A DNA stretch of 64,000 nt from Prochlorococcus sp. AG-418-D13 (GTDB lineage: Bacteria > Cyanobacteriota > Cyanobacteriia > PCC-6307 > Cyanobiaceae), in the NCBI GenBank assembly GCA_003214315.1, contig QCLU01000007.1:1-64000 (forward strand), given 5' to 3'. Each line of letters begins with the position of its first letter. Within the stretch, counting starts at the first letter, position 1. This document shows, piece by piece, positions 1 through 64,000 of the stretch. Both the position numbers and the translations under genes were made by a program. The notes under the pieces are model-generated. The model worked only from the letters and a program-made list of their open reading frames with translations, was not told the origin of the DNA and searched no databases.

Positions 1-472
1 GAATCAAATATTGAGGAAGGCGGAGAAGTTAGAAATTAAATAACCAAATAATTGTAGATATTGAATCTTTATTTTTTGTATCAGCTACATTCTTAAAGAA
101 ATCGCAATAAGCTCTTTATCAAGAGAAGTGGTTGAAATTCTTGAACAAGGTGGATCTTCAGATCTGATAGATATTTGATTTTTATTCGAAATTCGTTTCT
201 ATATATATAGAGAAGTTTTTAAGATGCAAGATCGAAAAACTATAGCTATCTCCGAGATAGTAAAAATAATTGAAAAGTGCAGATATAATGATGAGCTTGC
301 TGAGGGTTATAAGAGGGAGATATTAGACCAGGAGAAAGTATATGACTAGAGGGGCAAAAGTAGCACCAATAGGTGCAAGTAATATCATGCTATAGCTCAG
401 GAGGGGCTACTAGAGGGGCAAATCTTATATTAAGACGATTAGTGAATATCCCAAACCTACTGCAATAACTGA
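1..472. other. Gene-poor left edge with coding fragments and a short direct repeat
   Basis: No full-size gene is visible. Frame 1 reads twelve codons from the left edge to a TAA at 37-39, which could be the tail of a gene outside the window. A stretch ending at a TGA near 178 (…EVVEILEQGG…) reads as protein-like but has no ATG start, so it may be a gene remnant. One small open frame at 224-349 is listed separately. A 14-base direct repeat, actagaggggcaaa, occurs at 345-358 and 409-422. Between the copies is a small hairpin (GCACC/GGTGC, 363-376). The stretch borders tRNA-Pro and looks like decayed island sequence. Confidence 0.4.
224..349 (+). CDS. Possible small hypothetical protein, 41 aa
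   Basis: An ATG-initiated frame of 41 codons ending in TAG. The product is charged and helical-looking (MQDRKTIAISEIVKIIEKCR at the start, then EGYKREILDQEK). It has no signal peptide or membrane segment. I do not recognise a family. Its similarity in style to the fragment just upstream (both contain an AIS-type stretch followed by amphipathic helix) may mean both derive from decayed copies of one gene. It lies inside a tRNA-flanked variable region, so it could equally be a remnant. Confidence 0.3.
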   Translation: MQDRKTIAISEIVKIIEKCRYNDELAEGYKREILDQEKVYD

Positions 473-546
473 TCGGGGCGACAGGATTCGAACCTGCGAC
501 CTAGTGCTCCCAAAGCACCCGCGCTACCAAGCTGCGCCACGCCCCG
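473..546 (-). tRNA. tRNA-Pro (TGG)
   Basis: The reverse complement folds as a canonical tRNA. It has a seven-pair acceptor (CGGGGCG with CGCCCCG) followed by discriminator A, a D arm with AGCTTGGTAGCG, an anticodon stem GGTGC/GCACT with loop CTTTGGGA (anticodon TGG), and a GGTTCGAATCC T arm. No CCA is encoded. The sequence just 5' of this tRNA (plus-strand 547-650) is repeated downstream near 2.67 kb and 5.26 kb. A decayed half-tRNA is attached to the second copy, which marks this tRNA as the anchor of an island. Confidence 0.97.
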
Positions 547-655
547 CTCATAAGATCTTAGTTCATAATAGTCATCTATAAAAGACTAAATCCCTAAATT
601 TATAATAAAAAATTCACTTTTTCCTGTTAGAAAATGATTTTTTTCGTTATTTCTA
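547..655. repeat. tRNA-Pro 5' flank, repeat copy A (intact reference copy)
   Basis: This is the stretch immediately upstream of tRNA-Pro. Related sequence recurs at about 2672-2775 (copy B) and 5259-5365 (copy C). The recognisable blocks are a tcataagatctta segment next to the tRNA and, about 80 bases on, an agaaaatga-tttttcg segment. Positions 546-586 match 5259-5299 at 33 of 41 positions without gaps. The remaining bases up to the next gene at 856 are AT-rich, with a C-run near 700-714, and hold no gene I can support. Confidence 0.7.
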
Positions 656-855
656 TTTAGTTGCTAGAGAAAAGAGAGTTTGTTGCTAAAATAATATTCA
701 ACCCCTGGCCCCCCCAATGAAAGAATTTCCAATACTTTTTATTCTTGACATTTAATCGTATTAATTGATTCTTTTTATTAATTTTTTTGATATCAATTAA
801 GTAAGCGTATTATTGAAACAAAAAAGAATTTATCAAAATTTATTAGATTTATGAA

Positions 856-2541
856 ATGAAGTTTGCATTTTATTTTTTCATAATTGCTCAATTTTTAAAC
901 TTTCTGGGAGTATTTGCAGAAAAAGTTACAAAAGATTCTTCTGAATTTAATCCAATAAAGTGGGAAAAGATAGGCGAAAATGAGGAAAAGTCTTTAAAAA
1001 AGATTATTTGGAAATCATATAAGGACGATAAAAATTATTTCGAAAAAACAAATTTAAAAAATAAATCAAAGAAGAATCTTGACAAAGTTCAAGAAGTGTC
1101 TTCAGCTTGGCGCAATCGCACCTTAAGGTTTTCCTTTGAGGAAATTAATATGCCAGATGCTGGCGAACAAATGGGTTTGTATAGTTTAGGGGCTTACGAT
1201 CAACTAAACCCTTGGCTTTACGGCGGTATTACTCTTTACGGTGCTGCCACCGGACGCCGTGGTGGCTTTTTTACTGGTGGATATACCTTCGGTGTGGAAC
1301 GTCAATTATTTGATAACTTGATTTTTGATGCAGGAGGTTATGTGGGAGCTGGAGGCGGGGGGGCCGCGGCGCAAGGAGGAGGGTTGATGATTCGCCCCCA
1401 TGTCGGTCTAAAGTACGACTTTAGCTGGAGTGAACTGGGCCTTAATTATACATATGTTGACTTTCCAAACGGAAATATTTCAAGCGATGCAATCGCACTT
1501 TCACTGGATATTCCATTCAGTTCGCTGATACTCAATTGGGAGGAAGATGGGCTGACTGTAGCTGATTACATCGGAGTTGATTGGAGCAATGTGAGCCTCC
1601 ACCGATCCCACTTAGCTGCCCGTGTTCGCGCCTATTCACCGGCCAGCGGTAGCAAAACGACCTCAGGTGGGTCGCTTAATAATTCATTAGGGCTGGTCGG
1701 CGTAGAGTACTCTTACTTTATTAATAATAACTGGTTTACTACGTTTGAAACTGCCGGCGCTTTATCAGGAGGCGTAGGCGGATACGCCGAACTTTTGGCC
1801 GGGATAGGCTATCGCCTCCCCCTAACCGAAGATGATCGACTAGCCCTACTCCCTGCCCTAACCATCGGAGGCGCAGGTGGTGGGCAAGTCGAAACCGGCG
1901 GAGGATTTGTTGCTCGAGCAAATCTAGGATTGGAATACCGACTTTTTTCAGATCTCAGTCTAATTATGGATGGCGGCTATCTCACTGCTCCTGATGGTAA
2001 TTTTGAAACCCCATATCTTGGCTTGAATTTGGCATATGTAATGGAAACTTTTGCTCGGGATCAAAAAGGATCGCCTTTAGCGGAAACTGAACTTATAAAA
2101 ACTACCAAATGGCGTTTTCGCCCTGCGCATCAATGGTATTTTGATGCTCAACGTAAGGCAGGCACTTCACGCGATATGCAACTTTTGGGAGGAAAAATTG
2201 ACTGGATGGGAGGAGATTGGTGGTATCTTACAGGACAGGGATTAAGCGCGTATGGAGGAGGAGCCGGTGGCTATTCAGAAGGACATTGGGGGGTAGGCAT
2301 TCTTGGCCCGAGTTGGAAGAACTTGCGATTCTTTGGCGAAATGCTCATTGGTGCCGGAGGGGGAGGAGGTGTTGATAGCGGTAGCGCTCTTTTGTTTAAA
2401 CCTAGTGTAGGGTTGGAGTACAATTTAAATAAAGACTTAAGCCTTCAGACTGGCATAGGAAAAGTGATTTCTAAAGAAGGTAATCTTGATGCAAATACCC
2501 TAGACGTTAGTTTTATTTGGCGTTTTGGGACCCCAAAATAA
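856..2541 (+). CDS. Putative outer-membrane protein with three repeated Gly-rich modules
   Basis: 561 aa. Residues 1-21 form a signal peptide (hydrophobic core FYFFIIAQFLNFLGVFA, likely cut before EK). After a Lys/Glu-rich linker, the rest alternates aromatic and polar residues as in a beta barrel. Three modules of about 120 residues are visible. Each has a W(L/F/Y)-start strand with a GGY turn, then a Gly-rich patch (GAGGGG near residue 165, GGAGGG near 340, GAGGGGG near 498), then a VGL-Y/LGLEY strand and a DLSL-type strand. The barrel-coding part is far richer in G+C than its neighbours, including G-runs near 1355-1380, while the N-terminal 80 codons are AT-rich. That suggests transfer or a fusion with a local signal sequence. 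An earlier ATG at 851 stops at once, so 856 is the start. I do not recognise the family, and outer-membrane location is inferred. Confidence 0.75.
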   Translation: MKFAFYFFIIAQFLNFLGVFAEKVTKDSSEFNPIKWEKIGENEEKSLKKIIWKSYKDDKNYFEKTNLKNKSKKNLDKVQEVSSAWRNRTLRFSFEEINMPDAGEQMGLYSLGAYDQLNPWLYGGITLYGAATGRRGGFFTGGYTFGVERQLFDNLIFDAGGYVGAGGGGAAAQGGGLMIRPHVGLKYDFSWSELGLNYTYVDFPNGNISSDAIALSLDIPFSSLILNWEEDGLTVADYIGVDWSNVSLHRSHLAARVRAYSPASGSKTTSGGSLNNSLGLVGVEYSYFINNNWFTTFETAGALSGGVGGYAELLAGIGYRLPLTEDDRLALLPALTIGGAGGGQVETGGGFVARANLGLEYRLFSDLSLIMDGGYLTAPDGNFETPYLGLNLAYVMETFARDQKGSPLAETELIKTTKWRFRPAHQWYFDAQRKAGTSRDMQLLGGKIDWMGGDWWYLTGQGLSAYGGGAGGYSEGHWGVGILGPSWKNLRFFGEMLIGAGGGGGVDSGSALLFKPSVGLEYNLNKDLSLQTGIGKVISKEGNLDANTLDVSFIWRFGTPK

Positions 2542-2625
2542 TGCTCCAAACCTTGAAATTAGTTAGGAAATAAAGTTTGGCCAACAGATCTAATGGAGAC
2601 CAATTCTCCTTCTCATATAAATATT

Positions 2626-2671
2626 ACTTTATTGCAAAGTCACCGGCGTTACCAAGCTGATCTTCGCGCCG
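2626..2671 (-). pseudogene. tRNA-Pro remnant (5' half)
   Basis: Positions 2641-2681 align without gaps to 516-556, the 5' half of tRNA-Pro plus its flank, at 33 of 41 positions. The D-arm core AGCTTGGTAACGCCGGTG is kept. The acceptor strand has decayed to CGGCGCG, and the anticodon arm is no longer able to form a tRNA. The 3' half is absent. It is read as a footprint of integration or recombination at tRNA-Pro. Confidence 0.7.
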
Positions 2672-2775
2672 TTCATAAGATTTAAATTTGTAAATACCAT
2701 TTTGCTAAATTTTTTATATAAAAAAATTTTTTAGAGCCAGAAAATGACTTTTTCGCTATTTTATTTATTCCCCTC
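2672..2775. repeat. tRNA-Pro 5' flank, repeat copy B
   Basis: This is the second copy of the sequence found upstream of the intact tRNA-Pro. It starts with tcataagat and ends with the agaaaatga-tttttcg-tatt block that occurs in copy A at about 629-650. It continues directly from the tRNA remnant, as in the original locus. It separates the triplicated barrel gene from the invasin-like pair. The rest of the 2542-2871 gap shows no gene. Confidence 0.65.
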
Positions 2776-2871
2776 TCCCTTTGTAGCTAATAATATTACT
2801 TATAGTTTTCTAGGCATATTTTTTTGGGATTAAATTTTGCAGGAACTTATTTTTTTTATGAAATTTTAAGA

Positions 2872-3834
2872 CTAAAAAGTTTCGAAAGTAACGCTAAACG
2901 GACCAGAATCCATAATAATCTCACTAGGAGGAGTACCTTCTCCTCCATTAGTTATAACGCTCATACCATTATTAGTTACGATAAATGTCATTTTTAAACC
3001 CTTAGTAGTATCGGAAATTGTTAAGTCACTTGACATATTCATGACCCCTAATAATTTCTCCATTCCAGTGCAAGGAGCTCCTGTATCAGCAGAATCGCTA
3101 ACTAGCATTGTTCCAGTTGAATCTAATAAATACGCACTAATAGTACCTCCTACCACAACATTTTTCTCTGTTGTTGCTGTACAGATTGATGGCCCATCAA
3201 AAGATTTTAATGGAGCAGTTGTAACAGCATAATCACTTATATTTGTAGAGGATTTTTCAAACGTACTTGTTGTATAGTAAGTTTTTCCTGCTACAGGACC
3301 ATATTTTCCTTTAATTCTAAAATCCTTAGAAATTAACATTACTGCATGAGGGTAGACTCCAGCTGCTGGTTCAGATGAGGCTACTTCAGATAAATCAACC
3401 GATCCTCCTGCGCCAAAATCAGCAACTTCACCTGAAGTACTTTCAAACGCCCATGTACAAGAACTATAATCCGGTTTTGAACCTTCTAAAATTGACGAGC
3501 CTGTTGGATTGCCTGGATTTTTTGTACAAAATCCCATTTTAAAAACTGTTACACCATACGTCTCTGGAGTGCTACGACAAAATCCTCCCTCACCCTCTCC
3601 ATATCCTCCGGTAAGTTCAAAAAAACTGCTAGAGTCAGAAGGGTCATATATACTTGTAATTGTAGTAGTTGAAGGGTCAGGACAAACAGGAGAATCACTT
3701 GCCTTGACTGGTTTATCCATGACGAATAATGAGCCTATGAAAGCGGATGTAAAAAGTAGAAAATTAAATAATGTTTTTTTAGATTTCATGAGAATTGATT
3801 GATTTGTGAACAACGTTGATGAGTAGTTTTCCAT
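2872..3834 (-). CDS. Secreted protein of unknown function coupled to the invasin-like barrel gene
   Basis: 320 aa from the 3834 start. AGGAGG lies nine bases upstream of this ATG, inside the last codons of the preceding gene, and the two genes are two bases apart, so translation is probably coupled. An internal ATG at 3789 would give a more ordinary signal peptide (MKSKKTLFNFLLFTSAFIGS, ending …DKPVKA) but has no clear ribosome site. The mature part is acidic and rich in Thr/Ser/Gly, with about seven Cys (CPDP, FCRS, FCTK, SCTW, ICTA, PCTG), suggesting disulfides outside the cytoplasm. A late segment (TFIVTNNGMSVITNGGEG) looks like beta structure. I know no matching family. Its pairing with a passenger-less inverse autotransporter barrel suggests a surface or periplasmic partner, which is inference. 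Confidence 0.7.
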   Translation of the reverse strand: MENYSSTLFTNQSILMKSKKTLFNFLLFTSAFIGSLFVMDKPVKASDSPVCPDPSTTTITSIYDPSDSSSFFELTGGYGEGEGGFCRSTPETYGVTVFKMGFCTKNPGNPTGSSILEGSKPDYSSCTWAFESTSGEVADFGAGGSVDLSEVASSEPAAGVYPHAVMLISKDFRIKGKYGPVAGKTYYTTSTFEKSSTNISDYAVTTAPLKSFDGPSICTATTEKNVVVGGTISAYLLDSTGTMLVSDSADTGAPCTGMEKLLGVMNMSSDLTISDTTKGLKMTFIVTNNGMSVITNGGEGTPPSEIIMDSGPFSVTFETF

Positions 3835-3836
3835 TC

Positions 3837-4952
3837 TTAAGATCCTCCTACCCTATTAACAAAACCAACTTTTGATCTTTCAAGAAGGACATCATATTTC
3901 CGTTTTACTGGTTGAGTCATTTGTGTAATCATATTTTTCTTATAATCTTTTTTGCCAAATATCACTGGGCTACCGGTAATATTCATTCTTAAGCCAAAGA
4001 AGATTTCATCTGTCCCAGGAAGGTCAGAATTTCTTGTGGTAGAGGCAGCTGATAACTCATTAGACACAAAAGCTTCTAATCCGACATGAGGTGTTGCTTG
4101 CCAACTTACAGATCCTTCTAATCCTGAATTATCTTGTGTATTTTTGTAGTCCCAGTTGAAACCTCTAACAAAGAATGCCAGTTGTGGATTATTTGGTAAT
4201 CTATATCCCAATTCAACATCCCAACCATCAACTACTCTTTCTTTATAAGAAATACCTCCAACAGTTACATCTTTTTCCTCAGTTATTGCCATATACCAGT
4301 TATTTCTAAGCTCAAAATCTTTCCAGAGATATTCTCCTCCAAGACCAAGTCTACTATGTGCATCACTATAATCTGTCATTCTGTAGTCCCAGAAAGCATT
4401 TGCACCAACCATTGAAACATCATTTGGACGATGTCTAATTCCTAAACCAAAGTTAGTTGTAGACCCTTCCCCATTAGTTGCAGTTGCTAATCTTGCTTGA
4501 GAGAAAGCAAGAGTCTTAAGATCTCCCACATTATCTTTTGCAAGTTCTCCTAACTTCATCAAACTATTAAGAGAAAAACTTGTATCAGATTCTGTTCCTC
4601 CACCAATATTGACAGAGGTCTGGGCAAAAAATGGAATACTTTGAATCGAACTATTAGCTGTTGAATTTACAAAGTCATATCCGGCATCAGCTAATATTCT
4701 TTTACCATCACTAAACATCAAATCAGTATATTCACTGCCTTCAGCACCTTTATTCATTAAGGGAACAAACTTAGTTGAATAAGTCGCTGCCTTGATTATG
4801 TATTCGTCTAATTTGTCTTTTGGTTCATATATATTTTGCTTGTTTTCAGTTTGATCAAACTTAATTTCTTTAATTTTTTCTTCGTTAGCTGAAATAGGCA
4901 AAAAGGACCCCAAACTGAATGCCAATAATAAAGAAGTCTTGGAGAGGTTCAT
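3837..4952 (-). CDS. Inverse autotransporter (intimin/invasin-type) beta-barrel protein
   Basis: 371 aa with an N-terminal signal peptide (LLLAFSLGSFLPISA, cut near NEEK). Residues from about 120 onward match the intimin/invasin beta-domain pattern: a GLGIRHRPND strand, GANAFWDYRMTDYSDAHSRLG with the aromatic N-F-D-Y core, GGEYLWKDFELRNNWYM, then a DGWDVELGYRLP strand. After the barrel comes a QPVKRKYDVLLERS segment, resembling the short conserved stretch that leads from barrel to passenger in this family. The protein stops about ten residues later, so the usual extracellular Ig-like passenger is missing. In the family the barrel sits in the outer membrane and exports its C-terminal part. Here a separate secreted protein is encoded two bases downstream. 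The family is best known from Gram-negative adhesins and is unexpected in this genus. Confidence 0.85.
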   Translation of the reverse strand: MNLSKTSLLLAFSLGSFLPISANEEKIKEIKFDQTENKQNIYEPKDKLDEYIIKAATYSTKFVPLMNKGAEGSEYTDLMFSDGKRILADAGYDFVNSTANSSIQSIPFFAQTSVNIGGGTESDTSFSLNSLMKLGELAKDNVGDLKTLAFSQARLATATNGEGSTTNFGLGIRHRPNDVSMVGANAFWDYRMTDYSDAHSRLGLGGEYLWKDFELRNNWYMAITEEKDVTVGGISYKERVVDGWDVELGYRLPNNPQLAFFVRGFNWDYKNTQDNSGLEGSVSWQATPHVGLEAFVSNELSAASTTRNSDLPGTDEIFFGLRMNITGSPVIFGKKDYKKNMITQMTQPVKRKYDVLLERSKVGFVNRVGGS

Positions 4953-5258
4953 TTCTTAAGAAATTTTTATTTATTATTAATGCTATTTTTTAAAAAAGTC
5001 GAGCTTTTAGAGACATAACTACACATTTTAAGGATTACGAAACATTTCGAGCTCAGCAATATCTTATTTGAAGTTTAAAGCTACAAGGAAAATAAACTTA
5101 AAAGAAGTTGATAGAGCGGTGCCAGCGCTATTAAAATTTTGTCACTTCACCTCGATTTTAGTTTGAAATAAAAGTAAGTATGTCAGTTATTGCAACCAGT
5201 CTTGTTTGTAAAAAGGTATGCTCCTAAAGTATCATCACTCTCAAGCCGACCACCATCA
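4953..5258. other. Upstream region of the invasin-like operon; no gene seen
   Basis: AT-rich sequence between the divergent invasin-like gene and repeat copy C. It probably holds the promoter of the minus-strand pair. A 15-codon frame from the ATG at 5179 is too short to support. Confidence 0.4.
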
Positions 5259-5365
5259 GTCTATAAGATCTTATTTCATAACAGATATCTATAGAAGACA
5301 AAAATTTACTAAATAATTTTATAAAAATCCCTTTTTCAGGACAGAAAATTATTTTTAAAGATCTT
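5236..5365. repeat. tRNA-Pro 5' flank, repeat copy C
   Basis: This is the third, most decayed copy. Positions 5259-5299 match 546-586 at 33 of 41 ungapped positions, including ataagatctta and atctata-aagac. A ttttcaggacagaaaat block at about 5334-5350 matches the distal block of copies A and B. The preceding bases (caagccgaccacc) weakly resemble the tRNA's D-arm side (caagctgcgccac). It marks the right end of the variable segment, next to apt. Confidence 0.6.
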
Positions 5366-5481
5366 ACGGAACCTGAAATATTGGTTTTTAGGTTTAAATA
5401 TTTATCACCCTATGGAAATATCTAATTTTTATATTCTTTGGAAGAATTATGATCATAAATATTGTTTGAATTTTTAAAGGT

Positions 5482-5994
5482 ATGAAAAATCTAGAGAGTT
5501 TGATCAAAACATATAATGATTTCCCCAAAAAAGGTATTGCTTTTAAAGACATCCTTGGAATAATTCAAGATACTGAAGTTTTTAGGGAACTAATCCTTAA
5601 GATGTCTTCAAGTAAAGTAATAAAAAATTCTGAGGCGATAATCTCAATTGAAGCACGAGGTTTTATTTTTGGCTCAGCAATTTCCCTACAAGCATCGAAA
5701 CCAATGCTTGTAGCTAGAAAACCGGGAAAACTTCCTGGGGAACTTATACAAGAAAACTACCATTTAGAATATGGTGAAAGTTCTTTATCGATTCAAAAAG
5801 AAGCACTTAAAAGATTTAGTTCTTATGCAATTGTGGATGATTTACTTGCTACTGGCGGTACAATCGATTGTGTAGCAAATTTAATAAAGAAAAGTGGTAA
5901 GGAAGTTTGTGGTTTAGTTACAGTTGTTGAATTGTTGGAGCTAAATGGAAAGTCAAGATTCGATTTCCCTGTCGAATCTATAATCTCAATATAA
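5482..5994 (+). CDS. apt: Adenine phosphoribosyltransferase
   Basis: 170 aa, the usual length. It converts adenine and PRPP to AMP in purine salvage in the cytosol. The N-terminus (LIKTYNDFPKKGIAFKDIL) is the typical Apt opening, with the IEARGFIFGSA segment near residue 55. The PRPP-binding loop VDDLLATGGT is near residues 118-127. It stands alone, right of the island, and looks like a core gene. Confidence 0.95.
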   Translation: MKNLESLIKTYNDFPKKGIAFKDILGIIQDTEVFRELILKMSSSKVIKNSEAIISIEARGFIFGSAISLQASKPMLVARKPGKLPGELIQENYHLEYGESSLSIQKEALKRFSSYAIVDDLLATGGTIDCVANLIKKSGKEVCGLVTVVELLELNGKSRFDFPVESIISI

Positions 5995-6051
5995 AGAAAA
6001 ATTGAAAAGAAATTTAATTAGTTATTTTATATTTTTGTTTATGAGGATTAC

Positions 6052-6156
6052 TTAAATTATTCCTAATGTTCCCGCTGTAAAACCAACAATTATGAAAAAA
6101 CCGAATTCTGCCAGTTCTCTAGGCATAGAATTAACAAATAAATTTAATTGAGTCAT
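6052..6156 (-). CDS. Small membrane protein, 34 aa, unknown
   Basis: An ATG frame of 34 codons ending in TAA. It has a short polar N-terminus (MTQLNLFVNSMPRELAEF) followed by one hydrophobic helix (GFFIIVGFTAGTLGII) that runs to the C-terminus. The shape resembles the many single-helix photosystem or membrane subunits of picocyanobacteria, but I do not recognise it as a named one. Clean codons and a sensible start support it. Confidence 0.5.
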   Translation of the reverse strand: MTQLNLFVNSMPRELAEFGFFIIVGFTAGTLGII

Positions 6157-6349
6157 TTAACCTTGTGCTCCTCAGGTATCTAAATTTTCAAAAAATATAA
6201 CTAAGAAATTTATTTATTGAGGATAAATCTAATTTTTTTTCTTTTTTCTAAAGATTTCAATATTAAATCCATAAAAGTTTTTTTATTTGGTTAATTATTA
6301 TATATTTATTGCTATTGTAAATAAATAAAGATTTCAAGGTATTTATTAA

Positions 6350-6520
6350 ATGGAGTATAAAAAAAAGTCTTTATCAAACCTTGATATAAAAAAAGATTAT
6401 GAAGAAATAGATACAAGATTAGCTTCTGGCTGGTACGTTGATGATATTAATATTTCAAAAAAGAAAATTTACAAAACAAAAAGAACATCATTTAAAATTT
6501 CTAAAAGAATTAATCTATAA
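6350..6520 (+). CDS. Small basic hypothetical protein, 56 aa
   Basis: An ATG frame of 56 codons, preceded by an AAGG stretch about ten bases upstream. The product is Lys-rich, with a short central motif (EIDTRLASGWYVDDINISKK) and no membrane segment. The aromatic-acidic centre looks like a folded microdomain rather than random frame. I recognise no family. It lies alone between apt and the sulfotransferase gene. Confidence 0.5.
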   Translation: MEYKKKSLSNLDIKKDYEEIDTRLASGWYVDDINISKKKIYKTKRTSFKISKRINL

Positions 6521-6625
6521 ATAAATTTTTCAGTAATTATAAATGTAGTTTGTAAAGTTTTTATATACTAAATAACAAAAATTAAATAATTTGACTCCCT
6601 GCCTCAAATTTACAATCTAACTTAG

Positions 6626-8794
6626 TTAATATCCAAAGTGATTTAACCATTTTTCAAGATATTGATTAGAATTTTCAAAATATTTTTCGTAATTTTTCCA
6701 CTTATCTATTGATGATTTATAAAGTGGTTGAACAACTTGTGAAGATGAGGGAGTATTTATTTTTTCTCTTCTATAAGCTGTATTTCTATAATTTTTAATA
6801 TTCTCATCCCATTTTAAGTCTAAAAAATCCAATATTTTTGAAATATGAGTGTCCAAATTATCTATCAAATCTTCATATTTCGAGGTGATAAAATTCATTT
6901 TTAATTTTGTCCTATAGTCTATCCACATATTCATTGTCAAATCATATATTTCAGAAGCTGATTCTATACTTCGGAAATTTGACATAGCATTATTAGGCTC
7001 AAATGATTGCTGGAAGCACGACAAGACAGTATCGTATGGATTTCTATGGGTAAAAATTATTTTTGAGTTTGGAAATAATAAATTGATGAGAGGTAAGCAA
7101 ACAGTTTGAAATGGAAATTTATCAATCAATATTTTTGCATTTTTTTTATCACAATTTTTTCTCAAAATTTCTAAATAGTAATTTCTTAAGAAATCTAGAT
7201 CTTTAATACTTAATTTATGGAGTTCATCTAGAGAACATTTGAATTTTGATTTTATAACTTGCTCCACAGAATTAATTAGAGGTTTTTCTTCTATAACATC
7301 AATTTCAGGATGACTTCTTAAAATAGTATCAAGCAATGTAGTCCCTGATCTTGGAAATCCAATTAAAAAAACAGGCGAAAATTTATTCTTATTTGAGGTC
7401 TTGTTTTTCACTACAAAATTATTATTATCTAAATTCTTTCTATAGGTCTGAATATAATTTTGGAAAATTTTGGGATTAAAATACCTATACTTTAAATTAA
7501 GTTGACTTTTCTCAAAACATTTAAATGCTTCATCATAATTTTTAACTTTTTCCTCAATAAATGCTCTAAAAGACCAATAAAGGAGATTTGTAGAATGATC
7601 AGTATTTTTTATCCATTCACTAGGTACTTGGTCAATTAAATTTTTTGCTTTAATGAAATCCTTTTCTCTAAAAGAGATTCTAGCTTTAAACATTAATAGT
7701 TCATTAACAATATTTTTATTTTCGTTTAAACTTTCTATCTTGTTTTTTAATTTGCTTATGTTGTTTGTTTTCTCGTAAAGCATAAAAAGATTTCTAAATG
7801 CATAATTATAGTTTTTGTTAATTTCAATTGCACTAAGGAATAATTCTTCAGCCTCTGATAACTTCTCTAGATCAATTTTAATTGACCCCAAATTAACATA
7901 AGCTAACTCAAATTTTGGATCATAAAATATAGCTTTTTCAGTGAATTTTTCTGCTTCAATAAGATCGCCCTGCTTTGATAGAAGAGAACCAAGATTATTA
8001 TAAGCAAGGGAGAAATTTGATTTTAATTTAATAGCTTTTCGATAACATAGTTCTGCATCATTATTATTATTCTTCTTTGTAAGGATATTACCTAAATTGT
8101 TTAGTGCCATTGGCGAAGTTGGATTTATAGTAAGCGCTTTTTTTAAAAATTGCTCTCCTTCATCAATCTTTTCTAAATCATTTAAAACCGCACCTAAATT
8201 AGTTAGTGCTATTTCGTATATGGGATTTATTTCAAGAGCATTTTTCAAGAATTTTTCGGCTTCCTTAAGTTTTCCTAAATCTTTCAGGACGCAGGCTAAA
8301 TTTACTAAAGAATTAATATCTTTTGAATTTATATCTACACTTTTTCTCAAAAATAGCTCTGCCTTTTTAAAATTACCTTCTCCTATGTATATGAGAGCCA
8401 AGTTTGAATATGGTCGTATGTAATTGGGATTTAATTCAATAGCTCTTTTTAAAATTTTTTTTGCGATATCACTTTTACCTTTAATAACTAATACATTCGC
8501 TAAGTTAGGGTATGCTTCCAAACTATTTGGGAATTTTTTTATTGACTCATCGAATAATAATATTGCTTTATCAAATTGCTTTAATTGAGAATAAATGCTT
8601 CCTAAATTATTAAATACCATGGGGTCATAAATTTTATTTTTGATTAAAAAATTATATATTTCTAACGCTTCTTTAATTTTCCCCTTTGAATGCAAAGATA
8701 ATGCATTGGAAATCAATTTATCTTTTTGGAAACTATTGGTTTTTTTTTCTATTGCCTTTTTGTTTGTTTTATTGTTGTTCCCAAATCCTTTCAT
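6626..8794 (-). CDS. TPR-repeat protein with C-terminal sulfotransferase domain
   Basis: 722 aa. Residues about 25-370 are at least nine consecutive 34-residue TPR units with the usual pattern (NLGAVLNDLEKIDEGEQFLK, A-x-xINP). Residues about 470-722 are a sulfotransferase domain. IGFPRSGTTLLDT at about 480 is the 5'-phosphosulfate loop for PAPS, and IIFTHRNPYDTVLS near 580 is the 3'-phosphate site. The fold and motif spacing resemble tyrosylprotein or Sulfotransfer_3-type enzymes. The expected reaction is transfer of sulfate from PAPS to a protein or glycan, with the TPR array binding the acceptor; the substrate is not visible. There is no signal peptide, so it is probably cytosolic. A relative lies at 10325-12142, and the two flank a porin gene. 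Confidence 0.85.
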   Translation of the reverse strand: MKGFGNNNKTNKKAIEKKTNSFQKDKLISNALSLHSKGKIKEALEIYNFLIKNKIYDPMVFNNLGSIYSQLKQFDKAILLFDESIKKFPNSLEAYPNLANVLVIKGKSDIAKKILKRAIELNPNYIRPYSNLALIYIGEGNFKKAELFLRKSVDINSKDINSLVNLACVLKDLGKLKEAEKFLKNALEINPIYEIALTNLGAVLNDLEKIDEGEQFLKKALTINPTSPMALNNLGNILTKKNNNNDAELCYRKAIKLKSNFSLAYNNLGSLLSKQGDLIEAEKFTEKAIFYDPKFELAYVNLGSIKIDLEKLSEAEELFLSAIEINKNYNYAFRNLFMLYEKTNNISKLKNKIESLNENKNIVNELLMFKARISFREKDFIKAKNLIDQVPSEWIKNTDHSTNLLYWSFRAFIEEKVKNYDEAFKCFEKSQLNLKYRYFNPKIFQNYIQTYRKNLDNNNFVVKNKTSNKNKFSPVFLIGFPRSGTTLLDTILRSHPEIDVIEEKPLINSVEQVIKSKFKCSLDELHKLSIKDLDFLRNYYLEILRKNCDKKNAKILIDKFPFQTVCLPLINLLFPNSKIIFTHRNPYDTVLSCFQQSFEPNNAMSNFRSIESASEIYDLTMNMWIDYRTKLKMNFITSKYEDLIDNLDTHISKILDFLDLKWDENIKNYRNTAYRREKINTPSSSQVVQPLYKSSIDKWKNYEKYFENSNQYLEKWLNHFGY

Positions 8795-9145
8795 GCTTTT
8801 GATCTTAATAATTCAGAAACTGTTTTGATTAAACGTAACTTTGAATAACTTATAGTATTGCTTAAAAATCAATAATTCTTGTGAATTTCAACAATAATAT
8901 CTGAAAAATTGTTTTTAGGGACACAAATATTATCGTCACATTTTCAATAATAAATTTTATCCCTTTTCTATAGTTCTCCTCAAACCCCTTTGATACCAAT
9001 TGATCTCGCATATTTAAGATAGTTTTTTTTTGTAAAAGAAATCAAAAAATTAAGTTGCAAGCAAAAAAGTATCTGTTGATACTTGAAATTATGATAATTT
9101 TTACGTTATTTTAAGGTGTACTTTAAATTTCGTGTGAGGAAATTT
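8795..9145. promoter_or_regulatory. Intergenic region upstream of porin 1 with a small hairpin
   Basis: 350 bases between the divergent sulfotransferase gene and porin 1, with no gene seen. A perfect seven-pair hairpin AAGTATC-tgtt-GATACTT lies at 9067-9084, some 60 bases before the porin start. It could lie in the leader or act as an operator. The last bases (gtgtgaggaaattt) carry a GAGGA ribosome site five bases before the ATG, shared with porin 2. Confidence 0.4.
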
Positions 9146-10186
9146 ATGAAGCTTTTTAAGAGCTTACTAGTAGCTCCTGCAACATTAGGCTTACTTGCCC
9201 CTGTTGCTGCGACTGCTAACGAAGTCACTATTAATGACTTCAACGCTGCAGAAGAAATTGCAGTTACAAATAGCCGTATTGACGGTTTAGAAGCTAGATT
9301 CAATAATCTTGAGGCTGGTTCATTCTCAGAAACAACTACAGCATCTTTCGGTGTTGATTTTCTTATTGGTGCTGAAGACGGAGCTTCTTCAGAGGCAGCA
9401 GCATTTGCCTACCAAATGGGTATCGGATTAGAAACCAGTTTTACTGGCGAAGATGCACTTAGCGCAACTATCGATATAGGTGATGGTGCTTCTGGCGCTT
9501 TGGCTTTTGATGATACTACTGATGTACTAACACTTGACGGACTTACATATACATTCCCAGTAGGTGGTTCAACAGTAATGGTTGGTGATTCAACTGACAT
9601 TAGTGCTGTATATACTGGAGCTTGTGCTTACAGTGCCTTCACTGATTACATGGGTAACTGTGGAACAGGAAGTACTGTTGGTGTAGGTGGTAATGGTGTT
9701 ACTGCAGCAATGTCATACGCTTTTGATAGCGGATTCTCATTAGCCGGTGGTATTTCATCTGAAACTACTTCAATTTTGACAGAAGAAGGTTCTGATACTT
9801 TCGGTATTGAAGCTGCATATACTGCAGATTCTTACGGAGTAGCAGTTGCTTATTCTGATGCGGAAGGAACAACTGGATGGGGAATTAACGGTATGTATGC
9901 CTTTGATTTCGCAACATTAAGTGCTGGTTTTGAAACTGTTGATTCTGGTTCATCAGCTGAAGGATTCTTTGTTGGTCTAAGTTTCTCTGAAGTTGGACCT
10001 GGTTCTCTTGACATAGGTATGGGAACAACAGGTAACTTCGCAGATGGTGATACTGAGTACTACACCTACGAAGCATCATACGCTTATCCTGTAAACGATG
10101 GAGTAACAATCACTCCTGGTGTTTACATCGTAGAGGGTGCAACTGACGTAACTGGTGTTGCTGTTAAAACATCATTTAGTTTCTAA
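9146..10186 (+). CDS. Outer-membrane porin, copy 1
   Basis: 346 aa, starting at the ATG at 9146. An upstream in-frame ATG at 9116 is rejected because the GAGGA site at 9136-9140 and the signal peptide (MKLFKSLLVAPATLGLLAPV…ATA) fit 9146 and match porin 2. After a short linker with a coiled-coil-like stretch (SRIDGLEARFNNLEAG), the chain is a Gly/Ala/Thr-rich antiparallel barrel ending in Phe (VKTSFSF), the usual outer-membrane insertion signal. Picocyanobacterial porins of this type normally carry an N-terminal SLH domain; none is seen here. From 9322 on, the sequence is identical to porin 2 except at 9659 (Cys codon TGT against Gly GGT). Confidence 0.85.
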   Translation: MKLFKSLLVAPATLGLLAPVAATANEVTINDFNAAEEIAVTNSRIDGLEARFNNLEAGSFSETTTASFGVDFLIGAEDGASSEAAAFAYQMGIGLETSFTGEDALSATIDIGDGASGALAFDDTTDVLTLDGLTYTFPVGGSTVMVGDSTDISAVYTGACAYSAFTDYMGNCGTGSTVGVGGNGVTAAMSYAFDSGFSLAGGISSETTSILTEEGSDTFGIEAAYTADSYGVAVAYSDAEGTTGWGINGMYAFDFATLSAGFETVDSGSSAEGFFVGLSFSEVGPGSLDIGMGTTGNFADGDTEYYTYEASYAYPVNDGVTITPGVYIVEGATDVTGVAVKTSFSF

Positions 10187-10253
10187 TTAATCTAATTTAA
10201 TTATTAATTAAAATTACACACTTAAAAAGACCTGCCTAATGGCAGGTCTTTTT
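9322..10253 (+). repeat. Near-identical 932-bp direct repeat, copy 1
   Basis: It covers the barrel-coding part of porin 1, the 3' untranslated bases and the terminator. It matches 12442-13373 with a single difference (T9659 against G12779), read line by line. The offset is 3120 bases. Upstream of 9322 the two genes share only a signal-peptide pattern. Confidence 0.97.
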
Positions 10254-10254
10254 T
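10224..10254 (+). terminator. Rho-independent terminator of porin 1
   Basis: Stem aaaaagacctgcc / ggcaggtcttttt with loop taat, followed by a T-run. It lies 37 bases after the porin stop and is copied in porin 2. Confidence 0.92.
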
Positions 10255-10324
10255 ATTGAAAAAAATTTTTAACGTAAAATAAATGTATTATTAATTATAA
10301 AAGTATTATTTCTTTTGAATTAAA

Positions 10325-12142
10325 ATGAAGAAGAATTCATTAGAAATAACAAAATATATTCAAATTGCAAGAAAGAAGCAAAAAGAAGGAAATATATATC
10401 AAGCAAATGAAATTTATAAGAATTTAATTAATCAAAAAATTTATACCTATGATCTACTTATTTCATACGGACTATTTTGTAAAGAGATTAATAATCTAAA
10501 GATTGCAAAAAACTTATTTTTTTTATCTATTAAGAAATATCCATTAAAAATTAATTCATATATATTTCTTGCTGAAATTTTAAGAAAAGAGAATAATATT
10601 AATGATGCTTTAAAAACATTGTATGCGGCAAAAAAAATAGAAAAATTCAATTCTGAAATTGACTATAACCTATCCATCACATTTAAAACTATTCAATCAT
10701 TTAAAGAGGCAATACTTTCTATTGAATCTGCCATAAATCAGAATCCTGATAATCAAATATATCAAATTTTAAAAGCCGATATACTTATCGAATCATCAAA
10801 CAATGAAGATGCAAAAGAATTATTGCTTAATTTGAAATTTCCAAAAGATAGCATATTATTTTTTCAGAGGGAAATTTTACTTTCAAAGATTTTTATTAAT
10901 GAAAAGAAATATAGATTAGCTGAAGAGATTCTTTTGGGATTAAGAAAATTATTTAGTAAAGAGAGAATTTTATACCTTAATCTGAGTGATCTTTATTTCA
11001 AAAATAAAGAATTAGAAAAAGGAATTTTAATTTTGAAAGAAGGCATTACAAATTTTCCAAAATTTATTCCTTTAAAATTTAATTTGGGGATTATGTACAG
11101 AAATTTAGGGTTAATAGAATTATCTATTAAAACGCATTTGGAAATCTTGTTAGATGATCAATTTAATTCAAATAGTTATTATGAATTATCAACTATGTAC
11201 AATTTCTCAAATCATAATAAGCAATTAGAAACTCTTCTAAATATTGAGATAGAAAACCTCTCTCAAAAGGAAAAAATATATTTTTGTTATTCAAAAGCAA
11301 ATGTCTATCATAGTAATAGAGATTTTAAAAAAAGCGCATATTTTCTCAAAATAGCCAATGAAGAAAAACTAAAGTTTCAACCATCTGATATAAAAATAAA
11401 GTTGAATACTGGTGAATACTTCAGGAATTTAAAGATAGATCAGAATTTAAATTTTGATAAAGTAAAAGATAGTAATCGATATTTATTTATTGTTGGGATG
11501 CCTAGGTGTGGAAGTACATTGTTAGAAAGTATTTTAAGTCTTAATCCTGAAGTTAAAGATCTTGGAGAAGTTTCTTTTTTAGAGGAATCTCTTCAGAAAT
11601 CTGATGATTTGCTTGAAGTTAAAAATCTATATAAAGAAAAAGTCATGTTAATCAATTCAAAAAAGAAAATCTTTACAGATAAAAATTTGTTTAACTTTTT
11701 ATATTGTCCAATTATTTATGAATTGTTCCCTAATTCAAGGATTATTCACTGTATTAGAAATCCACTTGATAATATTCTTTCTATTTATAGAACTAACTTT
11801 TTAAATCAAAGTTTTTCAAGTTCGTTAAATGATATTTCTGATTTATATTTGTATCAAATAAATCTCATGAATGAATATAAAAGCAAATTTGGGTCAATCA
11901 TATATAGCTACGATCATGAGAGAGTAATTCAGAATCCTAAAGAAACTATTCATGATTTAATAAATTGGCTTGATTGGGAGTGGAGTGAAAAATATCTCTC
12001 ACCTCAAAAAAATAAAAGAAGTGTATTCACCGCAAGTAGTGCTCAAGTTCGAAAAAAAATAAATTCATACTCTTCAGGTTTTTGGAAAAATTATGAGGAT
12101 TTGTTAGAACCTATTATTGAACTGTTTCCCACGTACAATTAA
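10325..12142 (+). CDS. TPR-like protein with C-terminal sulfotransferase domain, second member
   Basis: 605 aa. Residues about 10-350 form degenerate, very AT-coded TPR-like helical repeats. Residues about 385-605 are a sulfotransferase domain. IVGMPRCGSTLLESILSLNP at about 390 is the PAPS 5'-phosphosulfate loop (PRCGST), and RIIHCIRNPLDNILSIYRTN is the 3'-phosphate region. It shares architecture with the 6626-8794 gene but only low sequence similarity, so it is not a recent duplicate. It stands between the two near-identical porins, in the same direction, 71 bases after the terminator of porin 1. The substrate is unknown; the surface-gene context suggests modification of an envelope component. 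Confidence 0.85.
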   Translation: MKKNSLEITKYIQIARKKQKEGNIYQANEIYKNLINQKIYTYDLLISYGLFCKEINNLKIAKNLFFLSIKKYPLKINSYIFLAEILRKENNINDALKTLYAAKKIEKFNSEIDYNLSITFKTIQSFKEAILSIESAINQNPDNQIYQILKADILIESSNNEDAKELLLNLKFPKDSILFFQREILLSKIFINEKKYRLAEEILLGLRKLFSKERILYLNLSDLYFKNKELEKGILILKEGITNFPKFIPLKFNLGIMYRNLGLIELSIKTHLEILLDDQFNSNSYYELSTMYNFSNHNKQLETLLNIEIENLSQKEKIYFCYSKANVYHSNRDFKKSAYFLKIANEEKLKFQPSDIKIKLNTGEYFRNLKIDQNLNFDKVKDSNRYLFIVGMPRCGSTLLESILSLNPEVKDLGEVSFLEESLQKSDDLLEVKNLYKEKVMLINSKKKIFTDKNLFNFLYCPIIYELFPNSRIIHCIRNPLDNILSIYRTNFLNQSFSSSLNDISDLYLYQINLMNEYKSKFGSIIYSYDHERVIQNPKETIHDLINWLDWEWSEKYLSPQKNKRSVFTASSAQVRKKINSYSSGFWKNYEDLLEPIIELFPTYN

Positions 12143-12161
12143 TTAAATGGCTTAGCAGCTT

Positions 12162-12189
12162 TTGCAATTAATTTATTTTGCACTAAAAT
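12162..12189 (+). promoter_or_regulatory. Possible promoter of porin 2
   Basis: TTGCAA at 12162-12167 and TAAAAT at 12184-12189 with a 16-base spacer, ending 34 bases before the ATG. This is a sigma-70-like match only; it is not conserved upstream of porin 1. Confidence 0.35.
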
Positions 12190-12223
12190 AAGTTGATAAA
12201 ATAATTCTGTGTGAGGAATTTTC

Positions 12224-13306
12224 ATGAAGCTATTCCAGCAATTATTGTTAGCTCCAGCGGCTTTTAGTCTTTTATCACCACTAACCGCTATTGCTTCCGA
12301 AGTTAATCTTGATGCTATTTCTAAATACTCTGAAGATAATTTAGAGATAGATAGAAATTTATTTAAACAAAACTCTCCAAATAATATTTTACTCTCAGGA
12401 GGAGAAGGTTTAGTTGATGATAGCAGTGATATTACTACTGGATTCTCAGAAACAACTACAGCATCTTTCGGTGTTGATTTTCTTATTGGTGCTGAAGACG
12501 GAGCTTCTTCAGAGGCAGCAGCATTTGCCTACCAAATGGGTATCGGATTAGAAACCAGTTTTACTGGCGAAGATGCACTTAGCGCAACTATCGATATAGG
12601 TGATGGTGCTTCTGGCGCTTTGGCTTTTGATGATACTACTGATGTACTAACACTTGACGGACTTACATATACATTCCCAGTAGGTGGTTCAACAGTAATG
12701 GTTGGTGATTCAACTGACATTAGTGCTGTATATACTGGAGCTTGTGCTTACAGTGCCTTCACTGATTACATGGGTAACGGTGGAACAGGAAGTACTGTTG
12801 GTGTAGGTGGTAATGGTGTTACTGCAGCAATGTCATACGCTTTTGATAGCGGATTCTCATTAGCCGGTGGTATTTCATCTGAAACTACTTCAATTTTGAC
12901 AGAAGAAGGTTCTGATACTTTCGGTATTGAAGCTGCATATACTGCAGATTCTTACGGAGTAGCAGTTGCTTATTCTGATGCGGAAGGAACAACTGGATGG
13001 GGAATTAACGGTATGTATGCCTTTGATTTCGCAACATTAAGTGCTGGTTTTGAAACTGTTGATTCTGGTTCATCAGCTGAAGGATTCTTTGTTGGTCTAA
13101 GTTTCTCTGAAGTTGGACCTGGTTCTCTTGACATAGGTATGGGAACAACAGGTAACTTCGCAGATGGTGATACTGAGTACTACACCTACGAAGCATCATA
13201 CGCTTATCCTGTAAACGATGGAGTAACAATCACTCCTGGTGTTTACATCGTAGAGGGTGCAACTGACGTAACTGGTGTTGCTGTTAAAACATCATTTAGT
13301 TTCTAA
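12224..13306 (+). CDS. Outer-membrane porin, copy 2
   Basis: 360 aa. It has a signal peptide (MKLFQQLLLAPAAFSLLSPL…AIAS) and a GAGGA site six bases upstream. Residues about 25-73 form a unique Asn/Asp/Ser-rich linker (SKYSEDNLEIDRNLF) that has no counterpart in porin 1. From residue 74 to the C-terminal Phe it is the same barrel as porin 1, with one change (Gly instead of Cys in YMGNGGTG). The role is passive outer-membrane passage of small solutes, by family. The abrupt switch from unrelated to identical sequence at 12442 argues for gene conversion into an older paralogue, or N-terminal replacement after duplication. Confidence 0.85.
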   Translation: MKLFQQLLLAPAAFSLLSPLTAIASEVNLDAISKYSEDNLEIDRNLFKQNSPNNILLSGGEGLVDDSSDITTGFSETTTASFGVDFLIGAEDGASSEAAAFAYQMGIGLETSFTGEDALSATIDIGDGASGALAFDDTTDVLTLDGLTYTFPVGGSTVMVGDSTDISAVYTGACAYSAFTDYMGNGGTGSTVGVGGNGVTAAMSYAFDSGFSLAGGISSETTSILTEEGSDTFGIEAAYTADSYGVAVAYSDAEGTTGWGINGMYAFDFATLSAGFETVDSGSSAEGFFVGLSFSEVGPGSLDIGMGTTGNFADGDTEYYTYEASYAYPVNDGVTITPGVYIVEGATDVTGVAVKTSFSF

Positions 13307-13373
13307 TTAATCTAATTTAATTATTAATTAAAATTACACACTTAAAAAGACCTGCCTAATGGCAGGTCTTTTT
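12442..13373 (+). repeat. Near-identical 932-bp direct repeat, copy 2
   Basis: Partner of 9322-10253 with a single base difference (G12779). The right end of identity falls inside the T-run of the terminator. Confidence 0.97.
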
Positions 13374-13374
13374 A
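13344..13374 (+). terminator. Rho-independent terminator of porin 2
   Basis: Same stem (gacctgcc/ggcaggtc), loop taat and T-run as the porin 1 terminator. It is part of the duplicated block. Confidence 0.92.
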
Positions 13375-13420
13375 ATAATTATTTTTAATTTGATAAAATT
13401 AAACGAGTTATTTTTTATTA

Positions 13421-13549
13421 ATGACCCCGATATTTAAATGTTTGATTTGTAGAAAAGATATTGAAAGATCTACAAAGACATTTTGGAGTAAAAAAGGTCA
13501 CCTATTATGTTCTACCTGCTTGGACAATATAGATAAAAAGAAAACTTAA
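13421..13549 (+). CDS. Small zinc-ribbon-like protein, 42 aa
   Basis: An ATG frame of 42 codons. Two CxxC pairs (CLIC at residues 7-10 and CSTC at 30-33), 19 residues apart, with Lys/Arg around them (RKDIERSTKTFWSKKGH), fit a treble-clef or ribbon metal site. I know no named family. Such mini-ribbons may bind nucleic acid or a protein partner, but no role can be read here. Confidence 0.6.
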   Translation: MTPIFKCLICRKDIERSTKTFWSKKGHLLCSTCLDNIDKKKT

Positions 13550-13876
13550 ATTGTTAAATTTGAAAAAAATATTTGGATAACAGTAGTTTTTTTTCAACTT
13601 TGCTGCTGTACAGCAAAGAAAAAAGTTATGTTTGCTTACATGAAATTAATAAGGCAAGACCTTTTTTAATTCTTTGGGTCATTAACCAATGATTATTGAA
13701 AATTTGATTTAATCAAGAATAATTTAAAAATAAATAACCTCAATATAATAGGAAGTTAAAGTATAAAACTTATATTCCAAAAATTGAGGTTAGATTTGAT
13801 TAAATTATTTGTGTTGGTTTAATATCGAGTTATTAATGAAGTTAATAACTAAATTTTAAATTCTGGAAAAAAGAAT
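13550..13876. other. Intergenic region with a palindrome
   Basis: No gene is seen. CTTTGCTG-ctgta-CAGCAAAG at 13598-13618 is a perfect eight-pair hairpin. It is flanked by a T-run on the left and an A-run on the right, so the stem can extend past a short bulge. The T-run is not downstream on either strand, so it does not look like a normal intrinsic terminator. Confidence 0.45.
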
Positions 13877-13984
13877 TTAAAACCAACCTGGAATGATTTG
13901 TCCTGTTGTTACATATGCACCAACTGCTGCAACGAAACCTAACATTGCGGCCCAACCATTAAAACGTTCTGCTTCAGGAGTCAT
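13877..13984 (-). CDS. hli: High-light-inducible protein, short form
   Basis: 35 aa. The single helix carries the chlorophyll-a/b-binding signature: E-x2-NGWAAMLGFVAAVGA, then a TGQIIPGW tail. In the family, Hlips bind chlorophyll and carotenoid in the thylakoid, and protect photosystem assembly intermediates under light stress. Picocyanobacteria carry many copies of this minimal form. A sigma-70-like promoter lies about 30 bases upstream, so the gene is probably a single transcript. Confidence 0.92.
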   Translation of the reverse strand: MTPEAERFNGWAAMLGFVAAVGAYVTTGQIIPGWF

Positions 13985-14421
13985 GATAAATAATAAAGTA
14001 TGTATGTAAAACATTGTAACAGGAATTATGAAGCTTTGTAAAGTATTTCTTAGGTTTTTTTGCGAGGTTTCGCTATTTAGTAAAAATTGAGCTTTATTTT
14101 TACAGTATTGTTACAAAAATGTGTTTGCTATGATTTTATTTTTGGTTTGGTAAGTATTAGAAAAAACAATTTCAGTTAATTCACAGCAAGTTAATTGCGG
14201 TTTTAAATAAATTTAAATAGTACTCTCTGCAACTTGATGAGATTTAAAACAATTTTATGTTTTAATTTCCTGGTGATAAATTAAGATTTATTTAGGACAA
14301 ATTTGCTTAAAATTTAACTCAAAACCTTAAATATCTTTAAGCTACAAGATTAATAAGGGGTATTTGAAATTTTGGTTATATTTTCTTTCACTGTTAAGAA
14401 GATAAACTCAATTAAAAAATG
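13985..14421. other. Intergenic region between hli and tRNA-Lys
   Basis: Apart from the hli promoter at 14013-14042, this AT-rich stretch holds no open frame or RNA I can support. It could hide a small RNA, since such gaps next to hli genes and tRNAs are unusually long for this compact genome. That is only a suggestion. Confidence 0.35.
14013..14042 (-). promoter_or_regulatory. Probable hli promoter
   Basis: On the minus strand, TTTACA (14042-14037) and TACAAT (14018-14013) are separated by 18 bases, each one base from the sigma-70 consensus. The -10 box ends 28 bases before the hli ATG, which leaves a leader of about 20 bases. Confidence 0.5.
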
Positions 14422-14493
14422 TGGGTCGCCTGAGATTCGAACTCAGGACCAGCCGGTTAAAAGCCGGATGCTCTACCGCTGAGCTAGCGACCC
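14422..14493 (-). tRNA. tRNA-Lys (TTT)
   Basis: The reverse complement gives acceptor GGGTCGC/GCGACCC with discriminator A, D arm AGCTCAGCGGTAGAGC, anticodon stem CCGGC/GCCGG-type with loop CTTTTAA (anticodon TTT), and T arm GAGTTCGAATC. No CCA is encoded. Together with tRNA-Pro at 473-546 it brackets the surface-gene region. Confidence 0.97.
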
Positions 14494-14670
14494 ATTTTGT
14501 AAAATCGAGTACATATGAAATTATCCCTTTTTAAGGTAAAAAAAACAACTTTTTATCTCAAGTTGAACAATAGAAAAACAATTCTTAACTTATAAGATAA
14601 AAAATTAAAATTTCTCTCTAAATTTACAGTTAAAAGTTAAAATGATTTAATACATAATCGAATTTCTAAA

Positions 14671-14787
14671 ATGCTCAGAACAATCGTAGTTTTTGCCCCA
14701 ATTATCGCTGCTTTAGCTTGGGTTGTGTTTAATATACAAAAACCAGCAAGAGAGCAATTCAATAGAGATTTTTTGGGGAAGGATTAA
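14671..14787 (+). CDS. psbY: Photosystem II protein PsbY
   Basis: 38 aa with one membrane helix ([19 protein letters not shown]) followed by a polar tail ([16 protein letters not shown]). This matches the cyanobacterial PsbY pattern R-x-LVVL-P-x-x-A-x-W-x-x-FNI. It is a peripheral small subunit of photosystem II in the thylakoid, near cytochrome b559. It lies six bases before the trmFO start. Confidence 0.85.
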
Positions 14788-14793
14788 TCCAAT

Positions 14794-16206
14794 TTGATAG
14801 ATAAAGAAGTAGTTGTTATTGGAGCTGGTCTTGCAGGGTCTGAAGCGGCTTGGCAATTAGCAAATTCCGGCATACCAGTAAAATTAATTGAAATGAGGCC
14901 TATAAAATCAACTCCAGCTCATCATACTTGTGAATTTGGAGAATTGGTTTGTAGTAATAGTTTTGGAGCTTTAAGTCCCGATAGAGCTGCAGGTTTATTG
15001 CAAAAAGAACTTAGATCTTTTAAGTCATTAATAGTTCAAACAGCAGACAAATTTGCTGTTCCAGCTGGAGGCGCTTTAGCAGTTGATAGATCTAAATTTA
15101 GTATCGCTTTGACTGAAGCTTTATCTAATCATCCTTTAATTGAAATTAAGAGATTTGAACAATTGGATCTCCCAAGCAAAGAAAATATAACGATCCTGGC
15201 AACTGGTCCATTAACTGCAGATGAGTTGTCCTATAAAATTCAAGCTTTTACAGGTATCGAGGCGTGTCATTTTTTTGATGCTGCGAGTCCTATTATTTAT
15301 GGAGATACTATTGATCAAGAGATTGTCTTTAAAGCTAGTAGATACGACAAAGGAGATCCTGCATACCTTAATTGCCCAATGGATAAAAATGATTACATCC
15401 ATTTCAGAAATGAACTAATAGAAGGAGAACAGGCTAATTTAAAAGACTTTGAGAAAAAATCAGCTAATTTCTTTGAAGCTTGCTTGCCAATTGAAGAAAT
15501 TGCTAGGAGGGGCGTTGATACAATGAGATATGGACCATTAAAATCTGTTGGGTTGTGGAATCCAAAGTGGGGAGATTTATTTGATAGGGAAAATAGATTG
15601 AAAAAGCGACCTCATGCAATTGTTCAATTAAGGAAAGAAGATTCAGAAGGTAAATTACTAAATATGGTAGGTTTTCAAACTAACCTCAAATGGTCAGAGC
15701 AAAAAAGAATATTTAGGTTAATTCCTGGTTTAGAAAAGGCTGAGTTTGTACGATTTGGAGTAATGCATAGAAACACTTTTTTAGAATCTCCAAAATTACT
15801 TTTACCGACATTGCAATTTATGAAAAGAAAAAATCTTTTTGCGGCCGGTCAAATAACGGGTACGGAAGGTTATGCAGCGGCCGCAGCAGGGGGGTTGCTT
15901 GCAGGAATAAATGCATCTTTATTAGCCAAGGGTAAAAAACCGGTAATTTTTCCTAGAGAATCAATGATTGGTTCTCTAATAAATTTCATCAGCAACAATA
16001 ATCAAATATTGTCTAATCAGAAAAAAAGTAAATTCCAACCAATGCCTGCTTCCTTTGGTTTAGTTCCTGAACTTACTAAAAAAATAAAAGATAAAAGATT
16101 AAGGTACAAAGCTTATCAAGAAAGATCTACAGAGTCCTTGAAAAATTTTAAAAATCTATTAGATTCTCGTTTTGAAAAAGACCACTTACTTAGCAAAATT
16201 TACTAA
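14794..16206 (+). CDS. trmFO: Methylenetetrahydrofolate--tRNA-(uracil-54-C5)-methyltransferase
   Basis: 470 aa from a TTG start ([20 protein letters not shown]), required because the FAD-binding GAGLAG motif begins eight residues in. The enzyme makes ribothymidine at position 54 of tRNA with methylene-THF and FAD. Family signatures are visible: [33 protein letters not shown] and [16 protein letters not shown] near residue 350. It follows psbY by six bases and precedes crtH by 23. Confidence 0.95.
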
Positions 16207-16229
16207 GATTAATTATCAAAGATCTAAAA

Positions 16230-17774
16230 ATGGAATCTAATAAGGAAAATTTCGATGCAATTATTATTGGCTCAGGAATTGGAGGTTTAGTAACAGCATC
16301 TCAACTAGCTGCTAAGGGGGCTCGAGTGTTAGTTCTTGAAAAATATATTATTCCAGGAGGAAGTGGAGGCTCTTTTAAGAGAAAGGGTTATACCTTTGAT
16401 GTTGGCGCTTCAATGATATTTGGTTTTGGAGATAAAGGTTATACCAATTTATTAACTCGTGCTCTGAAAGATGTTAATGAAAAATGCGAAACCATTCCTG
16501 ATCCTGTGCAACTGGAATATCATCTACCAAAAAATTTCAATATTTCTGTAGATAAAAATTATGAACAATTTATAAATAAATTATCAGCGAGTTTCCCTAA
16601 TGAAAAAAAAGGTATCAAGAAATTCTACGATACTTGTGCAACTGTATTTAAATGTTTAGATTCGATGCCTCTTTTATCAATAGAGGATCCAATTTATCTT
16701 TTTAAAGTTTTCTTTAAATCTCCATTATCATGTTTAGGGTTAGCTAGATGGTTACCAGTTAATGCAGGAGATGTTGCGAGAAAGTTTATAAAAGATCCTG
16801 AACTTTTGAAATTTATCGATATCGAATGTTTTTGTTGGTCTGTAATGCCAGCTCTTAAAACTCCAATGATTAATGCGGGAATGGTTTTTACTGACAGGCA
16901 TGCCGGAGGTATAAATTATCCAAAAGGGGGAGTAGGGACCATAGCAAATAAGTTAGTTACTGGGATTCAAAAATTAGGAGGCGAAATTAGATACAAAGCC
17001 AATGTGATTGAAATCCTTTTAAAGGATGATAAAGCGATAGGAGTTAAGCTTTCAAATGGGGAAGAGATTTATTCAAACATTATTGTATCCAACTCTACTA
17101 GATGGGATACATTTGGGTTGGAAGATAGCAAAAAAGGATTAATTTCGAGTAAAAACGTACCAAAAAGTGAATATAAGTGGTCAGAAACTTATAAAGCCTC
17201 ACCTTCTTTTGTTTCAATTCACCTTGGGGTAGAAAAAAATCTAATAACCGATAATTTTAATTGTCATCATATAATTGTTGAAAATTGGGATGAATTAGAA
17301 AGTGAAAAGGGAGTTATTTTTGTTTCTATACCAACTTTGCTTGACTCGTCTTTAGCTCCAGAAGGTAAACATATCATCCATGCATTTACTCCTTCATCAA
17401 TAAGTGAATGGGAAGGCCTATCTAGAAAAGAATATTTGCAAAAGAAAGAAAAATACTTTTCTTTTCTTGTAGAAAAAATATCAACTATTCTTCCTAATCT
17501 TGAACAAAATATTGATCACAAAGAAATTGGTACTCCCAAAACTCATAAAAAGTTTCTTGGAAGACATGAGGGAAGTTATGGGCCAATTCCTAATAAAAAG
17601 TTGCTTGGACTTTTGCCAATGCCTTTCAACACAACAAAAATAAAAAACCTTTATTGTGTTGGGGATTCATGCTTCCCTGGTCAAGGCCTAAATGCGGTTG
17701 CTTTTAGTGGATACGCATGCGCTCATAAAATAGGTGCAAAATTAAAAATAAACAGTTTTAAATTGCCAGACTAA
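16230..17774 (+). CDS. crtH: Carotenoid (prolycopene) isomerase
   Basis: 514 aa. The N-terminal FAD/NAD Rossmann motif (IIIGSGIGGLVTASQLAAKG) is followed by VLEKYIIPGGSGGSFKRKGY. The conserved C-terminal CrtISO segment is GDSCFPGQGLNAVAFSGYAC. In the family it isomerises tetra-cis-lycopene to all-trans-lycopene in carotenoid synthesis at the thylakoid membrane. The length fits. It is collinear with trmFO and the next membrane protein. Confidence 0.9.
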   Translation: MESNKENFDAIIIGSGIGGLVTASQLAAKGARVLVLEKYIIPGGSGGSFKRKGYTFDVGASMIFGFGDKGYTNLLTRALKDVNEKCETIPDPVQLEYHLPKNFNISVDKNYEQFINKLSASFPNEKKGIKKFYDTCATVFKCLDSMPLLSIEDPIYLFKVFFKSPLSCLGLARWLPVNAGDVARKFIKDPELLKFIDIECFCWSVMPALKTPMINAGMVFTDRHAGGINYPKGGVGTIANKLVTGIQKLGGEIRYKANVIEILLKDDKAIGVKLSNGEEIYSNIIVSNSTRWDTFGLEDSKKGLISSKNVPKSEYKWSETYKASPSFVSIHLGVEKNLITDNFNCHHIIVENWDELESEKGVIFVSIPTLLDSSLAPEGKHIIHAFTPSSISEWEGLSRKEYLQKKEKYFSFLVEKISTILPNLEQNIDHKEIGTPKTHKKFLGRHEGSYGPIPNKKLLGLLPMPFNTTKIKNLYCVGDSCFPGQGLNAVAFSGYACAHKIGAKLKINSFKLPD

Positions 17775-17783
17775 ACTTATTCT

Positions 17784-18296
17784 TTGGAAATGATAGAAAA
17801 ATTTAAAACTCTTTTTTTTGTGAAAAGTTCGTTAGTTACTTTATATTTAGCGCTTACAATTCCTATCCCATTCGTCTCAATTGATATATTAAAAATTCCC
17901 TCTATTATTACATTCGTCTTAGGCCTTTATTTAATAATAAATATCACAAGTGATTATGTAGAAACTTGTGATGAAAAAATTTCATATAAGACTAGCTTTA
18001 TTTCTAAAATCTTAGGGAAAAAAAATTGGGAGATTTCTTGGAAAGATATTAAGTTAATAAAATCTTTACCAACGAGTCAAGGTAGTAAAGTTTATTACTT
18101 TAATACCTATAAAAGTGATAATTTTCTTGTCCCCCAAAGGTTGGAAAATTTTGAAAGATTTTTATTAATTGTTTCAAGTAATACTGGCATTTCTATTGAT
18201 GAAATATCTTACATATCACCATTATGGACATATAAATTACTTACATTTCTATCAGTTTTAATGATTGTTGGTGAACTTTTTGCTTTTCTAAATTAA
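17784..18296 (+). CDS. Conserved membrane protein of unknown function
   Basis: 170 aa from TTG at 17784, or 168 aa from ATG at 17790, which I find more likely. Two hydrophobic helices near the N-terminus (SSLVTLYLALTIPIPF and IITFVLGLYLIINIT) and one at the C-terminus (LLTFLSVLMIVGELFAF) surround a soluble part with W-x-x-ISWKDIKLIK, which resembles PH-like membrane-associated domains. It follows crtH by nine bases and converges on the next gene with a four-base overlap. No named family was recognised. Confidence 0.75.
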   Translation: MEMIEKFKTLFFVKSSLVTLYLALTIPIPFVSIDILKIPSIITFVLGLYLIINITSDYVETCDEKISYKTSFISKILGKKNWEISWKDIKLIKSLPTSQGSKVYYFNTYKSDNFLVPQRLENFERFLLIVSSNTGISIDEISYISPLWTYKLLTFLSVLMIVGELFAFLN

Positions 18297-19030
18297 ATAT
18301 TATCAATACTAAATCGATAACCTTGTTGTCTAACGGTAGTTATTCCTCCACCTTCTCCCAATCCAGCTTGTTCTAATTTTCTTCGCAAAGTTAAAACTTG
18401 AGTATCTACAGACCTCGGGCCTCCACTGAAGGGCGGCCAGGCCATCCTTAGAAGCTCTTGACGACTTCTTACCATACCTGGCGGCATCAAAAGGGCGCAA
18501 AGCAGTGCAAACTCCCTAGGGCTTAATTCTACGGGTTTCTCGCTTAGGGTAACTTGTCTTAAAAGAAGATGAACCTCTAACGGTCCAACCTCAACTTTTT
18601 CTTGTAATCCTATCCTTCCCCTTTTTAAGAGCGTTCTACAACGTGCTGCAAGCTCTTCTAGTCCAAAAGGTTTTCTTAGAACATCATCTGCTCCTTCATC
18701 TAATAGATTTACTAATGCTTCAACACCTGATCTTGCTGTTAAAACTATCACAGAAGACCCCAATTGTTGGGCTAGTCTCATTGCAGTATTCTGCTCGAGG
18801 ATTTCTGCGCTAACTAATAGGTCAGGTGATTGTTCTCTGCATAAGTCAACAGCTTCTGCAGCTGTCCCTACTGCCGCAGCTAAATGGCCATCTTGGCGAA
18901 GCCGTTGCACAAGGACCGTTCTAAGTGTGGGGTGAGGTTCAACAACTAGAACTCTTGAAGGAGTTTGTGAGCTCGTAGGCAACTGCGAACTGCCAGGAGT
19001 TGAAGCTAAGATTTGCTCAGTTGATTGCAT
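18293..19030 (-). CDS. Atypical OmpR-family response regulator
   Basis: 245 aa. Residues about 26-140 form a receiver domain and about 145-245 a winged-helix output domain (ELSPREFALLCALL, RSVDTQVLTLRRKL, TTVRQQGYRF). The receiver's acidic pocket is changed: the first motif reads VVEPHP instead of VVDDDP, and the phosphoacceptor strand reads PDLLVSAEIL, with Ala or Ser where Asp should be. The Thr (VLTARS) and Lys (RKPF) positions are kept. Phosphorylation in the classical way is therefore unlikely. The gene's third positions are much richer in G+C than the genes around it, and its product is Arg/Leu-rich. The leading 25 residues are a Ser/Thr/Pro-rich tail. It is divergent from the 89-aa gene at 19117. 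Confidence 0.85.
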   Translation of the reverse strand: MQSTEQILASTPGSSQLPTSSQTPSRVLVVEPHPTLRTVLVQRLRQDGHLAAAVGTAAEAVDLCREQSPDLLVSAEILEQNTAMRLAQQLGSSVIVLTARSGVEALVNLLDEGADDVLRKPFGLEELAARCRTLLKRGRIGLQEKVEVGPLEVHLLLRQVTLSEKPVELSPREFALLCALLMPPGMVRSRQELLRMAWPPFSGGPRSVDTQVLTLRRKLEQAGLGEGGGITTVRQQGYRFSIDNI

Positions 19031-19116
19031 TCTTAATTACTGTTTGGCCAGGCAATTTTTAATCATCCTTAATAAGGTATAACAAATGCTAAATAAAAAT
19101 CAGAATCTATCAAATT

Positions 19117-19386
19117 ATGACATCATTTGAAAATCCCAAAGCAATTCGTCATTTTCAATCAATTTGCGATAGTTGCCAGGACTTAGTTACTCGTTTTCAT
19201 CCCCCGTCTGATCTTAAATTATATAGTGATGGTTATCTCCAAGCCTTAAGGAATTGCAGTAGTTTAGAGCAAAAGGATCAAGAGAAATTAGAAAGATTAA
19301 TAGAAAGATGGATTTTAGATCCGTCAAGTTTTATTGATCCAGAGGGAGATGGAAATAAAGGATTTTTTGATAAAAAAAGAATTTAA
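19117..19386 (+). CDS. Conserved small cyanobacterial protein (DUF6761-like)
   Basis: 89 aa, soluble, with a short compact domain (AIRHFQSICDSCQDLVTRFH, then LERLIERWILDPSSFIDPEGD). It matches my recollection of a short uncharacterised family conserved in cyanobacteria. A CDSC pair is present. It is divergent from the atypical response regulator, which may share its promoter region. Function is unknown. Confidence 0.7.
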   Translation: MTSFENPKAIRHFQSICDSCQDLVTRFHPPSDLKLYSDGYLQALRNCSSLEQKDQEKLERLIERWILDPSSFIDPEGDGNKGFFDKKRI

Positions 19387-19434
19387 AATATTAATTTTTA
19401 TTAATTAATTCAGTATTTATACTTACTAATTGTC

Positions 19435-19758
19435 TTAAGACGCTAATTCAATTTCTATTTTTTCTTTAAGAGATCCTGAGTTGTACATCTCGATAAGAAT
19501 GTCTGATCCACCAAGGAATTCTCCTTTTAAATAAACTTGAGGAATAGTTGGCCAATCTGAATATTCTTTGATACCTTCTCGTATAGCAAAATCACTTAAA
19601 ACATCAAAGGTACCAAATTCTACCCCTAGAGAATTTAGTATTTGAACTACATTGTTGGAAAAACCGCATTGAGGCATTAATTTTGTTCCTTTCATGAAAA
19701 CCATTACTGGATTAGAATCAATCAGTTTTTGTATTTTATCTTTTGTTAGATTGTCCAT
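19435..19758 (-). CDS. grxD: Monothiol glutaredoxin (CGFS type)
   Basis: 107 aa. CGFS active site at residues 31-34 (PQCGFSNNV), preceded by VMVFMKGTK. The C-terminal [19 protein letters not shown] binds glutathione. CGFS glutaredoxins carry and deliver [2Fe-2S] clusters and form heterodimers with BolA proteins. The bolA gene is three bases upstream in the same direction, so the two are almost certainly one functional unit. Confidence 0.93.
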
Positions 19759-19761
19759 AAT

Positions 19762-19992
19762 TCAAGTTGTTGTTTTTGTTTTTAGTGCCAGTGCATGGAT
19801 AGCCTCTGAAGCTAATTCTTCCTTCAATGCAGAATAGACTAGCTGGTGTTGTTTAACTAATGATAATCCATTGAATTCAGATGCAATTACAGTTACTTGC
19901 AAATGATCATTTCCCTTAAGGTTTTCAACAAAAACTTGAGAATTTGGAATTTTTTTAGTGATTAAATTAATGACTTCTGCTTTCGTAATCAT
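19762..19992 (-). CDS. bolA: BolA family protein
   Basis: 76 aa. The BolA fold is recognisable from DHLQVTVIASEFNGLSLVKQHQLVYSAL followed by AIHALALKTKT, whose His is a likely cluster ligand shared with the glutaredoxin. It is probably an iron-sulfur chaperone or iron-status sensor with the CGFS glutaredoxin. It lies 12 bases downstream of the secreted protein gene at 20005-20532. Confidence 0.9.
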   Translation of the reverse strand: MITKAEVINLITKKIPNSQVFVENLKGNDHLQVTVIASEFNGLSLVKQHQLVYSALKEELASEAIHALALKTKTTT

Positions 19993-20004
19993 AATTTATT
20001 GTAA

Positions 20005-20532
20005 TTAACCTTTGTATTTTGTCTCAACAAATCCTAGTTGGATCAATCTTTCATAAGCTTCTTTACCTTCTGGGCTACTAGGTGACATTATTCTAATTGT
20101 TTCAACAAGTAAGGGTACTGCAACCTCAGGCTTTTCAGTTTTAATATACATAGATGCTAATCTCTCATTTGATTCTGCCAAAATTTCTAATGTTTGCTTA
20201 CCTTTCCTTTGCATTTCATTTGGTATTCTCGCATCAACTCCTTTGAAGGATGAATTTAGATCTGAATAAAAAGATGCAAGTTGCTTCGCTAATTTTCTAG
20301 CGTCTAGGTAAGAATTTTTAGCTTTTTCGAAATCCCCGTTTTTAATATAATTATCACCTTGATTTATGAAATATTCTACGTTTGAGATGGATAGCTTTTT
20401 ACTCTCATTTGAGAGTACTTTGAAGTCTTTTGGATTCTTTATTTCTGCATGAACTTCATTTTTGTAAGGTACATTTCCAAAAAATATAAATAAAATTGGG
20501 ATTAATTTTAAGAATTTCATTTTCTTTTTCAA
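20005..20532 (-). CDS. Secreted protein with TPR-like helices
   Basis: 175 aa with an N-terminal signal peptide (KFLKLIPILFIFFGNV, cut near VHA-EIKN). The mature part is all-helical, with two or three TPR-like units (YFINQGDNYIKNGDFEKAK, ASMYIKTEKPEVAVPLLVET). It is probably periplasmic or lumenal. I do not recognise a named family. The gene leads the bolA-glutaredoxin pair. Confidence 0.7.
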   Translation of the reverse strand: MKKKMKFLKLIPILFIFFGNVPYKNEVHAEIKNPKDFKVLSNESKKLSISNVEYFINQGDNYIKNGDFEKAKNSYLDARKLAKQLASFYSDLNSSFKGVDARIPNEMQRKGKQTLEILAESNERLASMYIKTEKPEVAVPLLVETIRIMSPSSPEGKEAYERLIQLGFVETKYKG

Positions 20533-20563
20533 TGATTAAAATTTATAGTAACTTATTTCAGAT

Positions 20564-21238
20564 TCATCTACCTACATTTTTTAATGCTTTTTCTTCCTCT
20601 TGAGTCATTTTTTCATTTAGTAATAAATTAAATTCCTTGATAGTAAAGTTTAAGTAATCATTAATTTCTATAGGTTCTCCAAAGGATAAACAAAATTCTC
20701 CCCTAAAGTTAGGAGGAATTTTACTATATGCAATTCCAATTGGAATAATAATAATGGATGTTGTTTTTTTTGTAGCTAATCTAGCTAATCTGTATAGACC
20801 TTCTTTAAGAACTAATTTTTTTCCATATTTGTTAATCTTTCCTTCGGGGAAAACAACTAGTTGTTCTCCTTTTTCTATAAGATCAATCGCATATCTTAAA
20901 GCTAAGAGAGATGGCGATAATTGATTTATTGAAAAACATCCAAGTCTTTTTAAAAACCAACCTTGTATTCCTCTCATTTCGGATTTAGTAACCATAAATC
21001 TACAATCCTTTTGTGTTACCCTTCTACCCATTGCCATTGTGAGTATTAAGCCGTCCCATCTTGATCTGTGGGTTGGAGCCAAAATGATAGAGGAATTTAT
21101 GGGAATCGAAAAACCATTTTTTAATATTTTCTTTTTTCTAAAAAAGAATCTCAAAACAATGTCCTGAGTAACGAACATTGCAATAAATCCCAATGAAGGG
21201 TTGATTTTATGCCAAATATTTAAGGAATTCTTCTTCAA
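20564..21238 (-). CDS. plsC: 1-acyl-glycerol-3-phosphate acyltransferase family
   Basis: 224 aa. The catalytic HX4D motif is HRSRWD (His57, Asp62). The substrate motif is [10 protein letters not shown] near residue 132, and there is a late PIGIAYS stretch. The family acylates lysophosphatidate in membrane phospholipid synthesis. It is the first gene of the minus-strand group that continues to bolA and the glutaredoxin, and is divergent from pdxJ. Another acyl acceptor is possible. Confidence 0.85.
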
Positions 21239-21338
21239 GTTCTATTTACTATATATTAATAATTTAAGTGTTTGCCTTTTTTTATTAGCTATTATTGGGC
21301 GGTTACAAGATTGTCTAGAAACTAAGATTTTCAAAATT

Positions 21339-22055
21339 ATGGCTACTTTAGGAGTAAACATTGATCATATTGCAAATGTAAGGCAAGCAAGGAAAACTGT
21401 CGAGCCTGACCCTGTGCAATTCGCTTTTTTAGCTGAATTAGGAGGGGCAGATTCCATAACAGTGCATCTAAGAGAAGATAGAAGACATATACAAGATAGG
21501 GACGTATTCCTTTTGAAAGAGACTATAAAAACAAAACTCAATTTAGAGATGGCTGCTACAGAAGAAATGTTAGAAATTGCCAAAAAAATTCTTCCCGATT
21601 ATGTAACGCTTGTACCCGAGAAAAGAGAGGAAGTTACTACTGAAGGCGGGTTGGATTTAAAAAGTAATGTGCAATACCTTAAGAAGGCTGTTGGGAATTT
21701 AAAGGATTCAAATATAGAAGTAAGTGCATTTATTGATCCTCTAAGTGAACAGATAAATTATTCAAAAGAAATAGGCTTTGATTTTATAGAATTACATACT
21801 GGAAAATATGCTGAACTATCGGGATCTGAACAATATAAAGAGCTCCAAAGGATTATAGAGTCTACACATTTAGCAAATGACCTTGGATTAGTTGTAAATG
21901 CTGGTCATGGCCTTAACTATAATAATGTTAAAAAAATTGCATCAATTAACAATATGAACGAGTTAAACATAGGTCATAGTATTGTTGCAAGGGCTTTAGC
22001 GATAGGATTAGAAAAGTCTGTACGTGAAATGAAGTCCCTTATTACATCAAATTAA
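21339..22055 (+). CDS. pdxJ: Pyridoxine 5'-phosphate synthase
   Basis: 238 aa starting at ATG 21339 ([18 protein letters not shown]), where the family begins. An open frame runs upstream from 21201 but codes a hydrophobic, non-homologous leader and overlaps the divergent plsC start, so it is rejected. It condenses 1-deoxyxylulose 5-phosphate with 3-amino-2-oxopropyl phosphate to vitamin B6. Visible motifs include [14 protein letters not shown] and [11 protein letters not shown]. It is followed by ycf54 after eight bases. Confidence 0.95.
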
Positions 22056-22063
22056 ATTTCAAA

Positions 22064-22381
22064 ATGACAACATATTTTTTCGTCGCGGCAAGTGAAAAGT
22101 TTTTAACCGTTGAAGAACCAATTGAGGAGATTTTGAAAGAGAGGATGAGGAACTATAAAGAAAATAATAAAGAAATAGATTTTTGGCTTTTAAAAAATCC
22201 ATCATTTTTGCAAACCGCCCAATTTGTTGATCTTAAAGCAAAGATTCCATCACCTCCAGCAGCTATTTTATCGACGGATAAAAAATTTATAACTTTCTTA
22301 AAGCTGCGTTTAGAGTTTGTTGCTGTTGGGGAATTCGAATTTCCTAATGCAGAAATAACTGATCCATTTAAAGTTGAGTAA
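22064..22381 (+). CDS. ycf54: Ycf54, aerobic Mg-protoporphyrin monomethyl ester cyclase subunit
   Basis: 105 aa. It matches the Ycf54 pattern: YFFVAASEKFL-EEP-EE-L-ER, KEIDFWLLKNPSFL, IPSPPAAILST, FITFLKLRLEFV-GEFE. In cyanobacteria and plants Ycf54 is needed for accumulation and activity of the oxygen-dependent cyclase that forms ring E of chlorophyll. It sits between pdxJ and the recC operon. Confidence 0.9.
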   Translation: MTTYFFVAASEKFLTVEEPIEEILKERMRNYKENNKEIDFWLLKNPSFLQTAQFVDLKAKIPSPPAAILSTDKKFITFLKLRLEFVAVGEFEFPNAEITDPFKVE

Positions 22382-22398
22382 TATAACAAGCCAGTAAA

Positions 22399-25300
22399 TT
22401 GCTCAATCTATATAAGTCAAACAAAATTGAAGTGATTAGTGAGCTGTTGGCAGAAGAATTAAAAATATGTCCTCCTCTCATAACTGATAATTTAGAAATA
22501 GCTGTTCCTAATTATTTTTTTGGGAAGTGGTTGAGTGAACAAATCACTATAAAAAACAAAATAAGTGCTCTTTATGAATTTAAGACAATATCAAATTACA
22601 CCGAATCATTATTGACAAATTTTTTTCCCGGAATTGATATGGGCTTATGGAATTTTGAATCAATTAAATGGGGCATTATTGATTCATTAGAAGAATTAAA
22701 TAGCTTCAAAGAATCATTTCCGCTAAAAAATTGGATAAATAAATATTTGGATAATGAAAAAACAATTGATGGAGACCTATATAACCTGACAAAAAAGATC
22801 TCGAATAATTTCATTGATTATCTAATTTTTAGACCTGAAATGATTGCTGAATGGAATAGATGTGAAATTAATTCACTTAATCTATTTAAAAATTTAAATT
22901 CAGATCAATTTTGGCAGCCTATTTTATATAAATTATTAGAGAAAAAGATATCTGAAAAACCCTCATGTTTATACATGATTAAATTAATAAAACATTTATC
23001 AAAAGTTAAAAATGTTAAATTTCAAGTGCCAAATCAAATTTATATTATTTCCGATAATAACTTATCTAAATTACATATTAACTTTTATGCAGAACTTTCA
23101 AAATTTACTAATGTTAATTTATATTTATTATCTGCAGGAGATGATTTATGGAATAGAATAAATTTTCTTGAAGGCGCTTTGGAATTTGATAATTTTAAAA
23201 GTAAATTTAATTTACACAATACAAATATAGAGAAAATATTTGGTAAATTTGGAGCAAACTTTCAGAAATTAATTGAGGAAAATATTTATAAAGAAGGTAT
23301 AAATTTAAAAAATAATTTAATATATATTGATCCAAAAACTAATTTTCATGACAAAAAAGATATTCCTCTTCTTAATCAAATACAAAAAAGACTAGTTGAT
23401 AATAATAGCAATGATTTTATTGTAAATGAGAAGGATGATTCAATATTACTTTGTGAGCATTTTAATCAGAATAGTCAATTAGAATATATAAGAAATAAGA
23501 TTATAGAAATAATAAATTCTTGCGAGAGTATTAAATATAGTGATATTGCTATTTTATCTCCACAAACTAATCAAATCAAACCTTATCTAAAGTATATCTT
23601 CAATAATGAGTTGATTAATGGTGAAAAGATACCTTATTTTTTTATTGATGATGATAATTATGATTCTCCAGACATTTATAAATTTTTAATTGACATCATT
23701 GAAATAGCCAATGAGAAAATTACACTTGAAAAAATAGATTATATTCTTTCTAAAAAAGTAACTCAGAACATTTTTGATTTTGATATTACTGAGAAGGATG
23801 AAATTATTTTACTACTAACCCAAGTTGGTTTTCATTGGGGATTAGATGCAAATGAAAGATTAGGGGAAGGAAAAAACACTCTAGAGTGGTGCATAAATAG
23901 AATTACTTTAGGCTTAATTTATGACAAAGAAGAAAATTTAAGTACTTTTGATTTAAAACCATTTAGTTTGAAAAATATAAGTTTGGATTTGAATAAATGG
24001 GTTAAATTATTACTTGATTTTAAAAAATATATTAGTTTGCTAAGGGGATCTTTTTCTTACTCAAGTTGGGTTGAAAAGATAAAGTGTGTATTAAAAAGTA
24101 TTGCTGATTCTAATGGAAATTTTAATTTAGAAATAAGTGAAATAAATAGAATTCTTGATAATCACTCAATACCTTTAATACCTGATGATCTTATTTTGTT
24201 AAATGTTTTTAGAGAGATATTAATCTCTTGCATAAATGAAGCTAAACATCAAAGCAAATCACGTATGAACAAGATCCTTGTAAGTGATATTGAGAATGCA
24301 AGGCACATACCACATAAGGTTATCTTCCTAATAGACATGAATAGTGTTTATTATCCAAAATTATCAAAGAATGAAAATATTAATTTATTAAATAATAAAT
24401 ATAACCTGGGCGATCCATCAGTTTTTGAAAGAGAGAAATATTTATTTCTTGAGTTGTTAATTGCTTGTAGAGATAAATTTATAGTTTCTTGGGTAAAGAA
24501 TGACAAAAACAATAAAAAATTAGATGTTTCATTTCCTATAAAAGAGTTAATTTCTTTTTTTGATAGTTTTTTAAAACAAGGTAAAAGAGAACAAATAATA
24601 AAAGATTCTGATTTAAATAAAAAAGAAATAATTGATATTGATATTTCTAAGATAATTAAAAGAAATTATTCTTTAGTAGAACATATAGATTGGATTGAAA
24701 AAAAATCTGATATTAAAAATTACAAATTATCAGAACTGATTTATTGGTTCAAGACTCCACAAAAATATTGGTTAAATAAAAAACATATTTCTCCCAAAGA
24801 AATATTTATTCATCATCCAGATGAGGAGTATATTAGTAATCTGCAGAAGTCGCAAATAATTACCAAAATAATCCATGAGTTAGAGATTGATAACCACAAT
24901 GTTATTGATGATTTAAAAAAATTGAACATTAATGATCAATTGGTTGAAAATGGGATTATTATCCCCAAAAATAGTATTTTTATAAAAGAAAAAGAAATCA
25001 AAGATTTATTAGAAAGTTTATCTAATAGTTTGAGTCAACATAATAAGATTAATAGAATTTATGTTAAATCAAATGCAAATAAAGAAGAATATTTCATAGC
25101 TGATGACACCGTAATTGAATTGATGCATGCGAAACTAAGTTTAAGTCGTTTAAAAGAGGCTTGGATAAAATTACTCTTCATTTCTTCTTTAAAGAAGAAT
25201 GTAAAAAAAACTAAGGTAATTTTTAGAACAGAAAATAATTATAAATCGCAAATTATTCAATCCCCCGGAGCAACGGAGTCAGATTTAATTTTGGAGGAAT

Positions 25301-25581
25301 ACATAAATATTTTTAAAAATTATTCTGAAAAATGTTTACCTCTCCCTCCAGAAAGTGCTTATAAATATGTAGAAGCAAAAATCAAATCAAAAAATGAGAA
25401 AAAAGCTTTTGCCGATAGATGGATTGGAAATAAAAATTTTTCTAAAGGAGAAAGAGAGAATATCGAAATGAAATTATGTTTTGGAAATAAAAAAGAACCA
25501 GACTTCTTTCTGGGAAATAATAATTTTGATAAATTATCATTCAGATTATATGGTCCTCTTATTGAAGCATTAAAGAAATAA
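22399..25581 (+). CDS. recC: Exodeoxyribonuclease V, RecC subunit
   Basis: 1060 aa (TTG start), close to the usual RecC size. Recognised by the N-terminal V-N-FFGKWLSEQI segment, the inactive-helicase layout (DIAILSPQTNQIKPYL, then RMNKILVSDIENARHIPHKVIFLIDM), and its operon with recB and recD. In RecBCD it holds the complex together and reads Chi. The coding sequence is extremely AT-rich, with long Asn/Lys/Ile runs. Confidence 0.88.
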   Translation: MLNLYKSNKIEVISELLAEELKICPPLITDNLEIAVPNYFFGKWLSEQITIKNKISALYEFKTISNYTESLLTNFFPGIDMGLWNFESIKWGIIDSLEELNSFKESFPLKNWINKYLDNEKTIDGDLYNLTKKISNNFIDYLIFRPEMIAEWNRCEINSLNLFKNLNSDQFWQPILYKLLEKKISEKPSCLYMIKLIKHLSKVKNVKFQVPNQIYIISDNNLSKLHINFYAELSKFTNVNLYLLSAGDDLWNRINFLEGALEFDNFKSKFNLHNTNIEKIFGKFGANFQKLIEENIYKEGINLKNNLIYIDPKTNFHDKKDIPLLNQIQKRLVDNNSNDFIVNEKDDSILLCEHFNQNSQLEYIRNKIIEIINSCESIKYSDIAILSPQTNQIKPYLKYIFNNELINGEKIPYFFIDDDNYDSPDIYKFLIDIIEIANEKITLEKIDYILSKKVTQNIFDFDITEKDEIILLLTQVGFHWGLDANERLGEGKNTLEWCINRITLGLIYDKEENLSTFDLKPFSLKNISLDLNKWVKLLLDFKKYISLLRGSFSYSSWVEKIKCVLKSIADSNGNFNLEISEINRILDNHSIPLIPDDLILLNVFREILISCINEAKHQSKSRMNKILVSDIENARHIPHKVIFLIDMNSVYYPKLSKNENINLLNNKYNLGDPSVFEREKYLFLELLIACRDKFIVSWVKNDKNNKKLDVSFPIKELISFFDSFLKQGKREQIIKDSDLNKKEIIDIDISKIIKRNYSLVEHIDWIEKKSDIKNYKLSELIYWFKTPQKYWLNKKHISPKEIFIHHPDEEYISNLQKSQIITKIIHELEIDNHNVIDDLKKLNINDQLVENGIIIPKNSIFIKEKEIKDLLESLSNSLSQHNKINRIYVKSNANKEEYFIADDTVIELMHAKLSLSRLKEAWIKLLFISSLKKNVKKTKVIFRTENNYKSQIIQSPGATESDLILEEYINIFKNYSEKCLPLPPESAYKYVEAKIKSKNEKKAFADRWIGNKNFSKGERENIEMKLCFGNKKEPDFFLGNNNFDKLSFRLYGPLIEALKK

Positions 25582-25584
25582 ATA

Positions 25585-26058
25585 ATGAATAAATTTCAGT
25601 TAAAAATTTTTTTAAAAGCTACTTATGAAATGAGCCTTGTTTTTTTACAGTTCTTTATTATTATTCTCCATTTTTTAAAATGGGATTTTATTCCAGAAAA
25701 ACAAATAATTCCAGTCACTCCTTTTTCTTATTTTGTGGGTTTTTTAATTATCATAATTGCTTTTATAATATTGTTAGTTGCAATTAAAGACTTAGGAAGA
25801 AATTTGTCCCCTTTCCCAAGACCTATAAATAATAGCAATCTTGTTACTAAAGGTATTTATCGATTTACTCGCCATCCAATGTACTATTCTTTAATATTTA
25901 TTTCCTTTGGCGTTTTTATAACAAAGTTATCTATTTATTATTTATTTTTATCAATAATTTTAAGTTTAATAATTAAATTTAAGATTGCTTTAGAAGAGCA
26001 ATATTTAAAAAATAAATTTAAGAATTACTTATTTTATAAAAATGAGGTCAAATATTAA
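25585..26058 (+). CDS. Isoprenylcysteine-carboxylmethyltransferase-like membrane methyltransferase
   Basis: 157 aa with about four hydrophobic helices (SLVFLQFFIIILHFL; SYFVGFLIIIIAFIILLVAI; and two at the C-terminus). The conserved core is NLVTKGIYRFTRHPMYYSLI, where R-HP-x-Y is the ICMT/phospholipid methyltransferase signature, followed by EEQYLKNKF. The substrate is unknown. It lies three bases after recC and 12 before recB, so it is cotranscribed with recBCD although no functional link is known. Confidence 0.8.
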   Translation: MNKFQLKIFLKATYEMSLVFLQFFIIILHFLKWDFIPEKQIIPVTPFSYFVGFLIIIIAFIILLVAIKDLGRNLSPFPRPINNSNLVTKGIYRFTRHPMYYSLIFISFGVFITKLSIYYLFLSIILSLIIKFKIALEEQYLKNKFKNYLFYKNEVKY

Positions 26059-26070
26059 TTCAATAAAGAT

Positions 26071-29000
26071 ATGGATATTAATCAAATTAAATTAGATAAT
26101 AAATTTAAATTAATAGAAGCAAGTGCAGGAACTGGGAAAAGCTTCACTTTGGCTCATCTAGTTTTAAGAAATATTTTGGAAAAAAAAATTAAACCAGATG
26201 AGATACTCTTATTAAGTTTCACAAAAAATACGTGTTCTGAATTACGAGATAAAATACTTTTGAGATTTCAGGATTTAAAATTATATTTGCAAAATCATAA
26301 TGAAAGCAAGATAGATAATACCCTTAAGGATTGGTATTTAAAGTTTAAGGAGAAGGAAAAATCTAAGAAAAAAATTATATCAGAAATTGATGATTTTGTT
26401 AATCAAATTTATAAATTACAAGTAACTACATTCCATGCTTTTTGCAATAATATTATTGATGAATATAGTATTGAAATAGGGGTAACTCAAGATCCATGCA
26501 TTGAAAATAATATAGATAATTTGTATAAAGATGTAATAGATAATTTGTGGATTGATGATTTTCTAAATCTCAATCCTGAGTTTATTTCAGCAGTCAACAA
26601 AAAAAAAATAAGTTCTAGATTTGGAACTAGAATAAATAAGTCATTTTTTGTAGAAATTTTAAAAAATATAGATCAAGAAAATATTTGTAAATTCCAAATA
26701 AATAATAAGTATAAGATTAGTGATTTAAACAATTATTTTAATGATTTTTTTTATTTAAATTGGAATGAGTTTTGCGTTGAATGGAATAAGAACGGTAAGG
26801 AATTATTTTTACAACTTAAAGAGTTGGGGAAATTAATTAAGGAGAGTGGTGGTAAAAGTCAAATATATGCAGCGAATCCGAGAAATGATAAGTTTAATCA
26901 AATAATTTGTTGGATTGAAGAGATTAACAAAAAGCTTAATTCGAAAAATGTGATTGATTTTATGTATGAAGTTTCTAAAGATGATCTTTTATCTAAATAT
27001 TTTTATAATGAAAATATATCTAAAGAAATAAAAAAACATAACCTAAAAATAGATTTTACTAAATTTAGTTTATTACAAGATAAAATTTATAAAATAAAAG
27101 AAGGGTTCTATACCGAATTTGTAAGAATATTTACCCAATTAGCTTATATAAAATTAATTGAACTAAAGAAAAGTTTTTCTATTTTCAACTTCAATGATCT
27201 TATAATGACTGTAGAAAATAAATTTCTAGGTTCAGAAATTAGTAATAGTATAACTCTATCTAAAATTCAAAAAAGATTTAAATGTGTTTTAGTAGATGAG
27301 TTTCAAGATACAGATAATACTCAGTGGAATTTAATAAAAAAGTTCTTTAATACTAAAAATCATTTTTTACTTTGTGTAGGTGATCCAAAACAAGCAATCT
27401 ACAAATTTAGAGGGGGAGATATTGAAACTTACTTAGATGCAAGATCTAATGCAGTCGAAGTTTTTAATCTTACAGATAACTATAGATCATCAAAAAAGTT
27501 AATTGATGTTCTCAATAAACTTTATAAGAATGGACTTAAACAATCAAAATTAAAATATAGGAAATTAACTTCTAGAATAAATGGAAATATTAATTCTGAA
27601 TTTAAATTTAAGGATGTTTTTGAAATTGTGGGATTTTCAAAAAAAGATACTGCTATAGAGGATCTAGTAACTAATTATTTAGTTAACTTTATTTTAAATA
27701 ATAAAGAAATTGATATTAATAAAATTGCTATTCTTACATTAAATAATTTACAATGCTTAGATTTTAAAAACAAATTAAAACAGTTTAACCTTCCATGCAA
27801 AATTCAAAATAAACAAAATATTTTTGATACAGAAGCAAGTTCTCTACTATTTTTATTCATTGAATGTTTATTAAAACCAAGTTATCTAAAAAATATAACT
27901 TTACTTGCTGCTTCAAAGTTTATAGAAATAGAATTAGAGGAATTATCTGACGATGGAATTAGTAATAACTTAAAAAGTTTAATTACTAAATGCATTAATT
28001 GGTCCCAGGAACTAAGAGAAAAAGGGTTTTTAAATATTGTGAATGAACTTCTAATAAATTATAATTCCTACTCGATTATTCAAGATCTAGATTTAAATTC
28101 AAATTTATTTCAACTTTCAGAAATTGTGGAAACAGAATTAATGATTAATGATTTTAATCTCAATAAAGTTTTCAACTGGTATAAAAATCAACTAGATCAT
28201 ATTTTAAGAATTTGTACTGGAGAGGATTTTTTGACGAAAGATTATAATCTTCAAAATGGAATAAATCTTTCTACCATTCATAGTAGTAAGGGACTGGAAT
28301 TTGATATAGTACTTTGTCCATATCTCTCAATTATTTCTAATAAGTCAAACAAAATTAAAGGACCTATTTGGAAATCCAATATTAATAGAAACATATACAT
28401 TAATATTTCTAATAATTACCCGAAGGTAGAAAAATTTAAATTAATTGAAGAAGAAGATTTATTTAAAGAGAGTGAGAGGTTAATTTATGTAGCACTTACA
28501 AGGAGCAAATATAAACTTATAGTTTTTAATGATTTAGAAAATACAAATAATATTTTAAATAATGATTTACTTAATAATTTGGAAAATATTAATATTTATA
28601 AGTCTACTTTTGAAGACAGGATAGAAAAAGGGAAAATAAAGGAAATTTTTGCTAAGTTCCCAACCAAAGTATTGCATAATAATCTTTGGGAAATCGATAA
28701 CATTAATAAAAAAATATCTAAAGAATTTAATTCTGATCAATTTATTTCGTATTCAAGTTATTCTTCTTGGATACGTAAAGATAAAAATATTAATGCAGTC
28801 ATTAATCAATATAAAGATTATGAAGATAATATATCAATTATCAAAGAGTCTAATCTTAAGAAATCAAAGAATTATCCAAATTATTTTTCTTATCCAAATC
28901 CCTTAAGTGAATTTCCAAAAGGAACTATTGCTGGAACTTGCTTGCACAAAATAATAGAACGATTTGAATTTAGAAACGATAATAATCAAGAATTAATTGA

Positions 29001-29697
29001 TTTAATTAATGAGGAATTGAACTTTCATCAAATTGATCCTTCTTTGGCTTTTAAAGTAAAAGATGCGATTTTAAGAATTATAAATATACCTTTAGGAAGT
29101 GAATTGAAAAACAAGAAACTAGTTGATATTCCAAATGAATACTTAATTAAGGAGCTAAAATATGATTTAACTCTATCTTATGAAGGTAGAAATATAAATT
29201 CTCAAGATATATCAAAATGTTTTCTTTTAGATCAGGAATATGAATTTGGTGAAGAATATGCGAATAAAATAAATGATCTTCAAATTATGAATAAAGGCTT
29301 TCATTCAGGATGTATTGATTGTGTTTTCCCTCTAGGTAATAGATTAGAAGATAGTAAATGGTGGGTAATTGATTGGAAAAGTAATTTGATTTCTGGAAGT
29401 GATAATAGCGATTGTTTACCAAGAAACTATAACTATGAAAATATGAGAAATGAAATGATTAAACATCATTATCCTTTGCAATCTCATCTTTATTTATTAG
29501 CATTGCATAGATTATTAAAGTGGCGAATTAAAAATTATCAACCAAATAAACATCTAGGAGGATATATTTATTTATTTTTAAAAGGATTGCCAGATTTTGA
29601 ATTATTTGAAAAATCTAAGTCGAAAGATATATCTCCAGGTATTTTTATTGGCAAAGCACCTTTAAAGAGAATTAATTATTTAGATAACCTTTTTTAG
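26071..29697 (+). CDS. recB: Exodeoxyribonuclease V, RecB subunit
   Basis: 1208 aa. UvrD-type helicase with Walker A EASAGTGKSFTL near residues 17-28, Walker B/DEFQDTD near 410, GDPKQAIYKFRGGD, and late helicase motif TIHSSKGLEFD. The C-terminal nuclease motif is VIDWKSN near residue 1100, preceded by a GCIDCVF stretch and followed by a late Q-x-x-x-Y motif (HYPLQSHLYLLAL). It degrades and processes double-strand ends for RecA. It overlaps nothing and ends one base before recD. Confidence 0.95.
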   Translation: MDINQIKLDNKFKLIEASAGTGKSFTLAHLVLRNILEKKIKPDEILLLSFTKNTCSELRDKILLRFQDLKLYLQNHNESKIDNTLKDWYLKFKEKEKSKKKIISEIDDFVNQIYKLQVTTFHAFCNNIIDEYSIEIGVTQDPCIENNIDNLYKDVIDNLWIDDFLNLNPEFISAVNKKKISSRFGTRINKSFFVEILKNIDQENICKFQINNKYKISDLNNYFNDFFYLNWNEFCVEWNKNGKELFLQLKELGKLIKESGGKSQIYAANPRNDKFNQIICWIEEINKKLNSKNVIDFMYEVSKDDLLSKYFYNENISKEIKKHNLKIDFTKFSLLQDKIYKIKEGFYTEFVRIFTQLAYIKLIELKKSFSIFNFNDLIMTVENKFLGSEISNSITLSKIQKRFKCVLVDEFQDTDNTQWNLIKKFFNTKNHFLLCVGDPKQAIYKFRGGDIETYLDARSNAVEVFNLTDNYRSSKKLIDVLNKLYKNGLKQSKLKYRKLTSRINGNINSEFKFKDVFEIVGFSKKDTAIEDLVTNYLVNFILNNKEIDINKIAILTLNNLQCLDFKNKLKQFNLPCKIQNKQNIFDTEASSLLFLFIECLLKPSYLKNITLLAASKFIEIELEELSDDGISNNLKSLITKCINWSQELREKGFLNIVNELLINYNSYSIIQDLDLNSNLFQLSEIVETELMINDFNLNKVFNWYKNQLDHILRICTGEDFLTKDYNLQNGINLSTIHSSKGLEFDIVLCPYLSIISNKSNKIKGPIWKSNINRNIYINISNNYPKVEKFKLIEEEDLFKESERLIYVALTRSKYKLIVFNDLENTNNILNNDLLNNLENINIYKSTFEDRIEKGKIKEIFAKFPTKVLHNNLWEIDNINKKISKEFNSDQFISYSSYSSWIRKDKNINAVINQYKDYEDNISIIKESNLKKSKNYPNYFSYPNPLSEFPKGTIAGTCLHKIIERFEFRNDNNQELIDLINEELNFHQIDPSLAFKVKDAILRIINIPLGSELKNKKLVDIPNEYLIKELKYDLTLSYEGRNINSQDISKCFLLDQEYEFGEEYANKINDLQIMNKGFHSGCIDCVFPLGNRLEDSKWWVIDWKSNLISGSDNSDCLPRNYNYENMRNEMIKHHYPLQSHLYLLALHRLLKWRIKNYQPNKHLGGYIYLFLKGLPDFELFEKSKSKDISPGIFIGKAPLKRINYLDNLF

Positions 29698-29698
29698 A

Positions 29699-31402
29699 AT
29701 GACTAAAACTATTAAAGATATTGAAAAGTACCAATATGAACATATATTTAATTTAATCTTAGGTATTTTCAAATTCAATGAAAAAAAATATGGAAATTTC
29801 GTAAAAGATGCAATAAGAATTTTATTAGAGTTTGAAAAAAATGGTGAACCTATTATTGATTTAGATAATAGTTTAATAATCTTTGAATTATTAGAAAATG
29901 GCTGGCCCAATAAACATATAGATGTTCTAAAAAATATAGGCTTGATAGGTTCCCTTAATTCTCCATTCGTATTAGTAAATAGAAAATTATCTCTATCAAA
30001 ATGGTCAAAAAAAATAGAAAGAGTTACAAATTTATTTTTAAAAAAAATAAATAACGAAAATTTAATGAACTCGATAATCTATAAAGATGATAATAAAATT
30101 GATCAAATTAAAAATATATTTAAATATTCAAACTTAGTTTTCCTTCAAGGAGGACCAGGTACGGGTAAAACCACTTTAATAATAAACTTAATACTAGAAC
30201 TCCTTCGAATTGATAACTTTTTAAATATTGGTTTGTCTGCTCCAACGGGTAAAGCTACCGCTCGACTAAAAGAAACTCTTAATGATAAAAAAAATATTTC
30301 CTTTAGCAAATTTCTAGATCAAATAGAATTTCAAACTTTACATAAATGGATTTTAAATTCTCAAAATAAATCTCTTAAGTTGAAATTTAAACTAAAAGAG
30401 CTTGATATTTTTATAATTGATGAAATGTCAATGGTTAATATCGATTTGATTGAATCAGTTTTAAGTTTACTAGCAAAGGACTGTAAAATTATTTTTGTTG
30501 GAGATAAAAATCAATTGTCTCCAGTTAATAATTGTTCTATATGGAATTATTTGTTTGAATACGGTGAAAATAATTCAATTAGTTCTTGTGTAGTAAATTT
30601 AGAAAAAACTTATAGAAATATTGGAGATATAGCATTAATTAGTAGTTTAATATTTAATAATGATTGTTCTTTACTTAATCAAAAGATAAAAGAATTAGAA
30701 AAAGAAAATAATTCAAAAGAAGTTAGTATCTCAAGAACTAGAGATAAAGATATTCCAAAAGATCTATTTTTTTCAATTACAAGTCATTTAAATAAGTTAA
30801 ATATTTCAACTTCAAATTTAAGTAAAAAAAAATATATATTTGATGAGGGTTTTGATAATTTATTGATTAATGAAAAAGATTTAGTAGATAAGATATTTCT
30901 GGATTTAAAAAGTTACTTGATTTTATGTGAAAAGAATTCTGGAATATGGAGTGTTGAATATCTTAATGAAATTGTTTTTGGTCAAAGAAAACCCTATGAC
31001 CTTAAAACTCTTAATGAGGGTGTTCCGATCATGTGTACAAAAAATAACAATGAACTTGGGTTGTCAAATGGAGATATTGGAGTACTTATAGGTTTAAAAA
31101 ATAAAAGAAAATATCTTTTTAGAAAATTTAATGATAATAACGAAGAAATTGTCGCATTAATTGATCCATATAATTTAGAAAATGTTGTGCCTGCAATAGC
31201 CATTACCATACATAAATCTCAAGGAAGTGAATCTGAGAAAGTAAGCATTTTATGGTCCAAAAAATATAAAAGAAATCAATATGCTGTAAAAAAACAAAAA
31301 GATAGTGAAAATATCTTTTGCAGAGATAATTTTGAAAGAAGGTTATTTTATACTGCTGTTACAAGAGCAAAAAAATTTGTAGATATATATTATTTAAATT
31401 AA
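29699..31402 (+). CDS. recD: Exodeoxyribonuclease V, RecD subunit
   Basis: 567 aa. Walker A is LQGGPGTGKTTLI near residue 150, Walker B is FIIDEMSMVN, and there are GDKNQLSPV and late ITIHKSQGSE plus FYTAVTRAKK motifs typical of superfamily 1B helicases. It moves 5' to 3' in RecBCD. Lys/Asn-rich AT coding is shared with recC and recB. It is the last gene of the operon. Confidence 0.95.
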   Translation: MTKTIKDIEKYQYEHIFNLILGIFKFNEKKYGNFVKDAIRILLEFEKNGEPIIDLDNSLIIFELLENGWPNKHIDVLKNIGLIGSLNSPFVLVNRKLSLSKWSKKIERVTNLFLKKINNENLMNSIIYKDDNKIDQIKNIFKYSNLVFLQGGPGTGKTTLIINLILELLRIDNFLNIGLSAPTGKATARLKETLNDKKNISFSKFLDQIEFQTLHKWILNSQNKSLKLKFKLKELDIFIIDEMSMVNIDLIESVLSLLAKDCKIIFVGDKNQLSPVNNCSIWNYLFEYGENNSISSCVVNLEKTYRNIGDIALISSLIFNNDCSLLNQKIKELEKENNSKEVSISRTRDKDIPKDLFFSITSHLNKLNISTSNLSKKKYIFDEGFDNLLINEKDLVDKIFLDLKSYLILCEKNSGIWSVEYLNEIVFGQRKPYDLKTLNEGVPIMCTKNNNELGLSNGDIGVLIGLKNKRKYLFRKFNDNNEEIVALIDPYNLENVVPAIAITIHKSQGSESEKVSILWSKKYKRNQYAVKKQKDSENIFCRDNFERRLFYTAVTRAKKFVDIYYLN

Positions 31403-31506
31403 ATCTTATTTTTGAGAAATTAGTAAGATCTTGACCCCAAGATGTTAGATTAATAATTCGGCTCTGTAGGCTAGTCAACAATTCAAGTTAATTTAGATAT
31501 TTGTTG

Positions 31507-31535
31507 AATGCCTAATCAGAAGATTATTAGGCATT
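31507..31535 (+). promoter_or_regulatory. Perfect 10-bp hairpin against the start of the DEAD-box helicase gene
   Basis: AATGCCTAAT (31507-31516), a nine-base loop, then ATTAGGCATT (31526-31535). The ATG follows four bases later at 31540. No T-run follows, so it is not a normal terminator. The usual ribosome-site position lies within the 3' arm, and no Shine-Dalgarno sequence is seen, so translation could depend on melting this stem. Confidence 0.6.
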
Positions 31536-31539
31536 TAAA

Positions 31540-33321
31540 ATGGCTTTAAAAAAAGATAGTAAATCTCTTGGTAGTGATCAGGAAAAATCTCAGAATGAAG
31601 ATGCTTCCCTGATTGAGTTAAAGAACTTAGAGAAAAAAAAAGAAATTGAATCTCAACCATTGGAAGTGTCTAAAGGAAATGATGATGAGAATGGATTTCT
31701 CGATTTTGGATTTAATCAAGCGATCTTAAATTCGTTAAGAAATAAAGGATATAAAAATCCAACTCCCATCCAAAAAGCTGCAATTCCGGAACTAATGTTG
31801 GGCAGAGATTTACTAGGCCAAGCACAAACAGGAACAGGAAAGACTGCAGCTTTCGCACTACCATTAATAGAAAAACTTGCAGATAATAAAGAATTAAATG
31901 CCAAGGTTTTAGTTATGACTCCTACAAGAGAATTAGCAACTCAAGTGGCAGAATCTTTTAAAAGTTATAGTTCTGAATCTAGTAATTTTAAGACGGTTGC
32001 AATATATGGAGGTACCGACTATCGAAATCAAATTTCTGCATTGAAGAGAAAAGTTGACGTAGTAGTTGGGACACCTGGTCGAATAATGGATCATATAAGG
32101 CAGGGAACTTTTAAAATTAAAGAAATAAATTGTCTTGTTTTAGATGAGGCAGATGAAATGTTAAATATGGGTTTTCTTGAAGATATTGAATGGATAATAG
32201 ATCAGCTTCCGGAAAATAAACAGATGGTATTGTTTTCAGCAACAATGCCTAGTGAGATAAAAAACATAGCAAAAAAGTATTTAAATGATCCCGCCGAAAT
32301 ATTAATCAAAAGTGTCAAAAAAGAAACTCAATTAATCTCGCAAAAATTTCTATATGTACAAAGGCATCATAAGTTAGATGCTTTAAAAAGAATATTAGAA
32401 CTAAATAACGAGGGAGTAATAATTTTTGTAAGGACAAAACTACTTACTACTTCAATAGCTGAAGCTTTAGAGAATTCAGGTCATACTGTGGCAGTACTCA
32501 ATGGAGATATACCTCAAAACCAAAGAGAAAATACTGTAGATAGATTAAAAAAAGGATTTATTAATATCCTTGTCGCAACTGATGTCGCAGCTAGGGGATT
32601 AGATGTTGAGAGGATAAAACTTGTTGTTAATTATGATTTTCCTTTTGACAAGGAAACATATACTCATAGGATTGGAAGAACTGGAAGGGCAGGCAGATCA
32701 GGAGAAGCAATTTTATTTGTTAATCAAAGAGAAAAACATTTTCTAAGAAACTTAGAAAACTCAACAAGAACTAAAATTGAAGAAATCAATATACCAAGTA
32801 ATAAAATAATAAATGAAAAAAGGATGGAGAAACTTATAGACAATGTTAATGAGAGTTCTTTAGCTAAAGATGAAAATGAAGAAAATAAAGCTTTAATTAT
32901 TGATGTACTAGATAATTTAAAAGAAAAATACTCTATGGATGACTCAAATATTGCAATGGCGGCAATGAATTTAGTAATAGGTAATAAATCATTTTTTGTT
33001 AATGAAGACGATTCTTGGATTCTCAAACAAAATAATACTGATCGAAATAGATCAAATAGAAATATTAATAATCGTATGAGAAATTCAAATAGAAGAAATA
33101 ATTATCAAAATGATTCTTTTGAAACCTATAAATTTAACTTTGGTAAATTTGATGGGGTTAGAGTTGCAAATATTATATCCTCAATCTGTAACTCAACAAA
33201 TATAAATGGTAGATCCATAGGTAAGATACAGATTTTTAATGATTACAGTTTGGTAGATTTACCCAGAGATCTGCATAGAGAAACTATAAATAAATTAAAA
33301 AAAATTAAAGTCAGAAACTAG
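31540..33321 (+). CDS. deaD: DEAD-box ATP-dependent RNA helicase
   Basis: 593 aa. Helicase motifs in order: Q motif (GYKNPTPIQKAAI), AQTGTGKT near residue 96, PTRELA, GTPGR, DEAD near 202, SAT, and HRIGRTGR near 380. After an Asn/Arg-rich linker (RNRSNRNINNRMRNSNRRNN) comes a C-terminal DbpA-like RNA-binding domain (FGKFDGVRVANIISSI…IGKIQIFNDYSLVDLP). Relatives include CsdA/DeaD and cyanobacterial CrhR, which remodel RNA and ribosomes in cold or redox stress. The hairpin over its start suggests post-transcriptional control. Confidence 0.93.
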   Translation: MALKKDSKSLGSDQEKSQNEDASLIELKNLEKKKEIESQPLEVSKGNDDENGFLDFGFNQAILNSLRNKGYKNPTPIQKAAIPELMLGRDLLGQAQTGTGKTAAFALPLIEKLADNKELNAKVLVMTPTRELATQVAESFKSYSSESSNFKTVAIYGGTDYRNQISALKRKVDVVVGTPGRIMDHIRQGTFKIKEINCLVLDEADEMLNMGFLEDIEWIIDQLPENKQMVLFSATMPSEIKNIAKKYLNDPAEILIKSVKKETQLISQKFLYVQRHHKLDALKRILELNNEGVIIFVRTKLLTTSIAEALENSGHTVAVLNGDIPQNQRENTVDRLKKGFINILVATDVAARGLDVERIKLVVNYDFPFDKETYTHRIGRTGRAGRSGEAILFVNQREKHFLRNLENSTRTKIEEINIPSNKIINEKRMEKLIDNVNESSLAKDENEENKALIIDVLDNLKEKYSMDDSNIAMAAMNLVIGNKSFFVNEDDSWILKQNNTDRNRSNRNINNRMRNSNRRNNYQNDSFETYKFNFGKFDGVRVANIISSICNSTNINGRSIGKIQIFNDYSLVDLPRDLHRETINKLKKIKVRN

Positions 33322-33330
33322 GTATAGAGA

Positions 33331-33624
33331 ATGAAAGCTAGCAAATTTAAATTCTTTATTTTTGTGAATCTGATAATCCTATTCAACTCTTTTAATAGTT
33401 TTTATTTAGCTCAAACTAAACAAAATTCAATCATAAAATTATTTTGTCTTCAGAGTGTCAAAGAGGAGATGTTGAAAGCAGAAATAGTATATAGTGAGAA
33501 AATTGCGAATCAAACTTGTGATTGTTACTACGAAGAATTTACACAAACTGCGAGTCATCAAGATGCAAAAACAAAATGTAAATTAGAAACTAAAGAAAAT
33601 TTAAATCATAATAGAAAAATTTAA
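33331..33624 (+). CDS. Small secreted Cys-containing protein
   Basis: 97 aa with a signal peptide (KFFIFVNLIILFNSFNSFYLA, cut near QTK). The mature domain has four Cys (LFCLQS, TCDC, TKCKLE), a likely two-disulfide fold outside the cytoplasm. It lies nine bases after deaD and 10 before the ABC exporter gene. It resembles the many short secreted proteins of this genus, and I know no family name. Confidence 0.65.
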   Translation: MKASKFKFFIFVNLIILFNSFNSFYLAQTKQNSIIKLFCLQSVKEEMLKAEIVYSEKIANQTCDCYYEEFTQTASHQDAKTKCKLETKENLNHNRKI

Positions 33625-33634
33625 TTGTTATTTC

Positions 33635-35407
33635 ATGAGGTCTAAGAACAATCAAAATCCAATAATAAGACTTTATTTAAATCTGATTGAAGAAAGAAGG
33701 TTACTATTTTTTGCTTTTCTTAGTTCCATAATTAATAAAATATTAGATTTAGCTCCCCCTGTGATAATTGGACTTGCAGTTGATATCGTTGTAAAGGAAC
33801 AGAATTCATGGATTGCTGGTTTTGGGATAAAAGAAGTTCCATCACAATTGATTTTTCTTGCATTTGCTTCAGGAATAGTTTGGTCTGGTGAATCCTCCTT
33901 TGAATATTTATATTCGATTTTATGGAGAAATTTGGCTCAGCTATCGCAACATAAATTAAGAATAAAAGCTTATGAGCATATCCAGGAATTAGATATGGAT
34001 TTTTTTGAAAATGATAATACTGGAAGGCTATTATCTATCTTGAATGATGATATAAATCAACTCGAGAGATTTCTAGACCAAGGGGCTAATCAGATTATTC
34101 AGTTATTTATAACTGTCTTAATAATTGGGGGCACTATGATTTTTGTCGCTCCAAAAATTGCTTTATTTGCTTTCTTTCCTATTCCAATTATATTTTTAGG
34201 ATCAATTAAATTTCAAAGGAAGCTTGCTCCAAAATACAGAGATGTCAGAAATAAAGCTGGACTATTGGCATCAAGACTTAATAATAATTTAAGCGGAATT
34301 CTAACCATAAAAAGTTTTACTAAAGAAAAATGGGAACTAAATAGATTAAATAAAGAAAGTCTCGATTATCAAAGAAGTAATAAGGCTGCAATAAAATTAT
34401 CTTCTGCTTTTATCCCTCTTATAAGATTTGCAATTTTATTTGCTTTTATAGCGATTCTATTAGTTGGAGGTTTCCAAACTTGGAATAAGACACTTGATGT
34501 AGGTACTTATAGTTTTTTAGTGTTTATAACACAAAGACTATTATGGCCTTTAACTACTTTGGGGCATGTTTTAGATGATTTTCAGAGATCAATGGCTTCA
34601 ATAGATAGAGTAATTGATCTTATAGATACGCCTATAAAAATAAAAGATGGAAAAATAAAAATTGAACCTAAAGATATCGAAGGAGAAATTATTTTTAGTA
34701 ATATAAATTTTAATTATCCTGGACGAGATTTAACTTTAAAAAACATAAATTTCAAAATTGAAAATAACTCAACATTAGGAATTGTTGGTTTGACAGGTTC
34801 TGGAAAAAGTACAATAATAAAACTTCTACTTAGGATTTATGATAGTAATAATGGCTCAATAACCTTGGATGGCATTTCTATCAAAGAAATAAATTTGAGG
34901 GATTTAAGAAAGTGTATTTCTTTAGTAAGTCAAGAAACTTATTTATTTCATGGCAGTGTACAAGAAAATATTGCTTATGGATCAATCAACCCAAGTCTTA
35001 AAGATATTATTAAATCTTCAAAGATTGCTGAAGCTCATAAATTTATTGAACAATTACCAAATGGTTACAAAACTATAGTCGGAGAAAGAGGTCAAAGGCT
35101 CTCAGGCGGACAACGTCAAAGGATTGCCTTAGCGAGAGCTGTTTTAAAGGATGCTCCAATATTAATATTAGATGAAGCTACAGCCTCAGTTGATAATGAA
35201 ACAGAGGCGTTAATTCAAAAATCTTTATCTAAAATCACAAAAGAAAGAACAACTATAGTAATAGCTCATAGATTAAGCACTATAAAAAATGCGGATAATA
35301 TTCTTGTTATTGATAAAGGTAAAATAGTTGAAAGCGGAAAACATGAAGAACTATTAGATCAGGACAAAATATATGCAGATTTGTGGAATGTTCAAGTAGG
35401 AATCTAG
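33635..35407 (+). CDS. ABC exporter, fused membrane and ATPase domains (MsbA/multidrug type)
   Basis: 590 aa. Residues about 15-320 form a six-helix membrane domain (SIINKILDLAPPVIIGLAVD; VLIIGGTMIFVAPKIALFAF). Residues about 345-590 are the ATPase, with Walker A GLTGSGKST, signature LSGGQRQRIALARA, Walker B ILILDEATAS and an AHRLST switch. It works as a homodimer; the exported substrate (lipid or drug) cannot be read from the sequence. Confidence 0.93.
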   Translation: MRSKNNQNPIIRLYLNLIEERRLLFFAFLSSIINKILDLAPPVIIGLAVDIVVKEQNSWIAGFGIKEVPSQLIFLAFASGIVWSGESSFEYLYSILWRNLAQLSQHKLRIKAYEHIQELDMDFFENDNTGRLLSILNDDINQLERFLDQGANQIIQLFITVLIIGGTMIFVAPKIALFAFFPIPIIFLGSIKFQRKLAPKYRDVRNKAGLLASRLNNNLSGILTIKSFTKEKWELNRLNKESLDYQRSNKAAIKLSSAFIPLIRFAILFAFIAILLVGGFQTWNKTLDVGTYSFLVFITQRLLWPLTTLGHVLDDFQRSMASIDRVIDLIDTPIKIKDGKIKIEPKDIEGEIIFSNINFNYPGRDLTLKNINFKIENNSTLGIVGLTGSGKSTIIKLLLRIYDSNNGSITLDGISIKEINLRDLRKCISLVSQETYLFHGSVQENIAYGSINPSLKDIIKSSKIAEAHKFIEQLPNGYKTIVGERGQRLSGGQRQRIALARAVLKDAPILILDEATASVDNETEALIQKSLSKITKERTTIVIAHRLSTIKNADNILVIDKGKIVESGKHEELLDQDKIYADLWNVQVGI

Positions 35408-35422
35408 TATAGAATTTCTAAA

Positions 35423-35980
35423 TTATATTAAGAAGTTAAATGATTCAATTACATTACTAAACATACCGTCAACTTTATTCCATCTCTCTTCATTTGTTCC
35501 CACAGCGAATGTGTAAAGTGTTCCTCTATCAATTACGACAGTAGCTAATTCGTGTCTGGCCTGTTCATTTAAATTTAATTCATACTCTAAATCATAAAAA
35601 ATATGATTAGATGCCTCCCTCTGATTGGCATTTATAAGTTTTACCTCTCTACCTGAACCCTCCGGAGCAATGACTTTATCAATTAATGTTTGACCTACTT
35701 CACTTGGGCTTCCTAATTGTTCTAATTGAACCTCTTTATTTACATCAGAAATAACTAAACTTAATGTCTCATTACTATTTATTAAATCATGATAAATAAT
35801 TTCAGGTCCTCCATCTACTTTTACTCTAGTCCATCCTGTTGGATACAAAAAGGCATATCTTCCATCTGGACTTTGATAAGCTTCTAATCCCGCATTGAGT
35901 CCGCCGCTACAAGCACTGAGTGTTAAACACAAAAAAATCAAAAATAAATATTTGAAAGGGTTAAATTTAATATTTTTCAT
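35423..35980 (-). CDS. psbP: PsbP-family lipoprotein (CyanoP)
   Basis: 185 aa from ATG 35980. A longer frame to 36031 is rejected because the lipoprotein signal fits 35980: KYLFLIFLCLTLSAC with lipid-anchored Cys24. The PsbP fold follows (YQSPDGRYAFLYPTGWTRVKVDGG, IYHDLI, LGSPSEVGQTLI, FYDLEYELN). It is a lumenal lipoprotein thought to act in photosystem II assembly. It is convergent with the ABC exporter gene and divergent from recR. Confidence 0.92.
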   Translation of the reverse strand: MKNIKFNPFKYLFLIFLCLTLSACSGGLNAGLEAYQSPDGRYAFLYPTGWTRVKVDGGPEIIYHDLINSNETLSLVISDVNKEVQLEQLGSPSEVGQTLIDKVIAPEGSGREVKLINANQREASNHIFYDLEYELNLNEQARHELATVVIDRGTLYTFAVGTNEERWNKVDGMFSNVIESFNFLI

Positions 35981-36083
35981 TTTGTTTGAAATTACTAACT
36001 GAAAACATAATAAGACATTAAAAGCAAACAATTATGGCAATTCAGAATTTTGCGTCTAAATTATTCCTAGAAATAGTTTAATT

Positions 36084-36683
36084 TTGATTACTTATACCAA
36101 ACCGCTTTCAAAATTAATTGGTCATTTTGAGAAATTCCCAGGGATTGGTCCAAGAACAGCGCAAAGACTAGCTCTGTTTATTTTAAAACAACCTGAAAGT
36201 ACAATAAGAGATTTTTCAAAGGCTCTGTTAGAAGCACATAGTAATGTTGGTCGATGCAAAAAATGTTTCAATTTGACTTCAGAAGATGAATGTGAAATTT
36301 GTAAAAATACTGAAAGAAATCAAAAACTAATCTGTGTAGTAGCAGAAACTAAAGATTTGCTTGCTTTGGAGCGCGCCAGAGAATATAAAGGTGTTTACCA
36401 TGTTATTGGTGGTTTAATATCTCCAATGGATTCTGTTGGTCCTGAACTTTTAGAAATAAGAAGCTTGGTAGAAAGAGTTAGTAATTCTGAAATAGATGAG
36501 ATCATATTGGCATTGACCCCCAGTGTTGAGGGAGATACAACAAGTCTTTATATTGGGAAATTGTTAGCCCCTTTTACTAAAGTTACTAGGATTGCATATG
36601 GCCTCCCAATGGGCAGTGAACTTGAATATGTGGATGAAGTTACACTTGCAAGGGCGTTAGAAGGAAGAACAAAACTAAATTAG
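36084..36683 (+). CDS. recR: Recombination mediator RecR
   Basis: 199 aa from TTG. The HhH motif is [15 protein letters not shown], the four-Cys zinc finger ([16 protein letters not shown]) is near residues 57-72, and the Toprim domain includes [14 protein letters not shown] and TPSVEGDTT. It acts with RecF/RecO to load RecA at gaps. It is followed by lipA three bases later. Confidence 0.95.
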
Positions 36684-36686
36684 ACA

Positions 36687-37586
36687 ATGAGAGAAAATAA
36701 TCTAATCAAGAAAGAAAAAATCTTAAGACTTCCCTCTTGGATTAAATTTCCTATTAGTAAAGCTTCAGAGTTTGAAAAAATACAAACTCTCATCAAAAAA
36801 TCAAATATTCATACTATTTGTGAAGAAGCAAGATGTCCAAATAGAGCAGAATGTTATGCCTCAGGAACAGCTACTTTCTTACTTGGTGGATCGATATGTT
36901 CTCGTTCATGTGCTTTTTGTCAGGTAAATAAAGGTAGACCTAGTTCTATCAATATTGATGAATGTAATCAAGTCGCTGAAGCAGTGAAAGTACTAAATTT
37001 GAAATATGTTGTTTTAACATCTGTAGCTAGAGACGATCTCCCTGATCATGGTGCAAATTTATTTATATCTACAATTGATGAGATTAGAAAAATTGATTCA
37101 ACAATCAAAATAGAGGTTTTAACTCCTGATTTATGGGGTGGGGGGAAAAATTTTGATGAAACTAATAACCTTCAGACTGAGAGATTGAAGATGATTTTAG
37201 AAAAAGGTCCAATATGCTTTAATCATAATCTTGAAACTGTTGAAAGACTCCAAAAACAAGTTAGGAGGGGTTCAAATTACAAAAAATCCCTGAGTTTACT
37301 AAAAAAGTCAAAAGATATTGCTCCTCATATACAAACTAAATCTGGCATTATGTTAGGTCTTGGAGAAACATTGGATGAAATAAAAAATACAATATATGAT
37401 CTTAAAAAAATAGATTGTGATCAAATTACAATTGGCCAATATTTAAGGCCCTCATTCAATCATTTGGCAGTTAAGAAATATTGGGATCCACTAGAGTTTG
37501 AATATTTATATCGCTTCTCTAAGGAATTAGGATTCAAGAAAGTATCTTCTGGCCCCCTAGTTAGAAGTAGTTATCATGCGGGTTAA
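36687..37586 (+). CDS. lipA: Lipoyl synthase
   Basis: 299 aa. Radical SAM cluster motif CSRSCAFC near residue 70, and an N-terminal auxiliary cluster CEEARCPNRAEC. GTATFLLGG and TVERLQKQVRRGSNYKKSL are also typical. It inserts two sulfurs into octanoyl groups of lipoate-dependent enzymes. It lies directly after recR and overlaps the convergent downstream gene by four bases. Confidence 0.95.
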   Translation: MRENNLIKKEKILRLPSWIKFPISKASEFEKIQTLIKKSNIHTICEEARCPNRAECYASGTATFLLGGSICSRSCAFCQVNKGRPSSINIDECNQVAEAVKVLNLKYVVLTSVARDDLPDHGANLFISTIDEIRKIDSTIKIEVLTPDLWGGGKNFDETNNLQTERLKMILEKGPICFNHNLETVERLQKQVRRGSNYKKSLSLLKKSKDIAPHIQTKSGIMLGLGETLDEIKNTIYDLKKIDCDQITIGQYLRPSFNHLAVKKYWDPLEFEYLYRFSKELGFKKVSSGPLVRSSYHAG

Positions 37587-38083
37587 CTTTCTTCAATTAA
37601 AGAGAGTTTCTTTTCAAGCTTTTTCAATATGGAAATACAATCCCCGTTCATAAGTGTACCTGCACCTCCCCAAATCAGTCTTAATAAAAGATCTACTGGG
37701 CTAGAACCAACTTCTTTTACAATTTTGAATCCTATTAACTTGAAATATCTTACAAGTCTTTTACTATATCCTTCACTATCAAAAATAGCCAAAAGTCTTA
37801 CTTTGTTGCTTGATTTTTTTTCAAGTGCCCAAGCCATAGTTGTTGCCCATATTAATTCCGAAACAAAAGCAGGAGCTTTACTAAGGATTCTTAATGTATC
37901 AAGCTGAATACCTTGTTTATTTAAATAAGTCCAGCCTTTCATTTCGGCCCAAATCTTAATGATGTTATCTTTCTGATCTGCTATAACGATTCTAAAGAAA
38001 CATAATCCGAAAGTTTCTCTAACTTGAATTTTAATTAATAGTCCAATGGTAACTGCTAATTTTTCTAATTCTTCAACTTTCAT
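37583..38083 (-). CDS. Conserved protein of unknown function, possibly GNAT-like
   Basis: 166 aa, soluble. Notable segments are IWAEMKGWTYLNKQGIQLDT, FVSELIWATTMAWALE, and LLAIFDSEGYSKRLVRYFKL followed by an IGF turn. The last is reminiscent of the acetyl-CoA-binding helix and strand of acetyltransferases, but the key loop is not clear. There is a late GGAGTLMNGD. It starts 11 bases after the trhO stop, in the same direction, so it may be the tail of the lysA-to-trhO run. Family unknown to me. Confidence 0.7.
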   Translation of the reverse strand: MKVEELEKLAVTIGLLIKIQVRETFGLCFFRIVIADQKDNIIKIWAEMKGWTYLNKQGIQLDTLRILSKAPAFVSELIWATTMAWALEKKSSNKVRLLAIFDSEGYSKRLVRYFKLIGFKIVKEVGSSPVDLLLRLIWGGAGTLMNGDCISILKKLEKKLSLIEES

Positions 38084-38094
38084 GATTTTGAAAA

Positions 38095-39027
38095 TTAGTC
38101 CTTATAGATTTTGTGATTTTCCACTTTTAATCTTTCGATCTGTTTTTGTCTTTCTTCAAACCTTTTCCTATCATCATCACTGAATTGATCTATGCAGAAA
38201 TGACATTGGATACCCTTTCTATATTCTTTTCTTTCTTGATCTTGAATTGAAACTGGCATTCCACATGCATGACAAATCGTGTAGGAGCCTTTTTCTAAGG
38301 CTTGATCTAAAGCAACTCTTTTATCAAAAACATAACATTCACCTTCAAATAAGTTTTTTTCTTTTGGTATTTCATCAAGGTATTGAAGAATGCCCCCTTG
38401 TAGGTGATAAATATTTTTATAACCTTTTTTTTTCAGCAAACTAGTAGCTTTTTCACATCTTATTCCTCCGGTACAAAACATGGCTATATTTGTAGACTCT
38501 TTATTTTCTAAATGGGAATCTAAATGATCATCTACCCACTTGGGGAATTCTTTAAAGTTTCTTGTATTTGGGCTTATAGAGTTCTGAAATGTACCTATAG
38601 AAACTTCATAATGATTTCTAGTATCAATGACTATTGTATTTTGATTTTTAATTAACTTGTTCCAATTAACTGAGTCAATATAGGTCCCATTATTTTCTGA
38701 AGGGTTTATTTCAGAGACACCCATGGTAACTATTTCTTTTTTGATTTTTATTTTTAATTTTTTGAAGACTTTCTTTTTTGAAAAGTTTACTTTAATATTC
38801 AAATTTCTATTATCTGCATATTTATTGAGTAAATTGATAACAATATCAATTACATTTTTCTCAGCACAAATAGTTCCATTAATGCCCTCACTTGCAAAAA
38901 TTAATAAACCTGAAAGATCGTTTTCATTTTCGATTTCTAATAATTTATTTTTTAGATCAAGAATTAAGTTTTCTTTAAATGGGAAGAAAGAGTAAAAAGA
39001 AACTATTTTATAATTTTTGCCTTTCAT
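38095..39027 (-). CDS. trhO: tRNA uridine-34 hydroxylase (rhodanese family)
   Basis: 310 aa. An N-terminal ferredoxin-like domain ([17 protein letters not shown]), a rhodanese domain ([15 protein letters not shown] … [11 protein letters not shown] with active Cys near 180), and a C-terminal Cys-rich part ([13 protein letters not shown]). In the family it hydroxylates U34 of certain tRNAs independently of iron. It overlaps the bioB stop by four bases. Confidence 0.92.
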
Positions 39028-40031
39028 AAAGAAGATAATGTTTTTTCATGAGTTTCAAAAACTTTGTTAAATGATACTCCAACCTCTTTAAGAAGTTTTC
39101 TGTCTGATTGAAAAGATGGATTTGAAGTCGTGAGTAACTCATCGCCATAAAAAATTGAATTTGCCCCACATTGAAAACATAAAATTTGGGCTTCTTTTGA
39201 AAGCTTTTCTCGCCCTGCACTTAATCTTATTTTACTTTTAGGCATAAGAATTCTTGCTGTAGCTATCATCCTTACCATTTCAATAGAATCAATTTCTTGA
39301 TTATCTTCTAAACCAGTACCTTCAATAGCTACTAATGAATTTATAGGCACACTTTCAGGGTGTGGATTCATGTTTGAAAGTACTTCCAAAAGAGATGCTC
39401 TATCGCCATTAGTTTCACCCAAGCCTATTATCCCCCCACAACAAACATTTATTCCTGCATTCCTTACTCTTTTGATAGTATCTAGTCTGTCTTGATAAGT
39501 TCTAGTCGTAATAATATTTTTATAATGCTCAGGACTAGTATCAAGATTGTGGTTATACGCCGTCAAACCTGCATCAGCCAGCCTGGAAGCTTGTTCTTCT
39601 GTAAGCATCCCAGCAGTAACGCATGCTTCCATCCCTAAATCTCTTACACCGCTAACCATCTCTAACATTGCATTAAAAGATTTCCCATCTCTAATTTCTC
39701 TCCACGCCCAACCCATACAAAACCTATCTGCACCCTCATTTTTTGCTATTTGAGCTCTTGCTAAAACCTCTTCAACTTGAAATTGTGGATGACTTTTGAT
39801 TTCGCTAGCACTATAAATTGATTGGCTACAGTACGAACAATTTTCCTCACATCCACCAGTTTTTACGCTGAACAATGATGCTAATTGAATGTCGTATCTG
39901 TTAAATTTCCTGTGAACGGTTTGTGATGCCCACATTAAATCAATAAGAGGCATATTAAGTATTTCCAATATCTCCTCTTTATTCCAATCGAACCTAATTT
40001 CTTTTAATAACTGATTATTCGAATTAGCCAT
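39024..40031 (-). CDS. bioB: Biotin synthase
   Basis: 335 aa. Radical SAM cluster CEENCSYC (Cys61, Cys65, Cys68). Other family signatures are [21 protein letters not shown] and a late [10 protein letters not shown]. It forms the thiophane ring of biotin from dethiobiotin. It lies between uppS and trhO in a tightly packed minus-strand run. Confidence 0.96.
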
Positions 40032-40036
40032 TTTTA

Positions 40037-40840
40037 TTAGGAAGAATATTGAGAATCTTCAAAAGATTCATTTGGTAATGATTCTATACCGCCGAAACGT
40101 CTATTTCTTGATTGGTAATCAATTATTGCTTTAAGAAATTCATGCTCATTGAATTCTGGCCAAAGTACTTCAGATATATAAATTTCTGAATACGCTAATT
40201 GCCATAATAAAAAATTACTTATCCTTTTTTCGCCACTAGTTCTTATTAGTAATTCTGGATCCTTTATCCCTCCAAGTAATAGCTCTGAATTAAATAATTC
40301 TTCATTAATTTCACTTGGTTTTATTTCCCCAGCAGAAGATTTTAATGCTAGTTCTTTTGCAACTTTTACTATTTCTTGTCTACCTCCGTAATTAACACAA
40401 ACATTGAATAAAAATTTAGTGTTGTTTTTAGTAAGTGATTCTGAACTAGAGATTATTTCTTTTAAATTTTTTGGGAAAGGAGTTAAATCTCCTATAAATT
40501 TTATTTTTGTTGATTCTTCATGTATCTCTTTAATTTCGTTTTTTAAAACTTCGGTAAAAAGATTTATAAGAAAATCAACTTCTTTTGTTGGTCTTGACCA
40601 ATTCTCAGTTGAAAAAGCATAAACAGTGAGTATTTTACATCCTAATTTTTTTGATGCTTTAAGAATTTTTTTTAATACATTAACGCCCTGTTTATGTCCA
40701 AATGATCGGGGGAAACCTTTTCTAGTTGCCCATCTTCCATTGCCATCCATAATTATTGCTATATGTTCTGGAACTTTTTGCTTATCTATTCTCTTGGATA
40801 AGTCATTATTTTTCTTATCAATTATTTTTCCTAAACTCAT
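40037..40840 (-). CDS. uppS: Undecaprenyl/polyprenyl diphosphate synthase
   Basis: 267 aa. Catalytic motif [13 protein letters not shown] (Asp32), then [10 protein letters not shown], and [12 protein letters not shown]. It makes the C55 lipid carrier used in peptidoglycan and glycan assembly. It lies downstream of cdaA and upstream of bioB with short gaps. Confidence 0.95.
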
Positions 40841-40872
40841 TAGTTAATCCTCTATTTTAGTAAAATCTCTGA

Positions 40873-41751
40873 TTAATTAAATTCTTTTTCTTTGACGTCA
40901 ATGGTAATATTATCACTTGGGTTTGTCTTTTGGGGCACATTATTTTTGCCTATAGATGATTTACTTGTTCCCATAGAGTTTTGATTCCCAATCAATTTGG
41001 CAAGAAGTTCTTGTAACCTACTGCTGGTTATTGGTCTTTCGAGTTTGCCTTGGTTTGCTAATGATAACGTGCCGGTTTCTTCAGAAACAACAATACAAAT
41101 ACATCTGTCAAATCTTTCTGTAATTCCTAATGCTGCTAAATGTCTTGTGCCATATCTACTTATTCCTTGTCTTGAGAGAGGAAGTATTACTCCAGCAGAA
41201 ATTATTTTATTACCTTTCACAAGAACAGCTCCATCATGTAATGGTGTATCTGTTGCAAAAAGATTTATTAAAAGGTCTGTTGACAATTGTGCCTCAATTT
41301 TTGTACCCGAATATAAGAAATCTTCAGGCCTTAAATCACTCCCCAAATCCACAACAATTAAAGCTCCTCTTCTATTCTGAGAGAGTTTACCTGCAGTATC
41401 AACTAACTGAGTAATAGTAGTTGATGTTGCTCTAAATTCCTTTGGTGGATTACCTAGCAACACAGCTAACCGCCCAGTTCCTAATAATTCCATTAATCTT
41501 CTTAGCTCTCCTTGCCAAAGAATTGCTAAGGAGAGAGAGCAAGCGAGGACTACAGCATCAATTAATTTTGATGTTAATGGAAGGTATGCATACCTTTGAA
41601 TAAACCATGCTGAAGAGACTAAAAACAAGTATCCCCTTAAAAGCCATAATGTTCTCTGTTCTTTTACTCTAGAAAATAATAAAAGTCCAAAACCTATAGC
41701 AAATAAAACATCTAATAAAAGTTTAAAATTTATTATCCCCCAGAAATTCAC
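40873..41751 (-). CDS. cdaA: Diadenylate cyclase, CdaA family
   Basis: 292 aa. Three N-terminal membrane helices (residues about 10-95) lead into a DisA_N catalytic domain. HDGAVLVKGN near residue 173 holds the DGA motif. GTRHLAALG near 202 stands at the RHR motif, with Leu for the last Arg. IVVSEETGTLSLA is conserved. It makes c-di-AMP from two ATP. It sits between lysA and uppS, both cell-wall precursor genes. Confidence 0.9.
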   Translation of the reverse strand: MNFWGIINFKLLLDVLFAIGFGLLLFSRVKEQRTLWLLRGYLFLVSSAWFIQRYAYLPLTSKLIDAVVLACSLSLAILWQGELRRLMELLGTGRLAVLLGNPPKEFRATSTTITQLVDTAGKLSQNRRGALIVVDLGSDLRPEDFLYSGTKIEAQLSTDLLINLFATDTPLHDGAVLVKGNKIISAGVILPLSRQGISRYGTRHLAALGITERFDRCICIVVSEETGTLSLANQGKLERPITSSRLQELLAKLIGNQNSMGTSKSSIGKNNVPQKTNPSDNITIDVKEKEFN

Positions 41752-41779
41752 ATTAAATACAAAATTAATTTAAATGTAC

Positions 41780-43153
41780 CTAATTTTGTTTAATAAAGCG
41801 ATCAGGTAATACATCATATTTTAAAAGATCAAATGGGCTTTCTCTTTTTTGAATAATTTCAGCCTCTCCATCTTTAACTAAGAGAGCAGCAGGTCTTGGG
41901 ATTCTGTTGTAGTTAGAACTCATTGAATTATTGTATGCACCAGTACCAAAAACACATATTAAATCTCCTGTTTTACATTCTGCTAGTTCAATTTCCTTAA
42001 ACAATACATCTCCCGATTCGCAATGCTTACCAGCAATAGTATATTTATTTTTGGAATTAATATTAAATGGATTACTTACTAAACATGCAGAATAATTTGA
42101 CTGATATGTAATTGGTCTCGGATTATCACTCATCCCACCATCAACAGATAAATATGTTCTGATGCCGGGAATCTCTTTAAAAGCCCCAATTTTGTAAATG
42201 GTTATACCTGCTGTAGATACAATAGATCTACCAGGTTCGCACATTAATATAGGAAAATCTAAGTTGTTTTTTTCACAAGCTTTAACAACAGAAGAAGAAA
42301 TTGTTTTTACCCATTCTTCAATGGAAGGGGGATCATCACTTTCGGTATACTTGATACCTAAACCACCGCCAACATTAAGTTCCTCTATATTATGACCAAA
42401 TTTTTTGGCGTCTAAAATGACCTTTACCATTATTTCTCCCAGATCCTTATGAGGATCTAGTTCAAAAATCTGTGAGCCAATATGAGCATGTAACCCTTTT
42501 AATTTTAGATGTTTTGTATTGCTGATTCTGTTAAATAGAATATTTAAATATTCTATTCCGAAACCAAATTTGCTATCAAATGATCCTGTTCTAATGTATT
42601 CATGTGTATGGCATTCTATCCCAGGAGTAAAGCGAATCATTATTTCTAAATCACGATTAAGTGAATTTGAGATCTCCTCTAATCTTTCTAAGTCATAATC
42701 ATTATCTACAATAACTTTAATGTTATTTCTAACGGAGAATTCTAATTCTTTGTCTGATTTGTTGTTTCCATGAAATACAATTTTTTCATTTGGAACCCCA
42801 CCTTTAATAGCAGTTAATAGTTCTCCTTCGGAAACTGCATCAAGTCCTAAACCTTCTGAGGAGACGAGGCTACTCATAAAAATAGAACTATTTGCTTTAG
42901 AGGCATATATAGGCATGGATTTCCCTGGGTAATATTTTTCTAAGGCTTTTTTGTAAGCTCTACAAGAATTTCTTAAAGTAAGTTCATCTAAAATATAAAG
43001 AGGAGAATCATATTTTTTAACTAATTCTTCAATAGAACATCCACCAACTGACAATTTTCCATCTCCTCCAATGGATGTAGTAATTGGTACAATATTTCTA
43101 TTAGGACTTTCTAAATCAATATTTTGTTTTAAAAAGGATTTTTTTTCTTGCAT
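41780..43153 (-). CDS. lysA: Diaminopimelate decarboxylase
   Basis: 457 aa. PLP lysine in PIYASKANSS near residue 84, glycine-rich LNVGGGLGIKY, CEPGRSIV, and CVFGTGAYNNSM. It turns meso-diaminopimelate into lysine. It is the first gene of the run lysA-cdaA-uppS-bioB-trhO and is divergent from rimI. Confidence 0.95.
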   Translation of the reverse strand: MQEKKSFLKQNIDLESPNRNIVPITTSIGGDGKLSVGGCSIEELVKKYDSPLYILDELTLRNSCRAYKKALEKYYPGKSMPIYASKANSSIFMSSLVSSEGLGLDAVSEGELLTAIKGGVPNEKIVFHGNNKSDKELEFSVRNNIKVIVDNDYDLERLEEISNSLNRDLEIMIRFTPGIECHTHEYIRTGSFDSKFGFGIEYLNILFNRISNTKHLKLKGLHAHIGSQIFELDPHKDLGEIMVKVILDAKKFGHNIEELNVGGGLGIKYTESDDPPSIEEWVKTISSSVVKACEKNNLDFPILMCEPGRSIVSTAGITIYKIGAFKEIPGIRTYLSVDGGMSDNPRPITYQSNYSACLVSNPFNINSKNKYTIAGKHCESGDVLFKEIELAECKTGDLICVFGTGAYNNSMSSNYNRIPRPAALLVKDGEAEIIQKRESPFDLLKYDVLPDRFIKQN

Positions 43154-43241
43154 GGGAGAACTTTAAATAAAGTTTTGCCAAAACTGTCATATTTTATAAT
43201 GACTCTAGATTTGAACTTTTTAAATATACACACATAATAAA

Positions 43242-43682
43242 ATGATATCTATTAAACAAATAAATGAGAAAGATATTGATTTATGTTATGAATTAGATTC
43301 AAACACGATTTCGCTATGGAGCAAGAAACAATGGGCTAACGAATTCAAAAAAGATGGTACAAAAATATTTGGTTTATTAATTACAAATTTAGTCGTTGGA
43401 ATTTGTGTTTTTCAAGTTATTATTGATGAAGCTCAAATAAACTATTTTGTTGTAAATCAGAGATTCAGGAAAAAGGGTTTTGGATCTTATCTCATGAGCT
43501 ATTTAATAAAAAAATGTGAGAAATTAAATCTAAAGAAATTATTGCTGGAGGTTTCTCAGAGCAATGTTAATGCTGAGAGATTTTATGGTCGATTTAATTT
43601 TTCTACTGTAGGAATAAGAAAAAATTACTATAAAGATGGTTCACATGCTCTTTTAAAAGAAAAAAAATTAACAACGAATTAA
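43242..43682 (+). CDS. rimI: Ribosomal-protein-alanine N-acetyltransferase
   Basis: 146 aa GNAT domain. Acetyl-CoA loop FRKKGFGSYLMSYL near residues 80-92. The late SNVNAERFYGRFNFSTVG stretch is a RimI signature. In the family it acetylates ribosomal protein S18 or other N-termini. It is single, between the divergent lysA and clpC. Confidence 0.85.
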   Translation: MISIKQINEKDIDLCYELDSNTISLWSKKQWANEFKKDGTKIFGLLITNLVVGICVFQVIIDEAQINYFVVNQRFRKKGFGSYLMSYLIKKCEKLNLKKLLLEVSQSNVNAERFYGRFNFSTVGIRKNYYKDGSHALLKEKKLTTN

Positions 43683-43861
43683 TATAAGAATTTAATTGTG
43701 CGGATAACCAGAATGCTTGAAATTACTATAATTTCTTGCTATATCACTAAAAAAGTTCAATTTAATTTAATAAATTATACTTTTAGGTATTCACAAAAGC
43801 TCATTCTGAACACAAAATTGACTTATTACTGGTAGGTTATTAATAAGAATTCAATCTTCTG

Positions 43862-46390
43862 ATGTTTGAAAGATTTACAGAAAAAGCAATAAAAGTCATT
43901 ATGCTTGCTCAAGAGGAAGCTAGAAGACTTGGTCATAATTTTGTTGGAACTGAACAAATTCTTTTAGGTTTAATTGGAGAAGGAACTGGGGTTGCAGCAA
44001 AAGTACTCAAATCTCTTGGAGTTAATCTAAAAGATTCAAGGATTGAAGTTGAAAAGATAATAGGTAGAGGTTCAGGATTTGTAGCTGTAGAAATACCTTT
44101 TACCCCCAGAGCTAAAAGAGTTTTAGAATTATCTCTTGAAGAGGCTCGTCAACTAGGCCACAACTATATAGGTACAGAACACCTATTATTAGGTTTAATA
44201 AGAGAAGGAGAAGGTGTTGCTGCAAGAGTTCTTGAAAACCTTAATATTGACCTTACCAAGGTGAGAACGCAAGTTATAAGGATGCTAGGAGAAACAGCAG
44301 AAGTTGGCACAGGAGCTAGTACAACTAAGGGAAACTTAAAAACTGCTACTCTTGATGAATTTGGAACAAATTTAACAAAATTAGCTAGTGAATCAAAATT
44401 AGATCCAGTCGTTGGACGCCATTCAGAAATAGATCGTGTAGTGCAAATATTAGGCAGGAGGACAAAAAATAATCCTGTTCTCATAGGGGAGCCAGGTGTA
44501 GGTAAAACTGCTATCGCAGAAGGTTTGGCTCAAAGAATACAGACGGGAGATATTCCAGATATACTAGAAGATAAAAGAGTTTTAACACTTGATATAGGAC
44601 TTTTGGTCGCAGGGACAAAATACAGAGGTGAATTTGAAGAAAGATTAAAAAAAATAATGGAAGAGATTAAATCAGCTGGAAACGTCATACTTGTCATAGA
44701 TGAAGTGCATACTTTAATTGGTGCTGGAGCTGCTGAAGGAGCTATAGATGCTGCAAATATTTTGAAGCCAGCATTAGCTAGAGGAGAACTTCAATGTATT
44801 GGAGCAACAACTCTCGATGAATATAGAAAACATATTGAGAGAGATGCTGCACTGGAAAGAAGATTTCAACCTGTAATGGTAGGGGAGCCATCTATTGAAG
44901 ATACGATCGAAATTTTAAAAGGTCTCAGAGAGCGTTACGAACAACATCATCGTTTAAAAATTACTGATGATGCCCTAGAGGCAGCAGCACATTTAGGGGA
45001 TCGTTATATATCTGATAGATTTCTGCCTGATAAGGCAATAGATCTTATCGACGAGGCAGGAAGTAGAGTACGTTTAATGAATTCTAAGCTTCCGCCTGAA
45101 GCTAAACAAATAGATAGAGAACTAAGACAAGTCCAAAAACAGAAGGAGGAATCTGTAAGAGATCAAAATTTTGATCAAGCTGGCCAATTGCGTGAAAAAG
45201 AGATGGAATTGTCTGCAAAAATTAAAGAAGTATTGGACAATAAAAAAGAATCTACAGCTGGAGATCAATCTGACGCTGATAATAAGTCTTTAAAAACTGA
45301 TTCAAAACTCTTACAAAGTCCCCTTGTTAGTGAAGAGGATGTAGCTCATATAGTGGCTTCATGGACAGGAGTTCCTGTTCAAAAATTAACAGAAACTGAA
45401 TCAGTCAAGCTTCTTAATATGGAGGAAACACTCCACCAGAGACTAATTGGACAAGATGAAGCTGTAAAAGCTGTTTCTAGAGCTATAAGAAGAGCGAGAG
45501 TTGGATTAAAAAATCCTAATAGACCCATCGCAAGTTTTATCTTTTCTGGTCCTACCGGTGTTGGCAAAACTGAATTAACTAAATCATTAGCTTCATATTT
45601 CTTTGGGAGTGAAGAAGCAATGATTAGATTAGATATGTCAGAATTTATGGAAAGACATACAGTTAGTAAACTTATAGGTTCGCCTCCTGGCTATGTTGGT
45701 TTTAATGAAGGTGGTCAGCTTACTGAGGCAGTAAGAAGACGTCCTTATACGGTTGTTTTGTTTGATGAAGTTGAAAAGGCGCATCCAGATGTATTCAATT
45801 TATTATTGCAATTACTTGAAGACGGAAGATTAACTGACTCCAAAGGTAGAACTGTAGATTTCAAAAATACATTGTTAATAATGACATCTAATATCGGTTC
45901 TAAAGTAATTGAGAAAGGTGGAGGAGGTTTAGGCTTTGAATTCTCGGGAGATTCAGTTGAAGATAGCCAATATAACAGAATAAAATCTTTAGTTAATGAA
46001 GAACTTAAGCAATATTTTAGGCCTGAATTTTTAAATAGACTTGATGAAATAATTGTATTCAGACAACTAACTAAAAATGAGGTTAAGGAGATAGCTGAAA
46101 TAATGTTGCAAGAAGTTTTTGCAAGATTACAAGATAAAGGCATTAAGTTAAGTGTCACTGATGCTTTTAAAGAAAGACTCGTTGAAGAAGGTTATAATCC
46201 TTCATACGGAGCCAGACCTTTGAGAAGGGCAGTTATGCGTTTACTAGAAGATAGTTTGGCTGAAGAAGTCCTCTCTGGGAGAATAAAAGATGGAGATAAG
46301 GCTTTAGTTGATATAGATGATGATAAAAAAGTTACAATAAATATTTCTTCTGAAGAATCTTCTCAAGAGTTGGCAAGTGCTAACTTCTAA
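43862..46390 (+). CDS. clpC: ClpC AAA+ chaperone of the Clp protease
   Basis: 842 aa. Two N-terminal Clp repeats ([40 protein letters not shown]), first ATPase with GEPGVGKTA, a UVR stretch ([18 protein letters not shown]), second ATPase with GPTGVGKTE. It unfolds proteins for ClpP. It is essential in cyanobacteria by established knowledge. The 178-base leader before it contains no other gene. Confidence 0.97.
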
Positions 46391-46404
46391 TTATTAAAGT
46401 AAAT

Positions 46405-47496
46405 ATGCAGTCAATCTCTCCAGAAACTATATATAGGGGATATTACGCTTGGGAAAAATCTTTACCTCAAATTACTAAATTAACTAAAAGTCCATTAATT
46501 TTGGGCAGGAGTTTTCATACGAATAAGCTGAGAAATAAAATTTTTATAGACTTAAAAAATCAAAACCTTAATGTTAATTCTTCTGAATTACAATTTGATT
46601 GTTGTTATGAAGACATATATAGAGTAAAGGAAATCATTTTAGAGAACAATCATGATTCTGTTATTGCAGCTGGAGGGGGTAAAGTTCTTGATTCAGGCAA
46701 GTATATAGCAGAGTGTCTTAATATCCCTTGTATTACAGTGCCCCTTAGCGCCTCAACATGTGCGGGTTGGACAGCCTTATCGAATATCTATACAAAAAAT
46801 GGTCAATTTATAAAGGATGCTGCATTAAGATCTTGTCCAAAAATCTTAGTATATGACCATAAATTTATTCAAACAGCTCCATCAAGAACACTTGCAAGTG
46901 GCATAGCTGATGCTTTGGCAAAATGGTACGAATCCTCAATAACAAGTTCAAAAATAGAAGATGGTCTCGTTCAACAAGCAATTCAGATATCAAGAGTTTT
47001 AAGAGATCAACTATTAATAGATGGAGAAAAAGCATTTAAATGTGAATTTGAAAATAATCCTTCTTGGCAAAATACTGTAGAGGCATGTGGACTTACAGCA
47101 GGATTAGTAGGTGGTATTGGTGGAGAAAAGTGTAGGACTGCAGCAGCACATGCTATTCATAATGCAATTACTCAGATAATTACCCCTAATAAATTCTTAC
47201 ATGGTGAGATTGTCGGGGTTGGATTATTATTGCAATTAAGACTAGAAGAGATGAAAAATAATAATAAATTAGCTGACCAATCAATTAAACAATTATTTGC
47301 ACTAATGAAAGAATTGAATTTGCCAACTACTATTGCACAACTTGGAATAAATGTTTTTGAAAATAACAATTTAGAGAAAATTGCTGATTTTACTTGCAGA
47401 GATAATTCTGAGATTCACTTTTTGCCTTTTGAAATTCATAAACGGGACATAGTAGAGGTCATTGCAAATTTTGAAAAACAAAAAATTAAAACATAA
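46405..47496 (+). CDS. Glycerol dehydrogenase-like, iron-containing alcohol dehydrogenase family
   Basis: 363 aa. NAD-binding GGGKVLDSGKY near residue 93, SASTCAGWTALSN, metal-ligand segment SGIADALAKWYE, and HAIHNAIT plus FLHGEIVGVGLL with likely metal His residues. It resembles GldA and related dehydrogenases. The natural substrate is uncertain. It lies 14 bases after clpC and is followed by a hydrolase gene. Confidence 0.85.
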   Translation: MQSISPETIYRGYYAWEKSLPQITKLTKSPLILGRSFHTNKLRNKIFIDLKNQNLNVNSSELQFDCCYEDIYRVKEIILENNHDSVIAAGGGKVLDSGKYIAECLNIPCITVPLSASTCAGWTALSNIYTKNGQFIKDAALRSCPKILVYDHKFIQTAPSRTLASGIADALAKWYESSITSSKIEDGLVQQAIQISRVLRDQLLIDGEKAFKCEFENNPSWQNTVEACGLTAGLVGGIGGEKCRTAAAHAIHNAITQIITPNKFLHGEIVGVGLLLQLRLEEMKNNNKLADQSIKQLFALMKELNLPTTIAQLGINVFENNNLEKIADFTCRDNSEIHFLPFEIHKRDIVEVIANFEKQKIKT

Positions 47497-47504
47497 ATAT
47501 TTTT

Positions 47505-48416
47505 TTGACTAAAAACAATTTTGAACAATTAAATGATTTAAATGTAGAATTTTTTAAAAGTGCTAAGTTGTCACTTTTAGATCCTTTAGGTCTTTATTTG
47601 GCAAATGATGTTAGGTGGATAAAACTCGACCAAAACTGGAACTCTTTAAAATTCCCAGTGGTTATAGGAGGAGAAGGTCAACCTATACTTCTTCTACATG
47701 GCTTTGACAGTAGTTTTTTAGAGTTCAGGCGAATATATAAATCATTAAAAAGAAATTTTCAAGTTATCGTACCTGATCTGTTTGGTTTTGGTTTTAGTCC
47801 TAGGTTCGCAACAAAAGAATACAATTCCTCGAAAATAATTTCGCATTTGATTGATCTCCTTAAGACCTTACAGATAACAAAGAATCTAAAAATTATTGGT
47901 GCCTCTATGGGAGGCTCAACAGCTTTAAAACTTGCTTTTGAAATTCCTGAAACTATTGATAAAATTATCCTTTTGTCCCCTGCTGGATTGTTTGGAGAAC
48001 CTAAGAGTATCCCTTTTCCTCTTAACCAAATTGGCGCCTCATTTCTTGGATTGCCTCAGGTCAGAAAAAGTCTTTGTAGGCAAGCATTTGCTTTCCCGAT
48101 CGAATGTGTTGGTGAGATGGAAGAACAAATTGCTTCAATTCATCTAGGTTGTAAAGGATGGAGGAATTCACTTGCATCATTTGCAAAAAGTGGGGGGTTT
48201 GCTGGAACTCATAAATATATTCAAAATATCCCAATTAAAACATTATGTGGAGAAAATGATCGAATTCTTGGAAAAAAAGAGATTAAAAATATAAAAAATA
48301 TTGAAAAATTAAATTTTGTTGGGTTGCAAAACTGTGGTCATCTTCCACATATAGATCTACCATCCTTATCTAGTAAAATCATCCAAGATTATTTTTTGGA
48401 ACAAAAGATTTTTTAA
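47505..48416 (+). CDS. Alpha/beta hydrolase
   Basis: 303 aa from TTG. Alpha/beta hydrolase signs: oxyanion HGFDSS, PDLFGFGFS, nucleophile Ser in IIGASMGGSTALKLA near residue 128, acid in GENDRILG, and His in NCGHLPHID. The substrate is unknown. It follows the dehydrogenase gene by eight bases and is convergent with cdsA. Confidence 0.85.
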   Translation: MTKNNFEQLNDLNVEFFKSAKLSLLDPLGLYLANDVRWIKLDQNWNSLKFPVVIGGEGQPILLLHGFDSSFLEFRRIYKSLKRNFQVIVPDLFGFGFSPRFATKEYNSSKIISHLIDLLKTLQITKNLKIIGASMGGSTALKLAFEIPETIDKIILLSPAGLFGEPKSIPFPLNQIGASFLGLPQVRKSLCRQAFAFPIECVGEMEEQIASIHLGCKGWRNSLASFAKSGGFAGTHKYIQNIPIKTLCGENDRILGKKEIKNIKNIEKLNFVGLQNCGHLPHIDLPSLSSKIIQDYFLEQKIF

Positions 48417-49274
48417 TTAATTTAGATACTTGAGAATTATAAAAATATAATACAAAACTGATGGAGTAAAGATGTAGCTGTCAATTCTGTCAAGAATTCC
48501 TCCATGTCCCGGTAAAAAAGTTCCAGAATCTTTTATTTTTGCATCTCTCTTCATCATAGATTCAATTAAATCTCCAACTAATGCCATTAGAGAAATTGAA
48601 ATTCCATATATTATTCCAAAAAATAATGGATGTTCCCAATTCATTAAAAATGCGAAAAATATTGCTAGTAAAGTTGAACAGGATATCCCTCCAATTAAAC
48701 CTTCTATAGTTTTGCTCGGAGATATTGGAGATAGAGATGTTTTACCAAATGACTTACCAATGAAATAAGAGCCAATATCACTAGCTACAATTAAAAAACA
48801 AGAAGTTAAAGTTAAATGAAGACCTGTAGTATTTGATAAGTTCTCAAACGAAATGAAACCCTGATTTGAACTTATTATCACTGAATCTAATCCCCTTAAC
48901 TTAATCCAGTAACTAGGTAAAAAACCTAAATAGAATAATCCAAAAATAGAGGCTGCAATATCTGAAATTGTCCCAGGTTTTGGTTGCAAAAGTAACCAAG
49001 TGCATATCCCAACTGAACAGATTGGTAAAATTGAATTTGAAATTTCTCTTTCAATCAAACCAATAGTCTCAAGATAAGTAGAAATTATAATAATAAAGGA
49101 TGAAAATAATGTGGTTTTTGTGGCTGGTCTTATTCCTTTAAATTCTGCCATTCTAAAAAATTCTAATAATGCTAGATATGTAAGCAAAGCAGTTGCCAAT
49201 GTAAAAAACCATCCGCCCAACAAGACAACAATTAAACCAAAAATTCCTATAAGTAATCCGCTTCTTAATCTCAT
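48417..49274 (-). CDS. cdsA: Phosphatidate cytidylyltransferase
   Basis: 285 aa with several membrane helices. The CDP-DAG synthase signature is at the C-terminus: SPSKTIEGLIGG, DLIESMMKRDAKIKDSG, and PGHGGILDRIDSY. It makes CDP-diacylglycerol for phosphatidylglycerol. It lies nine bases after the decarboxylase gene. Confidence 0.95.
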   Translation of the reverse strand: MRLRSGLLIGIFGLIVVLLGGWFFTLATALLTYLALLEFFRMAEFKGIRPATKTTLFSSFIIIISTYLETIGLIEREISNSILPICSVGICTWLLLQPKPGTISDIAASIFGLFYLGFLPSYWIKLRGLDSVIISSNQGFISFENLSNTTGLHLTLTSCFLIVASDIGSYFIGKSFGKTSLSPISPSKTIEGLIGGISCSTLLAIFFAFLMNWEHPLFFGIIYGISISLMALVGDLIESMMKRDAKIKDSGTFLPGHGGILDRIDSYIFTPSVLYYIFIILKYLN

Positions 49275-49283
49275 ATGAAATTG

Positions 49284-50681
49284 CTATGTTTCTAAGACTC
49301 TTATATTAAAATTTACCAGATCTTTGTTGCATAAACTTTGATTATTTATCCAATTAAACCTATCTAAATCAATTTTTTCGCCAGGAATTAGTAGAGGTAT
49401 CCCAGGAGGATAAGGGCAAATAATATCTCCAGAAATTTTATTTAATGATTGTGAGAAAGAAATACTCCGAGTCTTACTTCTCCAAGCAATTCCAATTTCG
49501 ATTTCGGGAGCTTGAACTAATTTAAAGGGCGATTTGAGCACTTCTAAACTTTTTGATTTTTTGGAATTTAATAGTAATTTTTTCCATAACTTTTCAAATA
49601 AATTAAGAAAATCTTTTTGATTTCCAAATCCTAAGCAAAAAGTAAGAGTCATCATTTCTGGCAATTCAGCAATAAGTCCATTTCTATAAAAAAAATTATC
49701 AGCAGTAAAACCATCAATCCCAGCCTTTGAGGTATTTACTACAATTTTTAATGGGTCTTGAGTTTCTATGAGAGGAATATTTTTTTGAATTAATTTTTTA
49801 TAAATACTTTTTGCTTCTAAAATTCTTTTTTGATATTTTGATAAACTTTTTTTGTTAAGCCAGTCCCTAATAGACTCTTCACAAGAAGAAAGTAATAAGG
49901 AACTTGGACTGGTAGTTTGCAGCAAATTAATACTTTTGATTAAATTACCTTCATTTATTAGATTCCCTTTGTACCAAAGTACCGCCGTTTGAGTTAATCC
50001 ATTGAGAGACTTATGCAATGAATTAACTACTAAATCAGCATTTGATGATAAGGCAGGTTTTGGTAAATTAAGGTTTTCACAAAAAAGGAAATATGAACCA
50101 TGGGCTTCATCAACTAAAACAGGTAAATTTTTTTGATGACAAAAATCTATTAAAGGCTCTAAATCTCTGGCATAACCATGATAAGAGGGATTTACAAGAA
50201 TAACCCCTGCAATTTTATTCTCATTAAAATTTAATTTTTTAAAAACATTTTCCAACCAAATTTTGGTAATTGGTTTGTAATGCCCTGTTACGGTTGAAAA
50301 TTCTAGGTCAAAAAATATTGGATTTATATTCTGCATCGCACAGATTTTTATAACACTTATATGAACATTTCTAGGCATCAGGATATTTTCGCCTGGGTTT
50401 GCCATTGCAATTACTGCTGATTGTATTAATCCGGAAGCTCCATTAACTCCAAAAAAACATCTTTTAGCCCCAAATTTGTCGGAGAATTCTCTTTGGGATT
50501 GAGCAATTAATCCGCTTTGGGATAGTGGGGAACCTATTTCTGGTAGTTCGGGCAAGTCCCAATACCCAGGTGAATATTTTAACAACTTCACTAATTTCTT
50601 TGGTAAAGCTGCCCCTCTATTATGAGCGGGAAAGAATAAGGACTTTAAAAACTTTTTAGTTAGAAAAGATGAAATGCTCAT
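49284..50681 (-). CDS. Orn/Lys/Arg decarboxylase family protein
   Basis: 465 aa, fold-type I PLP enzyme. The PLP lysine is in NSLHKSLNGL near residue 231, VLVDEAHGSYF is the PLP-ring aspartate motif, and VNPSYHGYARDL is typical. The N-terminal wing domain of the large enterobacterial enzymes is absent, as in small cyanobacterial members. The substrate (ornithine, lysine or arginine) cannot be told. Confidence 0.85.
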   Translation of the reverse strand: MSISSFLTKKFLKSLFFPAHNRGAALPKKLVKLLKYSPGYWDLPELPEIGSPLSQSGLIAQSQREFSDKFGAKRCFFGVNGASGLIQSAVIAMANPGENILMPRNVHISVIKICAMQNINPIFFDLEFSTVTGHYKPITKIWLENVFKKLNFNENKIAGVILVNPSYHGYARDLEPLIDFCHQKNLPVLVDEAHGSYFLFCENLNLPKPALSSNADLVVNSLHKSLNGLTQTAVLWYKGNLINEGNLIKSINLLQTTSPSSLLLSSCEESIRDWLNKKSLSKYQKRILEAKSIYKKLIQKNIPLIETQDPLKIVVNTSKAGIDGFTADNFFYRNGLIAELPEMMTLTFCLGFGNQKDFLNLFEKLWKKLLLNSKKSKSLEVLKSPFKLVQAPEIEIGIAWRSKTRSISFSQSLNKISGDIICPYPPGIPLLIPGEKIDLDRFNWINNQSLCNKDLVNFNIRVLET

Positions 50682-50746
50682 AAAGTATTATTGAGACATA
50701 TAGAATGGACTAAATAGTAATATTTTTTGATATTTTTTTAATTTTA

Positions 50747-52402
50747 ATGAAAAGATCTTATTCGAAATATTCAGCAAAAGATGATTTACTTTGGTTGATT
50801 TTGAGACCATGGATTTTTATCCCAAGAGTTTTATATATCCTTTTAACTTTTATTTTTCTTTTTTTAAGAATACTTTTTCAAGGTAACAGTAAAAATAAAA
50901 ATGTACAAAAAAATCTCTCGAAATATCTTTTTGATGTAATAACGGATTTAGGGCCTTGTTTTATCAAATTAGGCCAAGCACTCTCTACTAGACCAGATCT
51001 TGTAAGACAAGATTGGCTTTCAGAACTTACAAAATTACAAGATAATCTCCCAGCATTTGATCAAAAAATTGCTTTAAAAATCATTGAAGAGGAACTTGGA
51101 TCCCCTCCTAATGAATTATTTCAAGAGTTTCCTGATAGTCCTATTGCTTCAGCAAGCTTAGGTCAAGTTTATAAAGCAAAAATAAATAATTCTTATCTAG
51201 CTGTGAAAGTACAGAGGCCAAATTTATACTTTCTCATAAGAAGGGATGTTGTAATCTTAAGGTTTTTAGGAACTTTTTTATCCCCACTCCTGCCATTAAA
51301 TATTGGTGTCGGAATTGGAGAAATAATTGATGAATTTGGTAAGGCACTTTTTGATGAAATTGACTATCAAAAAGAGGCCGAAAATGCGTTGAGGTTTGCA
51401 AATTTATTCAAAGAAAACCCTAATATTTTTATTCCTAATTTAGAAAAACAGTTTTCATCCAAAAGGGTAATTACAACTTCTTGGATTGATGGAGTTAAGT
51501 TAAGAGATCGAGCTTTACTAGAGGAAAATAATTTAATACCTGCTTCGTTTATAAAAACATGTGTCATCAGTGGACTGCAGCAATTATTTGAATTTGGATA
51601 TTTTCATGCAGACCCACATCCTGGAAATATGTTTGCTCTCAAAGGAGGAAATGCAGATTGTGGGAATTTAGCTTATGTTGATTTCGGAATGATGGATACT
51701 GTTACAAATTCAGATAGACTTACTCTCATTAAGGCAATAGTTCACATAATAAACGAAGAATATTATCTTCTCGCCGAAGATTTCCAGAAATTAGGTTTTT
51801 TAACCAAAGAACAAGATCTTCAAAAACTTGTTGAACCATTAAAAGAAGTTCTAGGAGGATCTTTTGGCGCTGAGGTTGGTAATTTTAATCTTAAAAATGT
51901 AACTGACAAATTCTCAAAACTAATGTATTCCTATCCTTTCAGAGTTCCTAGTAGGTTTGCCTTAATAATAAGAGCCGTTGTTAGTCAAGAAGGTTTAGCA
52001 CTAAGGTTAGATCCTGAATTTAAAATTTTAAAAATAGCTTATCCATATATTGCTAAAAAACTACTGACAGATAATTCTGAAGAGATTTTAGAAATCCTTT
52101 TAGAAGTCGTTTTTGATAAAAAAGGCCGAATTCAAATAGAAAAAGTTGAAAGTTTGTTAAATATTTTATTTAAAGATTCAGAGAATATTAATTCAGACCT
52201 TATACCAGTTGCGAACGCAGGATTAAAATTATTTGTCAGTAAAAAAGGATCCGAAGTCAGGAAGAACCTTCTTTTAAGTCTTATAAAAGATGAAAAATTA
52301 GAATTTACTGATGCGAAAAAACTCTTGGCTTTAATTAGAGATACTTTTAGTCCTCTTAATATCGCAAAAAGTGCGGTACAAAATATTATCTCTACAGTTT
52401 AA
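50747..52402 (+). CDS. ABC1/AarF/UbiB-type atypical kinase
   Basis: 551 aa. The KxGQ motif is in CFIKLGQALSTRPDL near residue 75. The A-rich loop is IASASLGQVYKA, the catalytic loop is FGYFHADPHPGN, and the metal motif is YVDFGMM. It is linked in the family to quinone synthesis or lipid transport. One N-terminal hydrophobic segment (VLYILLTFIFLFLRILF) suggests membrane attachment. Confidence 0.9.
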   Translation: MKRSYSKYSAKDDLLWLILRPWIFIPRVLYILLTFIFLFLRILFQGNSKNKNVQKNLSKYLFDVITDLGPCFIKLGQALSTRPDLVRQDWLSELTKLQDNLPAFDQKIALKIIEEELGSPPNELFQEFPDSPIASASLGQVYKAKINNSYLAVKVQRPNLYFLIRRDVVILRFLGTFLSPLLPLNIGVGIGEIIDEFGKALFDEIDYQKEAENALRFANLFKENPNIFIPNLEKQFSSKRVITTSWIDGVKLRDRALLEENNLIPASFIKTCVISGLQQLFEFGYFHADPHPGNMFALKGGNADCGNLAYVDFGMMDTVTNSDRLTLIKAIVHIINEEYYLLAEDFQKLGFLTKEQDLQKLVEPLKEVLGGSFGAEVGNFNLKNVTDKFSKLMYSYPFRVPSRFALIIRAVVSQEGLALRLDPEFKILKIAYPYIAKKLLTDNSEEILEILLEVVFDKKGRIQIEKVESLLNILFKDSENINSDLIPVANAGLKLFVSKKGSEVRKNLLLSLIKDEKLEFTDAKKLLALIRDTFSPLNIAKSAVQNIISTV

Positions 52403-52502
52403 TTTTAATATTTATATCTAATAAACTTATCCATTATCCCAATCCTATTAGTATTGTTTTAAAAATGATAAGTAAAAGGATTATTTAGCTTAAGAAGATA
52501 AA

Positions 52503-52997
52503 ATGAATATTTTGAAAAATCTCTTTTTATTTAATAAAAAATTTGAAAAAAATAAAGAATTTAGTCCTAGATCGGTTGACCAATATTTAGAAATTGCAAG
52601 GTTAGTAAAAGAAGCAAGAATTCAACAAAACCTTACAATTCAAGAATTGTCATGCATTTCAAAAATTCCTGAACGAATAATAAACTCTATTGAAAATAAT
52701 GATAAAAATATTAGGCCAGAGTATCCCTTTATAAGATCTATATTAATTAAATTAGAGGAATGCTTAGTTTTAAAAAAAAATATATTACTAAATTTAGCAG
52801 TTAAAGAAAGAAAAATTTTAAAGAAAAAGGGAAAGGATTTTATGTTCAGGAAATTCGATCTTATAAATACATGGCAAGGAAGTCTTTTGTATTTTTTTAT
52901 ATTAGTTCTAACTATATTTATATTAAAGAGATACTTTATTTTAAATGTAAAGGTTATTGAGATTCAAAATATTGAAAATCAAATCATTGATAACTAA
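52503..52997 (+). CDS. RodZ-like helix-turn-helix membrane protein, short
   Basis: 164 aa. An N-terminal XRE/RodZ-type HTH (ARLVKEARIQQNLTIQELSC…IPERIINSIENN, about residues 30-60), a basic stretch (KERKILKKKGKDF), one membrane helix (SLLYFFILVLTIFILKRYF), and a tail of about 25 residues. Full RodZ has a larger outer domain that is missing here. It may act in cell shape through MreB, by family inference. Confidence 0.75.
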   Translation: MNILKNLFLFNKKFEKNKEFSPRSVDQYLEIARLVKEARIQQNLTIQELSCISKIPERIINSIENNDKNIRPEYPFIRSILIKLEECLVLKKNILLNLAVKERKILKKKGKDFMFRKFDLINTWQGSLLYFFILVLTIFILKRYFILNVKVIEIQNIENQIIDN

Positions 52998-53009
52998 TTT
53001 TTACAAGAT

Positions 53010-54524
53010 TTATTTTAGAGTTCTCCCAGAATTATTTCCTCGCTCACTAAACATTTTTATATTATCTTCTATTTCTTCTAAAGGACGATTTAACTTCCAT
53101 TTCCAGTTATTTTTTATGGTTCCAGGTTTGTTTAATCTACTTGAATCGTCTAGAGATAATAAATCTTGTAGTGGAGCGATAAAGAGATTACTATTTGTCT
53201 CCATGCCAATTTCTATTAAATCCCAAGAAGGATTTTCTGAAAATTTATACTCATCTTTTATTCTTTTTTTGGATTCATAATCTAAATTTTCCCACCATGA
53301 AACAGAAGTAGAGTTGTCGTGAGTGCCGGTATAAACAACCCAATTTTCTCCTTCAATATTCTTAGGTAAATAAGGATTATCTTCATTGCCATCAAAAGCG
53401 AATTGTAATATTTTCATGCCAGGCAATTCAAAATTTTCCCTTAATTTCTCTACGTCTGGAGTTATTACTCCTAGGTCCTCCGCAATAATTGGTAAATAGT
53501 TACCCCCTAGATCCTTTTTTACTTTTTTTAATAGTGTTCTACCTGGGGAATTTATCCATTTCCCAATAATTGCCGATTTAGAACTGCCATTAACTCTCCA
53601 GAAACCAGCTAAACCTCTGAAATGATCAAATCTCAATATGTCCACAAGTTGAAATTGCCTTTGAAATCTTTTTCTCCACCAATCGAATTTAGTCCTCTTA
53701 TGCTTTGACCAAAAGTAAGTTGGGGTACCCCATAATTGTCCTGTTGATGAAAAATAATCAGGTGGAACACCACTTTGAAAGATTAAATCACCATTTTTAA
53801 AAATTGAAAATAATGATTTATTACTCCACACATCGGCACTGTCTCTGGAGACATAAAAAGGTAAATCTCCTATCAGCTTAATATTTCTTGATTTTGCAAA
53901 GTTTTTAATGGCGCTCCATTGCTCATTAAGATGCCACTGTATTAATTTTTTAATAAGTATCTCATTACTTTTTTTCTTAATCCAAGATTTTAAGAACCTG
54001 TTATTTTTCATTTTAAATTCTTTAGGCCATTCCCACCATGGCAACATATTAAATTCCTCTCTGATAACAACAAATGTTGCATAATCTTCAACCCAAGAAT
54101 TACTACTGATCCATTTATCAAAATTAATTTTTCTTTCTTCAGATTGTGAACTCCAACCTTGCAAAAGGAGGAGACCTAATTTTTTTGTTAAGTCATCCGC
54201 AATATCAAAATCAAAATGATCTTTATTATCATTTTTTGGACCTAAATTTTCTGTATTTGAAATGAAGATAAAACCTTTTTCGATTAAATCATCAATATCC
54301 AAAAACCATGGGTTTAGTGCAAAACTAGATGGGGAACTATATGGAGAACCTGTAGAGTCAGTAGGTGTAAGAGGTAAAAATTGCCAATATTCAATTCCAT
54401 GCTTATGAAGCCTTTTTATCCACTCTTTAGCTCCTCTACCAAAAGTTCCACATACTCTTCCTCCCGGAATACATGTTGGATGCATGAGTATGCCGCATGA
54501 TTTTCTTGCAATAATTGACTCCAT
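53010..54524 (-). CDS. malQ: 4-alpha-glucanotransferase
   Basis: 504 aa. GH77 signatures: GILMHPTCIPG, YWQFLPLTPTDSTGSPYSS, VDILRFDHFRGLAGFW (nucleophile region), IAEDLGVITPDV, and VVYTGTHDNST. It disproportionates maltodextrins in glycogen use. It ends 12 bases from the RodZ-like gene in convergent direction. Confidence 0.95.
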   Translation of the reverse strand: MESIIARKSCGILMHPTCIPGGRVCGTFGRGAKEWIKRLHKHGIEYWQFLPLTPTDSTGSPYSSPSSFALNPWFLDIDDLIEKGFIFISNTENLGPKNDNKDHFDFDIADDLTKKLGLLLLQGWSSQSEERKINFDKWISSNSWVEDYATFVVIREEFNMLPWWEWPKEFKMKNNRFLKSWIKKKSNEILIKKLIQWHLNEQWSAIKNFAKSRNIKLIGDLPFYVSRDSADVWSNKSLFSIFKNGDLIFQSGVPPDYFSSTGQLWGTPTYFWSKHKRTKFDWWRKRFQRQFQLVDILRFDHFRGLAGFWRVNGSSKSAIIGKWINSPGRTLLKKVKKDLGGNYLPIIAEDLGVITPDVEKLRENFELPGMKILQFAFDGNEDNPYLPKNIEGENWVVYTGTHDNSTSVSWWENLDYESKKRIKDEYKFSENPSWDLIEIGMETNSNLFIAPLQDLLSLDDSSRLNKPGTIKNNWKWKLNRPLEEIEDNIKMFSERGNNSGRTLK

Positions 54525-54776
54525 AGTGATGTTTTCAATATATTTTGATTCTTTACACTTAACGTGTTTTTAATTCTCTAAATTCAACCATATACAAATT
54601 TTTTTTAATTGACAAATATCATTTCTAGTTTTTAAGACTTAATAAATATAAGTTTTGAGTTTTAATTAACAAGCTTTTGCTTAATTGATGAGATTTTTGA
54701 AAAAAATGTGGTTAATATTTTTTGCGAAATTCACATAAACGACTACGATAAGAATATAGTTTTTGGTGCAAATTTC

Positions 54777-55772
54777 GTGACAAGTTTTATCACGGCAATG
54801 CAGAGTAAAGAATCAAACTTTAATCTAACCAATAGTAGATTAAGGCTTGTAAGTGGGACAACAAATCCTAAATTAGCTGAAGAAATTGCATCATACTTAG
54901 GAATTGAAAATGTACCTTTAATATCTAAAAGATTTGCAGATGGAGAACTTTATGTCCAGATTCAGCAATCTATTAGAGGTTGCGATGTCTTCCTAATACA
55001 ACCTACATGCGCTCCTGTAAACGATAGTTTAATGGAGCTCATGATTATGGTTGACGCATGTAAGAGAGCGTCTGCAAGACAAATAACGGCTGTAATCCCC
55101 TATTTTGGATATGCAAGGGCAGATAGAAAGACCTCAGGAAGAGAGTCTATAACTGCAAAACTAACTGCTAATTTACTAGAGAAATCAGGAGTTGATAGGG
55201 TTCTTGCTATGGATTTACATTCGGCACAAATTCAAGGTTATTTTGACATACCATGCGATCATATTTACGGTTCACCTGTTTTGATTGATTATTTAGAAAC
55301 TCTAAATTTAGAGGAAGTTGTAGTTGTTTCTCCCGATGTTGGTGGAGTTGCGAGAGCAAGAGCATTCGCAAAATTAATGAAAGATGCACCCTTAGCCATA
55401 ATTGATAAAAGAAGATCAGCTCATAATATCGCTGAAAGTTTAACAGTTATTGGTGAAGTTAAGGGTAAAACGGCCATTCTTATAGACGATATGATAGACA
55501 CGGGTGGGACAATTTGTTCTGGTGCTAATTTATTAAAAAAAGAGGGAGCCAATAGAATATTTGCATGCGCTTCACATGCTGTATTTTCTCCTCCTTCTTA
55601 TGAAAGATTAAGTACTAAGAATCTTTTCGAACAAGTTATTGTGACTAATAGTATACCTGTTATACATAAAGATAATTTTCCACAGTTAAAAGTTCTTTCT
55701 GTCGCAATTATGTTGGGGGAAGCTATTTGGAGAATACACCAAGAAAGTTCCGTTAGTTCAATGTTTAGATAA
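54777..55772 (+). CDS. prs: Ribose-phosphate pyrophosphokinase
   Basis: 331 aa from GTG at 54777 (MTSFITAMQSK), which matches the cyanobacterial N-terminus and length. An open frame from 54708 is longer but non-homologous. RLVSGTTNPKLAEEIASYLG and RFADGELYVQIQQSIRG are the substrate segments, and the PRPP loop is LIDDMIDTGGTI. It supplies PRPP for nucleotides, histidine and tryptophan. Confidence 0.95.
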   Translation: MTSFITAMQSKESNFNLTNSRLRLVSGTTNPKLAEEIASYLGIENVPLISKRFADGELYVQIQQSIRGCDVFLIQPTCAPVNDSLMELMIMVDACKRASARQITAVIPYFGYARADRKTSGRESITAKLTANLLEKSGVDRVLAMDLHSAQIQGYFDIPCDHIYGSPVLIDYLETLNLEEVVVVSPDVGGVARARAFAKLMKDAPLAIIDKRRSAHNIAESLTVIGEVKGKTAILIDDMIDTGGTICSGANLLKKEGANRIFACASHAVFSPPSYERLSTKNLFEQVIVTNSIPVIHKDNFPQLKVLSVAIMLGEAIWRIHQESSVSSMFR

Positions 55773-55787
55773 AAGAAATTATTCTTT

Positions 55788-56222
55788 TTACAATCCTTGT
55801 AATTTCTTTAATCTCTCAGTTTCAATCTTAAATTGTTTTTTAACTTTTTCAGGAACGTTATCAGGACAGACTTGAAGAGCTGATTCAATTAATTGTAGAG
55901 ATGCTATAAATTGTAATTGTTTCATATCAACTGTTTGTTCTTTCTTTCTTTCTATTATTTTTCCTCCATGTTTTTGTGAAACAACTGATGCGAAAGTTGC
56001 TGAGGCAACGTTTAATGTTTTTGGAAAATCTAAATCAAAACCTTTTCTTGTCGCATTACATAGAAATGAAACCCCCATTCCATGATATAAATCTAAATCA
56101 TTTTTGTTGGCAGGGGAATTTTTATCATTTGCGTTTACACTATTAAATTCATTATTTATATTAAATAAAAAAGAAGAAATAATTAGAGGAATTGCAAAAA
56201 TTCGAGATATTTTAAAACCCAT
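55788..56222 (-). CDS. Conserved secreted protein of unknown function
   Basis: 144 aa with a signal peptide (FAIPLIISSFLFNINN, probably cut near VNA-NDK). The mature protein is mostly helical with two Cys (LCNATRKGF, QVCPDNVP) that may pair. Relatives in picocyanobacteria have been labelled cAMP phosphodiesterase, but I see no catalytic motif to support this, so I leave the function open. Confidence 0.7.
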   Translation of the reverse strand: MGFKISRIFAIPLIISSFLFNINNEFNSVNANDKNSPANKNDLDLYHGMGVSFLCNATRKGFDLDFPKTLNVASATFASVVSQKHGGKIIERKKEQTVDMKQLQFIASLQLIESALQVCPDNVPEKVKKQFKIETERLKKLQGL

Positions 56223-56296
56223 ATTTGATTTATTTAGTAATTAATAATATTAAAGATAACATTTTTTATTTTTTAAAATTATTCAGCCAACAGAAT

Positions 56297-56836
56297 TTAT
56301 TTAATAATTTTAATTTCGTGATGGTTCTCTACTATTTTCAGCTTATTTTTTTCCCATGAATATATAACCCTAAATCTATAATTATCAGAATCTACAAGTC
56401 TAGTATGTTCAATAATATACCAATCTTTGTAAGAAGATTCAAAGATCATTTCGTGTTCGTCGACTTGCTTAATATTTGAAATACCTTCATCATTACTTAA
56501 ATAAAAACTCTCCCTCTTAAGTTGATGGCCTTTTAAAAATGCACGCATTTCTCCTTGTTCTTTATACTGGGGATTTTCGTCAAAAAAATTATATTTTTTT
56601 TCTGGATACCAAGTGAATTTATAATGCGACTCCCATTCGGATTTGCTTTCTAGAGCTTGAATGTTTATATTCATAGTTAAATTATAAGTCTTTTGTGCTT
56701 CATCGAGAAAATACGTTCTATTAGATTTCCACAATCCAATATTCCTCGAAAACCACCTTTTTAAATTACTATTTAAATTGATTTCAGGAGGGTTTTCACC
56801 AAAATGTAAATTTTTCTTTTGATTAATAGCAACCAT
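56297..56836 (-). CDS. Possible CpeS/CpcS-like lipocalin, tentative
   Basis: 179 aa. An N-terminal SRNIGLWKSNRTYFLDE segment is like the G-x-W-x-S-x-RT start of phycobiliprotein lyases of the CpeS/CpcS class. It is followed by several beta strands (HYKFTWYPEKKYNFF; HTRLVDSDNYRFRVIYSW), in line with a lipocalin barrel. High-light Prochlorococcus keeps only remnant phycobiliproteins, so another lipid or pigment ligand is possible. Confidence 0.5.
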   Translation of the reverse strand: MVAINQKKNLHFGENPPEINLNSNLKRWFSRNIGLWKSNRTYFLDEAQKTYNLTMNINIQALESKSEWESHYKFTWYPEKKYNFFDENPQYKEQGEMRAFLKGHQLKRESFYLSNDEGISNIKQVDEHEMIFESSYKDWYIIEHTRLVDSDNYRFRVIYSWEKNKLKIVENHHEIKIIK

Positions 56837-56942
56837 ATATAAATAAGTCCTATTTATTTCATAGCCTATCTGTAAAATAAAAAAAAATATCTTAAGGTGT
56901 TTATAAGGATTAACAGCTTTTCAACACTTCAGAGGAAAACAT

Positions 56943-58061
56943 TTGAATGATAAAAAAGAGTTAAAGTTAATACTTGTGGCAGCTAGAAATCAACTTTCTA
57001 GTAATGACATTAAGTCTCTTATAGCTTATTTAGAATCAGATGATTGTGAATTTGAGATATCTCTCCAGATTTCAGAGCCCACAGAGCAGCCGGAATTACT
57101 TGAACTACATAGATTAGTCGCTATCCCTGCTCTAATAAAAGTTTCCCCAGCTCCAAAACAAATATTCGCTGGAAGTAATATCTTTTCTCAGTTGCAAAAA
57201 TGGTTGCCAAGGTGGACACAGGAAGGCTTAACAAAAAATCTTGGGATTAATTTGCAACCTTCAAAAATTGATTCAATAAGGACCCAAAAAGAATTTCTAT
57301 TGGAAGACGAGCTTCTCGTTCTAAGACAAGAAAATGAGACATTAACAAAAAGAATAGAGTCTCAGGAAAGATTATTAAGAATGGTCGCTCATGAATTAAG
57401 AACACCTTTAACTGCAGCTACTTTGGCTGTTCAAAGTCAAAAACTCGGACAAATAGATATTTCAAAATTGCAAGAGGTCATTAAAAGACGTCTTGAAGAG
57501 ATTGAACTCTTATCTCAGGATCTTTTAGAGGTTGGAACAACTAAATGGGAAGCGTTATTTAATCCTCAGAAAATTGATTTAGGTAATATTAGTGCTGAAG
57601 TAATACTCGAATTAGAAAAATTCTGGAGATTAAGGAATATTGCAATTGATACTGATATTCCATCTGATCTGCCAAGTGTATTTGCAGATCAAAGAAGAAT
57701 GAGGCAAGTATTTTTAAATTTAATTGAAAATGCTATTAAATTTTCTAAAGACTCTGGATCTATTAAAATCACCATGATTCATAAGACAAATCAATGGGTA
57801 GAAATAACAATTTGTGACAAAGGAGCAGGTATTCCTTTGAGCGAACAAAAAAGAATTTTCCTAGATAGAGTTAGACTTCCCCAGACTTCTGAGGGAACTT
57901 CAGGATTTGGCATTGGGTTATCAGTATGCAGGAGAATAGTACAAGTCCATGGAGGAAGAATATGGGTGGTATCTGAAATTGGTCTAGGTTCCTGCTTTCA
58001 TTTCACCGTTCCTGTGTGGCAAGGACAAAACAAAGAGCAACAATACTTGACGAAAGGCTAG
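56943..58061 (+). CDS. sasA: Clock-associated histidine kinase SasA
   Basis: 372 aa from TTG. Residues about 5-95 are a KaiB-like thioredoxin-fold domain ([21 protein letters not shown] … [15 protein letters not shown]). Then a kinase: H-box [14 protein letters not shown] (His near 151), N-box [20 protein letters not shown], and [13 protein letters not shown]. It relays KaiC state to RpaA in the circadian system. Confidence 0.95.
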
Positions 58062-58102
58062 CCTTACTCTTAGTTTTTAATAAGCTGTTATGCTAATTCC
58101 CT

Positions 58103-58175
58103 GGCCCCATCGTCTAGAGGCCTAGGACACCTCCCTTTCACGGAGGCGACAGGGGTTCGAATCCCCTTGGGGCTA
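58103..58175 (+). tRNA. tRNA-Glu (TTC)
   Basis: Acceptor GGCCCCA/TGGGGCT (first pair G-U) with discriminator A, D arm GTCTAGAGGCCTAGGAC, anticodon stem CCTCC/GGAGG with loop CTTTCAC (TTC), and T arm GGGGTTCGAATCCCC. It also supplies glutamyl-tRNA for tetrapyrrole synthesis by established knowledge. Confidence 0.97.
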
Positions 58176-58186
58176 TTAATTAAAAT

Positions 58187-58729
58187 TTATAACGATCTTT
58201 TTGATGATTTTGCTTGCCTATCCACGGCAATTAAATTTTCTGAAAGATCCTTTTTTAATCTTTTCTCTATCATACCTATTGGCATCCACTGACAACCTTG
58301 AACAGTAAGATCATAAATTAATGAATTTTTTGAGGTATTTTTAATATTTTGTATTTTCCAACTGCCTTCAAATTTTCTGAAATCTCCTTTTATCAAATTA
58401 AATTTTAAGAGGCCAAGCTCCTTATCCTCAAATAAGTCAATAGTTACTTCAGCTGAAAATTTCATACCAAGGAAATCCTGAGCCCCAACTTGTTTAAGAT
58501 GTACATTATTTTCCTTCTGAAATATTTTTTTGCTCGATAAAAGATTTGGGATGTAAAGATTTAGTCGATCATAATCTGTTAAAACACTCCACAAAGAATC
58601 GAAACTTGCAGAAGTTGTAAGTTGAGCTGCCAGTCGTCGTGTTCCGCCAGAAAGCTTTTCCATCGTCTGCTCAATTGTCCTGAAATCATTGTTTTTATAA
58701 TGATTCATTGATTCTTGAGGATTGTTCAT
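58187..58729 (-). CDS. SRPBCC (cyclase/dehydrase-like) family protein
   Basis: 180 aa. START-like fold: RRLAAQLTTSASFDSLWSVL, then TDYDRLNLYIPNL, QVGAQDFLGMKFSAEVTI, and a long C-terminal helix with PIGMIEKRLKKDL. The family binds lipids or pigments in a deep cavity. In cyanobacteria such proteins are widespread without a clear role. A later ATG (MEKLSGG…) is possible. Confidence 0.8.
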   Translation of the reverse strand: MNNPQESMNHYKNNDFRTIEQTMEKLSGGTRRLAAQLTTSASFDSLWSVLTDYDRLNLYIPNLLSSKKIFQKENNVHLKQVGAQDFLGMKFSAEVTIDLFEDKELGLLKFNLIKGDFRKFEGSWKIQNIKNTSKNSLIYDLTVQGCQWMPIGMIEKRLKKDLSENLIAVDRQAKSSKRSL

Positions 58730-58906
58730 ACAATGAATTTTTAATTAGAAAATAATTATTTCTGTGTAACTATACTGATAAAAGCAACAAATACTGAAAA
58801 ATAAAAATAATTTCATCTATTTATTCCGATCTCAAAACGTAACCATTTTTGTGAAATCACTACAAATTAAACTACAAATTGATAATCTTTTATTAAAGAA
58901 ATTTAA

Positions 58907-60037
<1,131 letters not shown>

Positions 60038-60147
60038 ATCTTTGATATTTAGATTAAAGTTTCACCTACTAAATACTTTTTGGTTTAGACACAAAATGTA
60101 GCTAATATTTAAAAAAAAGAGGATTTTAAATAAAGAATACTAAAAAT

Positions 60148-61671
60148 ATGCCTTCAACTTTAAGTAATCCTCTAAGATTGGGTTTACGGCAGGAAAGAGT
60201 TATACCTCCACAATGCTTAGTAATATTTGGTGCTAGTGGAGATCTTACTCATAGAAAATTAATACCAGCATTATTTGAACTCTATTTGCAAAGAAGAGTT
60301 CCTAGTGAATTTGGAATAGTTGGTTGTGCGAGAAGACCTTGGACTGATAATGAGTTTAGAGAAAAGATGAAAGTAAAGCTATTAAATCAAATATCTGGTA
60401 AAGAAAGGGAGTGGGAACAATTTTCTAATTATCTTTTCTATGAACCAGTTGACCTACAACAAAGTGATCATGTTGTAAGGCTTTCTAGAAGATTAAATGA
60501 AATTGATAAAACACAAGCTTCACATGGAAATAGAACATTTTATTTATCCGTATCTCCGAATTTCTATGCAAGTGGATGTAAAGCTCTCAAAGCAGCTGGC
60601 CTTTTAGATGACCCTAAGAAAAGTCGTTTAGTGATTGAAAAACCTTTTGGAAGAGATTATTCAAGTGCAAAAAAATTGAATAAGATTGTTCAAAGTTGCG
60701 CTGATGAAAGTCAGATTTATAGGATTGATCATTATTTAGGTAAAGAGACAGTTCAGAATATTCTTGTTTTGAGGTTTGCTAACACTATTTTTGAACCAAT
60801 CTGGAACAGAAATTATATATCAAGTGTTCAAATTACTTCATCTGAAACAGTGGGTGTTGAAGATAGAGCAGGTTATTACGAAAGCTCTGGTGCTTTAAGG
60901 GATATGCTTCAAAATCATATGACTCAAATGCTTGCTGTTACTGCTATGGAACCTCCTGGAAAGTTTGAACCAGAAGCAATAAGAAATGAAAAAGCTAAGG
61001 TTCTTCAGGCTTCAAAACTTGCTGACGAAGATGAACCGTGGAATTGTTGCATAAGAGGTCAATATGGAGATGGAGGAAATATTTCAAATCGACTCAAAGG
61101 ATATAGGCAGGAAGATGGAGTTAATTGTAATAGCACAACAGAAACTTATATTGCGACAAAAGTTTTCGTTGATAACTGGCGTTGGCAAGGGGTTCCTTTT
61201 TATTTAAGAACAGGTAAAAGACTACCTAAAAGACTTGGAGAAATAGTCTTGACTTTTAAGGATGTTCCTGTTCATTTATTTGAATCAACAATAATAAATC
61301 CTGCACCAAATCAACTTATCCTTAGAATTCAGCCAAATGAAGGGGCTACTTTCAAATTTGAGGTAAAATCTCCTGGCTCTGGTATGAAATCAAGACCTGT
61401 TGAGATGGAATTTTCTTATGATGAATCATTTGGAGAACCCTCAGATGAAGGCTATGTAAGATTATTAGCTGATGCAATGCTTTCTGACCCAACCTTATTT
61501 ACACGAAGTGATGAAGTAGAGGCAGCCTGGAAACTTTATACGCCATTAATAGAATTGATGGATAATTCTCCTTGGAAGTTACCTATTTATAATTATGAAT
61601 CTATGACATGGGGACCTCCTGAGTCTGATCAATTAATTTCAAAAGATAATAATTTCTGGCGTAGACCTTAA
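60148..61671 (+). CDS. zwf: Glucose-6-phosphate 1-dehydrogenase
   Basis: 507 aa. NADP motif GASGDLTHRKL, catalytic RIDHYLGKETVQN near residue 192, and ALRDMLQNHMTQML. It is the first enzyme of the oxidative pentose phosphate pathway and provides NADPH at night. It is followed by opcA after two bases. Confidence 0.97.
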   Translation: MPSTLSNPLRLGLRQERVIPPQCLVIFGASGDLTHRKLIPALFELYLQRRVPSEFGIVGCARRPWTDNEFREKMKVKLLNQISGKEREWEQFSNYLFYEPVDLQQSDHVVRLSRRLNEIDKTQASHGNRTFYLSVSPNFYASGCKALKAAGLLDDPKKSRLVIEKPFGRDYSSAKKLNKIVQSCADESQIYRIDHYLGKETVQNILVLRFANTIFEPIWNRNYISSVQITSSETVGVEDRAGYYESSGALRDMLQNHMTQMLAVTAMEPPGKFEPEAIRNEKAKVLQASKLADEDEPWNCCIRGQYGDGGNISNRLKGYRQEDGVNCNSTTETYIATKVFVDNWRWQGVPFYLRTGKRLPKRLGEIVLTFKDVPVHLFESTIINPAPNQLILRIQPNEGATFKFEVKSPGSGMKSRPVEMEFSYDESFGEPSDEGYVRLLADAMLSDPTLFTRSDEVEAAWKLYTPLIELMDNSPWKLPIYNYESMTWGPPESDQLISKDNNFWRRP

Positions 61672-61673
61672 AA

Positions 61674-62975
61674 ATGAAACCTCAACTAACACTCCAAACC
61701 CCTTTAGAGCTGCCTTATCAGGAAATTTCTAATTACCTTAATAAATTATGGATTTCAGAAGATAAAGATAATAGTGGAGCTAATACTTTTACATTAATGG
61801 TCTGGCAGCCTGCTTGGCTAGAACAATGTTTGGTTCAAAAAGGATTAGTAAATGGACCAATTACTGGAAATTTAAGTCCAGAGATAATTGAAGTTGCTAA
61901 AAAATTTATATTAGATCAAGGACTTCCTATAACTACTTCCCTTAGTAGTGAAGAACTATTGAATTTGTTGAAGGAAAATTTATCTAATAAAGACTTTGAA
62001 GATTTTAGAGGACAATTTTTTGAATCATCAATAAGTAAATTGAATCCAAGAAGATTAATAACTCTAGCACCAACATTAAATAAAAATTCAGATATCAAAA
62101 CTTTTGTATCCGCTTACTGCCCATTAAGTGATACTCCAGCTATGCAACCTATATGTGGGGATTTAGTTGTTATTAGGGGGGACTCGGCCTCAATATCTAA
62201 TAAAGGAATAAAAATAATTGATGAATTATCTATTGATGAATTACCTTCATGGTTGTGGTGGAATGGAAGCTTGGATGAATCGCCTGAAATCTTCGAATAT
62301 TTTATTAATTATGGACTAAGGTTAATAATTGATACTGCTCTTGGATCGCCTCAAAGATGTTTAAAAGTTTTAGATCAATTAATTAATTCAAATAAAGCTA
62401 TTAATGATTTGAATTGGGTTAGATTGAAAAATTGGAGGGAATCATTGGCAATGATTTTTGATCCGCCTTCGAGAAGACCAATTTTAGATCATATTACTGA
62501 TATTGACATTGATATCGCAGGAGATCATATGATTCAAGCTTTGTTTTTGATTTCATGGATTAGCGATAAACTTGATTGGTCTTTTTTAAGAGTTGAAAGT
62601 GATAAAGAATCAACAAAAATAGAGTTTGAAAGAATTAATGGCGAAATAATTTCTGCATCAATTAATCCCTTATCATTGGGAAATCCAAGTATTCATTTAG
62701 GACAAGTTATTGGACTGAGGCTGATTTCAAAAATTAGTGAGGTACAAAAAAATAACACTTGTGTAATACTTGGCTGTGAATCAGTGGAATGTATGAGACT
62801 TGAAGCAGGGGGAATGGCTAATATGGAACTAATAGAACAAGTTGTTCCAAATTCTTTTTCTACATCAGAGTACGATGTTAGTAAATTATTGGGAAGTAGT
62901 AGAGGTAATACAAGTCCTCTTTTTGAAAATTCTATTAAAATAGCCCTTCAAATATTTAATGGTTTTAATAACTAA
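61674..62975 (+). CDS. opcA: Glucose-6-phosphate dehydrogenase assembly protein OpcA
   Basis: 433 aa. Family features are ANTFTLMVWQPAWLEQ at the N-terminus, GDLVVIRGDSA, and SRRPILDHITDIDIDIAGDH. It promotes oligomerisation and redox control of Zwf. It is translationally close to zwf and ends three bases before cobB. Confidence 0.95.
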   Translation: MKPQLTLQTPLELPYQEISNYLNKLWISEDKDNSGANTFTLMVWQPAWLEQCLVQKGLVNGPITGNLSPEIIEVAKKFILDQGLPITTSLSSEELLNLLKENLSNKDFEDFRGQFFESSISKLNPRRLITLAPTLNKNSDIKTFVSAYCPLSDTPAMQPICGDLVVIRGDSASISNKGIKIIDELSIDELPSWLWWNGSLDESPEIFEYFINYGLRLIIDTALGSPQRCLKVLDQLINSNKAINDLNWVRLKNWRESLAMIFDPPSRRPILDHITDIDIDIAGDHMIQALFLISWISDKLDWSFLRVESDKESTKIEFERINGEIISASINPLSLGNPSIHLGQVIGLRLISKISEVQKNNTCVILGCESVECMRLEAGGMANMELIEQVVPNSFSTSEYDVSKLLGSSRGNTSPLFENSIKIALQIFNGFNN

Positions 62976-62978
62976 TAG

Positions 62979-64000
62979 ATGCCTTGTGTAATATCTTCTC
63001 CTTCAACTGATAGTGGGAAAACTACATTATCGCTTTTACTATCTTGTTGGGCGTTCTCAAAAGGTATAAAGATACAAACTTTCAAGGTTGGCCCTGATTA
63101 TCTTGATCAACAACAACTTAGTTCAATTGGCCAACCTATTTGTAGGAATTTAGATATTTTTTTAAGTGGTGAGGAATGGGTTCAAGAAAGTTTTTTTAAG
63201 CATTCTTTGAAATATGAATACTCATTAATTGAAGGAGCAATGGGTCTATTTGATGGATTAGGGTCGACAACCTATTCCAGCACAGCAAATATCTCTAAAC
63301 TTCTCAATGCCCCAATAATTTTTATTGTTAATGCTAGAGGTCAAGTAGCTTCTCTTTTGGCGACTATTCGAGGTTTTAGAGATTTCGATAGTGAGTTGTC
63401 AATAGCAGGAATTATATTTAACAATGTTAATTCAGATAGACATAAAAAATTAATCAAAGAAGTTTTTGAAAATGAAGACATCGAAATTCTTGGTTTTTTA
63501 CCATCTGATTCAAAAATAACTTTAAATAAAGCTAATTTAGGTTTGATATCTCCAATGGAGAATGGAAAAGAAGTTGATGTTGAATATTTTGCAAATTTCG
63601 CCGAAAGAAATCTTGATGTATTTTCTCTTATTAAATTACTGAAATCTCCTCAAAAGAAAATATTTAATTCTGTCATTTTTAATGATTTTAAAATTGACAA
63701 AAGTAAACCCATCGCAATTGCAGAAGATAAAATCTTTCATTTTCAATACCCTGAAACTAAGGAGTTTTTGAGTGAAATAGGCATACCATTGATTTCATGG
63801 AGTATTTATGATGATGAAGAAATACCTAATGAGGCTTCTTCTTTAATTATTCCTGGTGGATTCCCTGAGAAATATGCTGATCATATAAGTAAATCTACAA
63901 AAAGTTTAAATTCGTTAAAGAAATTTCGCACAAATGGATTTATATATGCTGAGTGCGGAGGGATGATGATTTTAGGAGACTTCATAAAAGATGAAAATGG
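62979..64000 (+). CDS. cobB: Cobyrinic acid a,c-diamide synthase, 5' part
   Basis: The frame is open from ATG 62979 to the right edge (340 codons). The N-terminal P-loop (ISSPSTDSGKTTLSLLL) leads to FKVGPDYLDQQ and IEGAMGLFDGLGS. The glutaminase domain is entered with IIPGGFPEKYA and the nucleophile Cys in YAECGGMM. It amidates the a and c side chains of cobyrinate in B12 synthesis. The 3' end is outside the window. Confidence 0.93.
   Translation, partial: MPCVISSPSTDSGKTTLSLLLSCWAFSKGIKIQTFKVGPDYLDQQQLSSIGQPICRNLDIFLSGEEWVQESFFKHSLKYEYSLIEGAMGLFDGLGSTTYSSTANISKLLNAPIIFIVNARGQVASLLATIRGFRDFDSELSIAGIIFNNVNSDRHKKLIKEVFENEDIEILGFLPSDSKITLNKANLGLISPMENGKEVDVEYFANFAERNLDVFSLIKLLKSPQKKIFNSVIFNDFKIDKSKPIAIAEDKIFHFQYPETKEFLSEIGIPLISWSIYDDEEIPNEASSLIIPGGFPEKYADHISKSTKSLNSLKKFRTNGFIYAECGGMMILGDFIKDEN

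Follow-up and report, generated by a model that had tools for sequence, protein, structure and literature searches.

Introduction

Studies have shown that concerted evolution can act on one part of paralogous bacterial genes. For example, in the babA/babB and homA/homB pairs of Helicobacter pylori, the 3' segments evolve in concert within a strain, and the 5' segments of each locus are alike between strains (PMC3960876). The adjacent porin genes omp2a and omp2b of Brucella exchange sequence by gene conversion, sometimes to full identity (PMC7050475). Wang and Chen (2018) described lasting and recurrent concerted evolution in prokaryotes for psbA, psbD and other genes (PMC6053082).

In this study, we analysed 64,000 nucleotides of Prochlorococcus sp. 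AG-418-D13 (the window), which contain two porin genes, A and B, with a nearly identical 3' part. We believe, with a probability of roughly 92%, that these are two old syntenic paralogous porins, the counterparts of PMM1121 and PMM1119 of strain MED4, under segmental concerted evolution by ongoing gene conversion. Like babA/babB and homA/homB, they are paralogous outer-membrane genes with a concerted 3' part and a locus-specific 5' part. In contrast to the Helicobacter pairs, which are adhesins, they are presumed general porins lying in tandem with starts 1.2–3.3 kb apart, and the pattern is genus-wide, with barrels down to 53% identical between genomes. The Brucella genes are inverted and their conversion is patchy, whereas here the genes are direct repeats, and in most pairs homogenisation extends over the whole stretch that starts with the first barrel codons and closes with the terminator; moreover, only omp2b has been reported as expressed in Brucella, and both MED4 counterparts are reported as expressed. 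Similar to psbA and psbD, the loci are syntenic paralogues with recurrent homogenisation that includes synonymous sites. However, the survey of Wang and Chen deals with genes homogenised over their full length and leaves partial cases to future work, whereas homogenisation here is partial; word counts gave zero mentions of "porin" or "Prochlorococcus" in its main text (PMC6053082). We found no report of concerted evolution in Prochlorococcus porins in the open-access literature. The process is known from Helicobacter babA/babB, and the Prochlorococcus porins are a new case of it.

Results and Discussion

The two porin genes and the repeated tract

The features of the locus, all on the forward strand, are as follows.

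9132–9140: leader GTGTGAGGA of porin A, over the ribosome-binding region, complementary to the Yfr1 motif ACUCCUCACAC
9146–10186: porin gene A, 346 aa
9146–9319: A-specific signal peptide and short coiled-coil-like linker, NEVTINDFNAAEEIAVTNSRIDGLEARFNNLEAG
9322–10253: homogenised tract, copy A (barrel 9323–10186, 3' UTR, terminator)
9659: single mismatch, A side (T, Cys172 of A)
10325–12142: TPR-sulfotransferase gene between the two porins, 24% GC
12209–12217: leader GTGTGAGGA of porin B
12224–13306: porin gene B, 360 aa
12224–12442: B-specific signal peptide and linker, SEVNLDAISKYS...LLSGGEGLVDDSSDITTG
12442–13373: homogenised tract, copy B (barrel 12443–13306, 3' UTR, terminator)
12779: single mismatch, B side (G, Gly186 of B), in a column that is Cys in 110 of 114 sequences
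13421–13549: small ORF, 3' of porin B, containing two CxxC motifs, MTPIFKCLICRKDIERSTKTFWSKKGHLLCSTCLDNIDKKKT

A preliminary description of this DNA had reported two porins equal at 931 of 932 bases over the barrel, 3' UTR and terminator, with an abrupt start at 9322/12442 and one Cys to Gly change in a loop. Exact comparison at an offset of 3120 reproduced all of this to the base: 9322–10253 equals 12442–13373 except for T9659 (TGT) against G12779 (GGT), and the changed residue falls in the loop between strands 5 and 6 of the structure model. The tract spans the stop codon, the 3' UTR and the terminator hairpin, its right edge lies inside the terminator T-run, and in the flanks the identity of 20-base windows mostly falls to 10–45%. 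It was the only direct repeat of at least 60 bases in the window, and no third full-length copy was found in the 1.62 Mb assembly (23 contigs). We place the start of porin A at the ATG (9146) that comes after the leader, and not at the GTG further upstream (9116) given in the ORF list.

A repeat collapsed or copied during assembly could produce such a picture, as the window comes from a 23-contig draft and many of the relatives are single-cell assemblies. However, the same pattern was found in closed single-contig genomes, where the identity of the A and B barrels was 1.000 (G108), 1.000 (G171), 0.998 (G040) and 0.993 (G015). The two copies in the window also differ by one base and lie in unique flanks, and the synteny is conserved, so we give an artefact practically no weight.

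The TPR-sulfotransferase gene is present between the porins in some Prochlorococcus genomes and absent in others, and the porin spacing is approximately 3.1 kb with it and 1.2–1.3 kb without it. A second TPR-sulfotransferase gene lies in the window at 6626–8794 on the reverse strand. The DNA of the small ORF at 13421–13549 is conserved 3' of porin B across the genus and served as the marker of the B flank in single-gene genomes. A 35-codon ORF, MTPEAERFNGWAAMLGFVAAVGAYVTTGQIIPGWF, at 13877–13984 on the reverse strand has what we take to be a resemblance to a high-light-inducible protein.

Barrels within and between genomes

Relatives were present in 186 of the 200 Prochlorococcus genomes that we searched, and we extracted 80 regions (one of them twice); the genomes were the top-scoring matches to the B protein of this genome, so their proportions are not an unbiased picture of the genus. 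Both loci were available in 59 genomes, 53 in a first set and 6 in a further one. The A and B barrels of one genome were at least 99% identical in DNA in 47 of the 59 (41/53 and 6/6, respectively). The within-genome identity had a median of 1.000 in the first 53 genomes and was 99.6–100% in the 6 further pairs, whereas A barrels compared between genomes had a median of 60% (range 53–96.5%). A tree of the barrels joined A and B from the same genome as sisters in 52 of 59 cases. The paralogues are thus more alike within a genome than the orthologues are between genomes (1.000 against 0.60).

The loci themselves are old and syntenic rather than fresh duplicates. Their order was the same across pairs, the starts were 1.2–3.3 kb apart, trmFO followed downstream wherever the region reached that far, and the N-termini formed A and B groups.

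The preliminary description had read the identity as very recent gene conversion or domain swapping. Gene conversion stands, whereas a single recent event does not, because conversion is recurrent across the genus and 52 of the 59 genomes have matched barrels whose sequence is particular to that genome. A single event of very recent date and confined to this strain, be it a conversion, a domain swap or a duplication, would fit the 931/932 identity and its sharp left edge; however, it leaves aside the separately matched barrels of dozens of genomes and the N-terminal types common to the whole genus, and we consider it very unlikely. The genus-wide pattern refutes a single event as the full explanation, although the last such event in this strain must be recent.

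The 47 homogenised pairs had 21 differences in 42,408 interior sites, 37 pairs had none at all, and synonymous codon differences numbered 6 over all 47. This indicates that synonymous sites were homogenised too, and therefore that the identity did not arise by convergence under protein selection. Changes were also common to both copies of this genome: for four of the seven relatives compared, every site at which the A barrel of this genome differs from that of the relative was shared by its B barrel (35/35, 69/69, 96/96 and 139/139). Sharing was complete in six of the seven comparisons, setting aside one extra difference in the B copy of this genome, and nearly complete in the other.

Homogenisation can lapse, since seven pairs were not sisters (G022, G103, G136, G106, G112, G182 and G192) and several others had a barrel identity of only 87–96%. 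In G022, G103 and G136 (L110, L115 and L116), a B-type N-terminus is combined with a barrel that has diverged strongly and lacks the two loop cysteines described below, which suggests that the barrel at locus B was replaced from another porin family. G028 carries three tandem porin genes (L106, 1541–5431, forward strand), the third with another N-terminal type.

Limits of the homogenised tract

The left edge of identity in the homogenised pairs is at the first barrel codons (FSETT), and the right edge lies within the terminator hairpin or shortly past it in most of them; it comes earlier in some pairs, such as G015, G053 and G148. Beyond the ends of the tract, there is little homology between the A and B loci. 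The limits of the tract thus match the limits of homology, which is the behaviour expected of homologous recombination between repeats. Copy B of G066 (L109, 2758–3903, forward strand) has a chimeric N-terminus with an A-like start and a B-like end, NEVTINDFNPAVEETLLAGGEGLVD, so conversion can enter the linker.

N-terminal segments

In the 53 genomes with both genes complete, the N-terminal DNA of A and B was approximately 48% identical. The preliminary description had called the N-termini unrelated. The difference is real, but "unrelated" goes too far, because the signal peptides of A and B can be aligned (MKLFxxLLxAPA...) and a longer porin encoded in this genome (L007) contains stretches corresponding to each of the two segments.

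The same description had proposed that the linkers are free to differ, and we found no support for this. No other part of the protein is as conserved as the A linker, whose median amino acid identity between genomes was 84% compared with 51% for the barrel, and whose dN was 0 in comparison with five of eight relatives that do differ in other genes. The B linkers are less conserved than those of A (57% identity; mean entropy of 1.17 bits against 0.40 bits), and they form a conserved group of their own. Separate conservation of the N-terminal segments and the barrels, which had been suggested as a check, was found: the N-terminal tree split into A and B types with 2 of 114 sequences misplaced.

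The longer porin contains, in order, a YS motif, a short-SLH-like stretch (DWAYDSLKDL...RLEAAAELN), for which we found no Pfam match, NNLIAGGEGLMN and ELAIMKGRVDGLEARVNGIEAGSFSETTT. Porin A retains the last of these elements (EIAVTNSRIDGLEARFNNLEAGSFSETTT), and the match to the profile NF033921 runs from that linker onward. Porin B retains the first and the third (ISKYS ... NNILLSGGEGLVD); the automatic alignment put the motif of B at another place in the longer porin. The likeliest origin of the two N-termini is a pair of complementary internal deletions of an ancestral longer Som-porin linker. For A, the profile match makes the linker look like such a deletion product; for B, a short motif points to a putative one. 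In the structure models, the pLDDT was below 50 at residues 1–60 of A and 1–75 of B.

Genomes with a single gene

Ten genomes had one porin gene at the locus, composed of an A-type N-terminus, a barrel and the downstream flank of B. When the flanks were read directly, the 3' side held the conserved small-ORF DNA and then trmFO, without the sulfotransferase gene. Such a fused gene is what recombination between the repeats should leave behind when it loops out the DNA between them. On the barrel tree, which is not a species tree, seven of the ten single-gene genomes lay beside different pair-bearing lineages, and therefore the deletion probably happened several times.

The occurrence of single-gene genomes beside pair-bearing ones would also fit birth and death, in which single-gene lineages re-duplicate in tandem again and again, with losses. 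A fresh duplicate would, however, put an A-type N-terminus at locus B, where the B types form one conserved group throughout the genus, and all ten single-gene genomes retain the A type, as loop-out deletion predicts. We consider recurrent re-duplication highly improbable. At locus B of G013, G102 and G105, the N-terminus is of the A type or close to it, which may reflect conversion or re-duplication.

Fold, family and the cysteine change

The model of A is a 16-strand porin barrel, as in the Som/SLH class. Strands 5 and 6 are joined by a loop of 36 residues, at the place where classical porins have their constriction loop. The structural matches of the model were classical porins, and the best in the PDB was OprB (Z 21.7, rmsd 3.1 over 280 residues), with many other matches within approximately 2.5 Z units of it. 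Like Som/SLH porins (NF033921), the genes have a partial profile match, a predicted 16-strand barrel ending in Phe and a linker 5' of the barrel. Unlike them, neither A nor B has a Pfam match to an SLH domain before the barrel, where the linker is too short for one, and the NF033921 scores of 58.5 and 38.7 bits are below the curated cut-off of 100. No Pfam porin family was assigned to A or B, the KdgM match (E 0.1) being below the cut-off, and a sequence search of the longer paralogue against solved structures returned nothing relevant.

The strand 5–6 loop contains two cysteines, present in 111 and 110 of 114 sequences, respectively. Both are missing from the three divergent barrels at locus B (G022, G103 and G136), and the B copy of this genome alone among the typical barrels lacks the second. 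The Cys to Gly change thus affects a cysteine that is almost invariant in what is presumed to be the constriction loop. This points to a recent mutation, perhaps mildly harmful and still to be overwritten, or to a sequencing error.

We also considered a role as phosphate porins. PMM1119 and "PMM112" have been called inducible by P limitation (PMC3898218), and another paper names PhoE as the P-stress porin; we therefore make no claim on the substrate.

The shared leader

Both genes were said in the preliminary description to share the leader GTGTGAGGA, and it was indeed found at 9132 and 12209, each just 5' of a start codon and nowhere else in the window on either strand. The leader precedes 109 of the 117 porin genes examined. 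The genome also carries a Yfr1 gene (G000:C7:77437-77490, 58 bits) with ACTCCTCACAC, beside trxA. With its complementarity to Yfr1 over the ribosome-binding region, the leader matches the site bound by this sRNA. The MED4 porins PMM1119 and PMM1121 are published Yfr1 targets whose translation is repressed (PMC6778093), they have been described as products of gene duplication (PMC6778093; PMC3142192), and they are reported to be strongly transcribed (PMC3898218). Since the leader is outside the converted tract, it is presumably kept at each locus by selection and not by copying.

Proposed mechanism and the role of selection

In our proposal, homologous recombination of the RecA type between the barrel repeats would repeatedly overwrite one barrel, 3' UTR and terminator with the other. 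The copied stretch would end where homology ends, on the left at the first barrel codons, as the linkers have diverged, and on the right generally at the terminator. The upstream region, the leader of Yfr1 type, the signal peptide and the linker would thereby stay specific to each locus, and the pore and surface loops would be equal in the two proteins and change together between strains. An occasional crossover of the repeats would delete the front end of B and any intervening gene, resulting in one gene with the A front, a barrel and the B flank. The homogenisation, the limits of the tract, the separate conservation of the two N-termini and the single-gene products are all shown by the sequences. 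Conversion is read here from this pattern and not from an event seen directly, and its dependence on RecA is what we infer.

Conversion between E. coli rRNA operons has been measured at 8.6e-6 per operon per donor per generation (PMC8022953). At this rate, passive conversion would be fast enough, and special machinery would be unneeded. In the closest comparison, the dS of the barrel was 0.094, compared with 0.318 for trmFO and 0.175 for the sulfotransferase gene. The synonymous divergence of the barrel is not above that of the flanking genes and so demands no special driver; a barrel that is hypervariable relative to its flanks, or a mutation hot spot, was rejected on these values. GC-biased conversion was not supported either, because the GC3 of the barrel (0.21) was not above that of the N-terminal segments (0.28 and 0.21) or of the single-gene barrels (0.21). 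We further infer that the pair is maintained because selection favours two equivalent pores at high expression, and not simply because the genes lie close together.

In addition to conversion, selection might favour homogenisation itself: phages or grazers would target the surface loops, and with a new barrel copied to both loci the cell could exchange its entire major porin surface in two steps. Variation and length changes were mostly in the longer loops (79–84, 114–128, 210–216, 267–269 and 295–305) and far fewer in the short turns, and the dN/dS of the barrel was approximately 0.22–0.35 compared with approximately 0.10 for trmFO. However, these dN/dS values are well below 1, passive conversion is sufficient, and we found no phage-receptor evidence for these porins; we regard this addition to gene conversion as doubtful. 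Equally tentative is our speculation that the barrel is a shared cassette joined to two fixed, separately selected N-terminal address modules for different envelope contacts or assembly partners. The modules would be the complementary remains of an ancestral SLH-linker, and conversion would hold the exposed pores identical and so spread receptor-changing alleles to both porins.

Conclusions

The genes described here are counterparts of highly expressed porins in one of the most abundant phototrophs of the ocean. The pattern found here shows that the outer surface of both porins changes as a unit between strains, with the Yfr1 leader and the N-terminal modules fixed at each locus. Trees based on the barrel, and read mapping to it, are unable to separate A from B, which is a warning for studies of these genes. 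The pair offers a clear natural example of concerted evolution limited to part of a gene.
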